This document shows, one piece after another, positions 1 to 64,000 of a stretch of DNA of 64,000 nt. The position numbers were made by a program, and so were the translations under genes. This DNA comes from Nigrospora sphaerica (lineage: Eukaryota > Ascomycota > Sordariomycetes > Amphisphaeriales > Apiosporaceae): positions 1,984,001 to 2,048,000 of the forward strand of contig JAGVVL010000025.1 in the NCBI GenBank assembly GCA_018287875.1. The letters run 5' to 3'. The notes below the pieces were generated by a model, which did no database searches, was not told the DNA's origin, and saw nothing but the letters and a program-made list of their open reading frames with translations. Every line of letters starts with the position of its first letter. The stretch's first letter is position 1.

Positions 1-2338
1 ACCAAAAACAGGCGCACGCGGTCGATAGTTCGGCTTGCTGGCGCCGAATTTGTGACGCCGCGGGATTCAGCAGTTATGGTTACTTATTTGCAAGGGGCTT
101 CTGAATGATGACAATTTTGAATGTTGGAAGTACGAAAAAGTTAAGGAGCTCCCAATATATTGGTTGGTGATAGAAAGGAATACTTGTCCCGGCGCTCCCA
201 CTACCTCCAACCCCCGTTTTGGGAAGGGCTCGATGAAAGTTCTCAACGGAAGGGCAGGCTGGACTCCCCAGAGCATTGCTCTCGCTATGACAGAACACCG
301 TGACTTTGGTGACCGAAGGCAATAGCTGATCAATCAAATGTACATACGTATCTTTAAAAATATGCCGCTGACTATGCGGCCGCTGCCAGCAAAGGTGAGA
401 GTGCAATCAGCCTCTCGATATGCCCGACCTGAAACAAGGATGTATGTATCGCTTTTTGGCGCGAGAAAAGTGTTCTTTTGTTGCCAAGTGCCGGGCGTGG
501 TTCAGGAGGTTTCTCCCTTGTCCCCTAATGCAAGACTTATAATACTTGAAGCTCTCCGAACACGTAGGCCTGTTAGCTGGAACCGCTTAATTGTTATATA
601 CTTTAGATGCTAACAAAACCAACGACCGTTTTAAAATTCCGCTCTGTCTCTTATAACCTCGCAAAGTTTTAATTACTTTGTATCCAAGAAACAACAGGAT
701 ACATGATTTCTTCTGCCATTGATTTCAATACAATCGCTACACGTCAGCGGATGGCAATTTATATGAAAGGTTTCTCCCTGACACATTCAAGCGGAATCTG
801 ACTCTGAATCACGTACAGTCTTTTCGCGTAGCGAAGTCGTGCTACTGTAAACAAAGTCTATTGGAAATTTTCCACTGTGCACACCACATGCCAAATTACC
901 AGCACTAGAAGAGACAGACATGAACCCTAAGTACGCTCTTTCTGATGCTAGGGCGAGAGACTCCGTCGAGACCAATGTAAGCCAAAGAATCATCTAGGTT
1001 GAGGCATTTATGTTGGTATATTGATAGTTCAGGCCACGCCAAGTTTATTGGTATAGTGCGTCAAGTGCCTTACCTTATACGTATTCAGTTGGCGAAGCAA
1101 CTAGGCTCAAAATAATGTACTCCGAGGAGATAAGTATACAAGCCCCGCCTTCTGGCCCCCCCAAAACATCCTTCTTTCGTTGTTCATCTTTGATACACAC
1201 ACCATTATCTTTCGGAAGACTACCATTCCGTCGCTCGAAAACCACGTCTTAGAAACAATACTTCATTACGACACACCCGGAAATACAATTCACGGCCATC
1301 TATTATGTCCAGCCTTCACAAATTTGCCGCTTAAGCTGCTCGCCAGATTGGCACGCACAGGGCCACTGTTACTGCTGGCCATCGCTCAAACACATGGATA
1401 GCATTTGAGCTCCCTAGGCCGACCATATACGGCCCGCCACCGGTTCCCATAGTTCACCAACGTCCGGATAAGCCTGGCCGCCAAGCCAACGACTTCCCTC
1501 TACCAACCCTCAGGGTTGATATTCCAGGCTCCCCGGTGACCTATGGCGTCGTCAATGAGGCAAGCTGCGACGCCGTCGACGATAAAAGCGGCGACGTCGT
1601 TGAAGAAGAGGGTGCACAACGGAGAAAAGGCTCACCAGGGGCAGTCCGGATACGCTGGAGAAGCCATGGATACCGCCAGGGTGTTCACCAGTTGGAAGGA
1701 TGAATAAAGCAAGCGACATGATGGAGTACTCTGCGTTGGAGACAGCATAGACGGCAGGTTACAGGTACGTCGTCTAGCGATCAGATTATAGATAACCCAG
1801 CGAAGTAACAAAGGATTGAGGCAAGCTGCAGATATCTACGTGCTTGCCCGGTCAAAATGCACACCAATTGAGTCTTCTATATAAACCTGTAGTCGCATGT
1901 CTCCCTGTCGCGATAGGCAATGGCGCAAGCAGCGACTACTGGTGATGGAAGTCGGAAGGACCCGGACCAATCACAAACAAAAGAGAAAGAACAAAATCTG
2001 GGACTAGCAGGGTCGCAGGAGCCCATGACGGAGTTGACGGTTCGCGCTTGCCTGCCCTGGTTGACGGGCGCTATGACATGCCGTCTCTGGCCCGGCAACA
2101 AGTACCGATCTGCCTTACCCAGGCGTGCAGTGGTACTTCGAGAACCTCCCATCCTGTGCCTGTCAACCAGAAAAGCTTCCCATGCTTTTGGGCCGCATTG
2201 CAACCTGCACAAAGTATTAACATCGTCACATTTACCTCTGCATGCAACATCCCCAGTGCCCTATCTCTACCCGAGTCCCTGCGATTGGGTCCACTCCAAA
2301 CCGTTGGGACCGTCCTCACGGCGCGACTGTCAACGCAA
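1..2338. other. Intergenic region, no supported gene
   Basis: I see no open frame with domain-like sequence, splice structure or RNA-gene motifs here. The first 1.4 kb is visibly richer in A/T than the genes to the right. An open frame continues upstream of the hydrolase start (from 2048), but its translation is low in domain character and reads like leader sequence. Confidence 0.6.
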
Positions 2339-4290
2339 ATGGCTCACCAGGCCAAGGCCTATGATGCCGAAGCCACGGATCCTGCGTTACTCTGCAACCA
2401 CTCAGAGCTGAAGACGTACAGCACGAGTCGCTTCACCTACCCCAAACTTCGTGTCTTCTACCGCCAGCATCCCAAGGCGCGCGAGCTTCCGTCGGATCCC
2501 GCCCCCCTCCCGCTGCTTGTCTTCATCCACGGTCTCGGCGGTTCCGTCGCGCAGTTCCATCCTCTGTTGACTAGCCTCACCAACAATGCATCTTGTTTGG
2601 CGCTGGACTTTCCCGGCTGCGGGCGCTCAGACTTTGCCCCGGCCGAGTGGGAGGCCTACAGCACCGAAGCGCTGCTTGAGCTTCTCGAGCTGGTCATTGA
2701 TGACTACCGCGATAAGGAAAACGGGCAGGGCGTGGTCCTAATTGCTCATAGCATGGGGACCGTCATGGCGGCCAGGCTCGCTAACCGCGAGGCTTCACAT
2801 ACGACCACCATCGTCGATTACGTGCTCGGAATTGTTGCAATTTGCCCAGTCGCAGGCCCGCCAAGCGAAGAAAAAGTCGTTTGGTTTCGAAGAGCCCTAT
2901 GGATCCCAACCTTTCTCTTCGATTTGTTGCGGTGGTGGGATCAGTGGGGCGGGCCCGATAGTGCCAGTGTGAACCGTTTCCTGGGTCCCGAAGCCGATGC
3001 CCCTTCACGGTTACTTCAATATCGATTCAACCGACAGAGCCGGACGGATGTTTTTCGACGGATGGCTTGGGGAAGCCTTCCCAAGTACGTGGACGGAAAA
3101 CCCACCGGCGGCCTGTTCGGAGAGCCCACATGGACCGGACTGCGAATCCCCGTTCTGCTCGTGGGCGGAGAGAAGGATAATGTGACCTCGCCCGCCGAGG
3201 TCGCTAAGATCGTCAAGATGCTGGCACCCGAAACAGCGGTTACTGGTCTGGATGGCATCTCCGAGGGCCACAGTATCGCCGAGTCGGCAGCCCCCGTTGC
3301 GACAACGTCCAAGCCGACTGAACACCTCCCCCAGTCGATCAAGGGCATTACGGCTAAGCATTTTGAAAAGTCGTCATCGCGTGCCGGTCTGGAAGAGTCC
3401 TACGAGGAGCCCACGACGCCTCGCGACTCGACAGCGGCACCTGCAGCCATCCCACCCCAACCCCAACACCCGAAGAAGGTAGTCAAATCCATCATCATGC
3501 CAGCGCCGGCGACTCACGGATTGCTGTTCACGCCCAAGACCGTTAGAACACTCTCCGGCCTGATCTGTAATTTTCTTTCGGAGCAAATCACTGGTCGGCT
3601 TGAGCTCGGTTGGCAGCTTCAGTATCTCTCGAAGGAAGGCAAGTGGGATGTGAAGAACCTGGCGAAATGGAAATCCGTTCAGCCGGTCTCGGCGCCGATT
3701 GAAGGCATTTTCCGCGCCATGAAAACACTCCGTGAGGTCGATGAAGAACACTCACCAAAGTCTTTCGTGGCCAAGTATGGCAAGGTCATCAAGGATGTCA
3801 TCGATATTAGCCACGATAACCCTGTCTACAATGCGCAGGGCTTGGAAGAGCTCAGCAACTTTGATATCAAGTACCACAAATATCCCACGGTCTCCAAGAT
3901 CCCCCCGACTGACCAGGAGGTGGAAGGGTTCATAGGTCTCGTAAGTCGCGTTCCCCGCCCATTCCATGGCAGCACAGCAAAGCGCAACCCAGCCAGGCGG
4001 CGATGCTTCGTACCATGTGCAAAAGTCTGCTGACGCTGAAGCAGGTCGATCGTATACGCGACGACCAGAAGATCAGGGCGGCTACAGGCTGGGAAGAATA
4101 CTACATCGGAGTTCACTGTCACTATGGGTACAACCGTACAGGCTATTTCATTGTCTGCTACCTCGTTGAGCGGTGCGGGCTTCAGGTCCAACAGGCTCTC
4201 GATGTCTTTGCCAAGGCGCGTCCCAATGGAATTCGGCATTCGCATTTCATTGATCGGCTGGCACTGCGGTATTCTGGCGTCGTGGCCTGA
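2339..4290 (+). CDS. Alpha/beta-hydrolase fused to capping-triphosphatase-like dual-specificity phosphatase
   Basis: There are two exons, 2339-3940 and 4045-4290, with a phase-0 intron (GTAAGT, branch CTGAC, CAG), giving about 615 aa. The N-terminal half is an alpha/beta-hydrolase: oxyanion motif FIHGLGG, nucleophile elbow AHSMG with its Ser, an acid in GGEKDN, and a candidate His in ATHGLL after an unusually long, Pro/Ser-rich insert. The C-terminal 190 residues are a cysteine phosphatase: the P-loop HCHYGYNRTG fits HCX5R, and the flanking YLVERCG and FAKARPNGI segments resemble the RNA 5'-triphosphatase half of animal capping enzymes. Translation probably starts at ATG 2339; an in-frame ATG at 2048 adds only low-complexity sequence. 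Both active sites look intact. The substrate is unknown; RNA 5'-phosphate or phosphoprotein is inference from family resemblance only. Confidence 0.85.
3941..4044 (+). other. Intron in the hydrolase-phosphatase gene
   Basis: The donor GTAAGT at 3941 and acceptor CAG at 4042-4044 join EGFIGL to VDRIRDD in phase 0. A GCTGAC branch site lies just upstream of the acceptor. Splicing is needed to reach the phosphatase P-loop, because reading through terminates at about 4033. Confidence 0.9.
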
Positions 4291-4619
4291 TTAGGTCCCC
4301 ATTACTCACGGCGAGACGAACAGGCTAGAAAAGTTGGGTTTGACGAGTTGGCTTGGGGTTTGACAGGTCACGCTCGTTCGTGCATGGCGTACAGGGGGTC
4401 ATTTAAAGTGATACCGGCCGGCAAGGCATGTTCATAGGGCGTAGGGATGGATTAGACAGCTGTTTTGCCGTTGGTGTCTTTTGTACAGAGTGGCACATGA
4501 AGACTTGGAGTCGTTCTATAGTGTTTCTCAAGTTCCTCTGGCGCCAATGACGGTGGTAAAGGTATCGTACATGCAACTGAATGAAGGCATCCAGCCACCC
4601 TGGATTTCAAACAACGGCT
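4291..4619. other. Convergent 3' intergenic region
   Basis: This is the shared 3' flank of the convergent hydrolase-phosphatase and NDUFAF3-like genes. No further gene is visible. Confidence 0.7.
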
Positions 4620-5357
4620 TTATTCGTGTGTGAGGTCGGGTTCATCCTCCATGGTGCCGGCGCCGACGCCCTCTTTCCATCCAATGGGAATCAGGGCGGC
4701 AGCGACGTCGTCGACGCCCCTTTCCCGGACGAGGAGGTTGAACTGGGCGGCGGCGTTGTGGGTGTCGAGCACGTCGACGCGCATGCCGAGGGCGGCGATG
4801 GCCTTGCGCAGCTCGGGGCTGATGGGGCGGATCTCGGGGCCGACGCCGAGGATGAGCAGGTCGGGCCGGGGCCAGACGGCGGCGAGGAGGCCGAGGGCGG
4901 CGGCGGGCACGTCCCACTGGCCCTTGGGGTTGACGAGGCGCGGCTCGGCGGCGGCGGCGGCGGGCGCGGCCAGCCAGGGCCGCCACTCAAAGGCCTCGCC
5001 GCCGACGAGGACAACGCCCGAGCCGTCGACGACGCGCGCGCCGCTGTTGAGCTTGAAGCCAGACGACATGCACACGTCGACGCTCGTCGACGGCACCGGC
5101 GTGCTGCCTAGCACGTCGAGCGAGTCGAGCTGCGTGCCCCGCCCGCCGCCGCTGGCCCGCCCGACGTTGTCCCCGCGCGCCGCCGACGTGTGGAAGCCGG
5201 CCGTTGTCGTCGCGTGTGGGTAGTAGAGCGCTTGGGACGGAGGCGCGAGGGACGCCCGGCGGGCTTGATGATGGTAGTTAGCGGCGTTGGCCGAGGTGTG
5301 CCGCAGCAGGGCCTTCAGCGCGCCCGCGGGACGACTCGATCGCAGAAGGGAGGCCAT
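4620..5357 (-). CDS. NDUFAF3-like (Mth938 domain) mitochondrial complex I assembly factor
   Basis: This is a single-exon gene of 245 aa starting at ATG 5357. The first 60 or so residues are Arg/Ala/Ser-rich with few acids (MASLLRSSRPAG, then AGFHTSAARGD), typical of a mitochondrial presequence. Residues from about 76 onward match the Mth938/DUF498 fold used by NDUFAF3: GFKLNSGARVV near the start, the LLILGVGPEIRPI strand-turn, LRKAIAALGMRVDVLDTHNAAAQFNLL, and a closing AAALIPIGW. In animals NDUFAF3 binds NDUFAF4 and helps assemble the peripheral arm of NADH dehydrogenase. The same role here is inferred from family membership. The Ala-rich stretch AAPAAAAAEP in the middle looks like a species-specific linker. 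Confidence 0.88.
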   Translation of the reverse strand: MASLLRSSRPAGALKALLRHTSANAANYHHQARRASLAPPSQALYYPHATTTAGFHTSAARGDNVGRASGGGRGTQLDSLDVLGSTPVPSTSVDVCMSSGFKLNSGARVVDGSGVVLVGGEAFEWRPWLAAPAAAAAEPRLVNPKGQWDVPAAALGLLAAVWPRPDLLILGVGPEIRPISPELRKAIAALGMRVDVLDTHNAAAQFNLLVRERGVDDVAAALIPIGWKEGVGAGTMEDEPDLTHE

Positions 5358-6210
5358 CGTGTCAGGCTTGTCGTCGTGTTACCGTCGCGGACGATGCACC
5401 ATGACTTTGGTTGGTCGGAGGGGGGAGCTTGTGCTGGTGCGGGATGTGCTTGCGTTGCCGGCGGGTTGGGGGAAAAATAAACGTCATGGAGACAAATTCG
5501 CCCTCGATAGGCAGGTAGGACCGGCCATCGCGGTCAATCTGTCGCCAACACCGCAAAACGACACCGGACAGGCGCGCTTGCGGAAACAGAACAACTTGGG
5601 CCCGGTCGACAGAGTATTCGCCTACGTGCAGTAGAATTGTTGTTGGTAACGCGTGAATAATCCAATGCTATGCACAAATCCAGTACAAGCACGTACAGAA
5701 CCTCGTGTCACGATGCGAAAACGGTCAAGCTTCTTTTAGTAGCTCTAACTCTACACTCAAAAGGCTATCCAAGCCAGACGAGGCAGTCTGTCATAGCAGT
5801 GACGGTGCGGGATGCCACACACGGCGGGAAAGACCCAAGGTCCGTCGGTTCACCCGGCATCCAGTACACGAACCAAGGTACCCAGAGACAGTGACCTCGA
5901 CGTAGTACTGGTCGGCGTGAGTCCCTCGGTACGAGATGGGTAGATAGAATGCGGTCCATGCCTTGCCTCACGCGGCTCTCCATTTCCCCAGCCGGATCTT
6001 TGCGGGCTGCCATGCGTCTTGATGTTCGTTGATGGCATTTCGATCACCTAGACGCTGAAACAAGCCCTAGAAACAGTAAACGACCTTTTTTGCCCATGAG
6101 CCAGCCGTTCTGCCAAAACATGCAATTGCCCTGTCTCCTAGTGAACACCGAAAGCAAGGTAATGGACCGAAACCATGCCACCATTCATTCCCTTTCCACG
6201 GATGATGCGC
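5358..6210. other. Intergenic region
   Basis: This is the upstream flank of the NDUFAF3-like gene and the 3' flank of the eL34 gene. No coding sequence, tRNA or repeat of note is seen. Confidence 0.6.
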
Positions 6211-6937
6211 TTATTTCTTCTTGCCACCCTCGCTCTGCTCCTTGAGCACCTTCTTGACGATCTTCTGCTCCTCGATCAGGAAGGCGCGGACAATGCGGTC
6301 ACGCACGCAGTTGCCGCATCGCGAGCCACCGTAGGCACGCTGGACCGTCTTCTTGGGGTGGCTGATCTGGGCGTACTCGCGGGGGCGCAGGGCGGGGACC
6401 TGAAGGGCAACGCGTTAGACAGCTAGTTCGTGGAACTCCGAGGGCGGCAGGCCGAGAATGCGATCCTGGACGTGGCGGCCAACGCGGAGCGAGACAGAAG
6501 AAGCGGGCGCAAGGGGGGGTGGTCTCGCGTCGTCTTCGTAGCCTGCTAAACCATGCCCCCGTGGCCGGCTTCCCTCGTCGCCATTCCGGCACGCACGCCT
6601 CCGTCCTCGGGTCGCCTCCCATGCTCGCCCACACGCCGCATCGTATCAGAGGTACTGGTCCAGAGGTAACTTACACCAGGGAGCTTGTTGCCGCAGTCAC
6701 CGCACTTAGGGGCAGTGCCTCGCTTGCGGATGTGCAGAGTTCGGAGCTCGCCGCCGGGGGTGCGGACAACACGGGTCTTGTTAGACGTCGTGTTGTAGCT
6801 GCAGGGCAAGGGTCAGCGAACACAATTTCGACATTTCGGCATCAATTTCGCGGCGGAAAAGCGCTGGAACGCCGGGATCGAGAGCTCGGGCAGACATACG
6901 GGTTGCGGCGGCGGTAGGTGACACGGTTGTTCGTCAT
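6211..6937 (-). CDS. rpl34: 60S ribosomal protein eL34
   Basis: There are three exons on the minus strand: 6937-6900, 6798-6675 and 6399-6211. They total 351 nt and 116 aa, the usual size for eL34. The protein begins [14 protein letters not shown], continues with [12 protein letters not shown], and carries [15 protein letters not shown] followed by [13 protein letters not shown]. The two CxxC pairs are those of the eL34 zinc site. It ends Lys-rich (EGGKKK). Splice sites are GTATGT/CAG and GTAAGT/CAG, with a GCTGAC branch in intron 1. The early first intron after about 13 codons is typical of fungal ribosomal protein genes. I looked for C/D-box motifs in both introns and saw none convincing. 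Confidence 0.97.
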
Positions 6938-8022
6938 CTTGGCGGTGTTGGCGACTGAACGACTGGGGAATGGGTGGTGGTCGAGGTGTAAGGGTCTTGG
7001 TGTGTGTGGTGTTCGTTTTCGAAGACGGCTCCGCGAATTTGCGAATTTTGGCTGAAAACGGTGGGCCACCGAAAAAATCCCACGGCCGGCCCGCCCCAAG
7101 CACAAGCCACCAAACCAGCCTTGGGATTGGACCTGGTCAGGCTGGCCCCAGCCACACTTGCCCGCTCGAGGGCCGACGCACCAGCCACATGCAGGCCCTA
7201 TTGCTTTACAGTTGGCGATTGCCATGAACACTTGATAGCACTGGAGCCGCCCATACTCGGTACTGCTTGCTGCTCATATTTGGCCCGGCTTTCCTCCCAA
7301 TGCTGCCTTATCCTGATGGGAAAACTACCAAGGGCGAGCGTTAAATTCCTGCTCTCTGCAAACCTCCCATGGTCTAGCCTCAAGCTCTACGCAGTATGGG
7401 GCACCGAATGCGGGATATGTAGTACCCGTTTGTCAGTGGATACTGTCTACATTACGGAGTATACCTGAAGCCTTGTCGAGTCTGTTTATACACTGAGGGA
7501 AGCGGCATCGAAGCCACCTCGCGACGCAAGGAGGCAGTGAACAGCCACAGTATGGAAGGTGGCTGGAAAAGTTCCCGCCGTGCACCCTGTACATGAGGAC
7601 CCCAGCTATTTCGCCCCATTCCCGCTTTGGGATGGGCTACATGAACTAGCGGCTTGTGCAGTGTAATTGTGCTGTCCCCGACTTGTGTAACCAGCTTATA
7701 CCACGCTAACTCCCAGCTAGCTCCGACAGCTGTTGTCTAGTTGAGATTTTTCCCATAGGCAGGCGTAGCAAGGCCGCGAGGAAGACGTAGCCGACTCCAA
7801 CTTATTGCCATCGCGCCCCAACCTCCGCAAAAGGTCATCATCGCCTTGTACCTTTTGCGCGTCGAGACAGGCATCTAGTTGGGCATCGCCGTTTCGGATA
7901 TCGCCGTCCCACCGGACTGCACGCTTGGTTGCGCCCGACGCCCGCTGCTGAGACGCGACGGGTCGCGGCGCGAAAGCGGTAGCATCGTTCAGCTGTCCAC
8001 CACCCGCATACCCGTCTGAACA
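6938..8022. promoter_or_regulatory. Divergent upstream region of eL34 and PRP8
   Basis: About 1.1 kb lies between the start codons of eL34 (minus) and PRP8 (plus) and must hold both promoters. I recognise no defined factor site. The PRP8 ATG has an A at -3, a favourable context. Confidence 0.5.
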
Positions 8023-10137
8023 ATGTCGTCCTTTCAACCCCCTCCGCCCCCCCCCGGTTGGGGACCCCCTCCGCCGCCGCCGCCTCCTGGTCCTCCTTCC
8101 GACTTGCCTCCCCCTCCGCCAGGAGCTCCGGCGCCGCCCCCTCCTCCTGGCTACCGGCCTCCTACCGACCCCCACATCGCCAAGTTCGCGCAGAAGAAGA
8201 AGGAATGGCTTCGGATGCAGAGGAACCGCTTCGGCGAGAAGCGCAAGGCTGGCTTCGTCGAGACCCAGAAGGCCGACATGCCCCCCGAGCATCTGCGCAA
8301 GATCGTCAAGGATATCGGCGACGTCTCCCAGAAGAAGTACACCAGCGACAAGCGCAGCTACTTGGGCGCGCTCAAGTTCATGCCCCACGCCGTCATGAAA
8401 CTCCTGGAGAACATGCCCATGCCCTGGGAATCTGCGAGGGAGGTCAAAGTGTTGTACCACGTCAACGGCTGCCTGACTTTGGTCAACGAGATCCCGAGGG
8501 TTATCGAGCCAGTCTTCATCGCCCAGTGGACGACCATGTGGTTAACCATGCGTAAAGAGAAGAGTGATCGAAGGTTGTTTAAGCGCATGCGATTTCCGCC
8601 CTTCGATGACGAGGAGCCGCCCCTGTCGTGGTCCGAGAACATCGAAGACGTCGAGCCGCTTGAGCCTATCCAGATGGAACTGGACGAGGACGAAGATGGG
8701 GCCGTCTACGAGTGGTTTTACGACCACCGGCCGTTGCTCGACACGCCGCATGTCAATGGGCCCAGCTACAAGACCTGGAATTTGACCCTGCAACAGATGG
8801 CCACTCTCCACCGACTGAGCCGGCCTTTGCTGTCCGAGAACTTTGACAAGAACTACTTCTACCTCTTCGAGATGAAGAGCTTCATGACTTCCAAGGCTCT
8901 TAATGTCGCGCTCCCTGGTGGCCCGCGGTTCGAGCCCCTGTACAAAGATATCGACCCGAACGATGAGGACTTTGGCGAGTTCAACGCCATCGACAGAATC
9001 ATCTTCCGCACCCCCTTGCGAACCGAGTCTCGTGTCGCATTCCCCTTCCTTTACAACTCGCTGCCCAGGAGCGTCCGGCTTAGCTGGTACGCCCACCCGC
9101 AGACCGTTTACAGGGGAATGGCCGATCCGAACCTGCCGGCTTTCCACTACGACAGAGCCATGAACCCGATATCATCACGGTCTGTCGCGCCGAAGAACGT
9201 GACTCTGAGCCACGAGGACGAAATTTTTGGACCGGGCAACAATGAGGAGCCCGAGGAAGATGCCTTCGAGCTTCCCGCCGGCGTCGAGCCATTCCTGGCC
9301 GACGAGGAGCTGTACAACGAGGACACGACGGCCGCGATCGAGCTATGCTGGGCGCCTTTCCCCTTCGACAGACGCTCTGGGCGCATGGTTCGCGCTCAGG
9401 ACGTACCTCTTATCAAGCACATGTACCTGGAGCACTGCCCTGAAAAGCAGCCGGTCAAGGTTCGCGTTTCATATCAGAAGCTTCTCAAGACGTTCGTCCT
9501 GAATGAGCTTCACAAGAAGCGCCCCAAGGCCCTGAACAAGCAGAACCTACTCAAGAGCTTGAAGCAGACGAAGTTCTTCCAGCAGACGACCATTGACTGG
9601 GTAGAAGCAGGTCTTCAGGTCTGTCGGCAGGGCTTCAACATGCTAAACCTTCTTATTCATCGCAAGAACCTCACCTATCTGCATCTTGATTACAATTTCA
9701 ACCTCAAACCCGTCAAGACATTGACCACCAAGGAGCGAAAGAAGTCACGCTTTGGCAACGCGTTCCACTTGATGCGTGAAATCCTGCGCTTGACCAAGCT
9801 CATCGTCGACGCTCAAGTGCAGTACCGGCTCGGCAACATCGATGCTTTCCAGCTTGCCGATGGTATCCTGTACGCCTTCAACCACGTCGGTCAGCTGACT
9901 GGTATGTACCGGTACAAGTACAAGCTCATGCACCAAATCCGATCTTGCAAAGACTTGAAGCACCTTATCTACTACCGCTTCAACAGCGGCCCCGTGGGCA
10001 AGGGACCCGGTTGTGGTTTCTGGGCGCCCGCCTGGAGAGTCTGGCTCTTCTTCATGAGGGGCATCATCCCTCTTCTTGAGAGATGGCTTGGAAACTTGCT
10101 TTCGCGTCAATTCGAGGGTCGTCACAGCAAGGGTGTG

Positions 10138-10169
<32 letters not shown>

Positions 10170-13100
10170 TCACTTCGATCTTGAGCTGCGGGCCTCGGTC
10201 ATGGCCGACCTGATGGACATGATGCCCGAGGGTATCAAGCAGAACAAGGTCAACACGGTCCTCCAGCATCTGTCAGAAGCCTGGAGATGCTGGAAGAGCA
10301 ATATTCCGTGGAAGGTGCCTGGCCTGCCCGCGCAAATCGAGAACATCATCCTTCGATACGTCAAGTCGAAGGCGGATTGGTGGATTTCTGTCGCCCACTA
10401 CAACCGTGAGCGTATCCGTCGAGGCGCGACTGTCGACAAGACTGTCGCTAAGAAGAACGTCGGCCGTCTTACCCGTCTGTGGCTCAAGGCCGAGCAGGAA
10501 CGCCAGCACAACTACATGAAGGACGGCCCTTACGTCTCTTCCGAGGAAGCCGTGGCCATCTACACTACCACCGTGCACTGGCTCGAGTCTCGGAAGTTCA
10601 CCCCTATCCCGTTCCCGAGTGTGTCTTACAAGCACGACACCAAGATTCTCATTCTTGCCCTCGAACGGCTCCGAGAGGCCTATTCCGTCAAGGGTCGTCT
10701 CAACCAGAACCAGAGAGAGGAGCTTGCGTTGATCGAGCAAGCATACGATAGCCCAGGAACCACACTGGAGCGAATCAAGCGCTTCCTTCTGACCCAGCGT
10801 GCTTTCAAGGAAGTCCAAATCGATATGAACGACAACTATAGCACCATCAACCCCGTCTACGACATCGAGCCCATTGAGAAAATTAGCGATGCGTATCTTG
10901 ACCAATACCTGTGGTACCAGGCCGACCAGCGACACCTTTTCCCAGCATGGATCAAGCCCTCCGACTCCGAGGTGCCACCTCTCCTGGTGTACAAGTGGGC
11001 CCAGGGCATCAACAACCTGGATAAAGTATGGGAGACTGCCGATGGCGAGTGCAACGTCATGATCGAGACGGAGCTGTCCAAGGTCTACGAGAAAATCGAC
11101 CTGACGCTTCTGAACCGCCTGCTGCGTTTGATTATGGACCACAACCTTGCGGACTACATTAGCGCCAAGAACAACGTGCAACTGACGTACAAGGATATGA
11201 ACCACGTCAACAGCTACGGTATGATTCGCGGCCTTCAGTTTTCCGGATTTGTGTTCCAATACTACGGACTTGTACTGGATCTCCTTCTCCTGGGCCTGAA
11301 CCGCGCCAGTGAGATTGCTGGGCCTCCCAACAGCCCCAACGACTTCCTTCAGTTCCGTGATCGTGAGACGGAGACGAAGCACCCAATCCGTCTGTACACA
11401 CGATACATTGATAAGATCTGGGTCTTCTTCCGTTTCACGGCAGATGAATCTAGGGATCTCATCCAACGGTTCCTGACCGAACAGCCCGACCCCAACTTCG
11501 AGAACGTCATTGGATACAAGAGCAAGAAGTGCTGGCCGAGGGACGCCCGTATGCGCCTGATGCGGCACGACGTCAACCTGGGCCGCGCTGTCTTCTGGGA
11601 CCTGAAGAACCGCCTGCCCCGTTCCGTGACGACCATCGACTGGGATGACACTTTTGCTAGTGTTTACAGTCGGGACAACCCGAACCTGCTCTTTTCCATG
11701 TGCGGCTTTGAGGTGCGCATTCTGCCCAAGATTCGGAATCAGAACGATGAGTTCCCCATAAAGGACAGTGTGTGGTCCCTCGTGGACAACACCACCAAGG
11801 AACGCACAGCCCATGCCTTCCTTCAAGTTACCGAGGAAGACATCCAGAAGTTCAACAACCGCATCAGGCAGATCCTGATGTCTTCGGGATCCACCACTTT
11901 CACGAAGATTGCCAACAAGTGGAACACGGCCTTGATTGCGCTCTTCACATACTATCGTGAGGCGGCAGTGTCGACTGTCAGTCTCCTGGACACCATTGTC
12001 AAGTGTGAGACGAAGATCCAGACGCGAGTCAAGATCGGTCTCAACTCGAAAATGCCGTCGCGTTTCCCACCTGCCGTGTTCTATACCCCCAAGGAACTTG
12101 GTGGTCTTGGCATGATCTCTGGGTCACACATCCTGATCCCTGCCAGCGACAAACGATGGTCCAAGCAGACAGACACCGGTGTCACTCACTACCGAGCCGG
12201 AATGACGCACGACGAGGAGACGCTCATTCCTAACATCTTCCGATACATCATCCCGTGGGAGGCCGAATTCATCGACTCCCAGCGCGTGTGGACAGAGTAC
12301 TCGCAGAAGCGACTCGAAGCGAACCAGCAAAACCGACGTCTCACCCTCGAAGACCTCGAGGACAGCTGGGACCGAGGTCTTCCTCGAATCAACACGCTGT
12401 TCCAAAAGGACCGAAGCACGCTCAGCTTCGACAAGGGCTTCCGCGCACGGAGTGAATTCAAGATTTACCAGCTCATGAAGAGCAATCCATTCTGGTGGAC
12501 GAGTCAGAGGCATGATGGCAAGCTGTGGAACCTCAACGCCTACCGCACCGATGTCATTCAGGCCTTGGGCGGTGTGGAGACCATCCTCGAGCACACCCTC
12601 TTCAAAGCAACAGGATTCCCATCCTGGGAGGGTCTCTTTTGGGAGCGTGCCTGTCTCGCGAAAGGCACTCGACTCCTCCGATTCGATCGCTCTGAAGTCG
12701 CTGTTGAGGATGTCCAAGAAGGAGATTTGCTCTTGGGTCCCGACGGTACCGAACGACGCGCTTTTAACATCGTCAAAGGCAAGGATCGTCTCTACCGAAT
12801 CAAGATTGGGGCGCGCAAAGAGGATCTCGTGGTTACTCCCAATCACATATTGGTCCTTCACCGAGAGAAAACCGGCAACGCGTATCAGGGATTGTCGATC
12901 GAGGAGCAACGCGCCCGGTTTGTGGACGAGCTTGGCGATCTCCCGGAACTCAGTTCATGCGCTGCAGACGAGAACAGGCCAAACAATCTAGTAAAACAGC
13001 GCTCCAGTTTCCTGAGCGCTCTGAAATCCGCATTGGCCTGGGTTCTGTCTGCTGAGCGCGGTAAAGCAGGGGCTGATGTTGTTCGGAACGCCCTCAATGG

Positions 13101-16100
13101 TACCATAGGCATAACGGCTCTCAAGGAATCATACATGGTCAACATACCTGTTGGACGTGGGAGCCGGGCAGAGTTCTGTCTGTTCTGCTGGGGGAACCCG
13201 GGCAGAATCTCTGGCGCGCGATCAGAACGAAGCCGTACGTTCTATTCGTCCAAGGAAGAAGCGTTCCAGGCTGCCGTGGCGAAGAGCCGTGAGATCCACA
13301 ACGCGGGAGACATCACTTTGGCCAACTTACGACAGCGCTTCGAAGAAAAGTCTGCCAACGGGAAAGGTGGCGAACTCCGAGTCGACAGCACCCTGCCGAA
13401 TATATTCCTTCTCTGGAACAAGAACGGATCCCAGCTCAGGATCAGGGCGTACTGTTCTCGTGATCACCGCAAGTACGGGCGCTACTATGCGTTCCCGTCT
13501 TTCCCTTCGGGTGATGGCACAGGATCAGACACTGATCAAGACGATATCATGCCTGACCCGTTGGAACAGCCCGATCTTTCTCCAGCTGATCGCTTTGATA
13601 CTGTGGAAATGACAGCCAAAGATTTCGCAGAGCTTCCGGCTAACGAGAGAGCCCGCTACCGACTGTTCCGATCTCCCGGCTATGATTTGCCCAAGCAAGA
13701 TGTTCCCGTTAACCCATACTTCCTTGGGTTGTGGTTGGGTGATGGATCTCGTGCTAAAACGACGATCCATAACAATCACGAGGCTGAAGTGAGAGACTTC
13801 CTTGTTAGATACGCGGCGGAACTTGATCAACACCTCGTCTGGTATGGATCTCTCGATTACGCAATCGTCGGCAGAACCTCCCTTGCTTCCCGACCGATGC
13901 CCGAGGTCAACGTACAGGCTCCCAACAGACCTGATGGGCCCCGAGTTTCTCGGCAGACGATGCTGAAACGGCGCCTCGCTGCTGGGTGGGCCATCCAAGA
14001 AGGCCGCGAGCCGGGAGAACCGCGCATTTGGCTGAAACCATCCCAGGACCCAGGCGATTGCTCCCAGAACCAGGCCCAGAGTTCGGGCAATCAGGCCCGG
14101 AGCTCAGGTGATTGCACTGAAAGTTCAGGCAATCAGGCCCGGAGCTCAGGAGATTGCACTGAGAGTTCAGGCGATCAAGCCCAGAGATCAAGCGATTGCA
14201 CTGAGAGTTCAGGTGATCAGGCCCAGCGATCGAGCGATTGCCCTCAGAGCTCAGACGATCAAGCCCAGATCTCAGACGATCAAGCCCAGAGCTCAGACGA
14301 TCAAGCTCAGAGCTCAGGAAATCGGGCTCAGAGATCAAGCGATTGCCCTCAGAGATCGAGCGATTGCCCTCAGAGCCCAGACGATCAGGTCCAGAGCTCA
14401 GGAGATTGCCCTTCGAGTTCAGGCAGTCGGACCCGAAAACGTGAATTGGAGGTAGATCCAATCACATCACCCTATCAGCTTCGACAAAAGCCGCGTACAG
14501 AGGTGCCCGATTCGCAGGCGAGCTTGTTCGCGTCCTCAATTGATCTGGAGAAAGTCCCGCTCAATCTCCGGCGGCAGCCAAAGCCGCGATCAGAGATACC
14601 AGACTCGCAGCAGAGCGCATCCTCCATCGACATTTTCCGAACTCCAACAAACCCAGAGCGACACCAATCGGCTACCCCAATTCCCGACGATTCGCTCTCC
14701 CAGCTGCTCTCGGATGCTGATTTCATGAGGTTTGTTGGGTCTGCCGAAGCTGCTGATGAGCTGGACCTCGTGCGCACCCGCGATGTCGGAGTTGAGTTCT
14801 CGGATGTTCAGAACTTGGGAGACGATCAAGAAGATCAAGGTGATGAGCAGAGTGGTGAGAAGCGGCAGGTTACCAGTCTGGACGCGGGCGTCAAGGAATA
14901 CGGCGATCTGGAGCCAGAAGAGGAGGAAGAACTCATTCAGGAGTTCGCCAATGGGAAATCCGGTATCAACGGTCTCCTCGACTCTTTGCGGCAACTCGGA
15001 GTCGCCTCGCCAACGGGCCAGACAGGGTACTCGACTGATCAAAAGCACATCCCAGCTCTGTACATGCAGAACTCACGGGAAACCCGCCTGGCTCTTCTCG
15101 CGGGTTTGATTGACTCGGACGGTACCTACGTCTACCCAGAGAACATGTTTGTCTTCGCCCAAAGCGAGCGGTGGCATTACACTCTGTTCTGGGACGTGGT
15201 GGCTCTCGCGCGCTCCCTGGGGTTCAGCGTTTCTACTAACTCGGCGATCTATCGGTTTCCGAACAGTGATGAGAAAGGTCTCAAACTGATCGCCGGCATC
15301 TCTGGAAACGTAACCGAGATTCCGTGTCTGCTCGCACGGAAGAAGGCCTGCGAACGCTATATCCCCCAGATGCACAGCTTCATGATCAAGGACATAACGC
15401 TCGAAGAAGAGACCACAGAATGGGCCGGCTTCCGGGTGGACAAGGATCAACTCTACCTCCGCCACGACTACTTGGTTCTGCACAACAGCGGTTTCGAGGA
15501 GAGCATGAAGTTCAAGAAGTTGACGAACGCCCAGAGGTCGGGTCTGAACCAGATCCCGAATCGACGCTTCACGCTGTGGTGGAGTCCCACCATTAACCGT
15601 GCTAACGTCTACGTCGGTTTCCAAGTCCAGCTCGACTTGACGGGTATCTTCCTTCACGGCAAGATCCCGACGCTCAAGATCTCGTTAATCCAGATCTTCA
15701 GAGCCCATTTGTGGCAGAAGATTCAGTTAGTACCACACAGTCCCCTATTTCCGTCCCTATACTGACTTGGTGGCCCGCAGCGAATCTGTCGTCATGGACT
15801 TCTGCCAGGTCTTTGACCAGGAGCTTGAATCCCTCGGCATTGAAACAGTGCAAAAGGAGACGATTCACCCTCGAAAGTCGTATAAGATGAACAGTTCTTG
15901 TGCCGACATTCTGCTATTTGCCAGCAACAAATGGAATGTAACTAGGCCGTCGCTGCTGTACGACACCAAGGATGTCATCGAACCGGTGACGACGAACAAG
16001 TTCTGGATTGACGTCCAGTTAAGGTATTCCAGCCATTTTTCATACGCACTTTGGCGACAGAAAGGGAGCTGACACTCACATAGGTATGGTGACTACGATT

Positions 16101-18094
16101 CTCACGACATCGAGCGGTATACTCGAGCCAAATACCTGGACTATACCAACGACAGCATGAGCATCTACCCCTCACCAACAGGTCTGATGATTGGAATCGA
16201 TCTCGCCTACAACCTGTACTCTGCGTACGGCCAGTACTTCCCTGGCTTGAAGATCCTGGTGCAACAAGCCATGGCCAAGCTCATGAAGGCCAACCCTGCG
16301 TTGTACGTACTGCGGGAGCGTATCCGAAAGGGTCTCCAGCTGTACGCATCTGAGAGCAACCAGGAGTTCCTCAACTCACAGAACTACTCGGAGCTCTTCA
16401 GCAACCAGACGAAGCTGTTCATCGACGACACCAACGTCTACCGTGTCACCATCCACAAGACGTTTGAGGGCAACTTGACAACGAAGCCGATCAACGGTGC
16501 CATTTTCATCTTCAACCCCCGGACAGGCCAACTGTTCTTGAAGATTATCCACACGAGCGTCTGGGCCGGACAGAAGCGTCTCGGACAGCTGGCCAAGTGG
16601 AAGACGGCCGAGGAAGTAGCTGCCCTCATTAGGTCTCTTCCCGTGGAAGAACAGCCCAAGGAGCTCATCGTTACCCGCAAGGGTCTCCTGGACCCTCTCG
16701 AGGTGCACCTGCTTGATTTCCCCAACATTTCGATCCGGGCCTCTGAGCTGCAGCTGCCATTCCAAGCAGCAATGAAGGTGGAAAAGCTGGGCGACATGAT
16801 CCTGCGTGCGACGGAGCCGCAGATGGTGCTGTTCAACCTTTACGATGAGTGGCTGAAGAGCATCTCGTCCTACACGGCCTTTTCGCGTCTGGTCCTCATC
16901 CTGCGTGCTCTGCACGTCAACCCGGACAAGACCAAGCTCGTCCTGCGTCCTGATAAGACAGTTATTACGCAAGAACACCACATCTGGCCCACGCTGTCTG
17001 ACGAGGACTGGATTAAGGTGGAAACTCAGCTGCGCGACCTGATTCTTCACGACTATGGCAAGAAGAACAATGTCAACGTGTCGAGTTTGACGACGAGCGA
17101 AGTGCGAGATATCATCCTGGGTATGGAGATCTCTGCGCCGTCAATGCAGAGGCAGCAGGCCGCCGAGATCGAAAAGCAGCAACAAGAGCAGCAGCAACTC
17201 ACGGCCGTGACTACGAAAACGCAGAACAAGGACGGGGAGGAGATTATCGTCACCACCACCTCGCAGTTCGAGCAGCAGACGTTCGCTTCCAAGACGGAGT
17301 GGCGCACCCGGGCGATTGCCACGTCGAACCTGCGAACACGCTCCAACAACATCTACGTGTCGTCGGTCGACAACGACCTGGAAGACATCACGTATGTCAT
17401 GCCCAACAACATCCTGAAGAAGTTTATCACGATTGCGGATCTACGTGTCCAGGTGGCGGGCTATCTCTACGGTGTGTCGGCGCCCGACAATGACCAGGTG
17501 AAGGAAATCCGTTGCATTGTGCTGGTGCCGCAGATCGGCGGGCTGCGCAACGTGCAGATGCCCGAGCAGCTTCCGTCACACGAGTATCTCGAGTCGATGG
17601 AGCCGCTGGGCGTCATCCATACGGTGGCCGGCAATGAGCTTCCTTACATGTCGGCGGCCGATGTTACGGAGCACGCACGCCTGCGCGACCGCCACCCGGC
17701 GCTGGATCACGACAGCTCCGTCACAGTGGACGTCTCATTCACGCCCGGCTCCGTGTCGCTTTCGGCATGGGGTCTGACGCCTGAAGGGTTCCGGTGGGGT
17801 GCCGAGAACAAGGACATCGGTAGCGATCAGCCACAGGGCTTCACCACGTCGATGGGCGTGAAGCGGAAGCTCCTGCTCAGTCCCCGCTTCAAGGGTTTCT
17901 TCTTGGTGCCGGTCGACGGCAAGTGGAACTACAGCTTCATGGGCAGCGCGTTTGGTGGGCTGGAGAAGAAGAAGGTCGAGGTCAAGCTGGACACGCCCAT
18001 CGGCTTCTACGCCGACGCCCATCGCCCGCTGCACTTCCAGAACTTTGCCGAGCTGGAGGATGTCGGCGTAGACCGCGAGGACCAGTTTGCTTAA
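8023..18094 (+). CDS. prp8: Pre-mRNA-processing-splicing factor Prp8 precursor containing an intein
   Basis: There are three exons: 8023-15725, 15781-16023 and 16084-18094. They encode a 3,318-residue precursor. Removing the 945-residue intein leaves 2,373 residues, the normal fungal Prp8 length. Prp8 is the catalytic-centre scaffold of the U5 snRNP and contacts the 5' splice site, branch site and U6. The N-terminus is a Pro-rich leader, followed by the conserved core ([14 protein letters not shown]), the reverse-transcriptase-like and linker regions, the endonuclease-like and RNase H-like regions, and a C-terminal Jab1/MPN domain (from about [12 protein letters not shown] to the end) that regulates Brr2. 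Both introns are small (55 and 60 nt) with GCTGAC/ACTGAC branches and lie 3' of the intein. Upstream exon sequence is uninterrupted for 7.7 kb. Extein codons are strongly GC-ending, unlike the intein. Confidence 0.98.
13135..13530 (+). other. Extra N-proximal domain in the intein, function unknown
   Basis: Between block B and the first LAGLIDADG motif the intein has about 130 residues that minimal inteins lack. They contain [14 protein letters not shown], then [20 protein letters not shown], then two short strand-rich segments ([28 protein letters not shown]). The F-x-S-x-x-E-A-x-x-A-A pattern resembles the strand-helix of AP2-type DNA-binding modules, which accompany some homing endonucleases. 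A role in DNA recognition is inference only. Confidence 0.4.
14071..14427 (+). repeat. 17-copy 21-nt tandem repeat encoding heptapeptides inside the intein
   Basis: Seventeen consecutive 7-residue units without indels, of the form (Q/C/R)-(A/P/T/V)-(Q/R/E/S)-S/R-S-(G/S/D)-(D/N). Examples are [21 protein letters not shown] and CPQSSDD. Q-type and C-type units partly alternate, suggesting growth by duplication of 42-nt pairs. Copies differ by point changes, so the array is not brand new. It sits between the two endonuclease motifs and adds about 119 hydrophilic residues, including eight Cys. Confidence 0.95.
15726..15780 (+). other. PRP8 intron 1
   Basis: GTTAGT donor, ACTGAC branch and CAG acceptor; 55 nt. 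It splits the His codon in WQKI-H-ESVVMDF. Confidence 0.93.
16024..16083 (+). other. PRP8 intron 2
   Basis: GTATTC donor, GCTGAC branch and TAG acceptor; 60 nt. It splits the Arg codon in [12 protein letters not shown]. Confidence 0.92.
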
Positions 18095-19098
18095 ATCGGC
18101 GAGGGAGCTGGACAAAGGGAGCACACGGTATCGATTCGGGCGTTTGGAAGGGCGGGGTTGCCACCATTGTTAAAGTGAATACTTACGTTAGTCATGTAAG
18201 ATGATGTGATGCATAAAAGAATGCTGTATGAGACGTTTATACACAACCGTTTTTGTTTCTCATGATGGTCCTATGGATCTAGCTTACACGGAGGTATATC
18301 TATACTTCCTTCAGGGCCCTTCAGAGCCTCCTATGAGGCCCTGGAGGGGGACCTGGATAAGGCTCTAGATGAGGGCCTTGTAAGATGCACTTAGCCGTTC
18401 ATCCAGAGGAAAGATCTCTCCCCCGCCGTTACCGCCATCGTCCCAATGAGTGGACAACACGATAGTAGAGGGAACCGGCAGGGTAGACGGGGACTCGAAT
18501 AGGAGGGTAGGGTAATCAATTAACTAGTGGAATAGTAAGTCTATGGCCCAGTGGACTGCTTAGTAGACGCCAAGGTCTCTAGAGCTGAGGACACTGTTTA
18601 CCGGCCTCGTTGACATGGGAGCGTCATTATGCCATAAACCTCGTGACGGTGCACCGGGGGGGCGTCTTGCAAGATAACAAAGCGGATGTACCGAGACATC
18701 GGAAACTGGTATTTGTGACTACTTTGGCCAAGTGGTTCATATACAGAGTACCCTCGCAGCTGCTGCCGCGTGCGGTTGTGAGGGTCGTTATTACGACGAA
18801 GCGGCCAAGCAATGAGGTAAGTATGTACCTGCTTTGCTGTCCGCGGATTACCCCGCTACACATGCCGCCGCCTCCGAATCTGTGCAGCCCCAAACACTCA
18901 AGCGTCCCATCCCACTTCTGGGCTCGTTTTCTACGGCTACTATAACTACTTGCCTAGGCCATTGCGCTCTATAACCCCAGGTAGCTCCGGCCCCTACCCA
19001 TCTCTGCTTCTTTTGCCGCTATTAGTACTCCTGGCAGCCGAGGCTGCGCGCGCAAAGCACCAATTGTTCCGGTATCTGGGGGCCACGGCGCAAACCCG
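18095..19098. other. Intergenic region with a short inverted repeat
   Basis: This is the 3' flank of PRP8 and the upstream region of the ketopantoate reductase. At 18312-18343 the arms CAGGGCC and GGCCCTG enclose an 18-nt loop that itself contains GCCTC/GAGGC. It could be a terminator or 3'-UTR hairpin, or chance in GC-rich DNA. No gene is seen. Confidence 0.5.
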
Positions 19099-20460
19099 AT
19101 GGCGCCGCCTCTCCAGGGCACCGCCGTCAGAGCCCTGTCGAGCATGACGCGCCATGGCCGGCCCGGGCCACCGAGCTGGGCCGGTGCCCTGCTGGGGGAC
19201 GACTCGGCGCCTCCGCAGCTCTACGCCTGGAGCGCGGCCAACCTGGACGGGCCGTCGGTGCCAGCGTCGGCACCGACGGGCCAGGCCGAGGAGGAGGCGC
19301 GGCGCCGCCGCATCTATGTGCTTGGCGTCGGCAACCTCGGGCGGCTGTTCGCCAGCAGCCTGGCCAAGATGAAGCCGCGGCCGCCCATCACGCTGGTGGT
19401 GCACCGGCGGGGACTGCTCGAGCAGTGGCTGGCACGCCCGGGCATCGAGATGACGCGCGGGGGCCTGGTCGAGACGGCGCGGGACTTTGAAGTCGAGTGG
19501 TGGACGGCCGAGAAGCCGGGGTCGGGCCCCGTGGCGGCTCCCGGCGGTGGTGGCGGCGGCGACGCCATTATCGCCAACCTCGTCGTCACCACTAAGGCGG
19601 CCGATGCCCTGCCCCAGGTCGACCGGCTGCGGCGGTACCTCGACGGTCGGTCCACTGTCGCCTTTGCGCAAAATGGCATGTGCCGGCTCTGGCCGCCCCT
19701 CGGCGCCGCCTACACTGCCCACCGCTATCCCGGCGGCGGCCCCAACTGGGTGGCCTGCGTCACCATGCATGGCGTCACCTCGCTGGGCCCCTTCCGGAGC
19801 GTCCACGCGTCGCCGGCGACCATGGCCGTCGGCCCCGTGCTCCTGAACCCGGACTCGGGAAAGGCAGCCGATTACCTGATGACACAGTTCACGCAGGCCC
19901 CGGATCTTGTGGGGCGAAGGGTCGCCCGGACGGACCTGTGGGTCCTGCAGCTCGAGAAGCTCGTGGTCAATGCCGTCATCAACCCCCTGACGGCCATCCT
20001 GCGCTGCAAGAACGGCGAACTTTTTGTGCGGCCTTCTGATGACGAAGGCGACGGTCTGGCCAGCGTCATCGACAAGCTGATCCAGGAAGCCAGTAGTGTG
20101 CTGCGCGCCCTCGTCCTAGACCCGGGCAGCGATGCCATTCTCGCCGAAGCCGACGGCAGCGGGTCCGGTAAGGAGGCGCTGGTCCGCCGCTTTAGCTTCG
20201 AAAAGCTCCGAGCGATGGTGCTGGACGTTGGCTACAGAGTGAAGGACAACACCAGCTCGATGCTTCAGGACGTCCGGGCGGGCAAGTCGACGGAAATCGA
20301 CGCGTTCAACGGCTGGCTTGTGGAAACCGCCCAGTCACTCGGCACCGCCAGCAAGCTGGAGGTCCCCACGCACAGGAGGTTGATCATGCTGGTCATAAAA
20401 GGAGCTGCCCTCTCGAGGCGTGACCTTCAGGCGGCCTTGGCTGATCCTAGCCGACCGTGA
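19099..20460 (+). CDS. 2-dehydropantoate 2-reductase (ketopantoate reductase, ApbA/PanE family)
   Basis: This is a single-exon gene of 453 aa. It should catalyse NADPH-dependent reduction of ketopantoate to pantoate in pantothenate/CoA synthesis. The Rossmann motif GVGNLGRLFA lies near residue 76. NLVVTTKA and AFAQNGM match the family's NADPH/substrate loops. LEKLVVNAVINPLTAI near residue 290 carries the catalytic Lys and the conserved Asn. DNTSSMLQDVRAGKSTEID near residue 385 is the substrate-binding signature. It is about 100 residues longer than bacterial PanE, because of a disordered N-terminus and a Gly-rich insert (GGGGGGDA). Filamentous fungi carry several PanE-like paralogues, so this may be a paralogue rather than the main PAN5 orthologue. 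A second in-frame Met at 19144 is an alternative start. Confidence 0.93.
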   Translation: MAPPLQGTAVRALSSMTRHGRPGPPSWAGALLGDDSAPPQLYAWSAANLDGPSVPASAPTGQAEEEARRRRIYVLGVGNLGRLFASSLAKMKPRPPITLVVHRRGLLEQWLARPGIEMTRGGLVETARDFEVEWWTAEKPGSGPVAAPGGGGGGDAIIANLVVTTKAADALPQVDRLRRYLDGRSTVAFAQNGMCRLWPPLGAAYTAHRYPGGGPNWVACVTMHGVTSLGPFRSVHASPATMAVGPVLLNPDSGKAADYLMTQFTQAPDLVGRRVARTDLWVLQLEKLVVNAVINPLTAILRCKNGELFVRPSDDEGDGLASVIDKLIQEASSVLRALVLDPGSDAILAEADGSGSGKEALVRRFSFEKLRAMVLDVGYRVKDNTSSMLQDVRAGKSTEIDAFNGWLVETAQSLGTASKLEVPTHRRLIMLVIKGAALSRRDLQAALADPSRP

Positions 20461-23400
20461 CCCCTCATCTGGGAGGCCCATTTCTCGCCGGCCAAGTACG
20501 GGCGGACGACTGGCTTGGGAGGTATGGCGTGACCGGGTAGCTAGCCCGATGCCCCTATGAGCAAGGCAGGAGACAGTATGGTGCTCCGATTCTCACCCTG
20601 GAAAGCTTCTCAGACACCCCACCGTTAGGCTCGGGGGCGTACTCAGCGGCGAACAGGGGGGGCCCAGCACCATGCTTCCGATGCGGGCAGCATAGAGAGG
20701 AGCATCTGTTAAGACAAGGAGGTTGGTGATATCAACCCCACCAGCAACATGTTTCATCGGAGTCGGGGCTACGAGACGCAACGCTCTTCCGCGGTGCAAT
20801 CAGCGTCACAGGGTCCTAGAAGCCTCTATGTGATTCCGCAACCGTGGCGTTTCGGCTGCAGGCGAAGCATGACAGCTCACTCCAGACCTCAGGAATCCCT
20901 GCCGTCAAAATCTTCACACGTATAGTGTCGGTCGCATACGCGTGCAACATGACGAGATAAATCTACCGGAGCCGGTTCAAGCCCTTTCCGGCTGGCTATT
21001 CGTGGGGCACGTACGGCGAGAAGATCTCTGGGCGGGCAACCCCATCATGGCGGTAGCATGGGGGAGGGCCAACTAACCGGGCGGTCCCGGATCGCGAGAG
21101 CTACGGTGCATCATCGGCAACATGGCTCGACCGAGCCAGCGATGACACTGGCTGGCAGGGCTGCAGGGCCGCTTGGTGACGGGACCTCCTTGGGGGGGGG
21201 GGGGGGGGTCGGCGCCTCTCTGACACGCTGCAAGGCAGCAACATCTCATGTGGCCGCTGAACCGACCAGTGCCTAGATGGGTCTACAAGCCTTTCATGAA
21301 TGGGGCTCTCTCGACAGCTGATGCCTAATGTGACGATATGTTGCCTTTTTCTGGCCTCCTCAGCAAACCTCGGACACCCGTGGGCCCGAATTGGATCCCC
21401 AACCGGGCAGCACGGCACACACACACGGCATCTTCGCTCGGTGAGGTTCCAAGCCTGGCTAGCACTATGGACGTCAATATCCGGTCTCGGGCCAAACGCC
21501 CATGTTCGAAGGAAACAAAACACCACCAGCATCTCCCTGCAATGCGACGTGGCTGGCCCTGTGATCAGCACGGCATGCCACAAGCAGGTAGCAAGGCTGA
21601 TTGCGTTGAGAGCTTTTGCCCGGCCCATAGGGTATATGTCAAAGTACACGGCAGGGCGAACAGTTCCCCAAGGCGATGTTTAATGTAGCAGCGGATTCAA
21701 CGTCGCAATTAGAGCCCCTGTTGGCGCCGCCGTCCAAAACAAAGTCGTGCTGAAAAGCTCCGATTGGACCGAGTACACGACGCTCCGACAGGGCCGCCTA
21801 GAAACGTGCTTGTAGGTGGGTGTATGGCAGCGTGTGGATGATAGAGACGGCTTCAACATGAGGGGGGGGCAAAGCAAGGTGCAAGTTTCCCTTAGACGAG
21901 CCTCGCTACCACAGTTTCTGGTGCGGGCAGGCCAGGCGACCCCTTACGGGCGACGTCACCGCGTCCCCCGATGGCGCTGCAACGTATTACCGTGAGCGTG
22001 GGTCTTGGCGGTGGCAGCGGCTTCTGTGGCGTTGCCGGTCTGATTGGCGCAGCATTCACCGACACGGGTCGTCATGAAACGTCAAAAGGAGGACGTTCGG
22101 GGCGTGGGGAGCTGCTTGATAGCCCTCGGTCGAATGCGACGGCGGAAGGGGTTTCCGGTGCATCGACGCCCAGCCGGTTGTCAATATCAACGGGAACGGG
22201 CCTGGTGCGTTGATTTGCTGGAGGGAAGGCGGCATCCCTGTAATAGCACGAGGTGCTGACTAGTTAGCTGGCGACGGAGGAGGAGACGAGAGACGATGGG
22301 GCCCTTTGGATGCTCGGCTGGCCGTTGTTGTTCAGGGCTGGGATTCCGGGATTTCAGGTTATTGCTTGCTGGATCTGGAGGAGCCCCCGGCAGCCGTGTG
22401 ACTAGACTAGCCCTTCCCATATTATCGCCCGCATGCTGGCGTGGGTACAATGTACGATCCACTTCCCCGCCGCTGATGGATGGATGTCGGGGCTTTTATT
22501 CTCCAATCGATGTGCCTTTGCAGCTGCTGCCCTGTATGAGCCTGCCTTTCCTGTCCGTCCCCCAAGCTCCTTTCCCCTGCGGTTGCTGGGCCGCGGCCTG
22601 TGCTTTTCCAATCCACCACCCGGGGGGCCCAGGGTCTTCGTAAGTTCCTTTAGCCTGGCCGACCTTTTTGCGCTGGATCCTACCCGACCGAGGAAAGAAG
22701 CAAGTGCCTACGTGCCACTATCGCAATTTGTTTTCCCATTCCCATAACACCCAGCGAACCTGGCAGGGCACCTATCCATCCACCAACCAAACAACCAGCG
22801 GATTACACTTTTGTTCGCGCCTGGCGAGGAAGATTGACCTGGCCCCCGACCTACGAGGACATGAGATAGATGTATTCACCTTAATAAGTAATTGCGTGTC
22901 TCTCAGGGGGCACAACAGCAGAGCCCTGATGCGGGCGTCTTAGCGAGACGCACGAGACACATGTACATATCTCGTAGCTCGGGATCCCGCGGCTTCCTTG
23001 TTTCCTATGCAACTTTGCTCATGGCAGAATGGTCTGCAGCGGAAGCCAGCAGAAGCGCAGGCCAGACGGGATGGGCAGACAGATGGTACCTACAACCTCG
23101 CCACGGATGCGCCATCACCAACACGCGTGCACATGCCTCCTACTACTACAGTACTTACTAACCGTGGGCCTTCGTGACCCGTTGTGAGCAGGCGAGTGGA
23201 TCCCCCATGCAAGGGTTGGCGATGGATGGATGCCTGCCTAGTTTTCCCCGTCCCCTGCAGCAGCACCGGGGCTAAAATCAGGCCAGGCCTGTAAATTCCC
23301 CTAGACTCCGTTCCCGGCCAGGGCAGCGGATGCGCAAAATTCCCCTATCGCTACCGCCGGGCCCCTAACCTTAAGTTTAGTAGGTATGTACATGACCGTT

Positions 23401-25611
23401 CCTAGCGCCACCCTGGGCAGGGCTGCGCCAAAGCATCCGTGTGGCCGCTCCACGCAGTAACCGTCATTGACTCTGCCCAACTCACACGGCCGAACCACCA
23501 TCCTCGCTCCCTCAATGCGTCGTCCCCGGCAGTTGGACGACGATCTGCCGGCTGTTCTGCGAAATACAGCAAAGCAGGTCACGTTCGCCCCTGCGCCCGC
23601 CCCGCGTCCCCGGGCTTTTTCGTCTGCCCATGTGGTCGTCCGAGTCTCCATGCACGGGAACGGGCAGGCTCGCCCACCCACCCCTCCACGTCATCGAGCC
23701 CGGGCAGCGTTCCATCGCCCGCCGGGGCCGTGACGAGTGCTGCGACCTGCGGCGGAAATGTCTACAAGGGACCCGGCCAACCAAGGCGGGCGACAGGCAT
23801 CGCGGTGCTGCTTCGCGCCTCCACTCAAGGCGAGCTGACCTGCCTAGCAAGCTGCGGTGTGGGGACCCAACCCAGCAGATCTCACGATATGCCTGCTGGC
23901 CGACCCCCGTAGCGCATCTTGACGTCGCATTCGCGCCTGGGCTTTGGCCGCCCTCTCCATCCTTCACCCACCGCCGTGCCCGCCTGACATCAGCAGCTTC
24001 GGGGCCTGCGCCGCCGTACGTACGCGCCGACCGGACGAGGGTGACGGAAGGCAAGGAGCGAGAAAGGGCGTGGGACAGAGCGAAGAGTGCGCCGACGGGC
24101 CCGAATGAGCAAGACTCGAGTCATCGTCATGGCCGCTGCGGGCCTGACCGCTTCGAATTGGATCGCTTTCCGCCAGTCGCGTACACCCACCCCCTGGATA
24201 CCTGCTTCGTACCTACCCATTCGCTCGGTACCTCTCCCTTGCCCCCCCCCCCCCTTCATACGGCATGGTTCCCATGGATTCATGCACCAGCAAGCTACCT
24301 TATCCCTTTCCTTCGCCCTGTTGGGTCGCTACGGTACATAAGCGGCGGCCCAGCGGCAAACGCCGTCCTGGACCCATCGGATGGGGAGCTTCCCGAAGCA
24401 GGTGGCTTTGATTTTCGGGTATTTGTTTTATGTTCTTCATCGTCTCTGGTCGGGCCGGGGTGACCAGGTACATCGCACACTTTCCATCCTGATCAGACCT
24501 GCTCCATGCCCCAACCGGGGCAACTCCCAGGCCCGGCCAGGAGACGGGCTAGGCCACCTCCCTAGCCGCGCATCCCCATCCCCGATGGCACCTCTCCGGT
24601 ACGGACGGGGACCCTACGGTCGCCGTCGAGTCCGCGGTTCTTGGCAAAGGCCCTCGCCGCCGCCAATGGCGCACAGTACTCGGCCGATATGGTGCCGTGA
24701 AGAAGACAAGGTGACAAACCGGACCGTGTCCATGGCATTGGCCACGACCCGCTCAGCAGCAGGGAGCCGGGCCGTGTTTGTACGAGCGAGGGACGGTGGG
24801 CAAGTGAGACGGCCAACCATACAGGGAAAAGAGACGAACGGCAGCCCGCTGCCACGGCACCTGAGATGTCGCCAAATTCGGTAATTGACTAGACGGTGAG
24901 GGTGTGTGCCTGTCCGTTCCGACGCTTACGAGGCTACTACGGTACCATCGCCGCTACCCCCCCCCCCCCCCCCCCGCCTCTCCTCTGCCGCTCCACGCCC
25001 AATGTACAGTGGGCCGTGTTGAGTGAGCGAGGGCCGTCGTTGTTGGGTAGCCACCTGACAGGCCAAGTTGAGTCGGTAAGGCGCCAATTCCTGCCCTCGG
25101 CCATGCCCCATACGAAGGATGAGAGGGACGGACGAGAGGTCCAAACCGGGCCGCGGCACGACACGGCCACCTTGCGATCCCTCCCACGCCTATCCGGTGT
25201 GGGAAGATCGACTCTTAGATCGCAGACCCTGTCAGCTGCTATGGTGTCGCCGCGGGCGATCATGGCAACCAAACATGCGAGGTTTGCGTATACCCTTAAC
25301 CCAAACAGACTCAAGTACTACAAGCAAGATGCTGCCTTGTCTTGGGGCCCGCCGCCTCTAGCCGAAGCATAGCCGAACGAAACAAGCTGCTGGCCGCCCC
25401 GTCTCTGTTCTCTTCCCCCTGTATCGCCATAGACGGAGGATTATAAGGGAGGATCCCGGGCGTATCGTAAACTACATGATTATTGCGTCCCCCCTCCAAG
25501 TCTCACATCATATGCCTCTTTCAGTAAGTCCCTTCCCCTCCCCGCCGTCCTCCCGTGACCTCGAATCAGTAAGCGAAGCGGGCCAGGGACGAGGGGGGGA
25601 GGGGTGGTTGT

Positions 25612-25659
25612 GTGAGCCTGTGAGCCTGTGAGCCTGTGTGTGCGTGCGTGTGCGTGTGT
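25612..25659 (+). repeat. GT/GCGT-rich microsatellite with GTGAGCCT repeats
   Basis: Three copies of an 8-nt GTGAGCCT-type unit run into alternating GT and GCGT repeats. Confidence 0.9.
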
Positions 25660-26133
25660 ACAGAGTGATACTAGGGCGAGATCCATATGTAAGAGAAAGC
25701 TATGAACTAGCATGAAGGCTGCCAAGGTTGGGCCACCTAGCCACCCTTGTACATAGCCGCCTGGGATTTGTTCCCTCTTGCCCATGCTCTACTATGAGGG
25801 GTATGGGTAGTGAAGAACAAGTGACGGGGGTGTGTGTGTCTGTGTGTGTAGATAGAGACGGAAGGGAGGGGGGCGGAGGATCGAACCTATGGCGCGGTTT
25901 GGCTCCCGTAGCACACATACATGCACACACATGCACACACGCACGTACAATCGACTCAGTATCGTAGTCTTGTTCTTTCTGTCATCCTGCCGCCGCCTCT
26001 CTTTTCCTATTCGTCCCATCTTGTGCTCACCCACTCGCCCAGTTTCTAGTACCCGAGCCCAATGTTCCAAAGAATAAGAGGCAAAGCAGGCAACAAGCGT
26101 TCGTCGTATTATTATTGTGGCGGGGCCTAATGA

Positions 26134-26154
26134 CTCTTCTCTCTCTCTCTCTCC
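26134..26154 (+). repeat. CT microsatellite
   Basis: An almost perfect CT dinucleotide run of about 20 nt in gene-poor sequence. Confidence 0.9.
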
Positions 26155-27975
26155 CCTAGTATTTCTAGCTTGTACCACCTCGGGACCACTCAGCCACCCC
26201 CGCCAGGCCGGCCGGCTGGTGTACCTTGGTGGCAAAAAGAGAAAAAAAAAAAACTGATAAACCCCAAATATGTACCCAGGTATTCGTCTAGGGAATTTTG
26301 TCGGTACAGTACATGTAGAACTCATTACAACGTAATGTTTGCATTGCCTCGTCGTACCTAGAAGAGGTCCAAGTCGAAGAGGGAGGGGGGTTCACTCTGG
26401 TCTCCCGGTCGATAGTTAGGCAATACAAAGGTCATAATAAAAAGCCGAGAGAGAGGGGAGAAACAGAGAAAAAACCGGGGTTCGGCATTACTGAACACGA
26501 CGTCGTGTATAGTTGGGCGAAGAGAAGTGACGACGGCGGGAGGGAGGGGTAGAAGGGGCAGGGGAAGAGAAACCAAAAAGGAATAGCAAGGAGGGCAAAG
26601 ACGGGGGGGACCGGGAATAGGGACGGAGGGAAAGAGAGGGGAAGCGTGGTATCGGGCAAGCAAGATCCCGAGGCCGAGCGGCTCGACTATGGGGGAGGAG
26701 AAGGGGGGGGGGGGGCACTTTTCCCCTTGGGCAGCGCCAGGGCCATGAGGGGCCCGCAAAGCATCATCACCATCATCCGCGGGCGGATGTTGTGAGACGT
26801 GCGGCCAGGCATTGGTCATGGTGGCATCGGCGGGAAGCGAGAGAGCGGGGCCTCGTCCGTGTTAATGCCCAGGACTCAATCGGGCTTTTGGCATTTTGTG
26901 AGGCGAGGCTGTTTCCCTCTCTGTGTGTGTGCTAGACCGGGGGGTTGTGATGGCCCGGTCACCGGCCCTCTCCCCTCTCTGGCACATTAGTCTACACCTC
27001 TGGGGCGGGTTCGAAAATGGGGTTTTGTTAATGCTGGTTTTGTTCTCCACGCCTGGTCCTTGTGCTTAACAGCGTCCAAGTAAGCACCAGCTCTCGAGCT
27101 CGCTTCATCACAGCCCTACAAACACGCGCTAAATCCGGGGGTATCTGATCGCCAATGAACTGCCTTCCGTCAAGTCTACCCCCGTTGCTACCCTGTTTCG
27201 CCTTGTCAAATGCAGTGGGTCGCCCTCCCTTGGGTTATTGCATGCCCCCGTGCCAAAAGAAGAAGAAGGGAAGAAGAAGAAAATGGGAGAGGAGGGAGGA
27301 AAAGTGAAGAGTAAAGGGGCGACGTTGGATGCATGTCACGACCCGAAGGAAAACATCCAATAATGGGCTGTAGCGGCAGGTATGGCTGTGTAGAAGAAAA
27401 AAAACAGGCCGTGAATATGTCTTAAATAATGTCGTGTTATTATACGTGTATCATGGTATGGGAATCCGGAAAGGATGGAGCTGAGGGATATCGTGGTTGG
27501 GGGCTCCAGCCCCCGTGCTCTATGGTGCCGTGAAGAAAAGGAGGAAAGGGGTATGGGAAACGGGAGAAAATTGTGGTATGACCATCTTTCATGGCCCTTG
27601 GTATCTTTCTGGTGTCGAAAAAACAACCGCTTGCGCCCTCGTTGTATGCTTCGAGCCGCCCTTTCCGCTGGGTAGCCATTGCCGTCCCGGAGCGGCCTTC
27701 TCCCGAGCCGAGCGCCTCCGGAGCAAGGCCAGGCTGTCCCAGAGCTAGAGTGCGGCGCGACAGCCCACACATATCCCTGGAACGTCGTCGTGGTTGTCTT
27801 AACCGTAGTGCAGGCCGGGCTACTGCCCGCGGATGCCGTGCGCATGTTGTTGTTGTTGGAGGGTGTGTGTGTGGCTTTGTTGAAGGTGAGGAGGCCCGGT
27901 GGCAGATTGAAGCTGCTGTGGATAGATGGTGTCTCCGGATCCGGGCGCCGAAGCGCCCGGCGGAGACGCTGATTG

Positions 27976-28852
27976 CTATAAGTGCTCAGCTTCGGCCTCG
28001 ACGTCCGCGTCGCCGCCGCCGCCCATCAGCTGCTCGACCCGCTCCCGACAGGCGACGGGAGTGAAGCCGGTGCCCACTTTGTTGGCGATGATGCGCCACT
28101 TCTCGCTCTCGTAGTCGGCCAGCGCCGTTCGCAAACGGAGATCCTGCAGTGCGGTCAGCGGGCCCGTCGGGTATTAAGCGAGAAAGCGGATTTCATGGAC
28201 TTACCGTCTCCTCTGTCCACTGCGTCGTCTTAGCCTTCAGCTTGGTGCAGTAGCGCACCTGCAGCGTCCCCGACGACCGGCCGGGGAAGAAGTCGGCAAT
28301 TTGCTTCCACGTCAGGTTCTTGTTCTCCTTGAGGTCGATGAGAAGCTGGTCGTCCTCGGGCGTGAACTTCAGCTTCGGTCCCCGCGGTCGCGGCGCCGGG
28401 GAGGGCATCCCAACCTGTCCCACCACGCTGGGGGCGCCGCCCACATTGCTCGACAAGCCCCCGTCACCACCGTCGCGCCGCATCATCTTGGAGGGAGGCC
28501 CCTGGTCCGGCAGCCGGTGGTGGTGGTGCGTCGGAGCCGCGCCGGATGCCGTGGCATAAGCCCCGCCCATGGGCGTCTGCTGCATCGACTCCAGGTCGCT
28601 TTGGTCCAGGTCCGGTAGGCCCGACACCGAGAGGTCGAGATCGTCGGGGCGGCTGCGTTTCGTCCCGGCACTGTGCGGCTGCGTCGGCGTCATGGAGGGG
28701 TACAGCGGCATGCCGTGAGAGGGGCCGGGAGCTCCGTAGTGCGACGCACCCGGGTGGCCCAAGTGCCTGGGCGTGGCGGCAAGCCCGCTCAGGTGCGACG
28801 GGTCCATGAGGATCTGATGGTGGTGAGGCGGCCCGCCGTGGTGCTGCGACAT
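27976..28852 (-). CDS. Two-repeat Myb/SANT DNA-binding protein
   Basis: There are two exons on the minus strand, 28852-28205 and 28143-27976, with a 61-nt intron (GTAAGT, GCTGAC branch, CAG). From ATG 28852 the protein is 271 aa. Residues of about 160-205 form a first Myb repeat (LKFTPEDDQLLIDLKE, then WKQIADFFPGRSSGTLQVRY). A second spans the intron (QWTEETDLRLRTALADYE, then WRIIANKVGTGFTPVACRER). The N-terminal part is His/Pro/Gly-rich and low complexity. A nuclear DNA-binding regulator is the likely role; target and pathway are unknown. The same frame stays open upstream of this ATG to about 29269 and encodes protein-like Gln/His/Pro-rich sequence without any Met. The true start is therefore probably in a spliced upstream exon, and this model is N-terminally incomplete. 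Confidence 0.82.
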
Positions 28853-29269
28853 GGTGTGGTGCGTGTGCGGCGGAGTGTGTTCATGTAGGCCGGTGGGCGC
28901 GCCGTGCTGGAGCGGGTTTCCTCGGTGGTGGTGGTGCTGTTGTTGCTGTTGCTGGCGCTGCTGGGAGTGGGTGTCGTATGGGTGCTGAGTCTGGCTCTGC
29001 TCGGCCGGATGCGGCTCCTGGGAGGAGTAATCGACATGGTAGTCCGGCCCTACTCGGTAGTTGCCCGCCAGTGTGTCTCCAATGCATGGGTCCCGCCAGA
29101 GCGAACCGCTCTGGACGGTCGCCGGACTCTGTATGGCGAGAATTGGATGAACTTGAGCCCCTCGGGGCTGCTGGGGCGAGGGCTGGGGCGTGGGAGGACC
29201 TTTGCTTCGTATGGAGAAAATGGTGCCCGTTTTGCCTGGGTGCCGCTGTAGGAGGGTGCGGCGGGGCTT
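28853..29269 (-). other. Probable additional N-terminal coding sequence of the Myb gene
   Basis: The Myb frame is open from an in-frame TAA at 29270-29272 down to ATG 28852. It reads as plausible protein: PPTPQPSPQQPRGAQ, SGSLWRDPCIGDTLAGNYRVG, a Gln-then-His run, and LHEHTPPHTHH. There is no ATG in this stretch. An acceptor-like CTCCTACAG ending at 29246 could begin the exon. The upstream start exon is not identified. Confidence 0.55.
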
Positions 29270-32200
29270 TTACTCGCGCAAAAGCCGGTAACATGTGTTG
29301 GGGGCGCTGGCCGTCGTCGTGGTTGGTGCAGTATTAGCAGCGGCGGCGGCGGCGGCGGCAGTAGTCCGTGTCCAGGGCCCGGCTGGGCCTTGAGATGGTA
29401 TCGAGAGCTGCCGTGGTGGCCGTCGTGGTTGGTTCGCGGAAGCTGCCGTAGTGGTGATCGTCGTCGTCGTCGTGGTGCAGTAGTGGCGGCCGTCTGTGGT
29501 GTAGGTCGTGGTGTGGTGGCAGTGGCCAAGGTAGCGTAGTAGGTATATATGTAAGTAGTGGTGTAAGTCGGTAAGCCAGCAAGTAAGCAGGTTTGCCTCC
29601 TGGACGTGTCGATGAACGGCAGAGCTTCAGCGGAAGAGTTGGGTGTTGAGAGGCGGTGCAGAGCCTGCCACCTTTAAACAGCCTGTTGCCACTGTGGCCT
29701 TGGATCCGAAAACTTGTTTATCCTCCCGCAGTCTCTTAACTGCTCTCTAATATATGTTCTTCTGAAGGCGACGAGAAACTGTGGCAGAGATGGGGGTAGA
29801 AGTAGCCCGAGTGGGCGTGCTCTGCATTATATCGTCCGATGTTCCCTTATCGTTCTCTCTACCAAGAGCCGGGCTGGGTCTGACAGGCGGGTACCTTTTT
29901 TTCGTCTGTTTCTCTTTCCGCCCCGAGAGCCCAAGCAACCTCGAGGTGAAGAAGGTATTGTTCCTGAGCGGGTGTGGAGACACAGCGATGACGGTAGCAT
30001 AATTTGAAAATCTTATGCCTATGGGCTTGCCTGCTGGTTATAGAAACGGCACCCTGGCCCGGGGGGCTATGATGCAACTGGGGCGGGCCAACCGACCACG
30101 GTCGTCGGACAGAGGGACAGGACCCGTCGACAGGGGGCGGAATAGGACACTTTAATGACCCAAACAGCCCCGGCCAGCTTTGACCTAAAGAGGGAGTATG
30201 GGGGTCCGACAAGGGCCGGTACAAGACCCACGGCATGGAAGGCCTGGAAGACATGCAGAAGGAATGCACACAAGGGCAACGAGAGGAATTGGAGGTGGGT
30301 GGAAGCGCGCGCGCACGAGAAAGAGAGATTAACTGAAACAAGCCCTACCATGCACTTGGGCAGAGAGCATGACAAGCGAATCTTGGGCTGCGCGAGCCTT
30401 CTCTCACACCCCCTCCCAGGCCAGCAAGCCCTCACGGCCACGGCACGCACCCCTGCGCATCCTTGGGCCCAGCGGGCCATCAGTCTAGCAATAGCGGCGC
30501 TCGCGAGTCTTGGACGGTCGGGGTCATGTGTTGCCGGGTTGCTGGGGCTTGCGGCCAGGACGCTGTCGAGGACCTTCCATCGCCTCCGCTTGGAGGAGGG
30601 GGGGGCTATATGGCGACTGGGGTGGGCTATAACAAGGAAATAAAGAATCGCGATCCTGACACGCCATAGGGCGAGCGGGTCTGGCTAAGCTTACCAGCGG
30701 GCTAGTAGCCACATAGCTACCCTGACCGATTGCCGAAGGAACATGGCCACGGCAACGCGGCGACGGCAGGGTTTCCCTGAGCCACAGCTGTGTTGCAGCA
30801 TCGACATCTCTCGGGATATCTGCAATACGATGCCCCTCGAACCGCCCCCTCCCCCGTCCGGGTGGGCGTGAAACCGGACGTGGAGCAGGAGGCTGACGAG
30901 ACGGCGCCCCTACGCGTAGGAAGCTCAAACAGAAGGTAACATGGCGCGAGGAGAAGGCAGTATGACAGAGCGAGGCCGCAGATTTGTCAGGCCGGCGGGT
31001 AGCGGGTAGGCAGGCTGGCGTTGTCGATCCAGGGTGCAGACCACGGCCGCCACGGCCGCCGTTGTCGTTGCGGCCGTCTGAATGCGGCTGACACTTGTCG
31101 AGCACAGACAGGAACAGCAGGAACAGCCGCACGCCGCAAGGGCGCACAGGCAACGGGACATCAGACGGATTGGGCAGGCTGCTTATGCCGCAGAGCGTCC
31201 TGCCTTAGCGTCGTCCGTTCACTGTTCACCTGGTGGAAAGTCATGACTTGCGGCTGGTGGTGATGTGGTGCGTGCTGTGGCCCGGTGCGCGCTGTGGGCA
31301 GCAACGCTGGCGGAGAGAACGGGCAGGAGTAACCAGCGGACGAGGGTCAGGAGCGCGAGCCCGACGACCCGAGCCCCCTGCGCATGTTGCAACGGCAACC
31401 TGGCCAGGCATCTAACTCGCAAGCTGTTGTCGTGGGTGTGCACGTGTGGCGGCAAGTCTTGTCGTCTGGCCCGTCCGGCTCTAGTAGCATACGTGCACGT
31501 ATACACACACACCCGCACGTACGGGCGTACGTGGTCGAGAGGTACCTGTGGCGACGTGTGCTGCTGGCTGGTCGACACATTCTGTACCTGCAGACAGACA
31601 GGCATGCCATCCCATCAGCACCCAGTCCCGGGCGATTCCAATGCCATCCATGCTCCCCCATCCACTTGTGGATGGGCACGGCGAGGATGGTGCGTCAGTA
31701 AAAGCCAATGAGGAGGGACTGGGGAGATCGGGCACTCGAGTGGCCGGATCAAGCGTGGGAAAGCATTGAGCGGTCATGGATTCGCATGAATGAAACGGGT
31801 TTCAAAGCACCCAGGTAATAAAAGTATCGTTATGCGTGAGCTCAGCTTCTAGAAGAATGAGATTGCTTCTAGCGCCAATACGGGCCCCGCTGCAGCCGAG
31901 CCTCGCCCGTGCGCTGCAGGTTGCAGGTGCTTCGGACGATGGCGACGATGAGGCTTGGTTTGGTTCGTCCCAGCTGCAGTGACGAAAGGGATGAAGGACG
32001 GAGGGATGGATTCGAAAGGGACGAGAGAGGGGGTGGGAAGAGGCAGCACATAGACGTCGACGGCCTTGGCAACGTACGTTGGGACGAGGCGAAGGCGAAG
32101 GCAGGCAAGGCCAAACGAGGAGAGACATGCGAGACCGCAGCCGCAACATTCAACATTTTGGTTCGGCCGCCCGACCCCCCCGTCGTGGGCAAGGACAGGT

Positions 32201-32919
32201 AAGTAGGTAGGTACTTACGCAGGTACGACTGACAAAAAATGCGTGTACTGGCCCTGGGGTTGAACCTGCTTATCCTAACCTTTCGTAAGCCCGGGAAAAG
32301 AAATCAATTCCAGCAAGTACGCATCTAAGGCCCCCTGGAAAAACTTGGAAGCCTGTATACACAGTCATGGCAATACAAGAAATGGAGGCATCCAAATACA
32401 TCCTGGTTTCCGTCTTGCGGCCCCGTGGCGGCCGATCCCACTGCCGGCGTCGGCAACACAGCTAGCCAGAACGCACGAGGCACTTCGAATGAGTACAAAC
32501 TGACGATACCCCAGAAACCGGGCCTAGGGTACCCGGCTAGGTAGCGATTAAGAATTCAACCCAGCAAGCCATCCATCCCATCCGCACTGCATAGGGGGGA
32601 GGGAGCAACGCCCGAGCACCCCTACCAGCCAGCTCGGAGCGGTGTCCGAACTACCTGGGTACCTGTTATTTTTAGTCGGTGGTATTGGAGCGCCGATCTA
32701 TCACCATGTACCACCTGTTGCTGTGGTGTATCGCGCCGTGCACTTGCATCTCCCCCGCAAGTGGGCGGCTAGCCCGTGAGCTGCTTTGCTTCTCGGATAT
32801 GAGATCTCAGAAGTCCGACCACGGGCCCGGTGAACTCATGAGCATGCAGGCGCGCGGGCATGCATATGCGTTCCCGCACGCGCATCGCCCCAGCCCGTTC
32901 GCTCCCGAACGGCCGTTGT

Positions 32920-32956
32920 CTGTGTGTGTGCGTGTGTGTCGTGTGTGTGTGGTGTG
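32920..32956 (+). repeat. GT-rich microsatellite
   Basis: GT dinucleotides interrupted by single C or G bases. Confidence 0.85.
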
Positions 32957-35120
32957 CATCCGTATGTGTGAGAGTGATATCGGCTACGGCCTTAGCCGGG
33001 CAAGAAGCCCCCCCTCCTCCCCCTCTCCCGGGCCCCTCCACCGCTGTGTCCTGCTCATGTCGTGATATCCGGCCCTCTGGGTCCCCTCTCCTGCAGGGGC
33101 GCGCCCGCCGAACCAACCCAGTTTGGATGACGCAGAGCAGGGGAAAAAATGCCCCCCCCCCCCCCCAATACACAAGCAGATAGCCCGACAGGGGGGGGGG
33201 CTGTACAACCTTACCCGCATCTAGGGGTCTACCCAGAGTAAGATCGTCAGGCCACCGCGACCATTGGCCGGACAGGAGCTGTCTTTCTTTGGGTTTGTTG
33301 ACTAGCTGCCCCTTCTCCGCGCCTATCCCTCGCGGCCTTCGCCGACGTTGGACTGGTGCGCTTGGGCGGATCTCCGCTGTCACTAGGGGAAAGATTACCA
33401 CCTAGCACATCATCACCATTTCCGCATTCGGCGGCGAGGCCCAGGTTCCCATCGGGCCCCTACCTGGGCCGTTCCCAAAATGCTCTGTTCAGTTTAGGGT
33501 GGACGGTTTCTATATGTGGGGTAATAACTCTACTCATGTACGGCCAATTAATACAACGATTGCATAACGCTCCTGCCCGAGCATATCCGGGGATAGGCTA
33601 GGGTTCCAGTGCGGTTTATGCTCTTTCTTTTCCACCGTCTAGTCGGTCACAGCTGGAGGTTGACACCCACAGCTGGGCGGGGATGACTCGCCCGCGACGA
33701 CCCGGCGGGCCGTGACGACTGAGTCGCGGGAATGCCTTTAAGGCTGGCACGGGTACGTCAACCGGCTTTTCTGCTTACTTCAGGCACACCCGCCTATACG
33801 AGTACTATAGTTCCTTCGAGCCCCGCCTGTTCCTACATCGTATACCAGCGCACGGCCTCCTGTCATCGGCTCCTTGGCAGCGGCGTATGGTATCTGTCAT
33901 GTCCCAACGGGTTTCGTCGGTGCGCACGCAGTGTTTGCCTTTTTGGATCAGGTCGATACGAATAGATCCGGGACCTGGGTCTGCATCTGTTCTAGAAGCA
34001 CGGCTTCGCCGCCTGCCGAAGGGGTTGAACGGGCGTGTGTATGAGAGAGGTATCATATCGAAAGGTGTACTTACCCACATCGACTAGGTTGCGTGCATTC
34101 CAGGTTGTATGGAGGCAGCCACTTTCCCTACCTGTGTACTTACTTGGACATTACGCGCATCATTCCCTTGCCAGTGCTCGCGCGGTACCGGCTCCCGTCG
34201 CCAAGGCACATGATCTTTACCTCCTCCTTGGTACTTTGGGTAAGTATGCAAGCTCAGAGTTGGTTAATTGGGTGTCTGTAGCTATCGTCCCACATCCACG
34301 GCCATCCTGCATGTCGGTGCCAGCCCAGCAAAGCTAGGCTCGCTGGCCTGGCCCTGGCCCTGGCAACTCGCCCTGGCATCTTGACCCCCTCCCCCCCTGG
34401 CGCCCGAGAGCCAGCTCTGACGTTTTCTTGGCCCGCATGTATCGTCGGCCGACGTACCGAGCGCGTGACCTGCGCAGCCGGTTTCCAGCTTAAGCACGCG
34501 GGGCAGCAGTAACCGCTTGGCCCAGACGATAACGTCCGTCGGAGAAAGACTTTTTGGTGCTCTCGGGACCCTCTCCTCAGGCTTGGCTTCGTACGCGCCC
34601 AAGGACTCCAGCGGTGATGGCACCACAAGAGCTCCAGCTGGCTCAGGTCCAGGGGCCCTGTTTCGGAGCGTTTGATCTTTTCACAGCCACCAGCAACCAC
34701 GCACCCCTTCGCTCCACACCTGTTCTGCTTTTGCTGGTCGAACTGTTCTGCTGCCCATGAACCCTACGGCCGGCAGCCGGCTGCGAGGTCTCTTGGCGCT
34801 TCGCCGCAGCGCTTCGTGATTCATGCCATCGACGCCGTATGCAGGCCGACAGGTACGCGACTGCGCTGCGGACGCGGCTGTCGCGGGATGACGAACTGGC
34901 AATTAGGAGCGTGGTGGCTTTGGTGGGCCCGTCCTGTAACGAAGCTCCCACGTCGTTTTTTCTTCCAAATCACACAGCCGCCGGGCCGTCCACACCGAAA
35001 GATCCATGGATTGCCTGGGCATCAGCGGCCATCGAAGCATTCCAAATCAACAAAATCATACTTACCAGAGCCCCTCACTTACGTCGGGCGTGCCCAGACC
35101 CGGACAAGGGGGAGGATTTA

Positions 35121-35140
35121 GGGGGGGGGGGGGGGGGGGG
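35121..35140 (+). repeat. 20-nt poly-G tract
   Basis: The longest homopolymer in the window: an uninterrupted run of G on the plus strand. Confidence 0.95.
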
Positions 35141-38100
35141 CAGACGTTGGCATGCGTCGGTACGAACCGCCATGATACCACCAGGAACAGCCACGACGTG
35201 CATCGACGACAATGCCATGATGGCGGTATCATTTCCTCATCTTCCACCTCACCGTTCCTTGCCTCGGGTGCGGACACGGAACCTGGACGGACCCATACGT
35301 TGGTTTATGGGCCGACGCCCGTAAGCTGACCGTCCGTCGTCATTATACTTCGTGGGCCTGGGTTGTCCCTCTGCATCCGTGCTTCGCATGCACCTGCACC
35401 AGCCACGCGCGATCGAAGACGCGGTAGGCACACGCACAAGCATCCCCATTCGCGTGAGCGCATTGAAGCATGAATGGGGTCAATTTACACTCTCTACTGT
35501 TCTGGACTCACCGTCTCTCGGCTGTGCGACAATCCTCCCCCAGCTCGGATAGGCCCCCCGAGCCGCCCGAGGCTGCGCAGCTCTATTTGGCTATCCCTTT
35601 GCGCATCGTGCTTAAATTGCCAACCCCGAGCCCCCATGCAGTGGCCGCGCCGGCCTGCTCGATTTGGGCCCTGTCGGCGGCGCTGATTCATCATGTTTGC
35701 CAGTCGGTCTGCCAGTCGGCCAGCCCGAACGGAGCGTCCCCGGTGGTGGTTTTTCTTCTTCTTTTAGAGTACCTAACCTAAGGTGGGCTGAGCGTGCGTG
35801 GGGGTGGTTGATGCGGCAAAACATCCCTGGATAGGTGGGTTGTATACCTGGTCCCAAAGCTGCTTCGTAACCACTTCTTCCCACTAACGCACTTGGCCTA
35901 CGCAGGTAAGTCAGAGGCGACATGTTACCTGAACCAGCAGTGCCACCATGCTTGCAAATCAACGTCTGCATCAGGGAGCCTTACCGACGTGCTGTATGTG
36001 GGATCGGTACGTTAGCACGTACGGTTACCTACTGCGTATTGTACCTACGTGTGCCCCCTGTAGGTCAACCTACCTGCCACCCCCCCTTACTCGGCACATG
36101 GGAGAGTGGCGACGGCACATTCAACTTCGATGACTAGCCAGTCGTCTTTCTTGCATTCGGTTCAGCCGCAGATGGGTCGGGAAGGTCATGGCGGCCGCCA
36201 ATCGCCCCATCTGCCAACACAACAGCACGCCAGCCAAAACCCACAAAAGTCGCGGGAAACAAGGACGAGGACGCAGGCATGCGTGCGAAAGCCGGAAAGC
36301 CAGTCCCGATCCAACCCACCGCACACTAGCCTAGCCTCACGATGATTCGATGTTGTGCATAAGGAAGCGCATTTTGGTTGGCAGCGTCCACCACGCTTGA
36401 CGTGTCCGGAGTCCGGTAGGGCAGATTTGGCGGCGGCATGATATAGGAGGCCCCACCAACGGCTTGGGTCGATCAGCAAAAAGGCTTGGCCAGCCGCTCC
36501 GACTAATAGGGAAATTCTTCAGGCCCGACGAGACATGGGGGCAGGGGCATTTGTTTGCCCTGAACCCCAGGAAAATCTCGGATCAATCAATCTTAGGTGG
36601 AATGTAGGGGAAAAGGGGAAAGAAGGGGGCCGCCACCGTTGCGCGATACTACGGCAACCCAGCCTATAGGCGGCGCGCATAAGATATTTCCACCTTGGAG
36701 GAAACGTGCTCACACGCGCTTGTGCGCCCGCCGCCGGTCGAGCTGGCTTCGAGAAGCTGCAAGGAACCGAACTCGGGCCATTATGCGTCAGCTGGCCTCC
36801 TGTCGCTCTCTGCGACCCTACGGTGCCAGCGAGCCTGCCGACGCCCTTGGTTGCGTTTTGTATCCCGCCCAACCACCCTCCAACACCACCACCCAAGACC
36901 ATCCTTTCATCTGCACCTCCACAGGAAACATCCGAGAGCCCCTGCTCGCGGCCCTGCTTCTGTGGCCAGCTACCGCCAACGGGGGGTCCTGTCGATCCGG
37001 AAACATCGACCCATGGGCGACGACGCGCCGCCGTTTGACGAATACCTTTCTCAAAGAGGGAAATCTATGGCCCATGCATTCCTTCTGACATGTCCAGGCA
37101 ACGTTACTCGTCCCGAACCCGTCCAAATATCCCCGAGGACGTGGGATTCCCACCTGCAGCCATCGTGTCATCCGTAGTCTACGCCTGCCTAGGTGCCAAA
37201 CAGCCCCCTGGCCGGCCAGCCCATCCTGTTTTACTCGCGGTTTGTTTGCCCAACCAAGTACAAGCTTGACGTACGCAGCCAGCATAAACGGCGGGTCTCG
37301 TCAAATGACGAGTACGACGGCCTGATGCGTCCTCGCGGGCCGTTTGGTCACATCGCGCCCCTGGGGGCGTGTTATTCTGGTCACACCAACCCCAGAGCAG
37401 CTTCATAACGGCGTGTGGGAGAGGAAACAGCTCATGCCCCGAGGGGGAGGGAGGACGATCCCCCGAGGTACATACTCGGCAGCCTCCGATGGGAAGCGAC
37501 ATCACGAGCGCAGAGAAGGCGCCCCGTTCATCTCCAGGACGCAAGATAGCCATGCTGCTATGATCCACGTACATGATCTATCATTCAGGCCGGGGAGGGG
37601 GTAGTCAAGATGAACTGTGCCTTACCCTCCTCCCCTTTCCCGGCGCCCGTTACGCCGGCTGTTAAGCGTCACATCGCGGGAATCGAAACATGTCCTTTTT
37701 GCGTGACGGACCAAGTTACCGCCCCAGGGCCATACGGGTTCAGCAGAAGCGAATCATGCGACGACGCCCTCGACACAGGCGCGTGACCCGGGGGCTCGCG
37801 TACGGAGGAGCATGAACACACCGGTGCCCCCCCTTCCCCCCTCTAGAGCGACAAGGGCCGCCGGCGACAGGAGGAAAGCGACAGGGAATGGGGTCAGTGT
37901 GGCGTCGCGATGCCGATAGCGACAGAGTAAGAGTGACATGATGCGATTCACACCCGGCGCCCGCCCGATCGTCCAGAGAGAAACAAGGGATCCCCCGGTC
38001 TGGACCTGTTTCGCTGGTGCGGGCCGGCATGCGTGTGCCGGTGCTTGCGCGCCGCCGGCGGGTGAACTGTCATCTCAAAACCATCGGATCGTTTGGTCTG

Positions 38101-38525
38101 GTACGAACCGACTGGATACTGTAGCATCACCAACCGGCCCTCCTCCACCTCCCCTATCCACTTCTCCGACCGGCCTCTCCCCCCTACTCCCGATTCGCCC
38201 GACGCGAAGTAAGGGCGGGGGGCGCGCGCCATGGGGCAAGTCCACACCGGCATGAGTGCCGTGGTGATCTCCCCCGCCACTTTTGGGAGGGGAGTGGGGA
38301 GGGTCGGCGAGTGACGGCACGCATCAATGAGGGGTCTCAATATGCTCCTTCTAATTGATCCACCGTTACCTTCCACTTTCCTGTCTCCAAGAAAGTTCAC
38401 TTCGTCTGAAGTGACGCCGGATGGCTACGCAGGATGATCCCATCTCGCGTATCTGCCTCGGGGAGAAGCGCATGTGAGAAAAATTGCTTCTCACAGGCAA
38501 AAGACGCTGGGAGCAGGCGCCGGTC

Positions 38526-39281
38526 TCAAATCCCCTCGGGGCATCGCGGCAGTCGGCCTGGCGTAAGGCACGTCGACCGGCAGTGAGTATTCGCCGTGAG
38601 GTATGTGCCCCTTCGGCATGTCCCCGGCCCAAGCGGCCCAGTCACTCCGCCAGGAGGTATATGTGAGTGACGATATGTGGATCGCGTCGTTTGGGGAGGA
38701 GGGTCAGGGAGGACGTAAGCGGAGCCAGAGAGCTCAAGGAGTTTCACAGTAGCCAAAGCATAGTCGTGGCTCGATAATTTTTTCTGCCTGGCGGGTTTCT
38801 CCTGCCACTGCGGTCTCGGAACTCCCACTCTCGCCTTGACTAGGCCAGCTATGCCTAGGAGCGAGGCACTGGCGGACCTTTCCGAGAGAGTCTCGATGGT
38901 GGGGGGTGTTGGTCCGGCGGCTGAGAGTTCGAGTTTCCAGATCAACCACTCTACAATAGAGGCACGGCGCTCCGGGTTCTTGGGCATGGAGTCGATGGAT
39001 ATAGAAGATAGCGAAAAATTTGGCGCCGAACAATACGCGGCAGTACGGAGCAGAAGAATCCAGTAGGGAAAGCTTGTAAACAGTCCCTCCTTGTCAGCAT
39101 CCGGCGGGGGTTTTACAGTGGCTTCCTCACCAAACGCTTTCACCACACCAATTCTCTCGAGGTGGCAGCTGGAGGGATTATACGCAAAGTACACATTATG
39201 GTGGACGGTTTTAACCGTCGTAGTCACTGGACCGGGGCGCCCATGACTTGACCGATATACCCTGCGGGAGGTTCGCGCCAT
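38526..39281 (-). CDS. Hypothetical protein, unsupported by homology
   Basis: This is an ATG-initiated single open frame of 251 aa in otherwise gene-poor DNA. I do not recognise it. The middle looks protein-like (FPYWILLLRTAAYCSAP; ASIVEWLIWKLELSAAG; LLGIAGLVKARVGV), while both ends are low in structure. A TATAAAGG sequence lies on the same strand at 39487-39480, about 200 nt upstream of the ATG. Third codon positions are not GC-biased, unlike every confirmed gene in the window. It is therefore either a lineage-specific gene, a decayed gene, or a chance frame. Confidence 0.28.
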   Translation of the reverse strand: MARTSRRVYRSSHGRPGPVTTTVKTVHHNVYFAYNPSSCHLERIGVVKAFGEEATVKPPPDADKEGLFTSFPYWILLLRTAAYCSAPNFSLSSISIDSMPKNPERRASIVEWLIWKLELSAAGPTPPTIETLSERSASASLLGIAGLVKARVGVPRPQWQEKPARQKKLSSHDYALATVKLLELSGSAYVLPDPPPQTTRSTYRHSHIPPGGVTGPLGPGTCRRGTYLTANTHCRSTCLTPGRLPRCPEGI

Positions 39282-42200
39282 GGCGATATGAGATGATCAA
39301 GTACCCAATGCCCTCCCTAAAACGATGCTCAGATGTTTCTGGCCAGCCTGCTTTTTCTCGTCCATACTATGAGCCTCTGGCAGCCCAGAGGTAGGCGTCT
39401 TGAACGATAGCTGCCGCCGAAAGCGAACAACCTGAAATTCCCCGGAAAGAGCCCGCCACTTATATCTCTTCTTAGTTCGACCTTTATAAATTTTGAGGCA
39501 ATCCCTCCAAATCTGGCTTACTGCAAAGTACTTGAGTTGTCCGGTTAGTCAAGTACTCAGCCCTGGTATATGCCGTGGTCTCTATGCCGCCCGGTTTTAC
39601 CCCAGCGAATGTGGACTTGCATTTCGCAGCATGCTTCCCAAATAACAGCCGTTTTTAATTTCAGTGACAATAATAAGTTTTCGATCGTGGTGGTCATCGT
39701 CGGTCGATTAGGAATTCATTGGGCTATTGGTGCCACGATACGCTGTGGATGGTCCCCGATAGGCCGCGGACATTTCCAGCGGAAGGCTCTCACTGAATTC
39801 CTTAACCGCAACATACCCTCTTCTATAAGTTCGACGGGGCCCAGGTTCTTTGGGCTTGCCTGTACGCAATATAGCGGACACTCTACTCACTACTGGCGAG
39901 GATTTCGTAGCTGAAGCTGCACTCCTGCTATACCCATGCCATGGCCAAGGACACAAGGGATTCCCGAATGATGGCATGACGTGTTTTTCTGTCCAAAGAG
40001 ACATGATGGAGGAAATAAGAATGTTAGAAACAAATGATCGGGTAACTCCATCTCCTTCTTCCCATATTGTCGAAGTGATAAGTTCGTCCATCTCTTTTTC
40101 TGCGCTCGCGCGTTAAACCCCGTTTCCACGACCGGGACTGCGTAGACAGCGGCACCGAGATCTGCAGGGATTCAATCACGAAAACCGGAACTTTTTCTAC
40201 AACCTCGGTGGCGATTCTACAAAAGGCACCGGGTCAGCACTGACACGTGGCACTTGACTTGGGCGCAGCGGCGTTCGATGAGAAACGTCCAAACGGCCTT
40301 TGTTGACACCACTTTGTTTCGAAGGCTCTTCAACCACGGGAATTCGTACAACGCAGAAAAAAGCCTGTTCCCGAATACAGCCCTGACTGTGGATATTGGA
40401 ACGCAGGTGCCACGGCAACGCATCCGCGACTCCCAGCCACTGCGAGCGAATCCATGGCTACCACCTCATGGACACGGCGAGAGGAGCGTTTACCCTAAGA
40501 AGACTGTCGCCGGCTTTGAATGTAAGTTCCCGGTGCGGAGTCCCGGAAGAGAGTGCGTCCGTTCAGACGCCGTATCATCGTGAAGCTGACTATGGACCCA
40601 GGATCTGCCATTGTCTTGGTTCCGCGGGGTTGACTCACCATATTTCTACCCTCCACGCCTTTTTACGCAGAGACCCGTTCGACGGCGCGTATATCATATT
40701 AACAGTGTGTTGGTTTGGGGTCATGCCCCTGTATTGTTGGTGCCGTCGCCACCGTAGCGCCGCCGGCCGGCCGAGCCCGCTGTCCATAACCCCGGCCGTG
40801 CCCTCAGCGCGGGGCTGCAAGCGGGGGTTTGTGTTTGCGGCCGCCAGAGGAGACGAGGGGGCTTGAAAGGATTCTTTGATTCGGTACGACCTTGTTGGGG
40901 GGGGGGGGCTCATATCACCAAGAAAACGGGCGAATGTACGAGTCACCCCCCCACCCCCGGCCCCCGGTACTTCATTGTTCGCACCCGTCGTCCGGCAACA
41001 GGCCAAAACCGGGCTCTTTCGGGACTATGAACTCGTCGGCAGCAGCTCCGTAACGAAACGGCGAACCTGGACACCGACGTGAGGTCCAAACGCAGGCGTC
41101 GGACCGCGGCTAGTACGCCCGGGAGCCCCTTGAGCGCCGACCCGATCCATGTCGGGGATGTCGTCGGGTGACACTCGTTCTCCTAGATAAGCGGACGCAG
41201 GGGACCAGCGATAAGTAGCAGTGTAAAATATAGCTAGATATTCCAGAAGCAGGGCAAATTAGCGCTCCTCGGCCCGGGTAGCATCGACGCAAGAGGCTCA
41301 GGTCGGCCTTGTCTGGAGCTGGGCCTAGTCATCGGCCATCGTCAACTTCTCAGGGCTCACCCCAAAAACTGCTTGGTGCTGGAGGCGCCCAAAATGTACT
41401 ATTCAGTCGCACGTCGCCCGTTGTATCTGTCGGACTGGTTTTTCTCAGATCAGAAGTTGGATTTCGGCCGGAAGGCGCCGCATGGGGAAGCGGGGGGTAA
41501 GATGACAAGATGTACTTGTCTGAAGACCATGTATCGGATCCGCAACCATGGGATCATCAAGTCCGAGGCCAAGGGGGTGGAGGGAAAGTATAATCAATGC
41601 AACTAGCAAGGCTAGTGGACTGAGTGAAACCGGCCAAGCGAGGGGTTTTGAATATTCCGGCAACCAAATAGTAGAGAGGCCCTTGGACTAAAAGTCGAGC
41701 TCTCTGGTGAGTGCGTTTATGTCAGGTTGTATTCATTTCTGTATAATCCCCTGAGAACGTTGTCAGGACCTAGACCAGTAGAAGCACACAGACTGACAAT
41801 CGAGGCGATAAGCTTCCACAAGGTCAGCCATCTAGAGGTACCTTCTCCGTGGCCAACACTTGTGCTGTGTCTCCTCACCAACGCAATACTTATCCCTCCT
41901 CAGCAAAAACATGGAACGGGCTGTGTGTCTGATCAGTTAATAACTTGGATATCAGATGTTTCTGAAAGGTCCAGTCTTTTCTTTCCTTCAATCTCCGTGT
42001 CTTTCCCCCAACGCGAACAAGCTCACAGCACCTCTCGTCCCTATGGTGCTCTTTGAGGCCGAACTTCTTGGACCTGTCGAAAACATCTCGGCCCAGACCT
42101 CTATCGGCAACGCACCGACGAAGGGGAGTCCATCCTCGACTCGGAGTCAAGCCGGGCTCGTCGCCACTACCGTTTCTTGCCGGGCCCCTGCGCAGCCGAG

Positions 42201-43327
42201 CCCGCAGCGACGCCAGAGTGGGGGATAACGGGAACACTGCCCGGTTCTTCCCGTGTAGACCGGGTATTAATTCTAGTACCGTCCACCTGGATGCCCATGT
42301 CTCGTGTTTCCCGACACCCTTGGCCTCTTGGTTAACAATCACTTCCCGAGCTTTCCCCCACAACCACGGCGATATCGCAACCGCTGACGCGGGCCCGGCC
42401 TCCGATGCTCTTCTCCCCGCCGGGCCGTTCGGGGCGGGCTCCACCACCGCGGCTCCCTCTTCTTCTCGGCCCGGCCGGCGGCACGGAAGCGGTGCGGATC
42501 CGGCCACGGAACCGCTCCGTGTCCGCGCTCCGGCCCCGCTCCGCCTGTCCCGGGGCCCAACGGGGCGCCGTTCGCGAGGAAAGTGGAATCGAAGCCGGAC
42601 TTGGGCTCGGGCCGTAAGCAGGAGGAGGAGGGGCAGTTGCCGTTGAAACACAACAAACGACGATATCCACAAATGTGAAGCAAGGGGGACATGGACGACT
42701 GAAGGGCCGAACGCCCGTCTTGGCTCATAGGCCGACCTGATATAGGTACTTACGTATACCATGTTATACCCGTGCTTATCGCCATCTTCGATTCTCATTA
42801 TACGGCGAGGGCTGCGGAAATATATGTATCCCCTGGCAGTGAATTCGGTATTCAGCTACCTCGGTAGCTGGTCTCATAGAGTTTCGCCGTATTCAAGTAG
42901 ACAACCTAGCTGCCCTCCGGTTATCTTCTAAATTTAGAATGCCGATACAGGGTTGTAGTCTCAGTGGTCAACAATACAGTCTTAACAATCGTATCATCGA
43001 CTGATACCCACGGCCTATTTTAAATATTTTTGTTGCGCGGCTATCTACTTAGGTATTTCAAGGTATTGCAAGGCAAACATGACATCGTCAAAGCAGATAG
43101 GAAGATAATACACGCATCAGCGTCCTGGATATAGTTGGCCATAAACACCAAGATAAAAGCCGTTTTGCCGCCCATTACAGCTCCTCGCTCCGCTAGAGCA
43201 CATGTCGCAGCAGAAAGGCAAAGCAACGGCGCCCGCACGCTAGGCACAGTCAGTCCATGCTGCCGAACTCCCCTCCCCCTTCACATTAAAACACGTCATC
43301 CATGGGCATTACTTCGTCGCTGTACGT

Positions 43328-44380
43328 TCAGTAGGTCGGGTTGGCACCCATAGGGGGGTGTGGGTAGTCCTCGGGTCGGCCGCCGACCGAGCCACGGTCG
43401 CGAGGGTCGCGAGGGTCGCGAGGGTCGCGGGGGTCGCGGGGGTCACGGGGGTCACGGGGATCGCGGGGGTCGCGAGGGTCGCGGGGATCGCGGGGGTCGT
43501 GGGGATTGCGGGGGTCGCGAGGGTCGCGGGGGTCGCGGTCGCCACGGCCGTCGCCGAAGTGCTTCTTGCGCAACGCCGCAAGCCGCTTCTTCTTGGTCAT
43601 GGTGTTGATGTAGGTGCCAATGATGAAGGCCACGACGTTGAAGAAGGGCACCCAGGTGGACTCGGGCAGGAACTGCTGCGCGAAGGCGAGGCACAGCGGC
43701 GACGAGACCCATGTCACCTTCATGACCTTCATGAAGCCGACGCGCACCGTCGCGCGCACCTGGTGGTAGGTGCGAGCGCCGGCGATCAGGGCCATGGCCA
43801 CCAGGTAGACCGAGTTTTGGATGGGAGCAATGATGAAGTTGCTGATGAGGATCTGGAGGATCTTGGAGCGAAGGCTCGTTCGGTTCTTGAACGTCTTCTG
43901 CAGGCACCAGATGAGGAAGTGGCCCAGAGGCGCGCTGACCAGAGCGCCGTAGGCCGCCATTTTGGGCACGCGCGAGGTGAAGTAGTTGCCGTGCTTGTTG
44001 CGGTCCTTGGCGAGGAAGGAGGCGATGAGCTCCTGCGCACCGGCCAGGGTTCCGGCCGTGAGCATCTTGGTCCGCATCGGGTTCTTCTCGAGCTGGTTGA
44101 TGTAGACCTAGGCCGGCTCTGTCAGCAGGCGACCGGGGGGCCGGGCGGCGCAGAGCGGGCAACGTACCATCATATAGCCCTTGGTGCCGGCGTTGAGCTT
44201 GCCGCCGGTGATGGCAGTCCCGATCTTCTCGGCAATGGGGTGCTTGCCGCTGGTGCCAGGCAGAGGCCCCTTATGGGCTTGGATGTCCTTCGAGACCTCG
44301 ACAAGGGCATTCTCGGCGGCCTGGACGACCGACTCACCGCTGGTGCGGATCTTGTCGCGCTCGAACTTGACCGACGCCAT
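43328..44380 (-). CDS. Mpv17/PMP22-family integral membrane protein
   Basis: There are two exons, 44380-44168 and 44107-43328, joined in phase 0 (GTACGT/TAG), giving 330 aa. The Mpv17/PMP22 core has about four membrane segments: a first ([17 protein letters not shown]), then [16 protein letters not shown], then [25 protein letters not shown], and finally [16 protein letters not shown] basic cluster [13 protein letters not shown] follows the last segment. Relatives sit in peroxisomal or inner mitochondrial membranes and are thought to act as channels; which membrane applies here cannot be told. The extra soluble N-terminus (about 70 residues) is Lys/Glu-rich. The C-terminal tail is unusual: 15 uninterrupted D/N-P-R/H tripeptides encoded by a 9-nt repeat, then a short Gly/Pro end. 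The 5' flank is CT-rich on the coding strand. Confidence 0.9.
43397..43534 (-). repeat. 9-nt tandem repeat encoding Asp-Pro-Arg tripeptides
   Basis: On the coding strand the unit is GACCC(C/T)CG(C/T). There are three D-P-R units, one N-P-H, then eleven more D-P-R units and a final Asp, all in frame with no indel. It forms the tail of the Mpv17/PMP22 protein. Confidence 0.95.
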
Positions 44381-44421
44381 TTTGCCTGGTGGTTGCCGTC
44401 GTCGCTGTCGTCGCCTTGGTA

Positions 44422-44453
<32 letters not shown>

Positions 44454-47224
44454 TGGTTCGGTCGGCGATGGGTGGTCGGGGCGGCGAACAGATGATTGGG
44501 GGGGGGGGGGTGGAGGATTCTACACGGGACGGAGGAGAAGCTGGTCAGTTCAGCGTGCCAATTGCTCGTCCGGGGGAGGTCGGCTAGAAGTTGGGGCCTT
44601 CGCACAACCGGGCGGACTGGCTGGGCTGGGCTGGGCTGGACTGGTTGGTCAAGGCACAGTTGACCGGGATGGACAGATACATGGATGGATATGTCGATGG
44701 CTGGGGTTGGGCAGTGGGTGGGTTTTGTTTACATCGGGCCAATTGGAGACAGGGGCTGGGGTCAAGGTCCCAAGCTCTCGAGTTCCCCAGCAACCGAGAA
44801 AAAAAAGATCAGACCGGGGGGAAAGTAGCTGAGGAGGAGGAGGAGGAGGAGTAAGAAGGGAGCAGGGAGGGCGAGAGGGGAAGAGGAAGAAAAAAGAAGG
44901 CGGGTGGTCGGGGGAAGAGGCTGCTTACCCTTAATGCCCTCGATCACTCGTATGCTTGCTTTCTTTTAGGAAGGTTCTTGATTCCCGTCCGCAGATGGGG
45001 GAAACGTGGTGTACCTGAGAGCAGGCAAGTGGACGGCAGGGATCGCAACCACCGCTCACGGGCGCGCGCGCACACACGCATGCCCGCACACACTCACGGC
45101 CGCATGCACGCACGCCCACACACAATCTTTCGGAAAGCCGGGGTTTGTCTGTCGACCTCCTCTCGTTCGCCGAGGGGAAGGGGGGGGGAGACGGTGGACG
45201 ATCAAGAGAGGCCGTCGCCGCTGGCGAAAGAGACCGTCGAATGGGGACCGAGGCCATGTTCCTCCCCTTTCCCCCCCCCTCCTCCCAACCTCGTGGGGGA
45301 TGAAATGCCATGGTACTTGGCGCGGTGTCATCGTCGTCAGGACTCGCGTCGTGTGTGTTACGCGAGCTGGGTGTTGAGGGTCGTCCAAGGCCGCAGTGCC
45401 CGACCCGCCCGCTGACATCCATGCTTGGCCCTCTCCAGTTTGTATCATCATGGTCCCCATCCGTACGCCCTGGTCTGCGTTACAGGTCTCGGTCCAGTCG
45501 CCCGTGTTGCCCATCCGCGTCCCTTTGATGATCGGCCTAGAGGCCCAGAAAGGATGGCGAGCATTGCACTTGCACTAGCGCAGCTGGAATCTTATTAGCC
45601 TACCCACATGCATGGGATCCGAGAGTGGCCCCAGAGCTCAAGTCCCGGCCGTCTCCATGTTGTCTGCTGGGGGTCGGCCAGAGGGCGCTGTCGTGCTCTC
45701 GTATTGGCTCGTGCAGGGCATTTCTTGCAGGTGCAGGGTGTGGGTTCTCGCGATATTGTTGATCCGCCTGGCGCGGTAACACACGGTAGAGCTGGCCTAC
45801 ACTCGAATGGCCAAAGGCGCAACCAGCACATCAGGCCGGCCGACCGACCATCCATGAGTGTCTCCAGGGGGGGAACGAATAAGGCGAGGTGACGCAACCC
45901 TGACCGGCCGGCCCATTCACTGCGGGAAGCCGTGGAGAGAGCGCATGCAGGAGCCGGGTGGTTCGTATGTAAGAGGGTGGACACTTGCGATTGTAATCTA
46001 GGACCACCGTGGCAGTGTGGCGCTGCCATCGTGGCAGCTTCTGGGATGGTATCCGACCTGTCAAAGATGCTATGCTTACCTCGTGGACGGTTAGGTGCTT
46101 TTCCCCCAAGACCGGCCCTCTGCCTTCTTTCTGCTTGGTGACAACTCAATTCCATCCACTCATCTCGGCCATACGGATCTTGGGATGAGGGAGGGTTTTG
46201 GAAAGGGACGCAAAGGGCCCGCGCATCGGCCCGTTGCAAAGTGGGACCTCCCAAAAGTCAACCTGCTGGAGACCCAATTCGCAAAGGGAGGATGAGCACG
46301 CACGCCCGCCCATACGCACACACACACACACAGGCACACGGCGTTAAGCCGCGATATGGGTCCAATTTGGACTACTCCCGTCAACCCCATCGGGTCTGAT
46401 TGGCATCCATTTCTATTCCTATCCCCGGAATATGCTTATGAGTACCTGCATGCTGAACCAAGCTTGTTACTTTGGAGGCATTCCTTCCAACCTGGACTCC
46501 CGCATGCCGACGTACACTGTAGGCGACATCCCCATGCGAGGATGAATGCCAAGCCGGGCCAGTACCTGGTTACATGACCCCTCCACCCCTCCTCTACCTA
46601 CTCCTAGGTCACTACATATCCATTTCTCTCCCCGCTTCCACAAACAGCCGCGTCCAGCCCAAGGCTGGACGGAAGCAGGCAGTGTAATAAAGCAATATTC
46701 TATTCCACCCATCTATGGATGCTGTCCTCTTGGAAAATAGAGATGCCATCCATCCGTATCTATCCACTCTCGGCCAACGTCAGCTAGGTTAGGTACCTCT
46801 CCTCAACGAACGCCCGCCCGCCTGGGGAAGTAGTTGCTAGCCCAACATTGTTACATCCACACCTCTCCCATCTTCTGTGCACTCCGGAGAGGGAGAGGGA
46901 GAGGGAGAGAGACGATCCAGATTCCCGTCGGGACGAATCATCTTTCTCTTGCTCGCATCCTCACCTATACATTCTTCTCTCCTGACTGCTCTCCCATCTC
47001 CAAACACACCCTTTGTATAAGCTCGGCTGTCTTGGCCCGACCTGGCGCAACCCTGAAGCAAACTCCTCTGCCAAATCGGTATCCATTACCCAAACCAAAA
47101 ACACCACTACGAGTACCGAAATCCTTATCACGCCAGCATGTCGCCTTCTGCCCAGCGGGATGGAGGAGCCGGCAGCTCGACATATCGTCCGCACGCTTGG
47201 GCGCCTACCTGCACTCACATCACC
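44381..47224. other. 2.8 kb intergenic region
   Basis: This holds the upstream region of the Mpv17/PMP22 gene, including a TCG run at 44422-44449, a G13 tract at 44498-44510 and a GAG-type repeat at about 44831-44852. It also holds the promoter of the plus-strand Cys-rich gene. A CA microsatellite lies at 46317-46332. No gene is recognised. Confidence 0.6.
44422..44449 (+). repeat. GTC/TCG trinucleotide microsatellite
   Basis: About nine GTC units just upstream of the Mpv17/PMP22 start codon, probably in its 5' UTR or promoter. Confidence 0.9.
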
Positions 47225-48586
47225 ATGACCCGTCTCTACGATGCCAACCTCTTGTGCTCCATGTGCCATCGACCCGGTCAATAGGGTTGGCTGTACCGAT
47301 GCACCCAGGACCGAGAGAACATGATTGATGCTGCCATAGCCGATGGCCGTCCCGTGAGTTTGGTTCTTTGTGCCCCTCGATGCCGCGCTCTTCGGCTCTG
47401 ACCACGGGCGACATACCTATATCTACCGTGTAGGCGAGCTTCGATCTGCTGGGCGCCAAGTTCACCAAGTCACCGCCCAAGCCGAACCCTCGCGGCCCCG
47501 AGATGAGGTCCGCCAGCCACCTGAACTTCTTCAAGGAGATCACGCCGGAGCAGCTGATGACGTACACTCCGGACCAGCTTCACACCATTCTGCAGCAACG
47601 GGAGCACGTGAGTGGCATCGTCCCCCGATCGCGACGGTCCACATTCGACTAGCTAACGCGGCCCCAGTTACAACTGGTATTGGCGCGCCAGCAGACGACG
47701 ACGAGCGCGGGTCGGCAGTCCTGCTATTTCCCCTCGTCGGGGTCGCGCATTCTGGGACCGCCCCCGGGCCTGGGCTTTCCCGACGTCAGGAACCGGCCGT
47801 GGGTGACGCCGGAACAGGACGAGTGCCAGTTCAAGTGCTGTGCGAACTGCCGGCCCCTCTCGGCGCAGCGGTCCTACTTGAGCCTCGACGCCGCCGTGGG
47901 CGGCGAGTGTCCCTCGACGGCTGCCACCGGCTTCGGCTTCCATCTCCAAGGTTCTCGGCCCGTCGTTGACGCCCGCACCCTCGAGAACATTGGATATCGT
48001 CCGGTGCCTTGGGTACGTAGGCAGCCTACACTACGGCCTTCGCCGTGGCGTTTGCTAATCTTGTAACCAGCCCCCGGCTTTCCAGCAGTCTCGCTGTTCC
48101 TCCTCGTCTAGCAGTACGTATGGGCAAGACACAAGCACCGACGTTTCTGGGGCAGACCTCTCGAAGTCTTCCGGGCCCGGTCCCTCCTCCGCAATGCTGT
48201 CTGACGGGCAAGAGTGTGTATCATTCTTTGGACCCTTTGTCTACTAAACATCGCTGCCCTCACGGACCTCGCGCTGACCATGTGAAAGACAGAGCACTCC
48301 TACTGCGAGCCCTCTCCCGTCGGACGTCGGACTTGAAACGACGAGCCACGTCGCAGCTCCGTTGCATATCCGCACGCCTCGCGACGCACTCGCCCGTGCC
48401 TGTGCCACGCCTCTTCCAGCGGACAACTCGTCCGACGCCGCTTGCGGAGAAGGTTGGCCATCTCTAGGAGCGGGAGCAGGACCAGAGGGCGGCACCCGCG
48501 AGAAGCCCCTGCACGTTCACGGCGGCTTGGCCGTCATGGAGGAAAGCGTGGACTTGGGCATTCCGGACGTTATCTCCCAGGTCTAG
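47225..48586 (+). pseudogene. Conserved fungal Cys-rich protein gene with an in-frame stop in exon 1
   Basis: There are five exons: 47225-47353, 47434-47607, 47668-48012, 48071-48217 and 48293-48586, all phase-0 junctions. Together they would encode about 362 residues. Donors are GTGAGT, GTGAGT, GTACGT and GTATCA. The start is zinc-binding-like (YDANLLCSMCHRPG, then GWLYRCTQDREN). Exon 2 carries NFFKEITPEQLMTYTPDQL. Exon 3 has a second Cys cluster (CQFKCCANCRP) and GFGFHLQGSRPVVDARTLENIGY. The end is HVHGGLAVMEESVDLGIPDVISQV. I know relatives only as uncharacterised Pezizomycotina proteins. Codon 20 is TAG (47282-47284), between RPGQ and GWLYRC, and no intron can remove it. Everything downstream is intact, so this is a very young lesion, a sequence error, or a gene translated from a later Met (47320). 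Confidence 0.7.
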
Positions 48587-50008
48587 ACCGAGCCCCGGTC
48601 TCCGTTCGACAGAGCGTTGCCGTCACGGTAAAGGAGTTCGTTGGTCAAGCTTTCGTTGGGATAAGAACTCCTAGGACCGTACAACAACACGGTCGGCGTT
48701 GTGGTGGTTTATGCAGTCCTAGACGGCATTGCTATTATACGCGCACCAGGTATCGTTTTCACTTGGTATGCCACGGAGTCAGTAGCTCACAACCACTCGG
48801 CTTCAGGTGTCCCGAGCAAGCAGTCGCCTAGTCAGCGTAATATAAATTGAGGAGTACCACTATGCGATCATGCTCATTTCAGGGTCCCGGCTCCCAAAGT
48901 AGCATCCCCAACATCTGCAGCGCAACGCGGCCCACGTAAGAGCCACGCATGTTTTCGAGCAATTCGACGCTGGACGGCACCATTTATTCATCGCCATGGT
49001 CCATCCGGGTGTACCCGAGTCTCCGTTTTCACTCTGGGTATCAGCTAGTCGAGCCGTACATAGCATGTAGTAGTAGGGCCTTTTAAGTTGTAGCTAAATC
49101 CATAGCCAGGCTCCGAGGAATGCGGAGTAAATATCAGAGAGCCGGAGCAAGGCTGAGCTGATCACGGGAGCTGCAATTCTCGCCAATAATATTTGACAAG
49201 TAGCTAAAATGCATGAAACAGGCGCTTCTGCGTACCAGGGCGCTACGTGACCATGGGAGCTTGTTACAGGCCTGAGGCGTAGTATCAACATCTGGAGTGG
49301 CTAGACATTCTCACGGAGTGCGGTGCCTTGCCATTTTCCCCGCCCGGCAGTGAGCTGAAGACATTTTTTTGTTACCCATATCGCACCTCTGCCATTCGAT
49401 GTATCATCCACAGTCGGATCGCCAGCCACGTATTGCATAGGTCGACTACGAGGCGGGATGCTGGGAGGTGCAGTCGACTGCATGAAGAGGCAACGGAATG
49501 CTACCAGTTGACTCCAAGATATATGAAATAGAGAAAAAAGAAAAAGCTTGGAGCATGACTGAATGCGAGATATGAATATTAGCCATATCTTAAAAGCTTG
49601 ATACATGTAAAGGATACAAGGGGGAAGAAAGGAGACTACCTTTATCATCACCGAGGGTCCGTGTTGGGGGAAGGAACGGCAGTAAAACACGATAAAGCGA
49701 CATTACATTTCTAGAAACCTATCACACAGTCATTGCCATGGGCATCTGGGAAAATACGGGGCCTTGGTTGTTTCTCAAGGCGCGTCGAGGCTAGGCTCGA
49801 GAGGGCCCATGCATATATCCCCTTACCCGCGGCGACGACTGCGGCGGTGACTGATGGCGGCTGTGTGAACGCTCCTTCTTCTCGCGATGTTTTTGGCGGC
49901 GGCATCCCTCTCTGAGGGCCTCCCCCCCCAGGTGGGCGGAAAAACTGCGTGGATTTACAAAGTGAGCTGGAGTAGGACAACCGACGGCCATATAGAAAAG
50001 GTTGTGGT
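48587..50008. other. Intergenic region
   Basis: No supported gene. The stretch 49000-49700 is relatively AT-rich with only short chance frames. Confidence 0.55.
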
Positions 50009-50482
50009 CTAAGGGGTTAAGGAACGAAAAGGGGCTAAGGGGACACACGAACATGGCTCTCCTACCATAGCCGAACATGTTAGCAAGCGAAGAGCCAAGG
50101 CGATCCACGGCTCAGGAAAGAACGCACTGAAATTGTTTTCGCAGGTCATACAGCACGCGTGCTTACACGTGTCTGACAGACCACGGCAGAAACCTCTTAT
50201 ATTGGGGCGCGAGCCGCAGCGGCAGTAGGCCCAACTGCGGCCTCGGGCGTCAAAGACGCATCCCAGGATCTTGCATTCCCAGACGCCATCCCGTGGGGGC
50301 CTCGGGTCTAGGGTAATGTTGTCGTAGGGAATCTTCCAGTCTTGAAGCTGGTAGAAGCCCAAATCTGGACGCAGCTCTGATTGCCGGCAGAAGCGGTATT
50401 GGTTGTCCGGGTGGCCGCAAAGCAAGCGGCAGAGTTATCTCTGGCACGTGGCTAACTGCAGTATTTGATGATGGGGTGTCAT
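50009..50482 (-). pseudogene. Cys-rich coding segment interrupted by a stop (possible gene relic)
   Basis: A minus-strand frame contains a Cys-dense segment: PDNQYRFCRQSEL, DGVWECKILGCVFDARGR, WAYCRCGSRPNIRGFC, SDTCKHACCMTCENNF, with about a dozen Cys in 90 residues. It also has protein-like spacing (ITLDPRPPRDG). It has no ATG of its own. In the same frame an ATG at 50482 gives 15 residues and then TAA (50437-50435), directly before the Cys-rich part. A GTGCGT donor-like site follows ENNF, so the last 40 residues may be intronic. I do not recognise the family, and no clear signal peptide is seen. It may be a broken gene, or an exon of a gene I cannot assemble. Confidence 0.35.
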
Positions 50483-51435
50483 TTTCTTGGCGTTTCCCTT
50501 GAGGTTGGTCTGTCAGTGGACCCCCTCGTTTCTTAGAATCCTCAGAGGGGGCTACGCTGGCAGAAATATACAACGGCGCGGCGAGAGGGTGAGATGACAT
50601 GAGCTACATCGTCTCACTAGGGCTCCTGGAGGCTTGTCACTCCCACTCAGTATGCGCCACGTTTCCAGCATCAGTAGGCGTGATACGAGTTCCCACTTGG
50701 TGAAGCGGATGGAGAGCAACTCCAACAGAAAAATGATTCGGTGTCTGTGAAAAAATGTGGTCAGCTGAGTACCGCAGCGGACTTGCCGTGGCTTGCATTG
50801 ATGGCGCCCTATTCCATCCTCTTGGCTCTCGGGTCTGAATTCGTGGGTGCAAGGAAGTAGGTTGCTGCACTGCGCCCCCCAGCAGAAAACCACCTGATCG
50901 ATCACAACCGCCGGCCTGGGCAATCTCCCAGCAACAGCGAAAACAGTTTATTAATGCTTCAACATCATGGTTATAGGCGACTTAATTATCCATGGGCTCT
51001 CTTGTCGAAAGCAAGATTCTAGAATCATTGGGCTCAGTTGGCGAGAGACGTGATATGCAGGTCTCTAAAGTGAGTCGCATGGAAGGAACGACAGGCCATC
51101 CCCCGCTCTTGGCAATTGCAGCCGCAGCCGCACCCGCCTCACCGAAATGCCCCGCCAAATCCGGAATGCGCGGGTTCTGAGCCCCGCGTCGTCATCATTC
51201 ATTACACCTGGGAGCTTGTCGTTGGAAGCATGGGATTCCAAGACTGTGAGTGATTACACGGTGGCTAGGTACCCAAGGAGCATGAGGGCTGCCTATAGAT
51301 GTAATTTAAAAACGCCCCGATGCCCGTTGAGCTTCGACATCATGATGCCCGACCGTTGCCACCCTTCCGGCAACAACCTCAAATATTTTTAATCACGGCG
51401 ATGGCCGTATTGGGCCACATCCCCAGAAGTTGAAG
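50483..51435. other. Intergenic region, possible upstream exons of the Cys-rich segment
   Basis: Short minus-strand frames exist (for example from ATG 50600, MSSHPLAAPLYISASVAP), but I could not build a spliced model joining them to the Cys-rich segment. The right part is the promoter of the plus-strand gene at 51436. Confidence 0.4.
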
Positions 51436-52273
51436 ATGGCAACACTGGGTGAAGCCAAGGAAGATGGCCCACCCGCGTACGACCACCTAGAGACGGAAGA
51501 GGCGGAAGCCCTCGTGCAGCCCGTCATCCTCGTCATGGAGGGCCGTTTCATCTATGCCGAGTCGGCCCAGTCCAAGCCGCTCTTCGAGGTGGCCCAGGAC
51601 ATCTCGAAGCTGTCGCACGCCTATTCCACGCATTCATTTTCTCGCCTCGACCACGTCGTCAAAGACAGGCCCGGCCAGAGCCCGCGCGTGTACCGGCGGA
51701 CTCGCCACATCTACGACCTCAAACACGTCAGCCCCGCCATCTCACCCAACTATCCCTTCCAGATCGAGCCCACCTCACGCAAGTCGGCCGGCCACCTCGG
51801 CTTGCGGAAGTCCCACATTCCCTGGCAGGGGCTGCGCATCGTCCAAACTAAGGAGAACCCGGATGCTACCGGCCTGCCCAAGGGCTACCAAGCCGCCCGG
51901 AACACCCAGAACGAGATCGGACAGCTGTTCGAGATGCGCCGCCGGAACCAAAAGTACGAGTGGGCTACGACGGCTGACGGCCGGCGCGTCGCTGTCGAGG
52001 AGGAGGAGGCTGATGGTCAGCACAAGTTGATCGTCATGGCGCCGCTTACGCGACAGATCATGGACGCCTTGGTGGCCTCCTGGTGTTTGAGGCTCTGGCA
52101 CAGCAACTGGGAAGCCACGCCCAAGCCCGAGACGCGCAGCTTTCGGGATTGTAAGTCCCGCCCACCTGCCGTTCCCCGAGAAGGGCCCTTGGTTCCGCAT
52201 CTGTTCGTGGCTGATGCAACCACCTGCAGATGCTGTTAATCGATTCCGGAATACAGACCAGGAGAACAACTAG
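51436..52273 (+). CDS. Conserved fungal protein of unknown function
   Basis: There are two exons, 51436-52150 and 52230-52273, with a 79-nt phase-1 intron (GTAAGT/CAG). The protein is 252 aa and ends RDYAVNRFRNTDQENN. The N-terminus is acidic. Then comes a strand-rich core: VQPVILVMEGRFIYAESA, PLFEVAQDISKLSHA, FSRLDHVVKD, RRTRHIYDLKHVSP. An AGHLGLRKSHIPWQGLRIVQ segment and an AVEEEEADG acidic patch precede a C-terminal helix (TRQIMDALVASWCLRLWHS). The repeated strand-turn pattern is reminiscent of tubby-like or lipid-binding barrels, but I cannot assign a family. No signal peptide is seen. High GC3 and a clean intron support a real gene. Confidence 0.75.
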
Positions 52274-52994
52274 GACTTGTTATTTCCGTTGGGTGGGCTC
52301 ACGATGCCAGCACCATATTTCAGAACCCACAGGTGGGGGAGGTACCTCTGAGACGAGCAGGCCAACCCAAAACCAAGATCCATGCCGCTCTCGCCTTGGC
52401 CATTGCATCGGGCCAGGTTAGCTTGCAGGTGGTGGTCAGCGCCAGGAAACACTAGTTGGGACGAAAAGACGGGAGCAAGATTGTCAGTTTGTATTATCGT
52501 AAGATGGCAACCTCCCCATACCCTCCCAAGCGGTGTTGTAGTAGTCCGGGTAGCCAGCTCGACACGGGAGTGGCGGCAATGGCTTGTATGATGCCATTTA
52601 TCAAAGTCGTTTGCCGAAGCCAGCCTTGAAATCTCTCAGAAGTGGGCTACTGTGACAAAGGAGTGAAGCCGAAGGATCCGTGGGACGCGGAAAAGTACCC
52701 TCTGGGTTACCAGAGGCCGTGGAGCGGGTAATGGGGCCGATAAGGCTGGTTGCAGCAGCATCGTCCACGATGTGCTAGCTGGTATAGGACGAGCACGCAT
52801 GAGGAGGGCAGCATGAAGATGCTATCAACAGTATCAGGGAACAACTGACACCAACTCACTAATGGCCCAATATTCCGTGGTACCCTATGAGGCTCGGCGT
52901 GTCCACACACTGCTCGGCGGCCTGCGGAAAAGGCCGCGGCAGATACGGCAAGAGACAACGTCCTCTGGTGGATCAGAAGACACGATACGGAGCC
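52274..52994. other. Convergent 3' intergenic region
   Basis: This lies between the 3' ends of the unknown gene (plus) and the NIF3-like gene (minus). No gene is seen. Confidence 0.6.
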
Positions 52995-53484
52995 TTAATA
53001 ATCCTCCAGCTTGTGGACCTCGTAGGCCGGTTCTTCGTACGGATGGGCCCTAGAAGTACAGGGGGGGTCTTTTTAGCGGCGACCGTGCCTACGAGGGGGG
53101 TAGATGGGTTTTAGGCAGGGGGGAAGGGGGCGGAGGTAACGGCAGGACCCCGGAAGCGTACTTTTTGAGGGCGTCAACGGCCTTCTTGACGACGTCGGAG
53201 CCCAGGCAGAGCGTCTCGACGCGGGCCTCCTCGACCTCCTCCAGGGCGCCGGGGGCGCCGATGGCCGGCTTGGCGGTGTCGCCGGGGCGGAACTGGCCGG
53301 TCCCGAGGCTGGTCCAGCAGCACTCGGTGTAGTTGCCGGGGCCCGGGAAGCGGCCGGCGCCGGCAGCGAAGATGGCCGACTTGCAGGCCGCGACGGCCGA
53401 CGGCGGCGCGAAGAAGATCAGCTTGAACTTGACGGCCGAACGGGCGTTGGCCACACATGGCGGGACGGCGGCGGGGATGACCAT
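52995..53484 (-). CDS. Stand-alone NIF3/YqfO-like domain protein
   Basis: There are two exons, 53484-53162 and 53049-52995, with a 111-nt intron (GTACGC/TAG) that splits a Lys codon, giving 125 aa. The sequence follows the small domain embedded in YqfO/NIF3 proteins: VKFKLIFFAPPSAVAACKSAIFAAGAGRFP, GNYTECCW, GTGQFRPGDTAKPAIG, EEVEEARVETLC, and after splicing KKAHPYEEPAYEVHKLED. The HPYEEPAY closing motif appears only when the intron is removed, which strongly supports the model. The metal-binding NIF3 core is absent; small single-domain versions of this kind occur in many organisms and resemble CutA/PII-type trimers. Its biochemical role is unknown. Confidence 0.88.
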
Positions 53485-53868
53485 GATGTAGCTTCTCTTT
53501 TCTTCTCTTTTCGTCTGCGCGTCGTGTACAGGCAGGGAAAGGAAAAGAGGTAATGAGGGTGATAGGCCGGGCTAGAGGTCGCGTCGTGCGTGAGGGGTAC
53601 GTGAAGGGGAGGGGAAAAGAAAGCAGGCGTGGGTTGAGAGTGGATGGAATAGGACAAGGACGAGCTGGCAGAACTGGCTACCTACATGTACCTACTGACC
53701 TATCTGCTTGCTGTTTGGAGAAGGTTCCCGTATCGGTAGGTGAAACGGTTGTTTGCCCTGGGGTTCGTCGAAACCAGAAACCAGAATTATACTGGAGAGC
53801 TACGCACGGCAAACCCGCAGAAAAAAAAATACAACCTCCAACGGCAACTGACACGAACGCGTACGCAT

Positions 53869-53903
<35 letters not shown>

Positions 53904-54543
53904 TGCACACTGGCCTGGTAACGTTGCGTGGCGAACGAGCGCAGACCTGGGCGCAAAGCCCGCCGTGCCTTGTTCACAAAAAAGGCGAACAGCCCGAACC
54001 CACGGCTTTGACCCTTGCAACTTAGCATTACATCACAGGGCTGGGAGGGAACCCCACGATCATCCACAGGGCGTGTAAGAGGTACGTACCTCTGTTGTGT
54101 TAAGAACTAGGGCGGGTGTCCCGTGCCACCGTCCACCGCCTACCGAATCAACGGTTTCAGAAAATGAAATCATAATCCTCGGCCCGCGCCCGGCGGTTCA
54201 ACGACGGCGGGCGGATTACCAATATCCCCATAGAGCTCGCCTGGCGCGAAACTTCGGAACCTGACGCCCCTACGTGACTACAACCGTCCCGCCTCGGTGT
54301 ACTACACACACCCACTCCTTAGACGCTCGTCGTGATCCCTTCCCGGGCCAGCTTCCAAACGCACTTGCGCGCCGACCCGCCCACGCATCGAGCCCGCGCT
54401 TTCTCTCTTCCCTCTCTCGCCTTCTCCCACATCCTCGGGTCCCCGTCAGAGCTTCCGTGCTCGGTGTTTGAGTGTGGGTGTGTTGCGTCTGCGCGCGCGC
54501 CTGTGTGCGGGTCCGGTTTCTTTTTCTTTTTTTTCGTCTGACC
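53485..54543. promoter_or_regulatory. Divergent upstream region of the NIF3-like gene and ISA2, with an ACGC microsatellite
   Basis: About 1 kb between the start codons of two divergent genes. It contains an ACGC tetranucleotide array (53864-53905), an A9 run just before it, and a CT-rich segment upstream of the ISA2 ATG. I recognise no specific factor site. Confidence 0.55.
53864..53905 (+). repeat. ACGC tetranucleotide microsatellite
   Basis: About eight near-perfect ACGC units bordered by GCATGC at both ends. Confidence 0.92.
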
Positions 54544-55497
54544 ATGTCGGCGCGGTGTCCCGGCCTCAGCGCCACGTCGGCGGCGGCGGCGCGGTTCTTT
54601 GTGCAGCTGTCGCGAGCGTCGGGGACAGCCCCGCGGCGGGTGTCGGCAGCGGCGGCAGCGGCGGGTCCCATTCTCGATGTGCTGCTACCGCGACCGGTGC
54701 TCCGGCCCCTCGCCACACGCCGCCTGCCCGCCGCTCCGGCGACAGCGGCTCGCCGCGCCGCCTTCAGCACCACCACCGCGCCCCGCCGGACCGTCACCGT
54801 TCACAACCCGCAAAAGGACGACGAAGGCCGCGACATGACCATGGAGATCACGCCTCGCGCCGCCGAGGTACGTTTTTCTTGCCCGGCCTCTCCTCTCTCT
54901 CCTTCTCCTCCCCTCCGCCACCTCGTTTCCTCCCCCTCCTTCTCCGCTCCTCGCTGCCCCTTCGCCTCTACCCCCGCTCCGTAAAACCAAACCACCTCTG
55001 CTGATCCCGGACCCTTCCCACAGCGCCTGTCCAAGATCATGGCCAAAGACGCGAACCCGCGCTTGGCGCTGCGCATTCAGGTCGAGTCGGGCGGCTGCCA
55101 CGGGTTCCAGTACCTCATGTCGCTGACAACGTTGCCGCCGACGTTCGGCGCCCCCGCGCCGACGACGGACGCCAAACCTGATGAGGCCGCCGCCGCCGCC
55201 GCCGGCTTGGCGCCGTCGACGACGACGAGCCTGGAGGGTTCCGAGCCCGGCGTCGGCGAGGACGACACCGTGTTTGCGTACTTCAAGGACGATGAGGGCG
55301 GCGAGCCCCAGCCCGCCGCTGCCGCCGCCGCCGCCGGGGCCCCCAAGATCATCCTGGACGGCCCCAGCCTCGAGCTGCTCAAGGGCAGCAAGGTCGATTT
55401 CACCATGGAGCTCATCGGCAGCCAGTTCAAGATTGTCGACAACCCGTTGGCCACGAGCAGCTGCGGCTGCGGCACGAGCTTCGATATCAAAATGTGA
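54544..55497 (+). CDS. isa2: Mitochondrial iron-sulfur cluster assembly protein Isa2 (A-type carrier)
   Basis: There are two exons, 54544-54867 and 55024-55497, with a phase-0 intron of 156 nt, giving 265 aa. The Ala/Arg-rich N-terminus (FFVQLSRASGTAPRR, then ATRRLPAAPATAARRAAFST) is a mitochondrial presequence. The A-type fold follows: EITPRAAERLSKIMAKD, LALRIQVESGGCHGFQY, ILDGPSLELLKGSKVDF, and the C-terminal SSCGCGTSF. The three conserved Cys (GGCHG and CGCG) that bind the cluster are present. With Isa1 and Iba57 this protein makes 4Fe-4S clusters for aconitase, biotin synthase and lipoate synthase. A long Ala/Pro/Thr-rich and acidic insert between the YLMSL strand and the PKIILDG strand (about 70 residues) exceeds that of yeast Isa2 and looks disordered. 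Confidence 0.95.
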
Positions 55498-56346
55498 AGA
55501 CGGAAAAAGGGGGCGAGCCCTTCCGCCGCAATTCGGGAACAGGTGATATTTTCTTTTCCCCCGTCCTCTTTCCCGTCCGTCGTTTTTATCGCGAGGGGCA
55601 GGGCGATGGGGGTCGCGCTACCGGCTGCCCCCGAGGAAGGGGGCGCGCTGGGCCGTTGAGAACCACGCGCAGCGAGAAGCCCCTATCCCCCACCCCTGGT
55701 TTCCAAAACGGGAGCACGAAAGCAACCGTGGATGCAGTGTGGGTACCGACGAGCTGGGCAGGCGGCGGCGCACTGTCAGAGCGTTGACATATGAGAAAGC
55801 CTTGGAACAAGACAAAAAGGGAAGAATCAATCAGCGCTGTTGCCTAAGAGCGGTCGGCGAGACGGCCAATAAGTCCGGAGGAATGACCTGATCAATATCC
55901 AACATGTGGGCACATCCATGCCATAGAAAGAATTCGTAGACATCTCAACACATGTATAATGACCGAGGCCTAACATTCCAAGCACCAAGAGACATGCAAA
56001 CCCTTCACTGACCTCGGTTGGCTATAGCCGACACCTTATACAGGGCGGATCACTAAGCGAGAGGGGGCAGGAAGTACGGACTGGCGTGTAACGAGGGTAT
56101 TTATGACATGGATTGCTAGACGCGAATCAAACCACAAGCGCACCCATGATCAACAATGCTCACAAGTCAGGAAAGAGTATGGGGTGGTCATCAAAGTGTC
56201 AATTCATGGGTAGTAGAAGCAACCGTAGCTTTTTTTGCGGAACGCCGATCAACCATGCAGAGGCATTAAGCCTAATGCCCTGAACCCTTCCTTATGTGTC
56301 CCAACCCCGTAAAGCAGAATAACCCGACAACAGACAATCGCCTCTC
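55498..56346. other. Convergent 3' intergenic region
   Basis: This is the shared 3' flank of ISA2 and uL30. No gene is seen. Confidence 0.6.
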
Positions 56347-57901
56347 CTAGTTCATGCGGCGGATGAGAGCGTTGATCTTGTCCTCACGGTTACCCAGGTC
56401 ACCACCCTCGATGAAGTGCTTGAACTTGCGGGTGTGGAAGCCACCGTTGGGGTTGCTGAGCTTGAAGGGCCACAGGAAGTTGCAGGCCTGCTTGAAGTTG
56501 GGGCCGACGGTGTAGATCTCGTGGACAAGATCCTCCATGCAGACAATGCCGAACTTGCCGAGGTTCTCCTCGATGATGGAGTTGTCGGTCAGGGCAATGC
56601 GCTGCTTGTCGACCTTTCCGTAACCGCGCTTGTAGATGAGCTCCTTGATGCTCTTCAGGTTGGGGTAACCGTAGGCAACCCAGGGCTCGACAATCTTGAT
56701 CATCTCGGCGGTGGCCTTGGTGAGCTTGACGAAGACACCGTTGTTGATCTGGAGCAGACGGAGCAGCTGGAGGATCTTGCGGGGCTTGGGGGCGATCTTG
56801 TTGATACCCTTGATACGGATAACGAAGACCAGCTTGTCCTCGGCGGCGACCTGGAAGGCGTCCTCGGCCTTGGCGACGCGGTTCAGGCGGACCTTCTCGC
56901 GCTCGGCATCGCGGTACTCCTGGATGTACTTCTCGGCGCGCTTGAAGATGACGCTGCGCTTCTCCTTGTTGCTCTAGACGGGGAACTGCATGTTAGCAAG
57001 GCGCTGCAAAAGCGAGATCCCGTCATAGTAAGACATATTCCTCGTCGAATCAGACCCGAAAGATGGTATTTTTGCAACAGCATTGACCTCGGTCTAGTCG
57101 CAAAATGTGTTTGTGCATCACGTCGACCATGTCCCTTCCTCCATAGAGTAAAGCGAAAGCAACTAACCTTCTTGCGGTTCTCAATCTCAGCGGCGCGCTC
57201 AGCGCGGGCCTTCTCCTGGCTCTTGCGCTTCTTGAGCAGGGTCTCAGGGACCAGGATCTGCTCCTTGGTGGGAACCGTACTGTTCAAACATTCAGATTAG
57301 TACGCAGTCCACGACACGTTCCCGATATCCGAGGACACGAGTAACGAGGTAGAGCGCCGGTTGGAGAACTGCCGACTGAGCGCGACATTCTCAGCGGTGG
57401 CTAACTCGAGTGATATGATTTTGATCGGTGAGATTGTCTGGGCCGGATCTCGAGGTCCCTGACGGGTTCGAGTTGCAGCCACAAGACGACACTCATCCGA
57501 CAACACCTCGGACCATATGGTCCGAGACCGTATGCGCGGGCCATAGCAGGCATCTCAAGATGGGTACTTCAGCGCCAGCTCAAGACGCCTGACGACGCCG
57601 GCAAATGATTTTGAGAGAGAAGCACTCGGTAGAGACGCTTCATCTCCAACATCCCAAGCGACGTCTCTAACGCCGGCAAGCGGCATTTCTGCCCGCCTGA
57701 CGTGCGAAGGGAGAAGCCCGGGAAAAATCGAGCTGGCGTGCCGTACCATTCCTCAGCCTTCGAGGCCGAGAAGCGGACGAAGCGCCCCAGCCGAGAGGAC
57801 CACGACAATCTTGCAAATCATCCAGAACCGGGCTGTCCAGCCTCGGGAGGACAGGGAAGGGAAACTCAGGGCATGGCGTACGTAGACTTGGTGCCGGCCA
57901 T
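56347..57901 (-). CDS. rpl7: 60S ribosomal protein uL30 (L7)
   Basis: There are three exons on the minus strand: 57901-57882 (20 nt), 57279-57168 and 56973-56347, giving 252 aa. The protein reads [35 protein letters not shown], then [16 protein letters not shown]. The uL30 core follows: [59 protein letters not shown]. It ends [22 protein letters not shown]. Length and order match fungal uL30. The first exon codes for only six complete codons plus two bases. Intron 1 is 602 nt (57881-57280) and intron 2 is 194 nt (57167-56974). Intron 2 carries a C/D-box snoRNA on the same strand. The gene is divergent from uS11, sharing about 540 nt of promoter. Confidence 0.97.
57044..57127 (-). ncRNA. C/D-box snoRNA in uL30 intron 2, predicted guide for 25S rRNA 2'-O-methylation
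   Basis: On the minus strand a GTCGA/TCGAC terminal stem brackets a C box (GTGATGC, 6 of 7 consensus bases, 57121-57115) and a D box (CTGA, 57053-57050). Immediately upstream of the D box is the 14-nt element ACCATCTTTCGGGT (57067-57054). It is exactly complementary to GACCCGAAAGATGGT-type sequence that is universally conserved in eukaryotic large-subunit rRNA. The D+5 rule points to the G of CCCG, equivalent to yeast G805. Yeast RPL7A and RPL7B introns host snR39 and snR59, which target nearby A807, so the host-gene location is conserved. No sure D'/C' pair is seen. Confidence 0.85.
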
Positions 57902-58444
57902 TGCGTCGGTTTGATGCGGAATTGGCTGTGGAAGGAGGGGTGGTTAGTCGGCGTCGGGGTTGATAGAGAAACGTTCCGCGAGCAAATGCTGGAGGTCAAA
58001 AGGGAAAAAAAAAGTGACTGTAGTCGTTTCCACGCACCACAAAATTGGCCATGGGGGTCTTCGGACGGTGGGCTCCGGTGGGGCCATCAGCAAATTCAGG
58101 CCAATCATATTGTCATGCTACCCCCAGTCATAGGGTTTTTTGAGCAGCTGTGGCCGTGCACACGTGTGCCTGTGGCCACCGCTTTTTTCTCACCGGCCCA
58201 CGTTTCCCGCCCGATGCTGGGCCAAGAGCGATTAGGCAACCCTAATCGCACTCATTTGGCCGTGGTGGGTTCCCACTCTCTGCCCTTTCCCGCCCCAGAC
58301 CAAGGACTTTCTCGCGTGCCGCCTGTGTTTCTCGGACCCGTGATATTTCTCGTGGAGATCTGCCCAGTCCGACGGAAGCAACCTCTCCATCCCACACCAC
58401 CACCCACCGCATCACCGCCAACCAACCCCCCCCCAATTGTCAAG
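57902..58444. promoter_or_regulatory. Bidirectional promoter of uL30 and uS11
   Basis: About 540 nt separate the two divergent ribosomal protein start codons. At 58229-58248 there is an inverted repeat CGATTAGG-CAAC-CCTAATCG. It contains AACCCTAAT, a telobox-like element of the kind tied to ribosomal protein promoters in plants and some ascomycetes. CT- and AC-rich sequence precedes the uS11 ATG, as is usual for highly expressed fungal genes. Confidence 0.65.
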
Positions 58445-59112
<668 letters not shown>

Positions 59113-59772
59113 GCGCACAATCGTGTCTTTTCCACACTGGATCGGATTATTACGACTGCGAGCGAGAGACGACTTCTACCATGGGAACAAAAATGGGGAC
59201 AAGCAAAAAGATCGGCGAGGGTTTGCATCGTCTGGCTTCTATTGGCTCTTCGGTGTGTGGCGGCATCTTGACATATACGTGGAGAACGGCGACAAGTTTG
59301 CCTGGTCTCCGTAGCATAGTCTACTACCAATCAAGATAATGAAGCTGGCTCGACAAGAGCCATTCGTTGTCAACATGATGATGCTTCTCCTCGCACCTTT
59401 CACAACCACTGAATGATACCATGACTCGTGCTTTTATGTCTGCTGTTTGAACATGTTCCCTGTTACACAGCACCGAGCCCTACTTTCTGCGCCTGGTGAG
59501 CTGCCGTTTCGCTGTGGCTGTTACAAGACTCGTTTCGTCGGCCAAGCCGCGCCTTGCGGGCGTCGAAGGAAATGCATTCGCCATTGGTATCGGATATCTG
59601 CAGTAATTACGACAACGTCTCCCGCCCCTCCCGTACGCTCCCCTAACCATGGAATGTGGTAAAGATAGTATCTCGACTGGGCCGGCGGTGGGTTCGTCTT
59701 CCCCCGGCCCTCTATAAGACCTCGCTATCTCCGAAACGCTGGACAGATGGGACAAGATGCTTGTCGGCGACT
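59113..59772. other. Convergent 3' intergenic region
   Basis: This is the 3' flank of uS11 and of the Rad26/CSB gene. Nothing further is recognised. Confidence 0.6.
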
Positions 59773-62700
59773 TTAGTTTTCGTGACGCAGACCCCATATG
59801 CCTCTCATGCTGCCACCCTGCTTCTCCATCTTGGCCACGCGGTTCAGGGCCGTCTTGAACTCGTTGCTCTGCTGCGCTGTCACGCAGTACTGGTTGAAGT
59901 GGTCGACCAGCAGTTTCGTCGCCACCCGGCCGCCGTGCCTCCGTATGAACTCCGGAATCATCCTCTCAAAGTCCTTGGCCCGCATGCTGGCGCTGGGGGC
60001 CGGAGGCGGTGCTCTGGACGAACTGCCAGCTTGACTCGAACCGGCCGCGTTCGGACCTTGTCGGTCCGCCAACCCGGCCAGGATGGCGCCGGAACCAGGC
60101 CCGCCTCTTCCCTGCCGGTTGTTGGAGGGACGCCCGGTGGTGCCCACTTCGCCTGTCCAAGTGACCGTGCCGATGGGGACGCTGCGAGCCTGCTCGCCGG
60201 CACGGCGCAATGAGGACGCCGCCACAGCCGCCACGCGGTTTGCTTCGGCTTGGAGCATGCCCCTGTTGGCCTGTGGCTTCCGCTTTCCGTTGACGATCTG
60301 CTCGTGCTCGAGGGCCGACTGCACGCCTGATCGGGCAAAAATGCCCTCCATGAGACGCGCCTCGTCTGTGGGGGCAGGCTGCGTTTCGGGATCCGGCTCA
60401 TACTCCTGAAGCGAAGCCACGCCATCGATTGTGCGCAAATCCCGGGCATCGTCTTGACCGTTTTCACCAGGAACGGCAGCCGCCTGTGGCCGAGGAATCG
60501 CTGTGCCCTCTGGCGCTGCGCCGTTGTCTGTGGAGGCAGCAGTGAACTGGACCTCGGAACCCTCGAATATTTTGCCGGTTTCTGTTCCAACCTCGGTCTC
60601 GTCTCCAAGTCTGAAAAGATCGTGCAAGTCCTGACGGGCAAAACTGGCTCGTTGCTTGGAGTCTTTGAGCACCTTGTTGCTGAGGAACTGCTTGAAGATC
60701 TGCCGGTGGTAAATTTTCTCCTCAATGGTACCTGCCGTCATGAGACGGTATATGGTAACTTCCTTCTTCTGACCCAACCGCCAAGCTCTCTCGCGGGCCT
60801 GGACGTCTGTCGACGGGTTCCAGTCGGGGTCGAAGATGATGACACGGTTGGCACCCGTAAGATTGACGCCCAAGCCGCCCACTTTAGTGGTCAGAAGGAA
60901 GACATGGAGATTGGGGTCATTGTTGAACTGGTCGACGAGACTTTGCCGATCTTTAATGGGTGTAGACCCATCCATGCGGAGGTAGCGTATGCCATCGAGT
61001 CGAGCTACGAAATTCTGTAGTATGTCCAACATTTGAACACCTTGAGTGAAGAGCAGCGTCTTGTGTCCCAGCCTCTGCCACATTGGGAGCAAGGCTTTGA
61101 CCACTTGCATCTTGCCAGACCTATTCGCTGCACCCCAATCGTAGTCGGTACGGGTTTTGGACCGAGGATCCAAGAGGTCAGGGTGATTGCAGATTTTGCG
61201 AAGGGCCGTGATTCCAGAAAACGAGTCCCTCGTACGATTGAGAACGGCACGCATGTCGTCCGACTGAAGATAATCTTGGTAGGCCTCACGCTGTGGCCTT
61301 GTCAGTTTGCAAAACAGCACTTGCTCGCTCTTCTTGGGCAGGTCGGCCGCCACATCCACTTTGAGTCGTTGGAGCATATATGGACTGATTGTATCTTTCA
61401 GTGTCTCGGCGCATTTTTGTGCCGTCATGATTTGCAAGTTAGTAGCGTTGGCATAGCCACCAAGCCGGATGGGGACCTCGAATTGCGTGCGGAAGTCCAC
61501 CAGCGTGCCGAGGCGCATGGGGAAGATGAAGTCAAACAGGGACCACAACTCCATCAAGTTGTTCTGCAGCGGCGTGCCTGAGAGGATGATGCGGTGGTGG
61601 GTTCGCAGCTCTTTGCAGTATATGGTGATGGCGGTGTTTGGGTTGCGAATTTTGTGGCCCTCATCCAGAACAGCGTAGCCCCAATCGACGGGGATAAGGA
61701 TATCACCATACGTCTGGAGGCCAGCATAGGTGGTAACGAGCACGTGGCCGTGCTTGACGACGCGGTCGACGATTCGCTTTGCTGCCTTGCTGGATGTCTT
61801 GGAATCACCGGGACGATCTGGTAAGTCGTCATCCTCGATACGGTCTTCCCTGCCTTCGTTGAACATGCCACTTCCAGACGAATGCAGAATCGAGACTCTC
61901 AGGGGGGGCCACCAGCGATGGAACTCGTTGACCCACTGTCGCAGGACCGTGGCCGGCGCTACGACAATCACAGGCTTGTCAAGCATTTGACTGTAGTGTA
62001 AGGCCGCTACGAAGGAGATCAACTGGACCGTTTTGCCTGTTAATTTGTTAGCTCTTCCGAATACTGTTACACTGCGCGTCGCAAACTCGCCTAGGCCCAT
62101 CTCGTCGCCTACGATGCCGCCAACTTTCTGTGTGTAGAGCTCAGCCAGCCACTGCACGCCCGTCTTCTGGTAGTCAAACAGGGCCGGGTAAATGTCGCCA
62201 GGGAGCTTCAAACCGTCCTGGAAGTGGTGGTCGGGCTCGTCTGGAGATGGCTTAAACCACTCGGGTTGGTCGTCGTCCGTCGGTGACCCCTGGTCTTTCA
62301 TGCGCCGGGCCCTGCTTCTCCTTTCAACCCAGTCGGCGAGACGGCTCTGGTACACGGCCTCATTGCCATCGTCGATCTTACTAAGGTCGATCTTGTTGTC
62401 CCCCTTGGCTGTGGTTGGTTTTTTCCGGGCCCGCTCGGTGAGATCGTAGCCCTCCGAGTCCTCGTCTTCCTCATCATCCACGAAATCCGCTTCGGGGACA
62501 GCACGGCCCGCGTCGGAGCGCCTCGGGGTGTAGTCATCATCTGACGAGTCGCCGCCTTTCGACACCACCTTGCGCCTTTTACGCGGCCGCAAGGAGAACT
62601 CGGATTCGACGCCCGTCACTGGCGCCTCAGGCTCTTCAGCGAAACCAGGAGCGCGGAGGTTCTGATGCGACCGCGGTTCGAACGCACCGCTCTCCTCTAG

Positions 62701-63339
62701 TTCCTCTGCAGCCGCCTCGTCTTCGGCATCGACCAGGGCATTGGCCAGCTCGCCCTCCACCTCGGCAGATCGAGGCCCGCCCACATTGGCAAAAGGGGTA
62801 ATCTTTCCCGTACGTATCAAAAACTCCCGGTGGCTCTCGTTGGGCAGCTTCTTGCTGCTGCCCAGGACCGGGACGTTGCCATCGCCGTTTTCCTGGTGGC
62901 GCTGCTCAATGCGTGCATGGAAATCGGCAATGTCCTTGTCGGAAATGTCGATCTCGGCGTCCAGCCGGGCAATCTCGCGCCGGATCTTGTCCTTGACATC
63001 AGGCTTTCCGATGGCCTTTCTGAATCGTTCCTGCTGCGTCTTCTTCTGCGCCTCAAGCTTCTGGATGTTCAGCTGTGCGCGTTCTATGCGCTTTTCATCT
63101 TTCTTGTCCTCCGATTCTATCAGGGCCAAGTTGGCTTGATGGCTGATGTCTCTTTCCAAATCGTCTTGGTCACGGACATCAGCAGTAAGTAGTTTCAATG
63201 CGGCCTCTTCCTCGTTGTCGCCCAGCACGGCAGCTTCGCCATTGCCGGCCATGGCGTCATCACGAACTGTTGCGACTTCGTCTACGGATGTGGCTTCCTG
63301 GCTTACGCAAGGCGTGTCCGCAGCGCCATCGGAAGACAT
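59773..63339 (-). CDS. rad26: Transcription-coupled repair ATPase Rad26/CSB (SNF2 family)
   Basis: ATG at 63339. Exons are 63339-62091 and 62036-59773, giving about 1,170 aa. The N-terminus has a leucine-latch-like autoinhibitory segment (LLTADVRDQDDLERDISHQ) and a charged coiled coil. The SNF2 engine follows: GDEMGLGKTVQ (Walker A, complete only after splicing), VLDEGHKIRN (DEGH box), SGTPLQNNLMEL, then the second RecA lobe with LLTTKVGGLGVNLTGA and RAWRLGQKKEV. The C-terminal end is a winged-helix-like domain (FERMIPEFIRRHGGR to GIWGLRHEN) as in human CSB. The protein recognises stalled RNA polymerase II and starts transcription-coupled nucleotide excision repair. The intron (62090-62037) is a 54-nt GC-AG type and is a multiple of three without stops, so an unspliced reading adds 18 residues inside the ATP-binding loop. 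Confidence 0.96.
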   Translation of the reverse strand: MSSDGAADTPCVSQEATSVDEVATVRDDAMAGNGEAAVLGDNEEEAALKLLTADVRDQDDLERDISHQANLALIESEDKKDEKRIERAQLNIQKLEAQKKTQQERFRKAIGKPDVKDKIRREIARLDAEIDISDKDIADFHARIEQRHQENGDGNVPVLGSSKKLPNESHREFLIRTGKITPFANVGGPRSAEVEGELANALVDAEDEAAAEELEESGAFEPRSHQNLRAPGFAEEPEAPVTGVESEFSLRPRKRRKVVSKGGDSSDDDYTPRRSDAGRAVPEADFVDDEEDEDSEGYDLTERARKKPTTAKGDNKIDLSKIDDGNEAVYQSRLADWVERRSRARRMKDQGSPTDDDQPEWFKPSPDEPDHHFQDGLKLPGDIYPALFDYQKTGVQWLAELYTQKVGGIVGDEMGLGEFATRSVTVFGRANKLTGKTVQLISFVAALHYSQMLDKPVIVVAPATVLRQWVNEFHRWWPPLRVSILHSSGSGMFNEGREDRIEDDDLPDRPGDSKTSSKAAKRIVDRVVKHGHVLVTTYAGLQTYGDILIPVDWGYAVLDEGHKIRNPNTAITIYCKELRTHHRIILSGTPLQNNLMELWSLFDFIFPMRLGTLVDFRTQFEVPIRLGGYANATNLQIMTAQKCAETLKDTISPYMLQRLKVDVAADLPKKSEQVLFCKLTRPQREAYQDYLQSDDMRAVLNRTRDSFSGITALRKICNHPDLLDPRSKTRTDYDWGAANRSGKMQVVKALLPMWQRLGHKTLLFTQGVQMLDILQNFVARLDGIRYLRMDGSTPIKDRQSLVDQFNNDPNLHVFLLTTKVGGLGVNLTGANRVIIFDPDWNPSTDVQARERAWRLGQKKEVTIYRLMTAGTIEEKIYHRQIFKQFLSNKVLKDSKQRASFARQDLHDLFRLGDETEVGTETGKIFEGSEVQFTAASTDNGAAPEGTAIPRPQAAAVPGENGQDDARDLRTIDGVASLQEYEPDPETQPAPTDEARLMEGIFARSGVQSALEHEQIVNGKRKPQANRGMLQAEANRVAAVAASSLRRAGEQARSVPIGTVTWTGEVGTTGRPSNNRQGRGGPGSGAILAGLADRQGPNAAGSSQAGSSSRAPPPAPSASMRAKDFERMIPEFIRRHGGRVATKLLVDHFNQYCVTAQQSNEFKTALNRVAKMEKQGGSMRGIWGLRHEN
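62037..62090 (-). other. GC-AG intron in the Rad26/CSB Walker A codons
   Basis: The donor is GCGAGT, with a GCTAAC branch and CAG acceptor, 54 nt on the minus strand. Removing it turns GLG-(18 aa)-GKTVQ into GLGKTVQ, the invariant SNF2 motif I. Confidence 0.92.
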
Positions 63340-64000
63340 GGCTCGGGTTGTCGCGAGCGGCCAATGTCTAAACGGCGATCATAAGAAACCCTGAAGTCCG
63401 AATGACGCGATGTTGTATCCGCAAGGGAGAGAGGAGGGTGGACGGAAAACGGGAATTGAAAAGGGAAGTAACGATGATGACACACTCGGCCCCCCGTAAA
63501 AGACCGTATGGCCAGAGGTGGACGATTGGACTGTCGTCGTTCGAGAAGGTTGCAACCGAAAAAGGAAGGGAAGAGGCGACGAAACGTTTCTGCGTGGAAG
63601 GCCGATATGTACACATAAGCAACAGGTTACCTGCTGTTGCAGGCAAATCCCCGTAGCTGCAGGCACCAGTTCTGCTGCCTGTTGGGAGTTGATAATTGTA
63701 TGGGAGAATATTGAATGACGCAAATGAACCAAGGCATCAACTAATAAGCTGCTCTGCGCTTTCCCGTTTCAGCGAGCATGCGTATGTATTTATCGATAAA
63801 GCCGGACTGGGCACTTATTACATGGGCCGGGGCGCTCAGTCAGCCATGTACTTCTTACTTACCTTCTACAGTCCAAGACAACTGAGGTCGCCAACATTAG
63901 AAAGACTGGAAACAGTCGCTGCCGAAATCTAGCTTGCATCGTCATCCGGGGCCAGAAGCTCTCCCAACTTCCAAGTTTCAGCCCATCGGCTGTTCCGCTG
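63340..64000. other. Upstream region of Rad26/CSB and window edge
   Basis: The promoter side of the minus-strand CSB gene. No further gene can be supported before the window ends. Confidence 0.55.

Follow-up and report, generated by a model that had tools for sequence, protein, structure and literature searches.

An endonuclease-bearing Prp8 intein of Nigrospora sphaerica with a putative accessory DNA-recognition domain

The window, the 64,000-nucleotide stretch of DNA analysed here, holds a Prp8 gene interrupted in frame between WERA and SGFEES by an intein, and we consider it likely that this is a site-a homing intein in which a Hint domain serves excision, a LAGLIDADG endonuclease serves homing, an accessory domain serves DNA recognition and a linker is tolerated. 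Within a known class it is an ordinary representative and probably still active; its splicing, homing and DNA recognition are inferred from sequence and predicted fold. As we picture it, the Hint domain would cut out the insert after translation and ligate the Prp8 exteins, as its residues and fold suggest, and the freed insert would act as a two-motif endonuclease that cuts intein-less Prp8 alleles, repair of which would copy the intein in. The N-proximal domain of ~215 amino acids, which lies within the Hint domain, most likely serves DNA recognition, and the repeat-bearing spacer between the LAGLIDADG halves may be a tolerated, expanding linker.

Results

The reading frame (8020-15765) begins at the proline-rich start of Prp8 and runs without a stop across the Prp8 extein and the insert. 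The insert itself (Table 1) measures 2835 bp, a multiple of three, and opens with CLAKGT and closes with VLHN. The WERA/SGFEES junction, named as the known PRP8 site in the original prediction, is taken to be site a, and relatives at the same site agree. Translation of the frame bore out that prediction, which had placed an insert of 945 amino acids exactly at this junction and had described all splicing residues as kept: Cys1, His65 of TPNH, His944-Asn945 and Ser+1 are intact. GC3 was lower in the insert (0.593) than in the N-extein (0.747) or the opening 68 codons of the C-extein (0.809), so that the accompanying remark on less GC-ending codons in the insert also holds. A search of the genome gave a single Prp8 match and a single intein.

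The splicing domain agrees with solved Prp8 inteins both in sequence and in predicted fold. The best solved relatives in a search of PDB sequences were Cryptococcus Prp8 inteins (E 8.9e-38) and PI-SceI (E 3.7e-11); blocks A/B, the pre-C stretch and blocks F/G align with the Cryptococcus intein, and 143 of 143 residues of the splicing parts in the AlphaFold2 model superpose on its structure at 0.9 A. Pfam placed Hom_end_hint at residues 1-73 of the insert and Hom_end at residues 800-864. Retention of the pre-C stretch in mini-inteins is reported in the available text of Butler et al. (2006; PMC1508164).

Table 1. Positions of the intein and its parts in the window
Feature	Residues	Positions	Strand	Remark
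Prp8 intein, site a, LAGLIDADG endonuclease-bearing	945 aa	12652..15486	+	
N-terminal splicing part, blocks A + B	1-73	12652..12870	+	
Cys1		12652-12654	+	
TPNH His65		12844-12846	+	block B
N-proximal domain	76-290	12877..13521	+	folded accessory domain
AP2-like strand-strand-strand-helix unit	153-219	13108..13308	+	in N-proximal domain; fold resemblance only
Conserved pre-C stretch	313-350	13588..13701	+	matches Cryptococcus structures
First LAGLIDADG motif region, block [12 protein letters not shown]	351-402	13702..13857	+	
Catalytic Asp364		13741-13743	+	first LAGLIDADG motif
Predicted disordered spacer	468-678	14053..14685	+	pLDDT <50 except residue 566
21-bp (7-aa) in-frame tandem repeats		14074..14430	+	17 units, of which 7 have a terminal Cys
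Second endonuclease half, blocks D, E, H	791-904	15022..15363	+	
Lys798		15043-15045	+	second endonuclease half
Asp821		15112-15114	+	second endonuclease half
Lys897		15340-15342	+	second endonuclease half
C-terminal splicing part, blocks F + G	908-945	15373..15486	+	
His944-Asn945		15481-15486	+	
Ser+1		15487-15489	+	directly after intein

A protein search matched 58 proteins among 8000 scored candidates, and the window protein was aligned with 36 of these (37 rows), leaving out P0034, mini-inteins, cloning vectors and the distant P0047-P0059. Nine rows have both intein ends, with lengths of 1061, 998, 954, 945 (window), 887, 838, 621, 598 and 486 aa. Six of them reach at least 800 aa and three, all at the same site, exceed 945 aa, and therefore 945 aa is an ordinary length for the endonuclease-bearing class. 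Many N-truncated rows come to ~800-1059 aa, an estimate that assumes the window's length for the missing part, and the unaligned P0034, P0039 and P0040 measure 317, 209 and 159 aa. Prp8 inteins longer than 800 aa have been known since 2018 as HEN(+)extra, with a maximum of 1065 aa and with repeats in some of the linkers, according to the available text of Green et al. (2018; PMC5784728); the window intein likewise combines more than 800 aa with an endonuclease and an extra linker with repeats. The available part of Butler et al. (2006; PMC1508164) gives 819 aa for the Aspergillus fumigatus Prp8 intein, 203 of them in an insert that follows block B, and describes the insert of the Botrytis Prp8 intein as related to it. 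The original prediction was thus right on intein identity, site, residues and the two-part extra length but not on size: it had called the intein exceptionally large and put its length at the top of the known range or above it, and had made its novelty depend on relatives not being as long, and relatives as long or longer were found.

The extra length had been ascribed to an N-proximal domain and a disordered spacer, and both were recovered in the alignment and the AlphaFold2 model. In this model (37 sequences; mean pLDDT 70.1) the splicing, N-proximal and endonuclease parts are folded. The spacer contains eight Cys, and none of the other 36 rows, a few of them cut short in this region, has more than three; within the array (14074-14430), Cys is the terminal residue in seven of the 17 heptads.

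There is evidence that the N-proximal domain belongs to the endonuclease. The searches run recovered it from Prp8-type inteins of fungi and from two ex-inteins, and from no other proteins. Counted as present where at least 60% of it is found, it occurs in 25 of the 37 rows, several of which have truncated reading frames and so begin inside the domain. The block-B His and the pre-C Met are 248-267 residues apart in the 18 measurable domain-bearing rows, whereas the distance is 15-51 in five domain-less rows and 145 in P0019, which has two domain fragments. When the tree is computed with the domain left out (46 rows, including 11 outgroups, bacterial where the source is named), the distribution of the domain takes seven changes, at least six of them forced by well-supported branches, compared with an average of 13.4 for shuffled labels. 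None of the 11 outgroups gave a significant match to the domain profile, and a single gain followed by repeated loss is the simplest story.

The four catalytic residues are present in every one of the 24 rows that combine the domain with both endonuclease halves. Among the six rows that show block B with the domain absent or partial, one or more catalytic residues are missing from P0019, P0030 and P0031, and P0020, P0024 and P0025 keep them all (Fisher p 0.0049, post hoc and with kinship ignored). Outside this test stand P0029, P0032 and P0035-P0038, which start too late for the domain to be judged; catalytic residues have been lost from P0029, P0036 and P0037 and not from P0032, and block C is unreadable in P0035 and P0038. 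Also outside are the truncated P0023, P0034 (domain absent, first endonuclease part incomplete) and the mini-inteins. Neither domain nor endonuclease was detected at E 0.001 in P0039, P0040, P0045 and P0046. P0085 lacks the endonuclease and has an N-proximal domain without its middle, and is apparently caught in decay; it came from a search restricted to short proteins, and so serves as an illustration and not as a count.

The coupling to the endonuclease, together with the AP2-like predicted fold, leads us to read the N-proximal domain as most likely an accessory DNA-recognition domain of the endonuclease. The AP2 resemblance is structural and weak. Single-sequence searches for the AP2 family in Pfam gave no match for 13 members at E up to 10, and for 37 members AP2 was not among the 25 of 32 families listed.

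Two relatives, P0027 from Cryoendolithus antarcticus and P0028 from Rachicladosporium sp., are without Prp8 exteins in their gene models. P0028 lacks Cys1 and the terminal His-Asn and has TSETVL in place of the window's TPNHIL; P0027 has neither the block A/B part nor a terminal Asn. Both retain the N-proximal domain and the catalytic D/K/D/K. They share 42% identity over 43% of P0028 and pair in the tree (support 99/90). Judged by these sequences, they are stand-alone Prp8-type ex-inteins and possible HO-like free endonucleases; a literature search for a precedent of a stand-alone or domesticated Prp8 intein yielded, in the texts available, only prokaryotic work.

P0033 is an 838-aa intein at another Prp8 site, MMPESIK / [15 protein letters not shown], and has the same layout as the window intein, with N-proximal domain and endonuclease. 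Inteins at different Prp8 sites are strongly divergent and are held to be independent acquisitions, as stated in the available text of PMC6805012; the domain shared by P0033 suggests that movement between sites fits better than independent acquisition.

Discussion

The position of the N-proximal domain inside the Hint domain would also suit a role in splicing or precursor folding, as a chaperone or regulator of the Hint domain, in place of DNA recognition. We regard such a role as quite improbable, since P0020, P0024 and P0030 keep all four splicing residues examined without the domain, and the two ex-inteins hold the domain without the splicing set. Moreover, a Cryptococcus mini-intein whose alignment to the window intein does not include the N-proximal domain splices well in a reporter, according to the accessible part of PMC6805012.

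The insert has the two motifs, the Asp pair and the two Lys of a LAGLIDADG endonuclease, and Asp364, Lys798, Asp821 and Lys897 are all intact. The active-site roles of Lys798 and Lys897 are assumed by analogy with PI-SceI. The Asp pair is taken as active site following the available text of Butler et al. (2006; PMC1508164). It could be that the intein is fixed, has already lost its endonuclease activity and carries its large extra regions as neutral ballast: the spacer contains repeats and lacks conservation, and 434 residues separate the block C Asp from the block D Lys, more than the 212-300 residues reported between motifs C and D in 2006 in the available text of PMC1508164. However, besides the intact catalytic residues, the endonuclease halves have median identities to relatives of 52% and 48% while coverage of the spacer reaches 70% in only one of 36 rows, and the six rows with a longer C-D spacing than the window intein (P0013, P0014, P0017, P0021, P0022 and P0026) all keep the four catalytic residues. 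An inactive endonuclease is in our view unlikely. Removal of the insert or its repeat array as a spliceosomal intron, for which only a caveat in the original prediction speaks, is hardly credible, as the insert starts with TGCCTG and ends with CACAAC, not GT..AG, and comprises 945 open codons with conserved splicing and endonuclease motifs.

We thus prefer the homing intein with an accessory DNA-recognition domain. A testable function is thereby proposed for a part of Prp8 inteins that had no known similarity in 2006 (available text of PMC1508164), and for linkers whose origin and function were given as unknown in 2018 (available text of PMC5784728). If DNA recognition is indeed its role, the domain would provide LAGLIDADG enzymes with a naturally occurring module for specificity, and this would account for the tendency of domain loss to accompany endonuclease decay. 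More tentatively, and with odds that we place somewhat below even, the observations may be joined in one account: the insert of large Prp8 inteins would be an ancient accessory DNA-recognition domain with an AP2-like core, joined to the LAGLIDADG endonuclease of an intein, which was gained once in fungi and tends to go as the endonuclease decays, and the pair, freed in some rock-dwelling fungi as stand-alone endonucleases that no longer splice, would be a second HO-like escape from an intein. The stand-alone ex-inteins would represent an intein endonuclease leaving its host gene, separately from yeast HO.

Comparison with known systems

PI-SceI, the Saccharomyces VMA1 intein, resembles the window intein in its Hint and LAGLIDADG parts, its catalytic blocks and an accessory region in the Hint domain, and differs in its host gene and its length of 454 aa. 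The N-proximal domain is placed inside the Hint domain much as the DNA recognition region of PI-SceI is, and no sequence relation to the PI-SceI accessory domain was detected. It is the larger of the two.

HNH homing endonucleases with a C-terminal AP2 domain, described in the available text of PMC10448857, likewise couple homing nuclease activity with DNA binding of the AP2 type; these belong to another nuclease family, and the AP2 likeness of the window intein is structural and weak. HO and WHO of yeasts are endonucleases that stand alone and are related to inteins; P0027 and P0028 appear to be of this kind, and the likeness is one of outline: as far as the available text of PMC7282813 goes, HO/WHO are nearest to the VMA1 intein and have zinc fingers, whereas P0027 and P0028 are Prp8-type with the N-proximal domain. 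Unlike HO/WHO, the window element is still an intein.

The closest known systems are the Prp8-a HEN(+)extra inteins (Green et al., 2018; PMC5784728), including that of A. fumigatus (Butler et al., 2006; PMC1508164), which, in the portions of these papers available, share with the window intein the host protein, a LAGLIDADG endonuclease, an insert after block B, a long C-D linker, a length above 800 aa and, in some, repeats. Similarity for the 203-aa A. fumigatus insert was given as none in the available 2006 text, whereas its counterpart in the window is predicted to be a folding domain coupled to the endonuclease; no match was labelled A. fumigatus, so we equate the two inserts by position and size, not by alignment. 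To this class the window adds a 945-aa example with a 17-unit heptad array.
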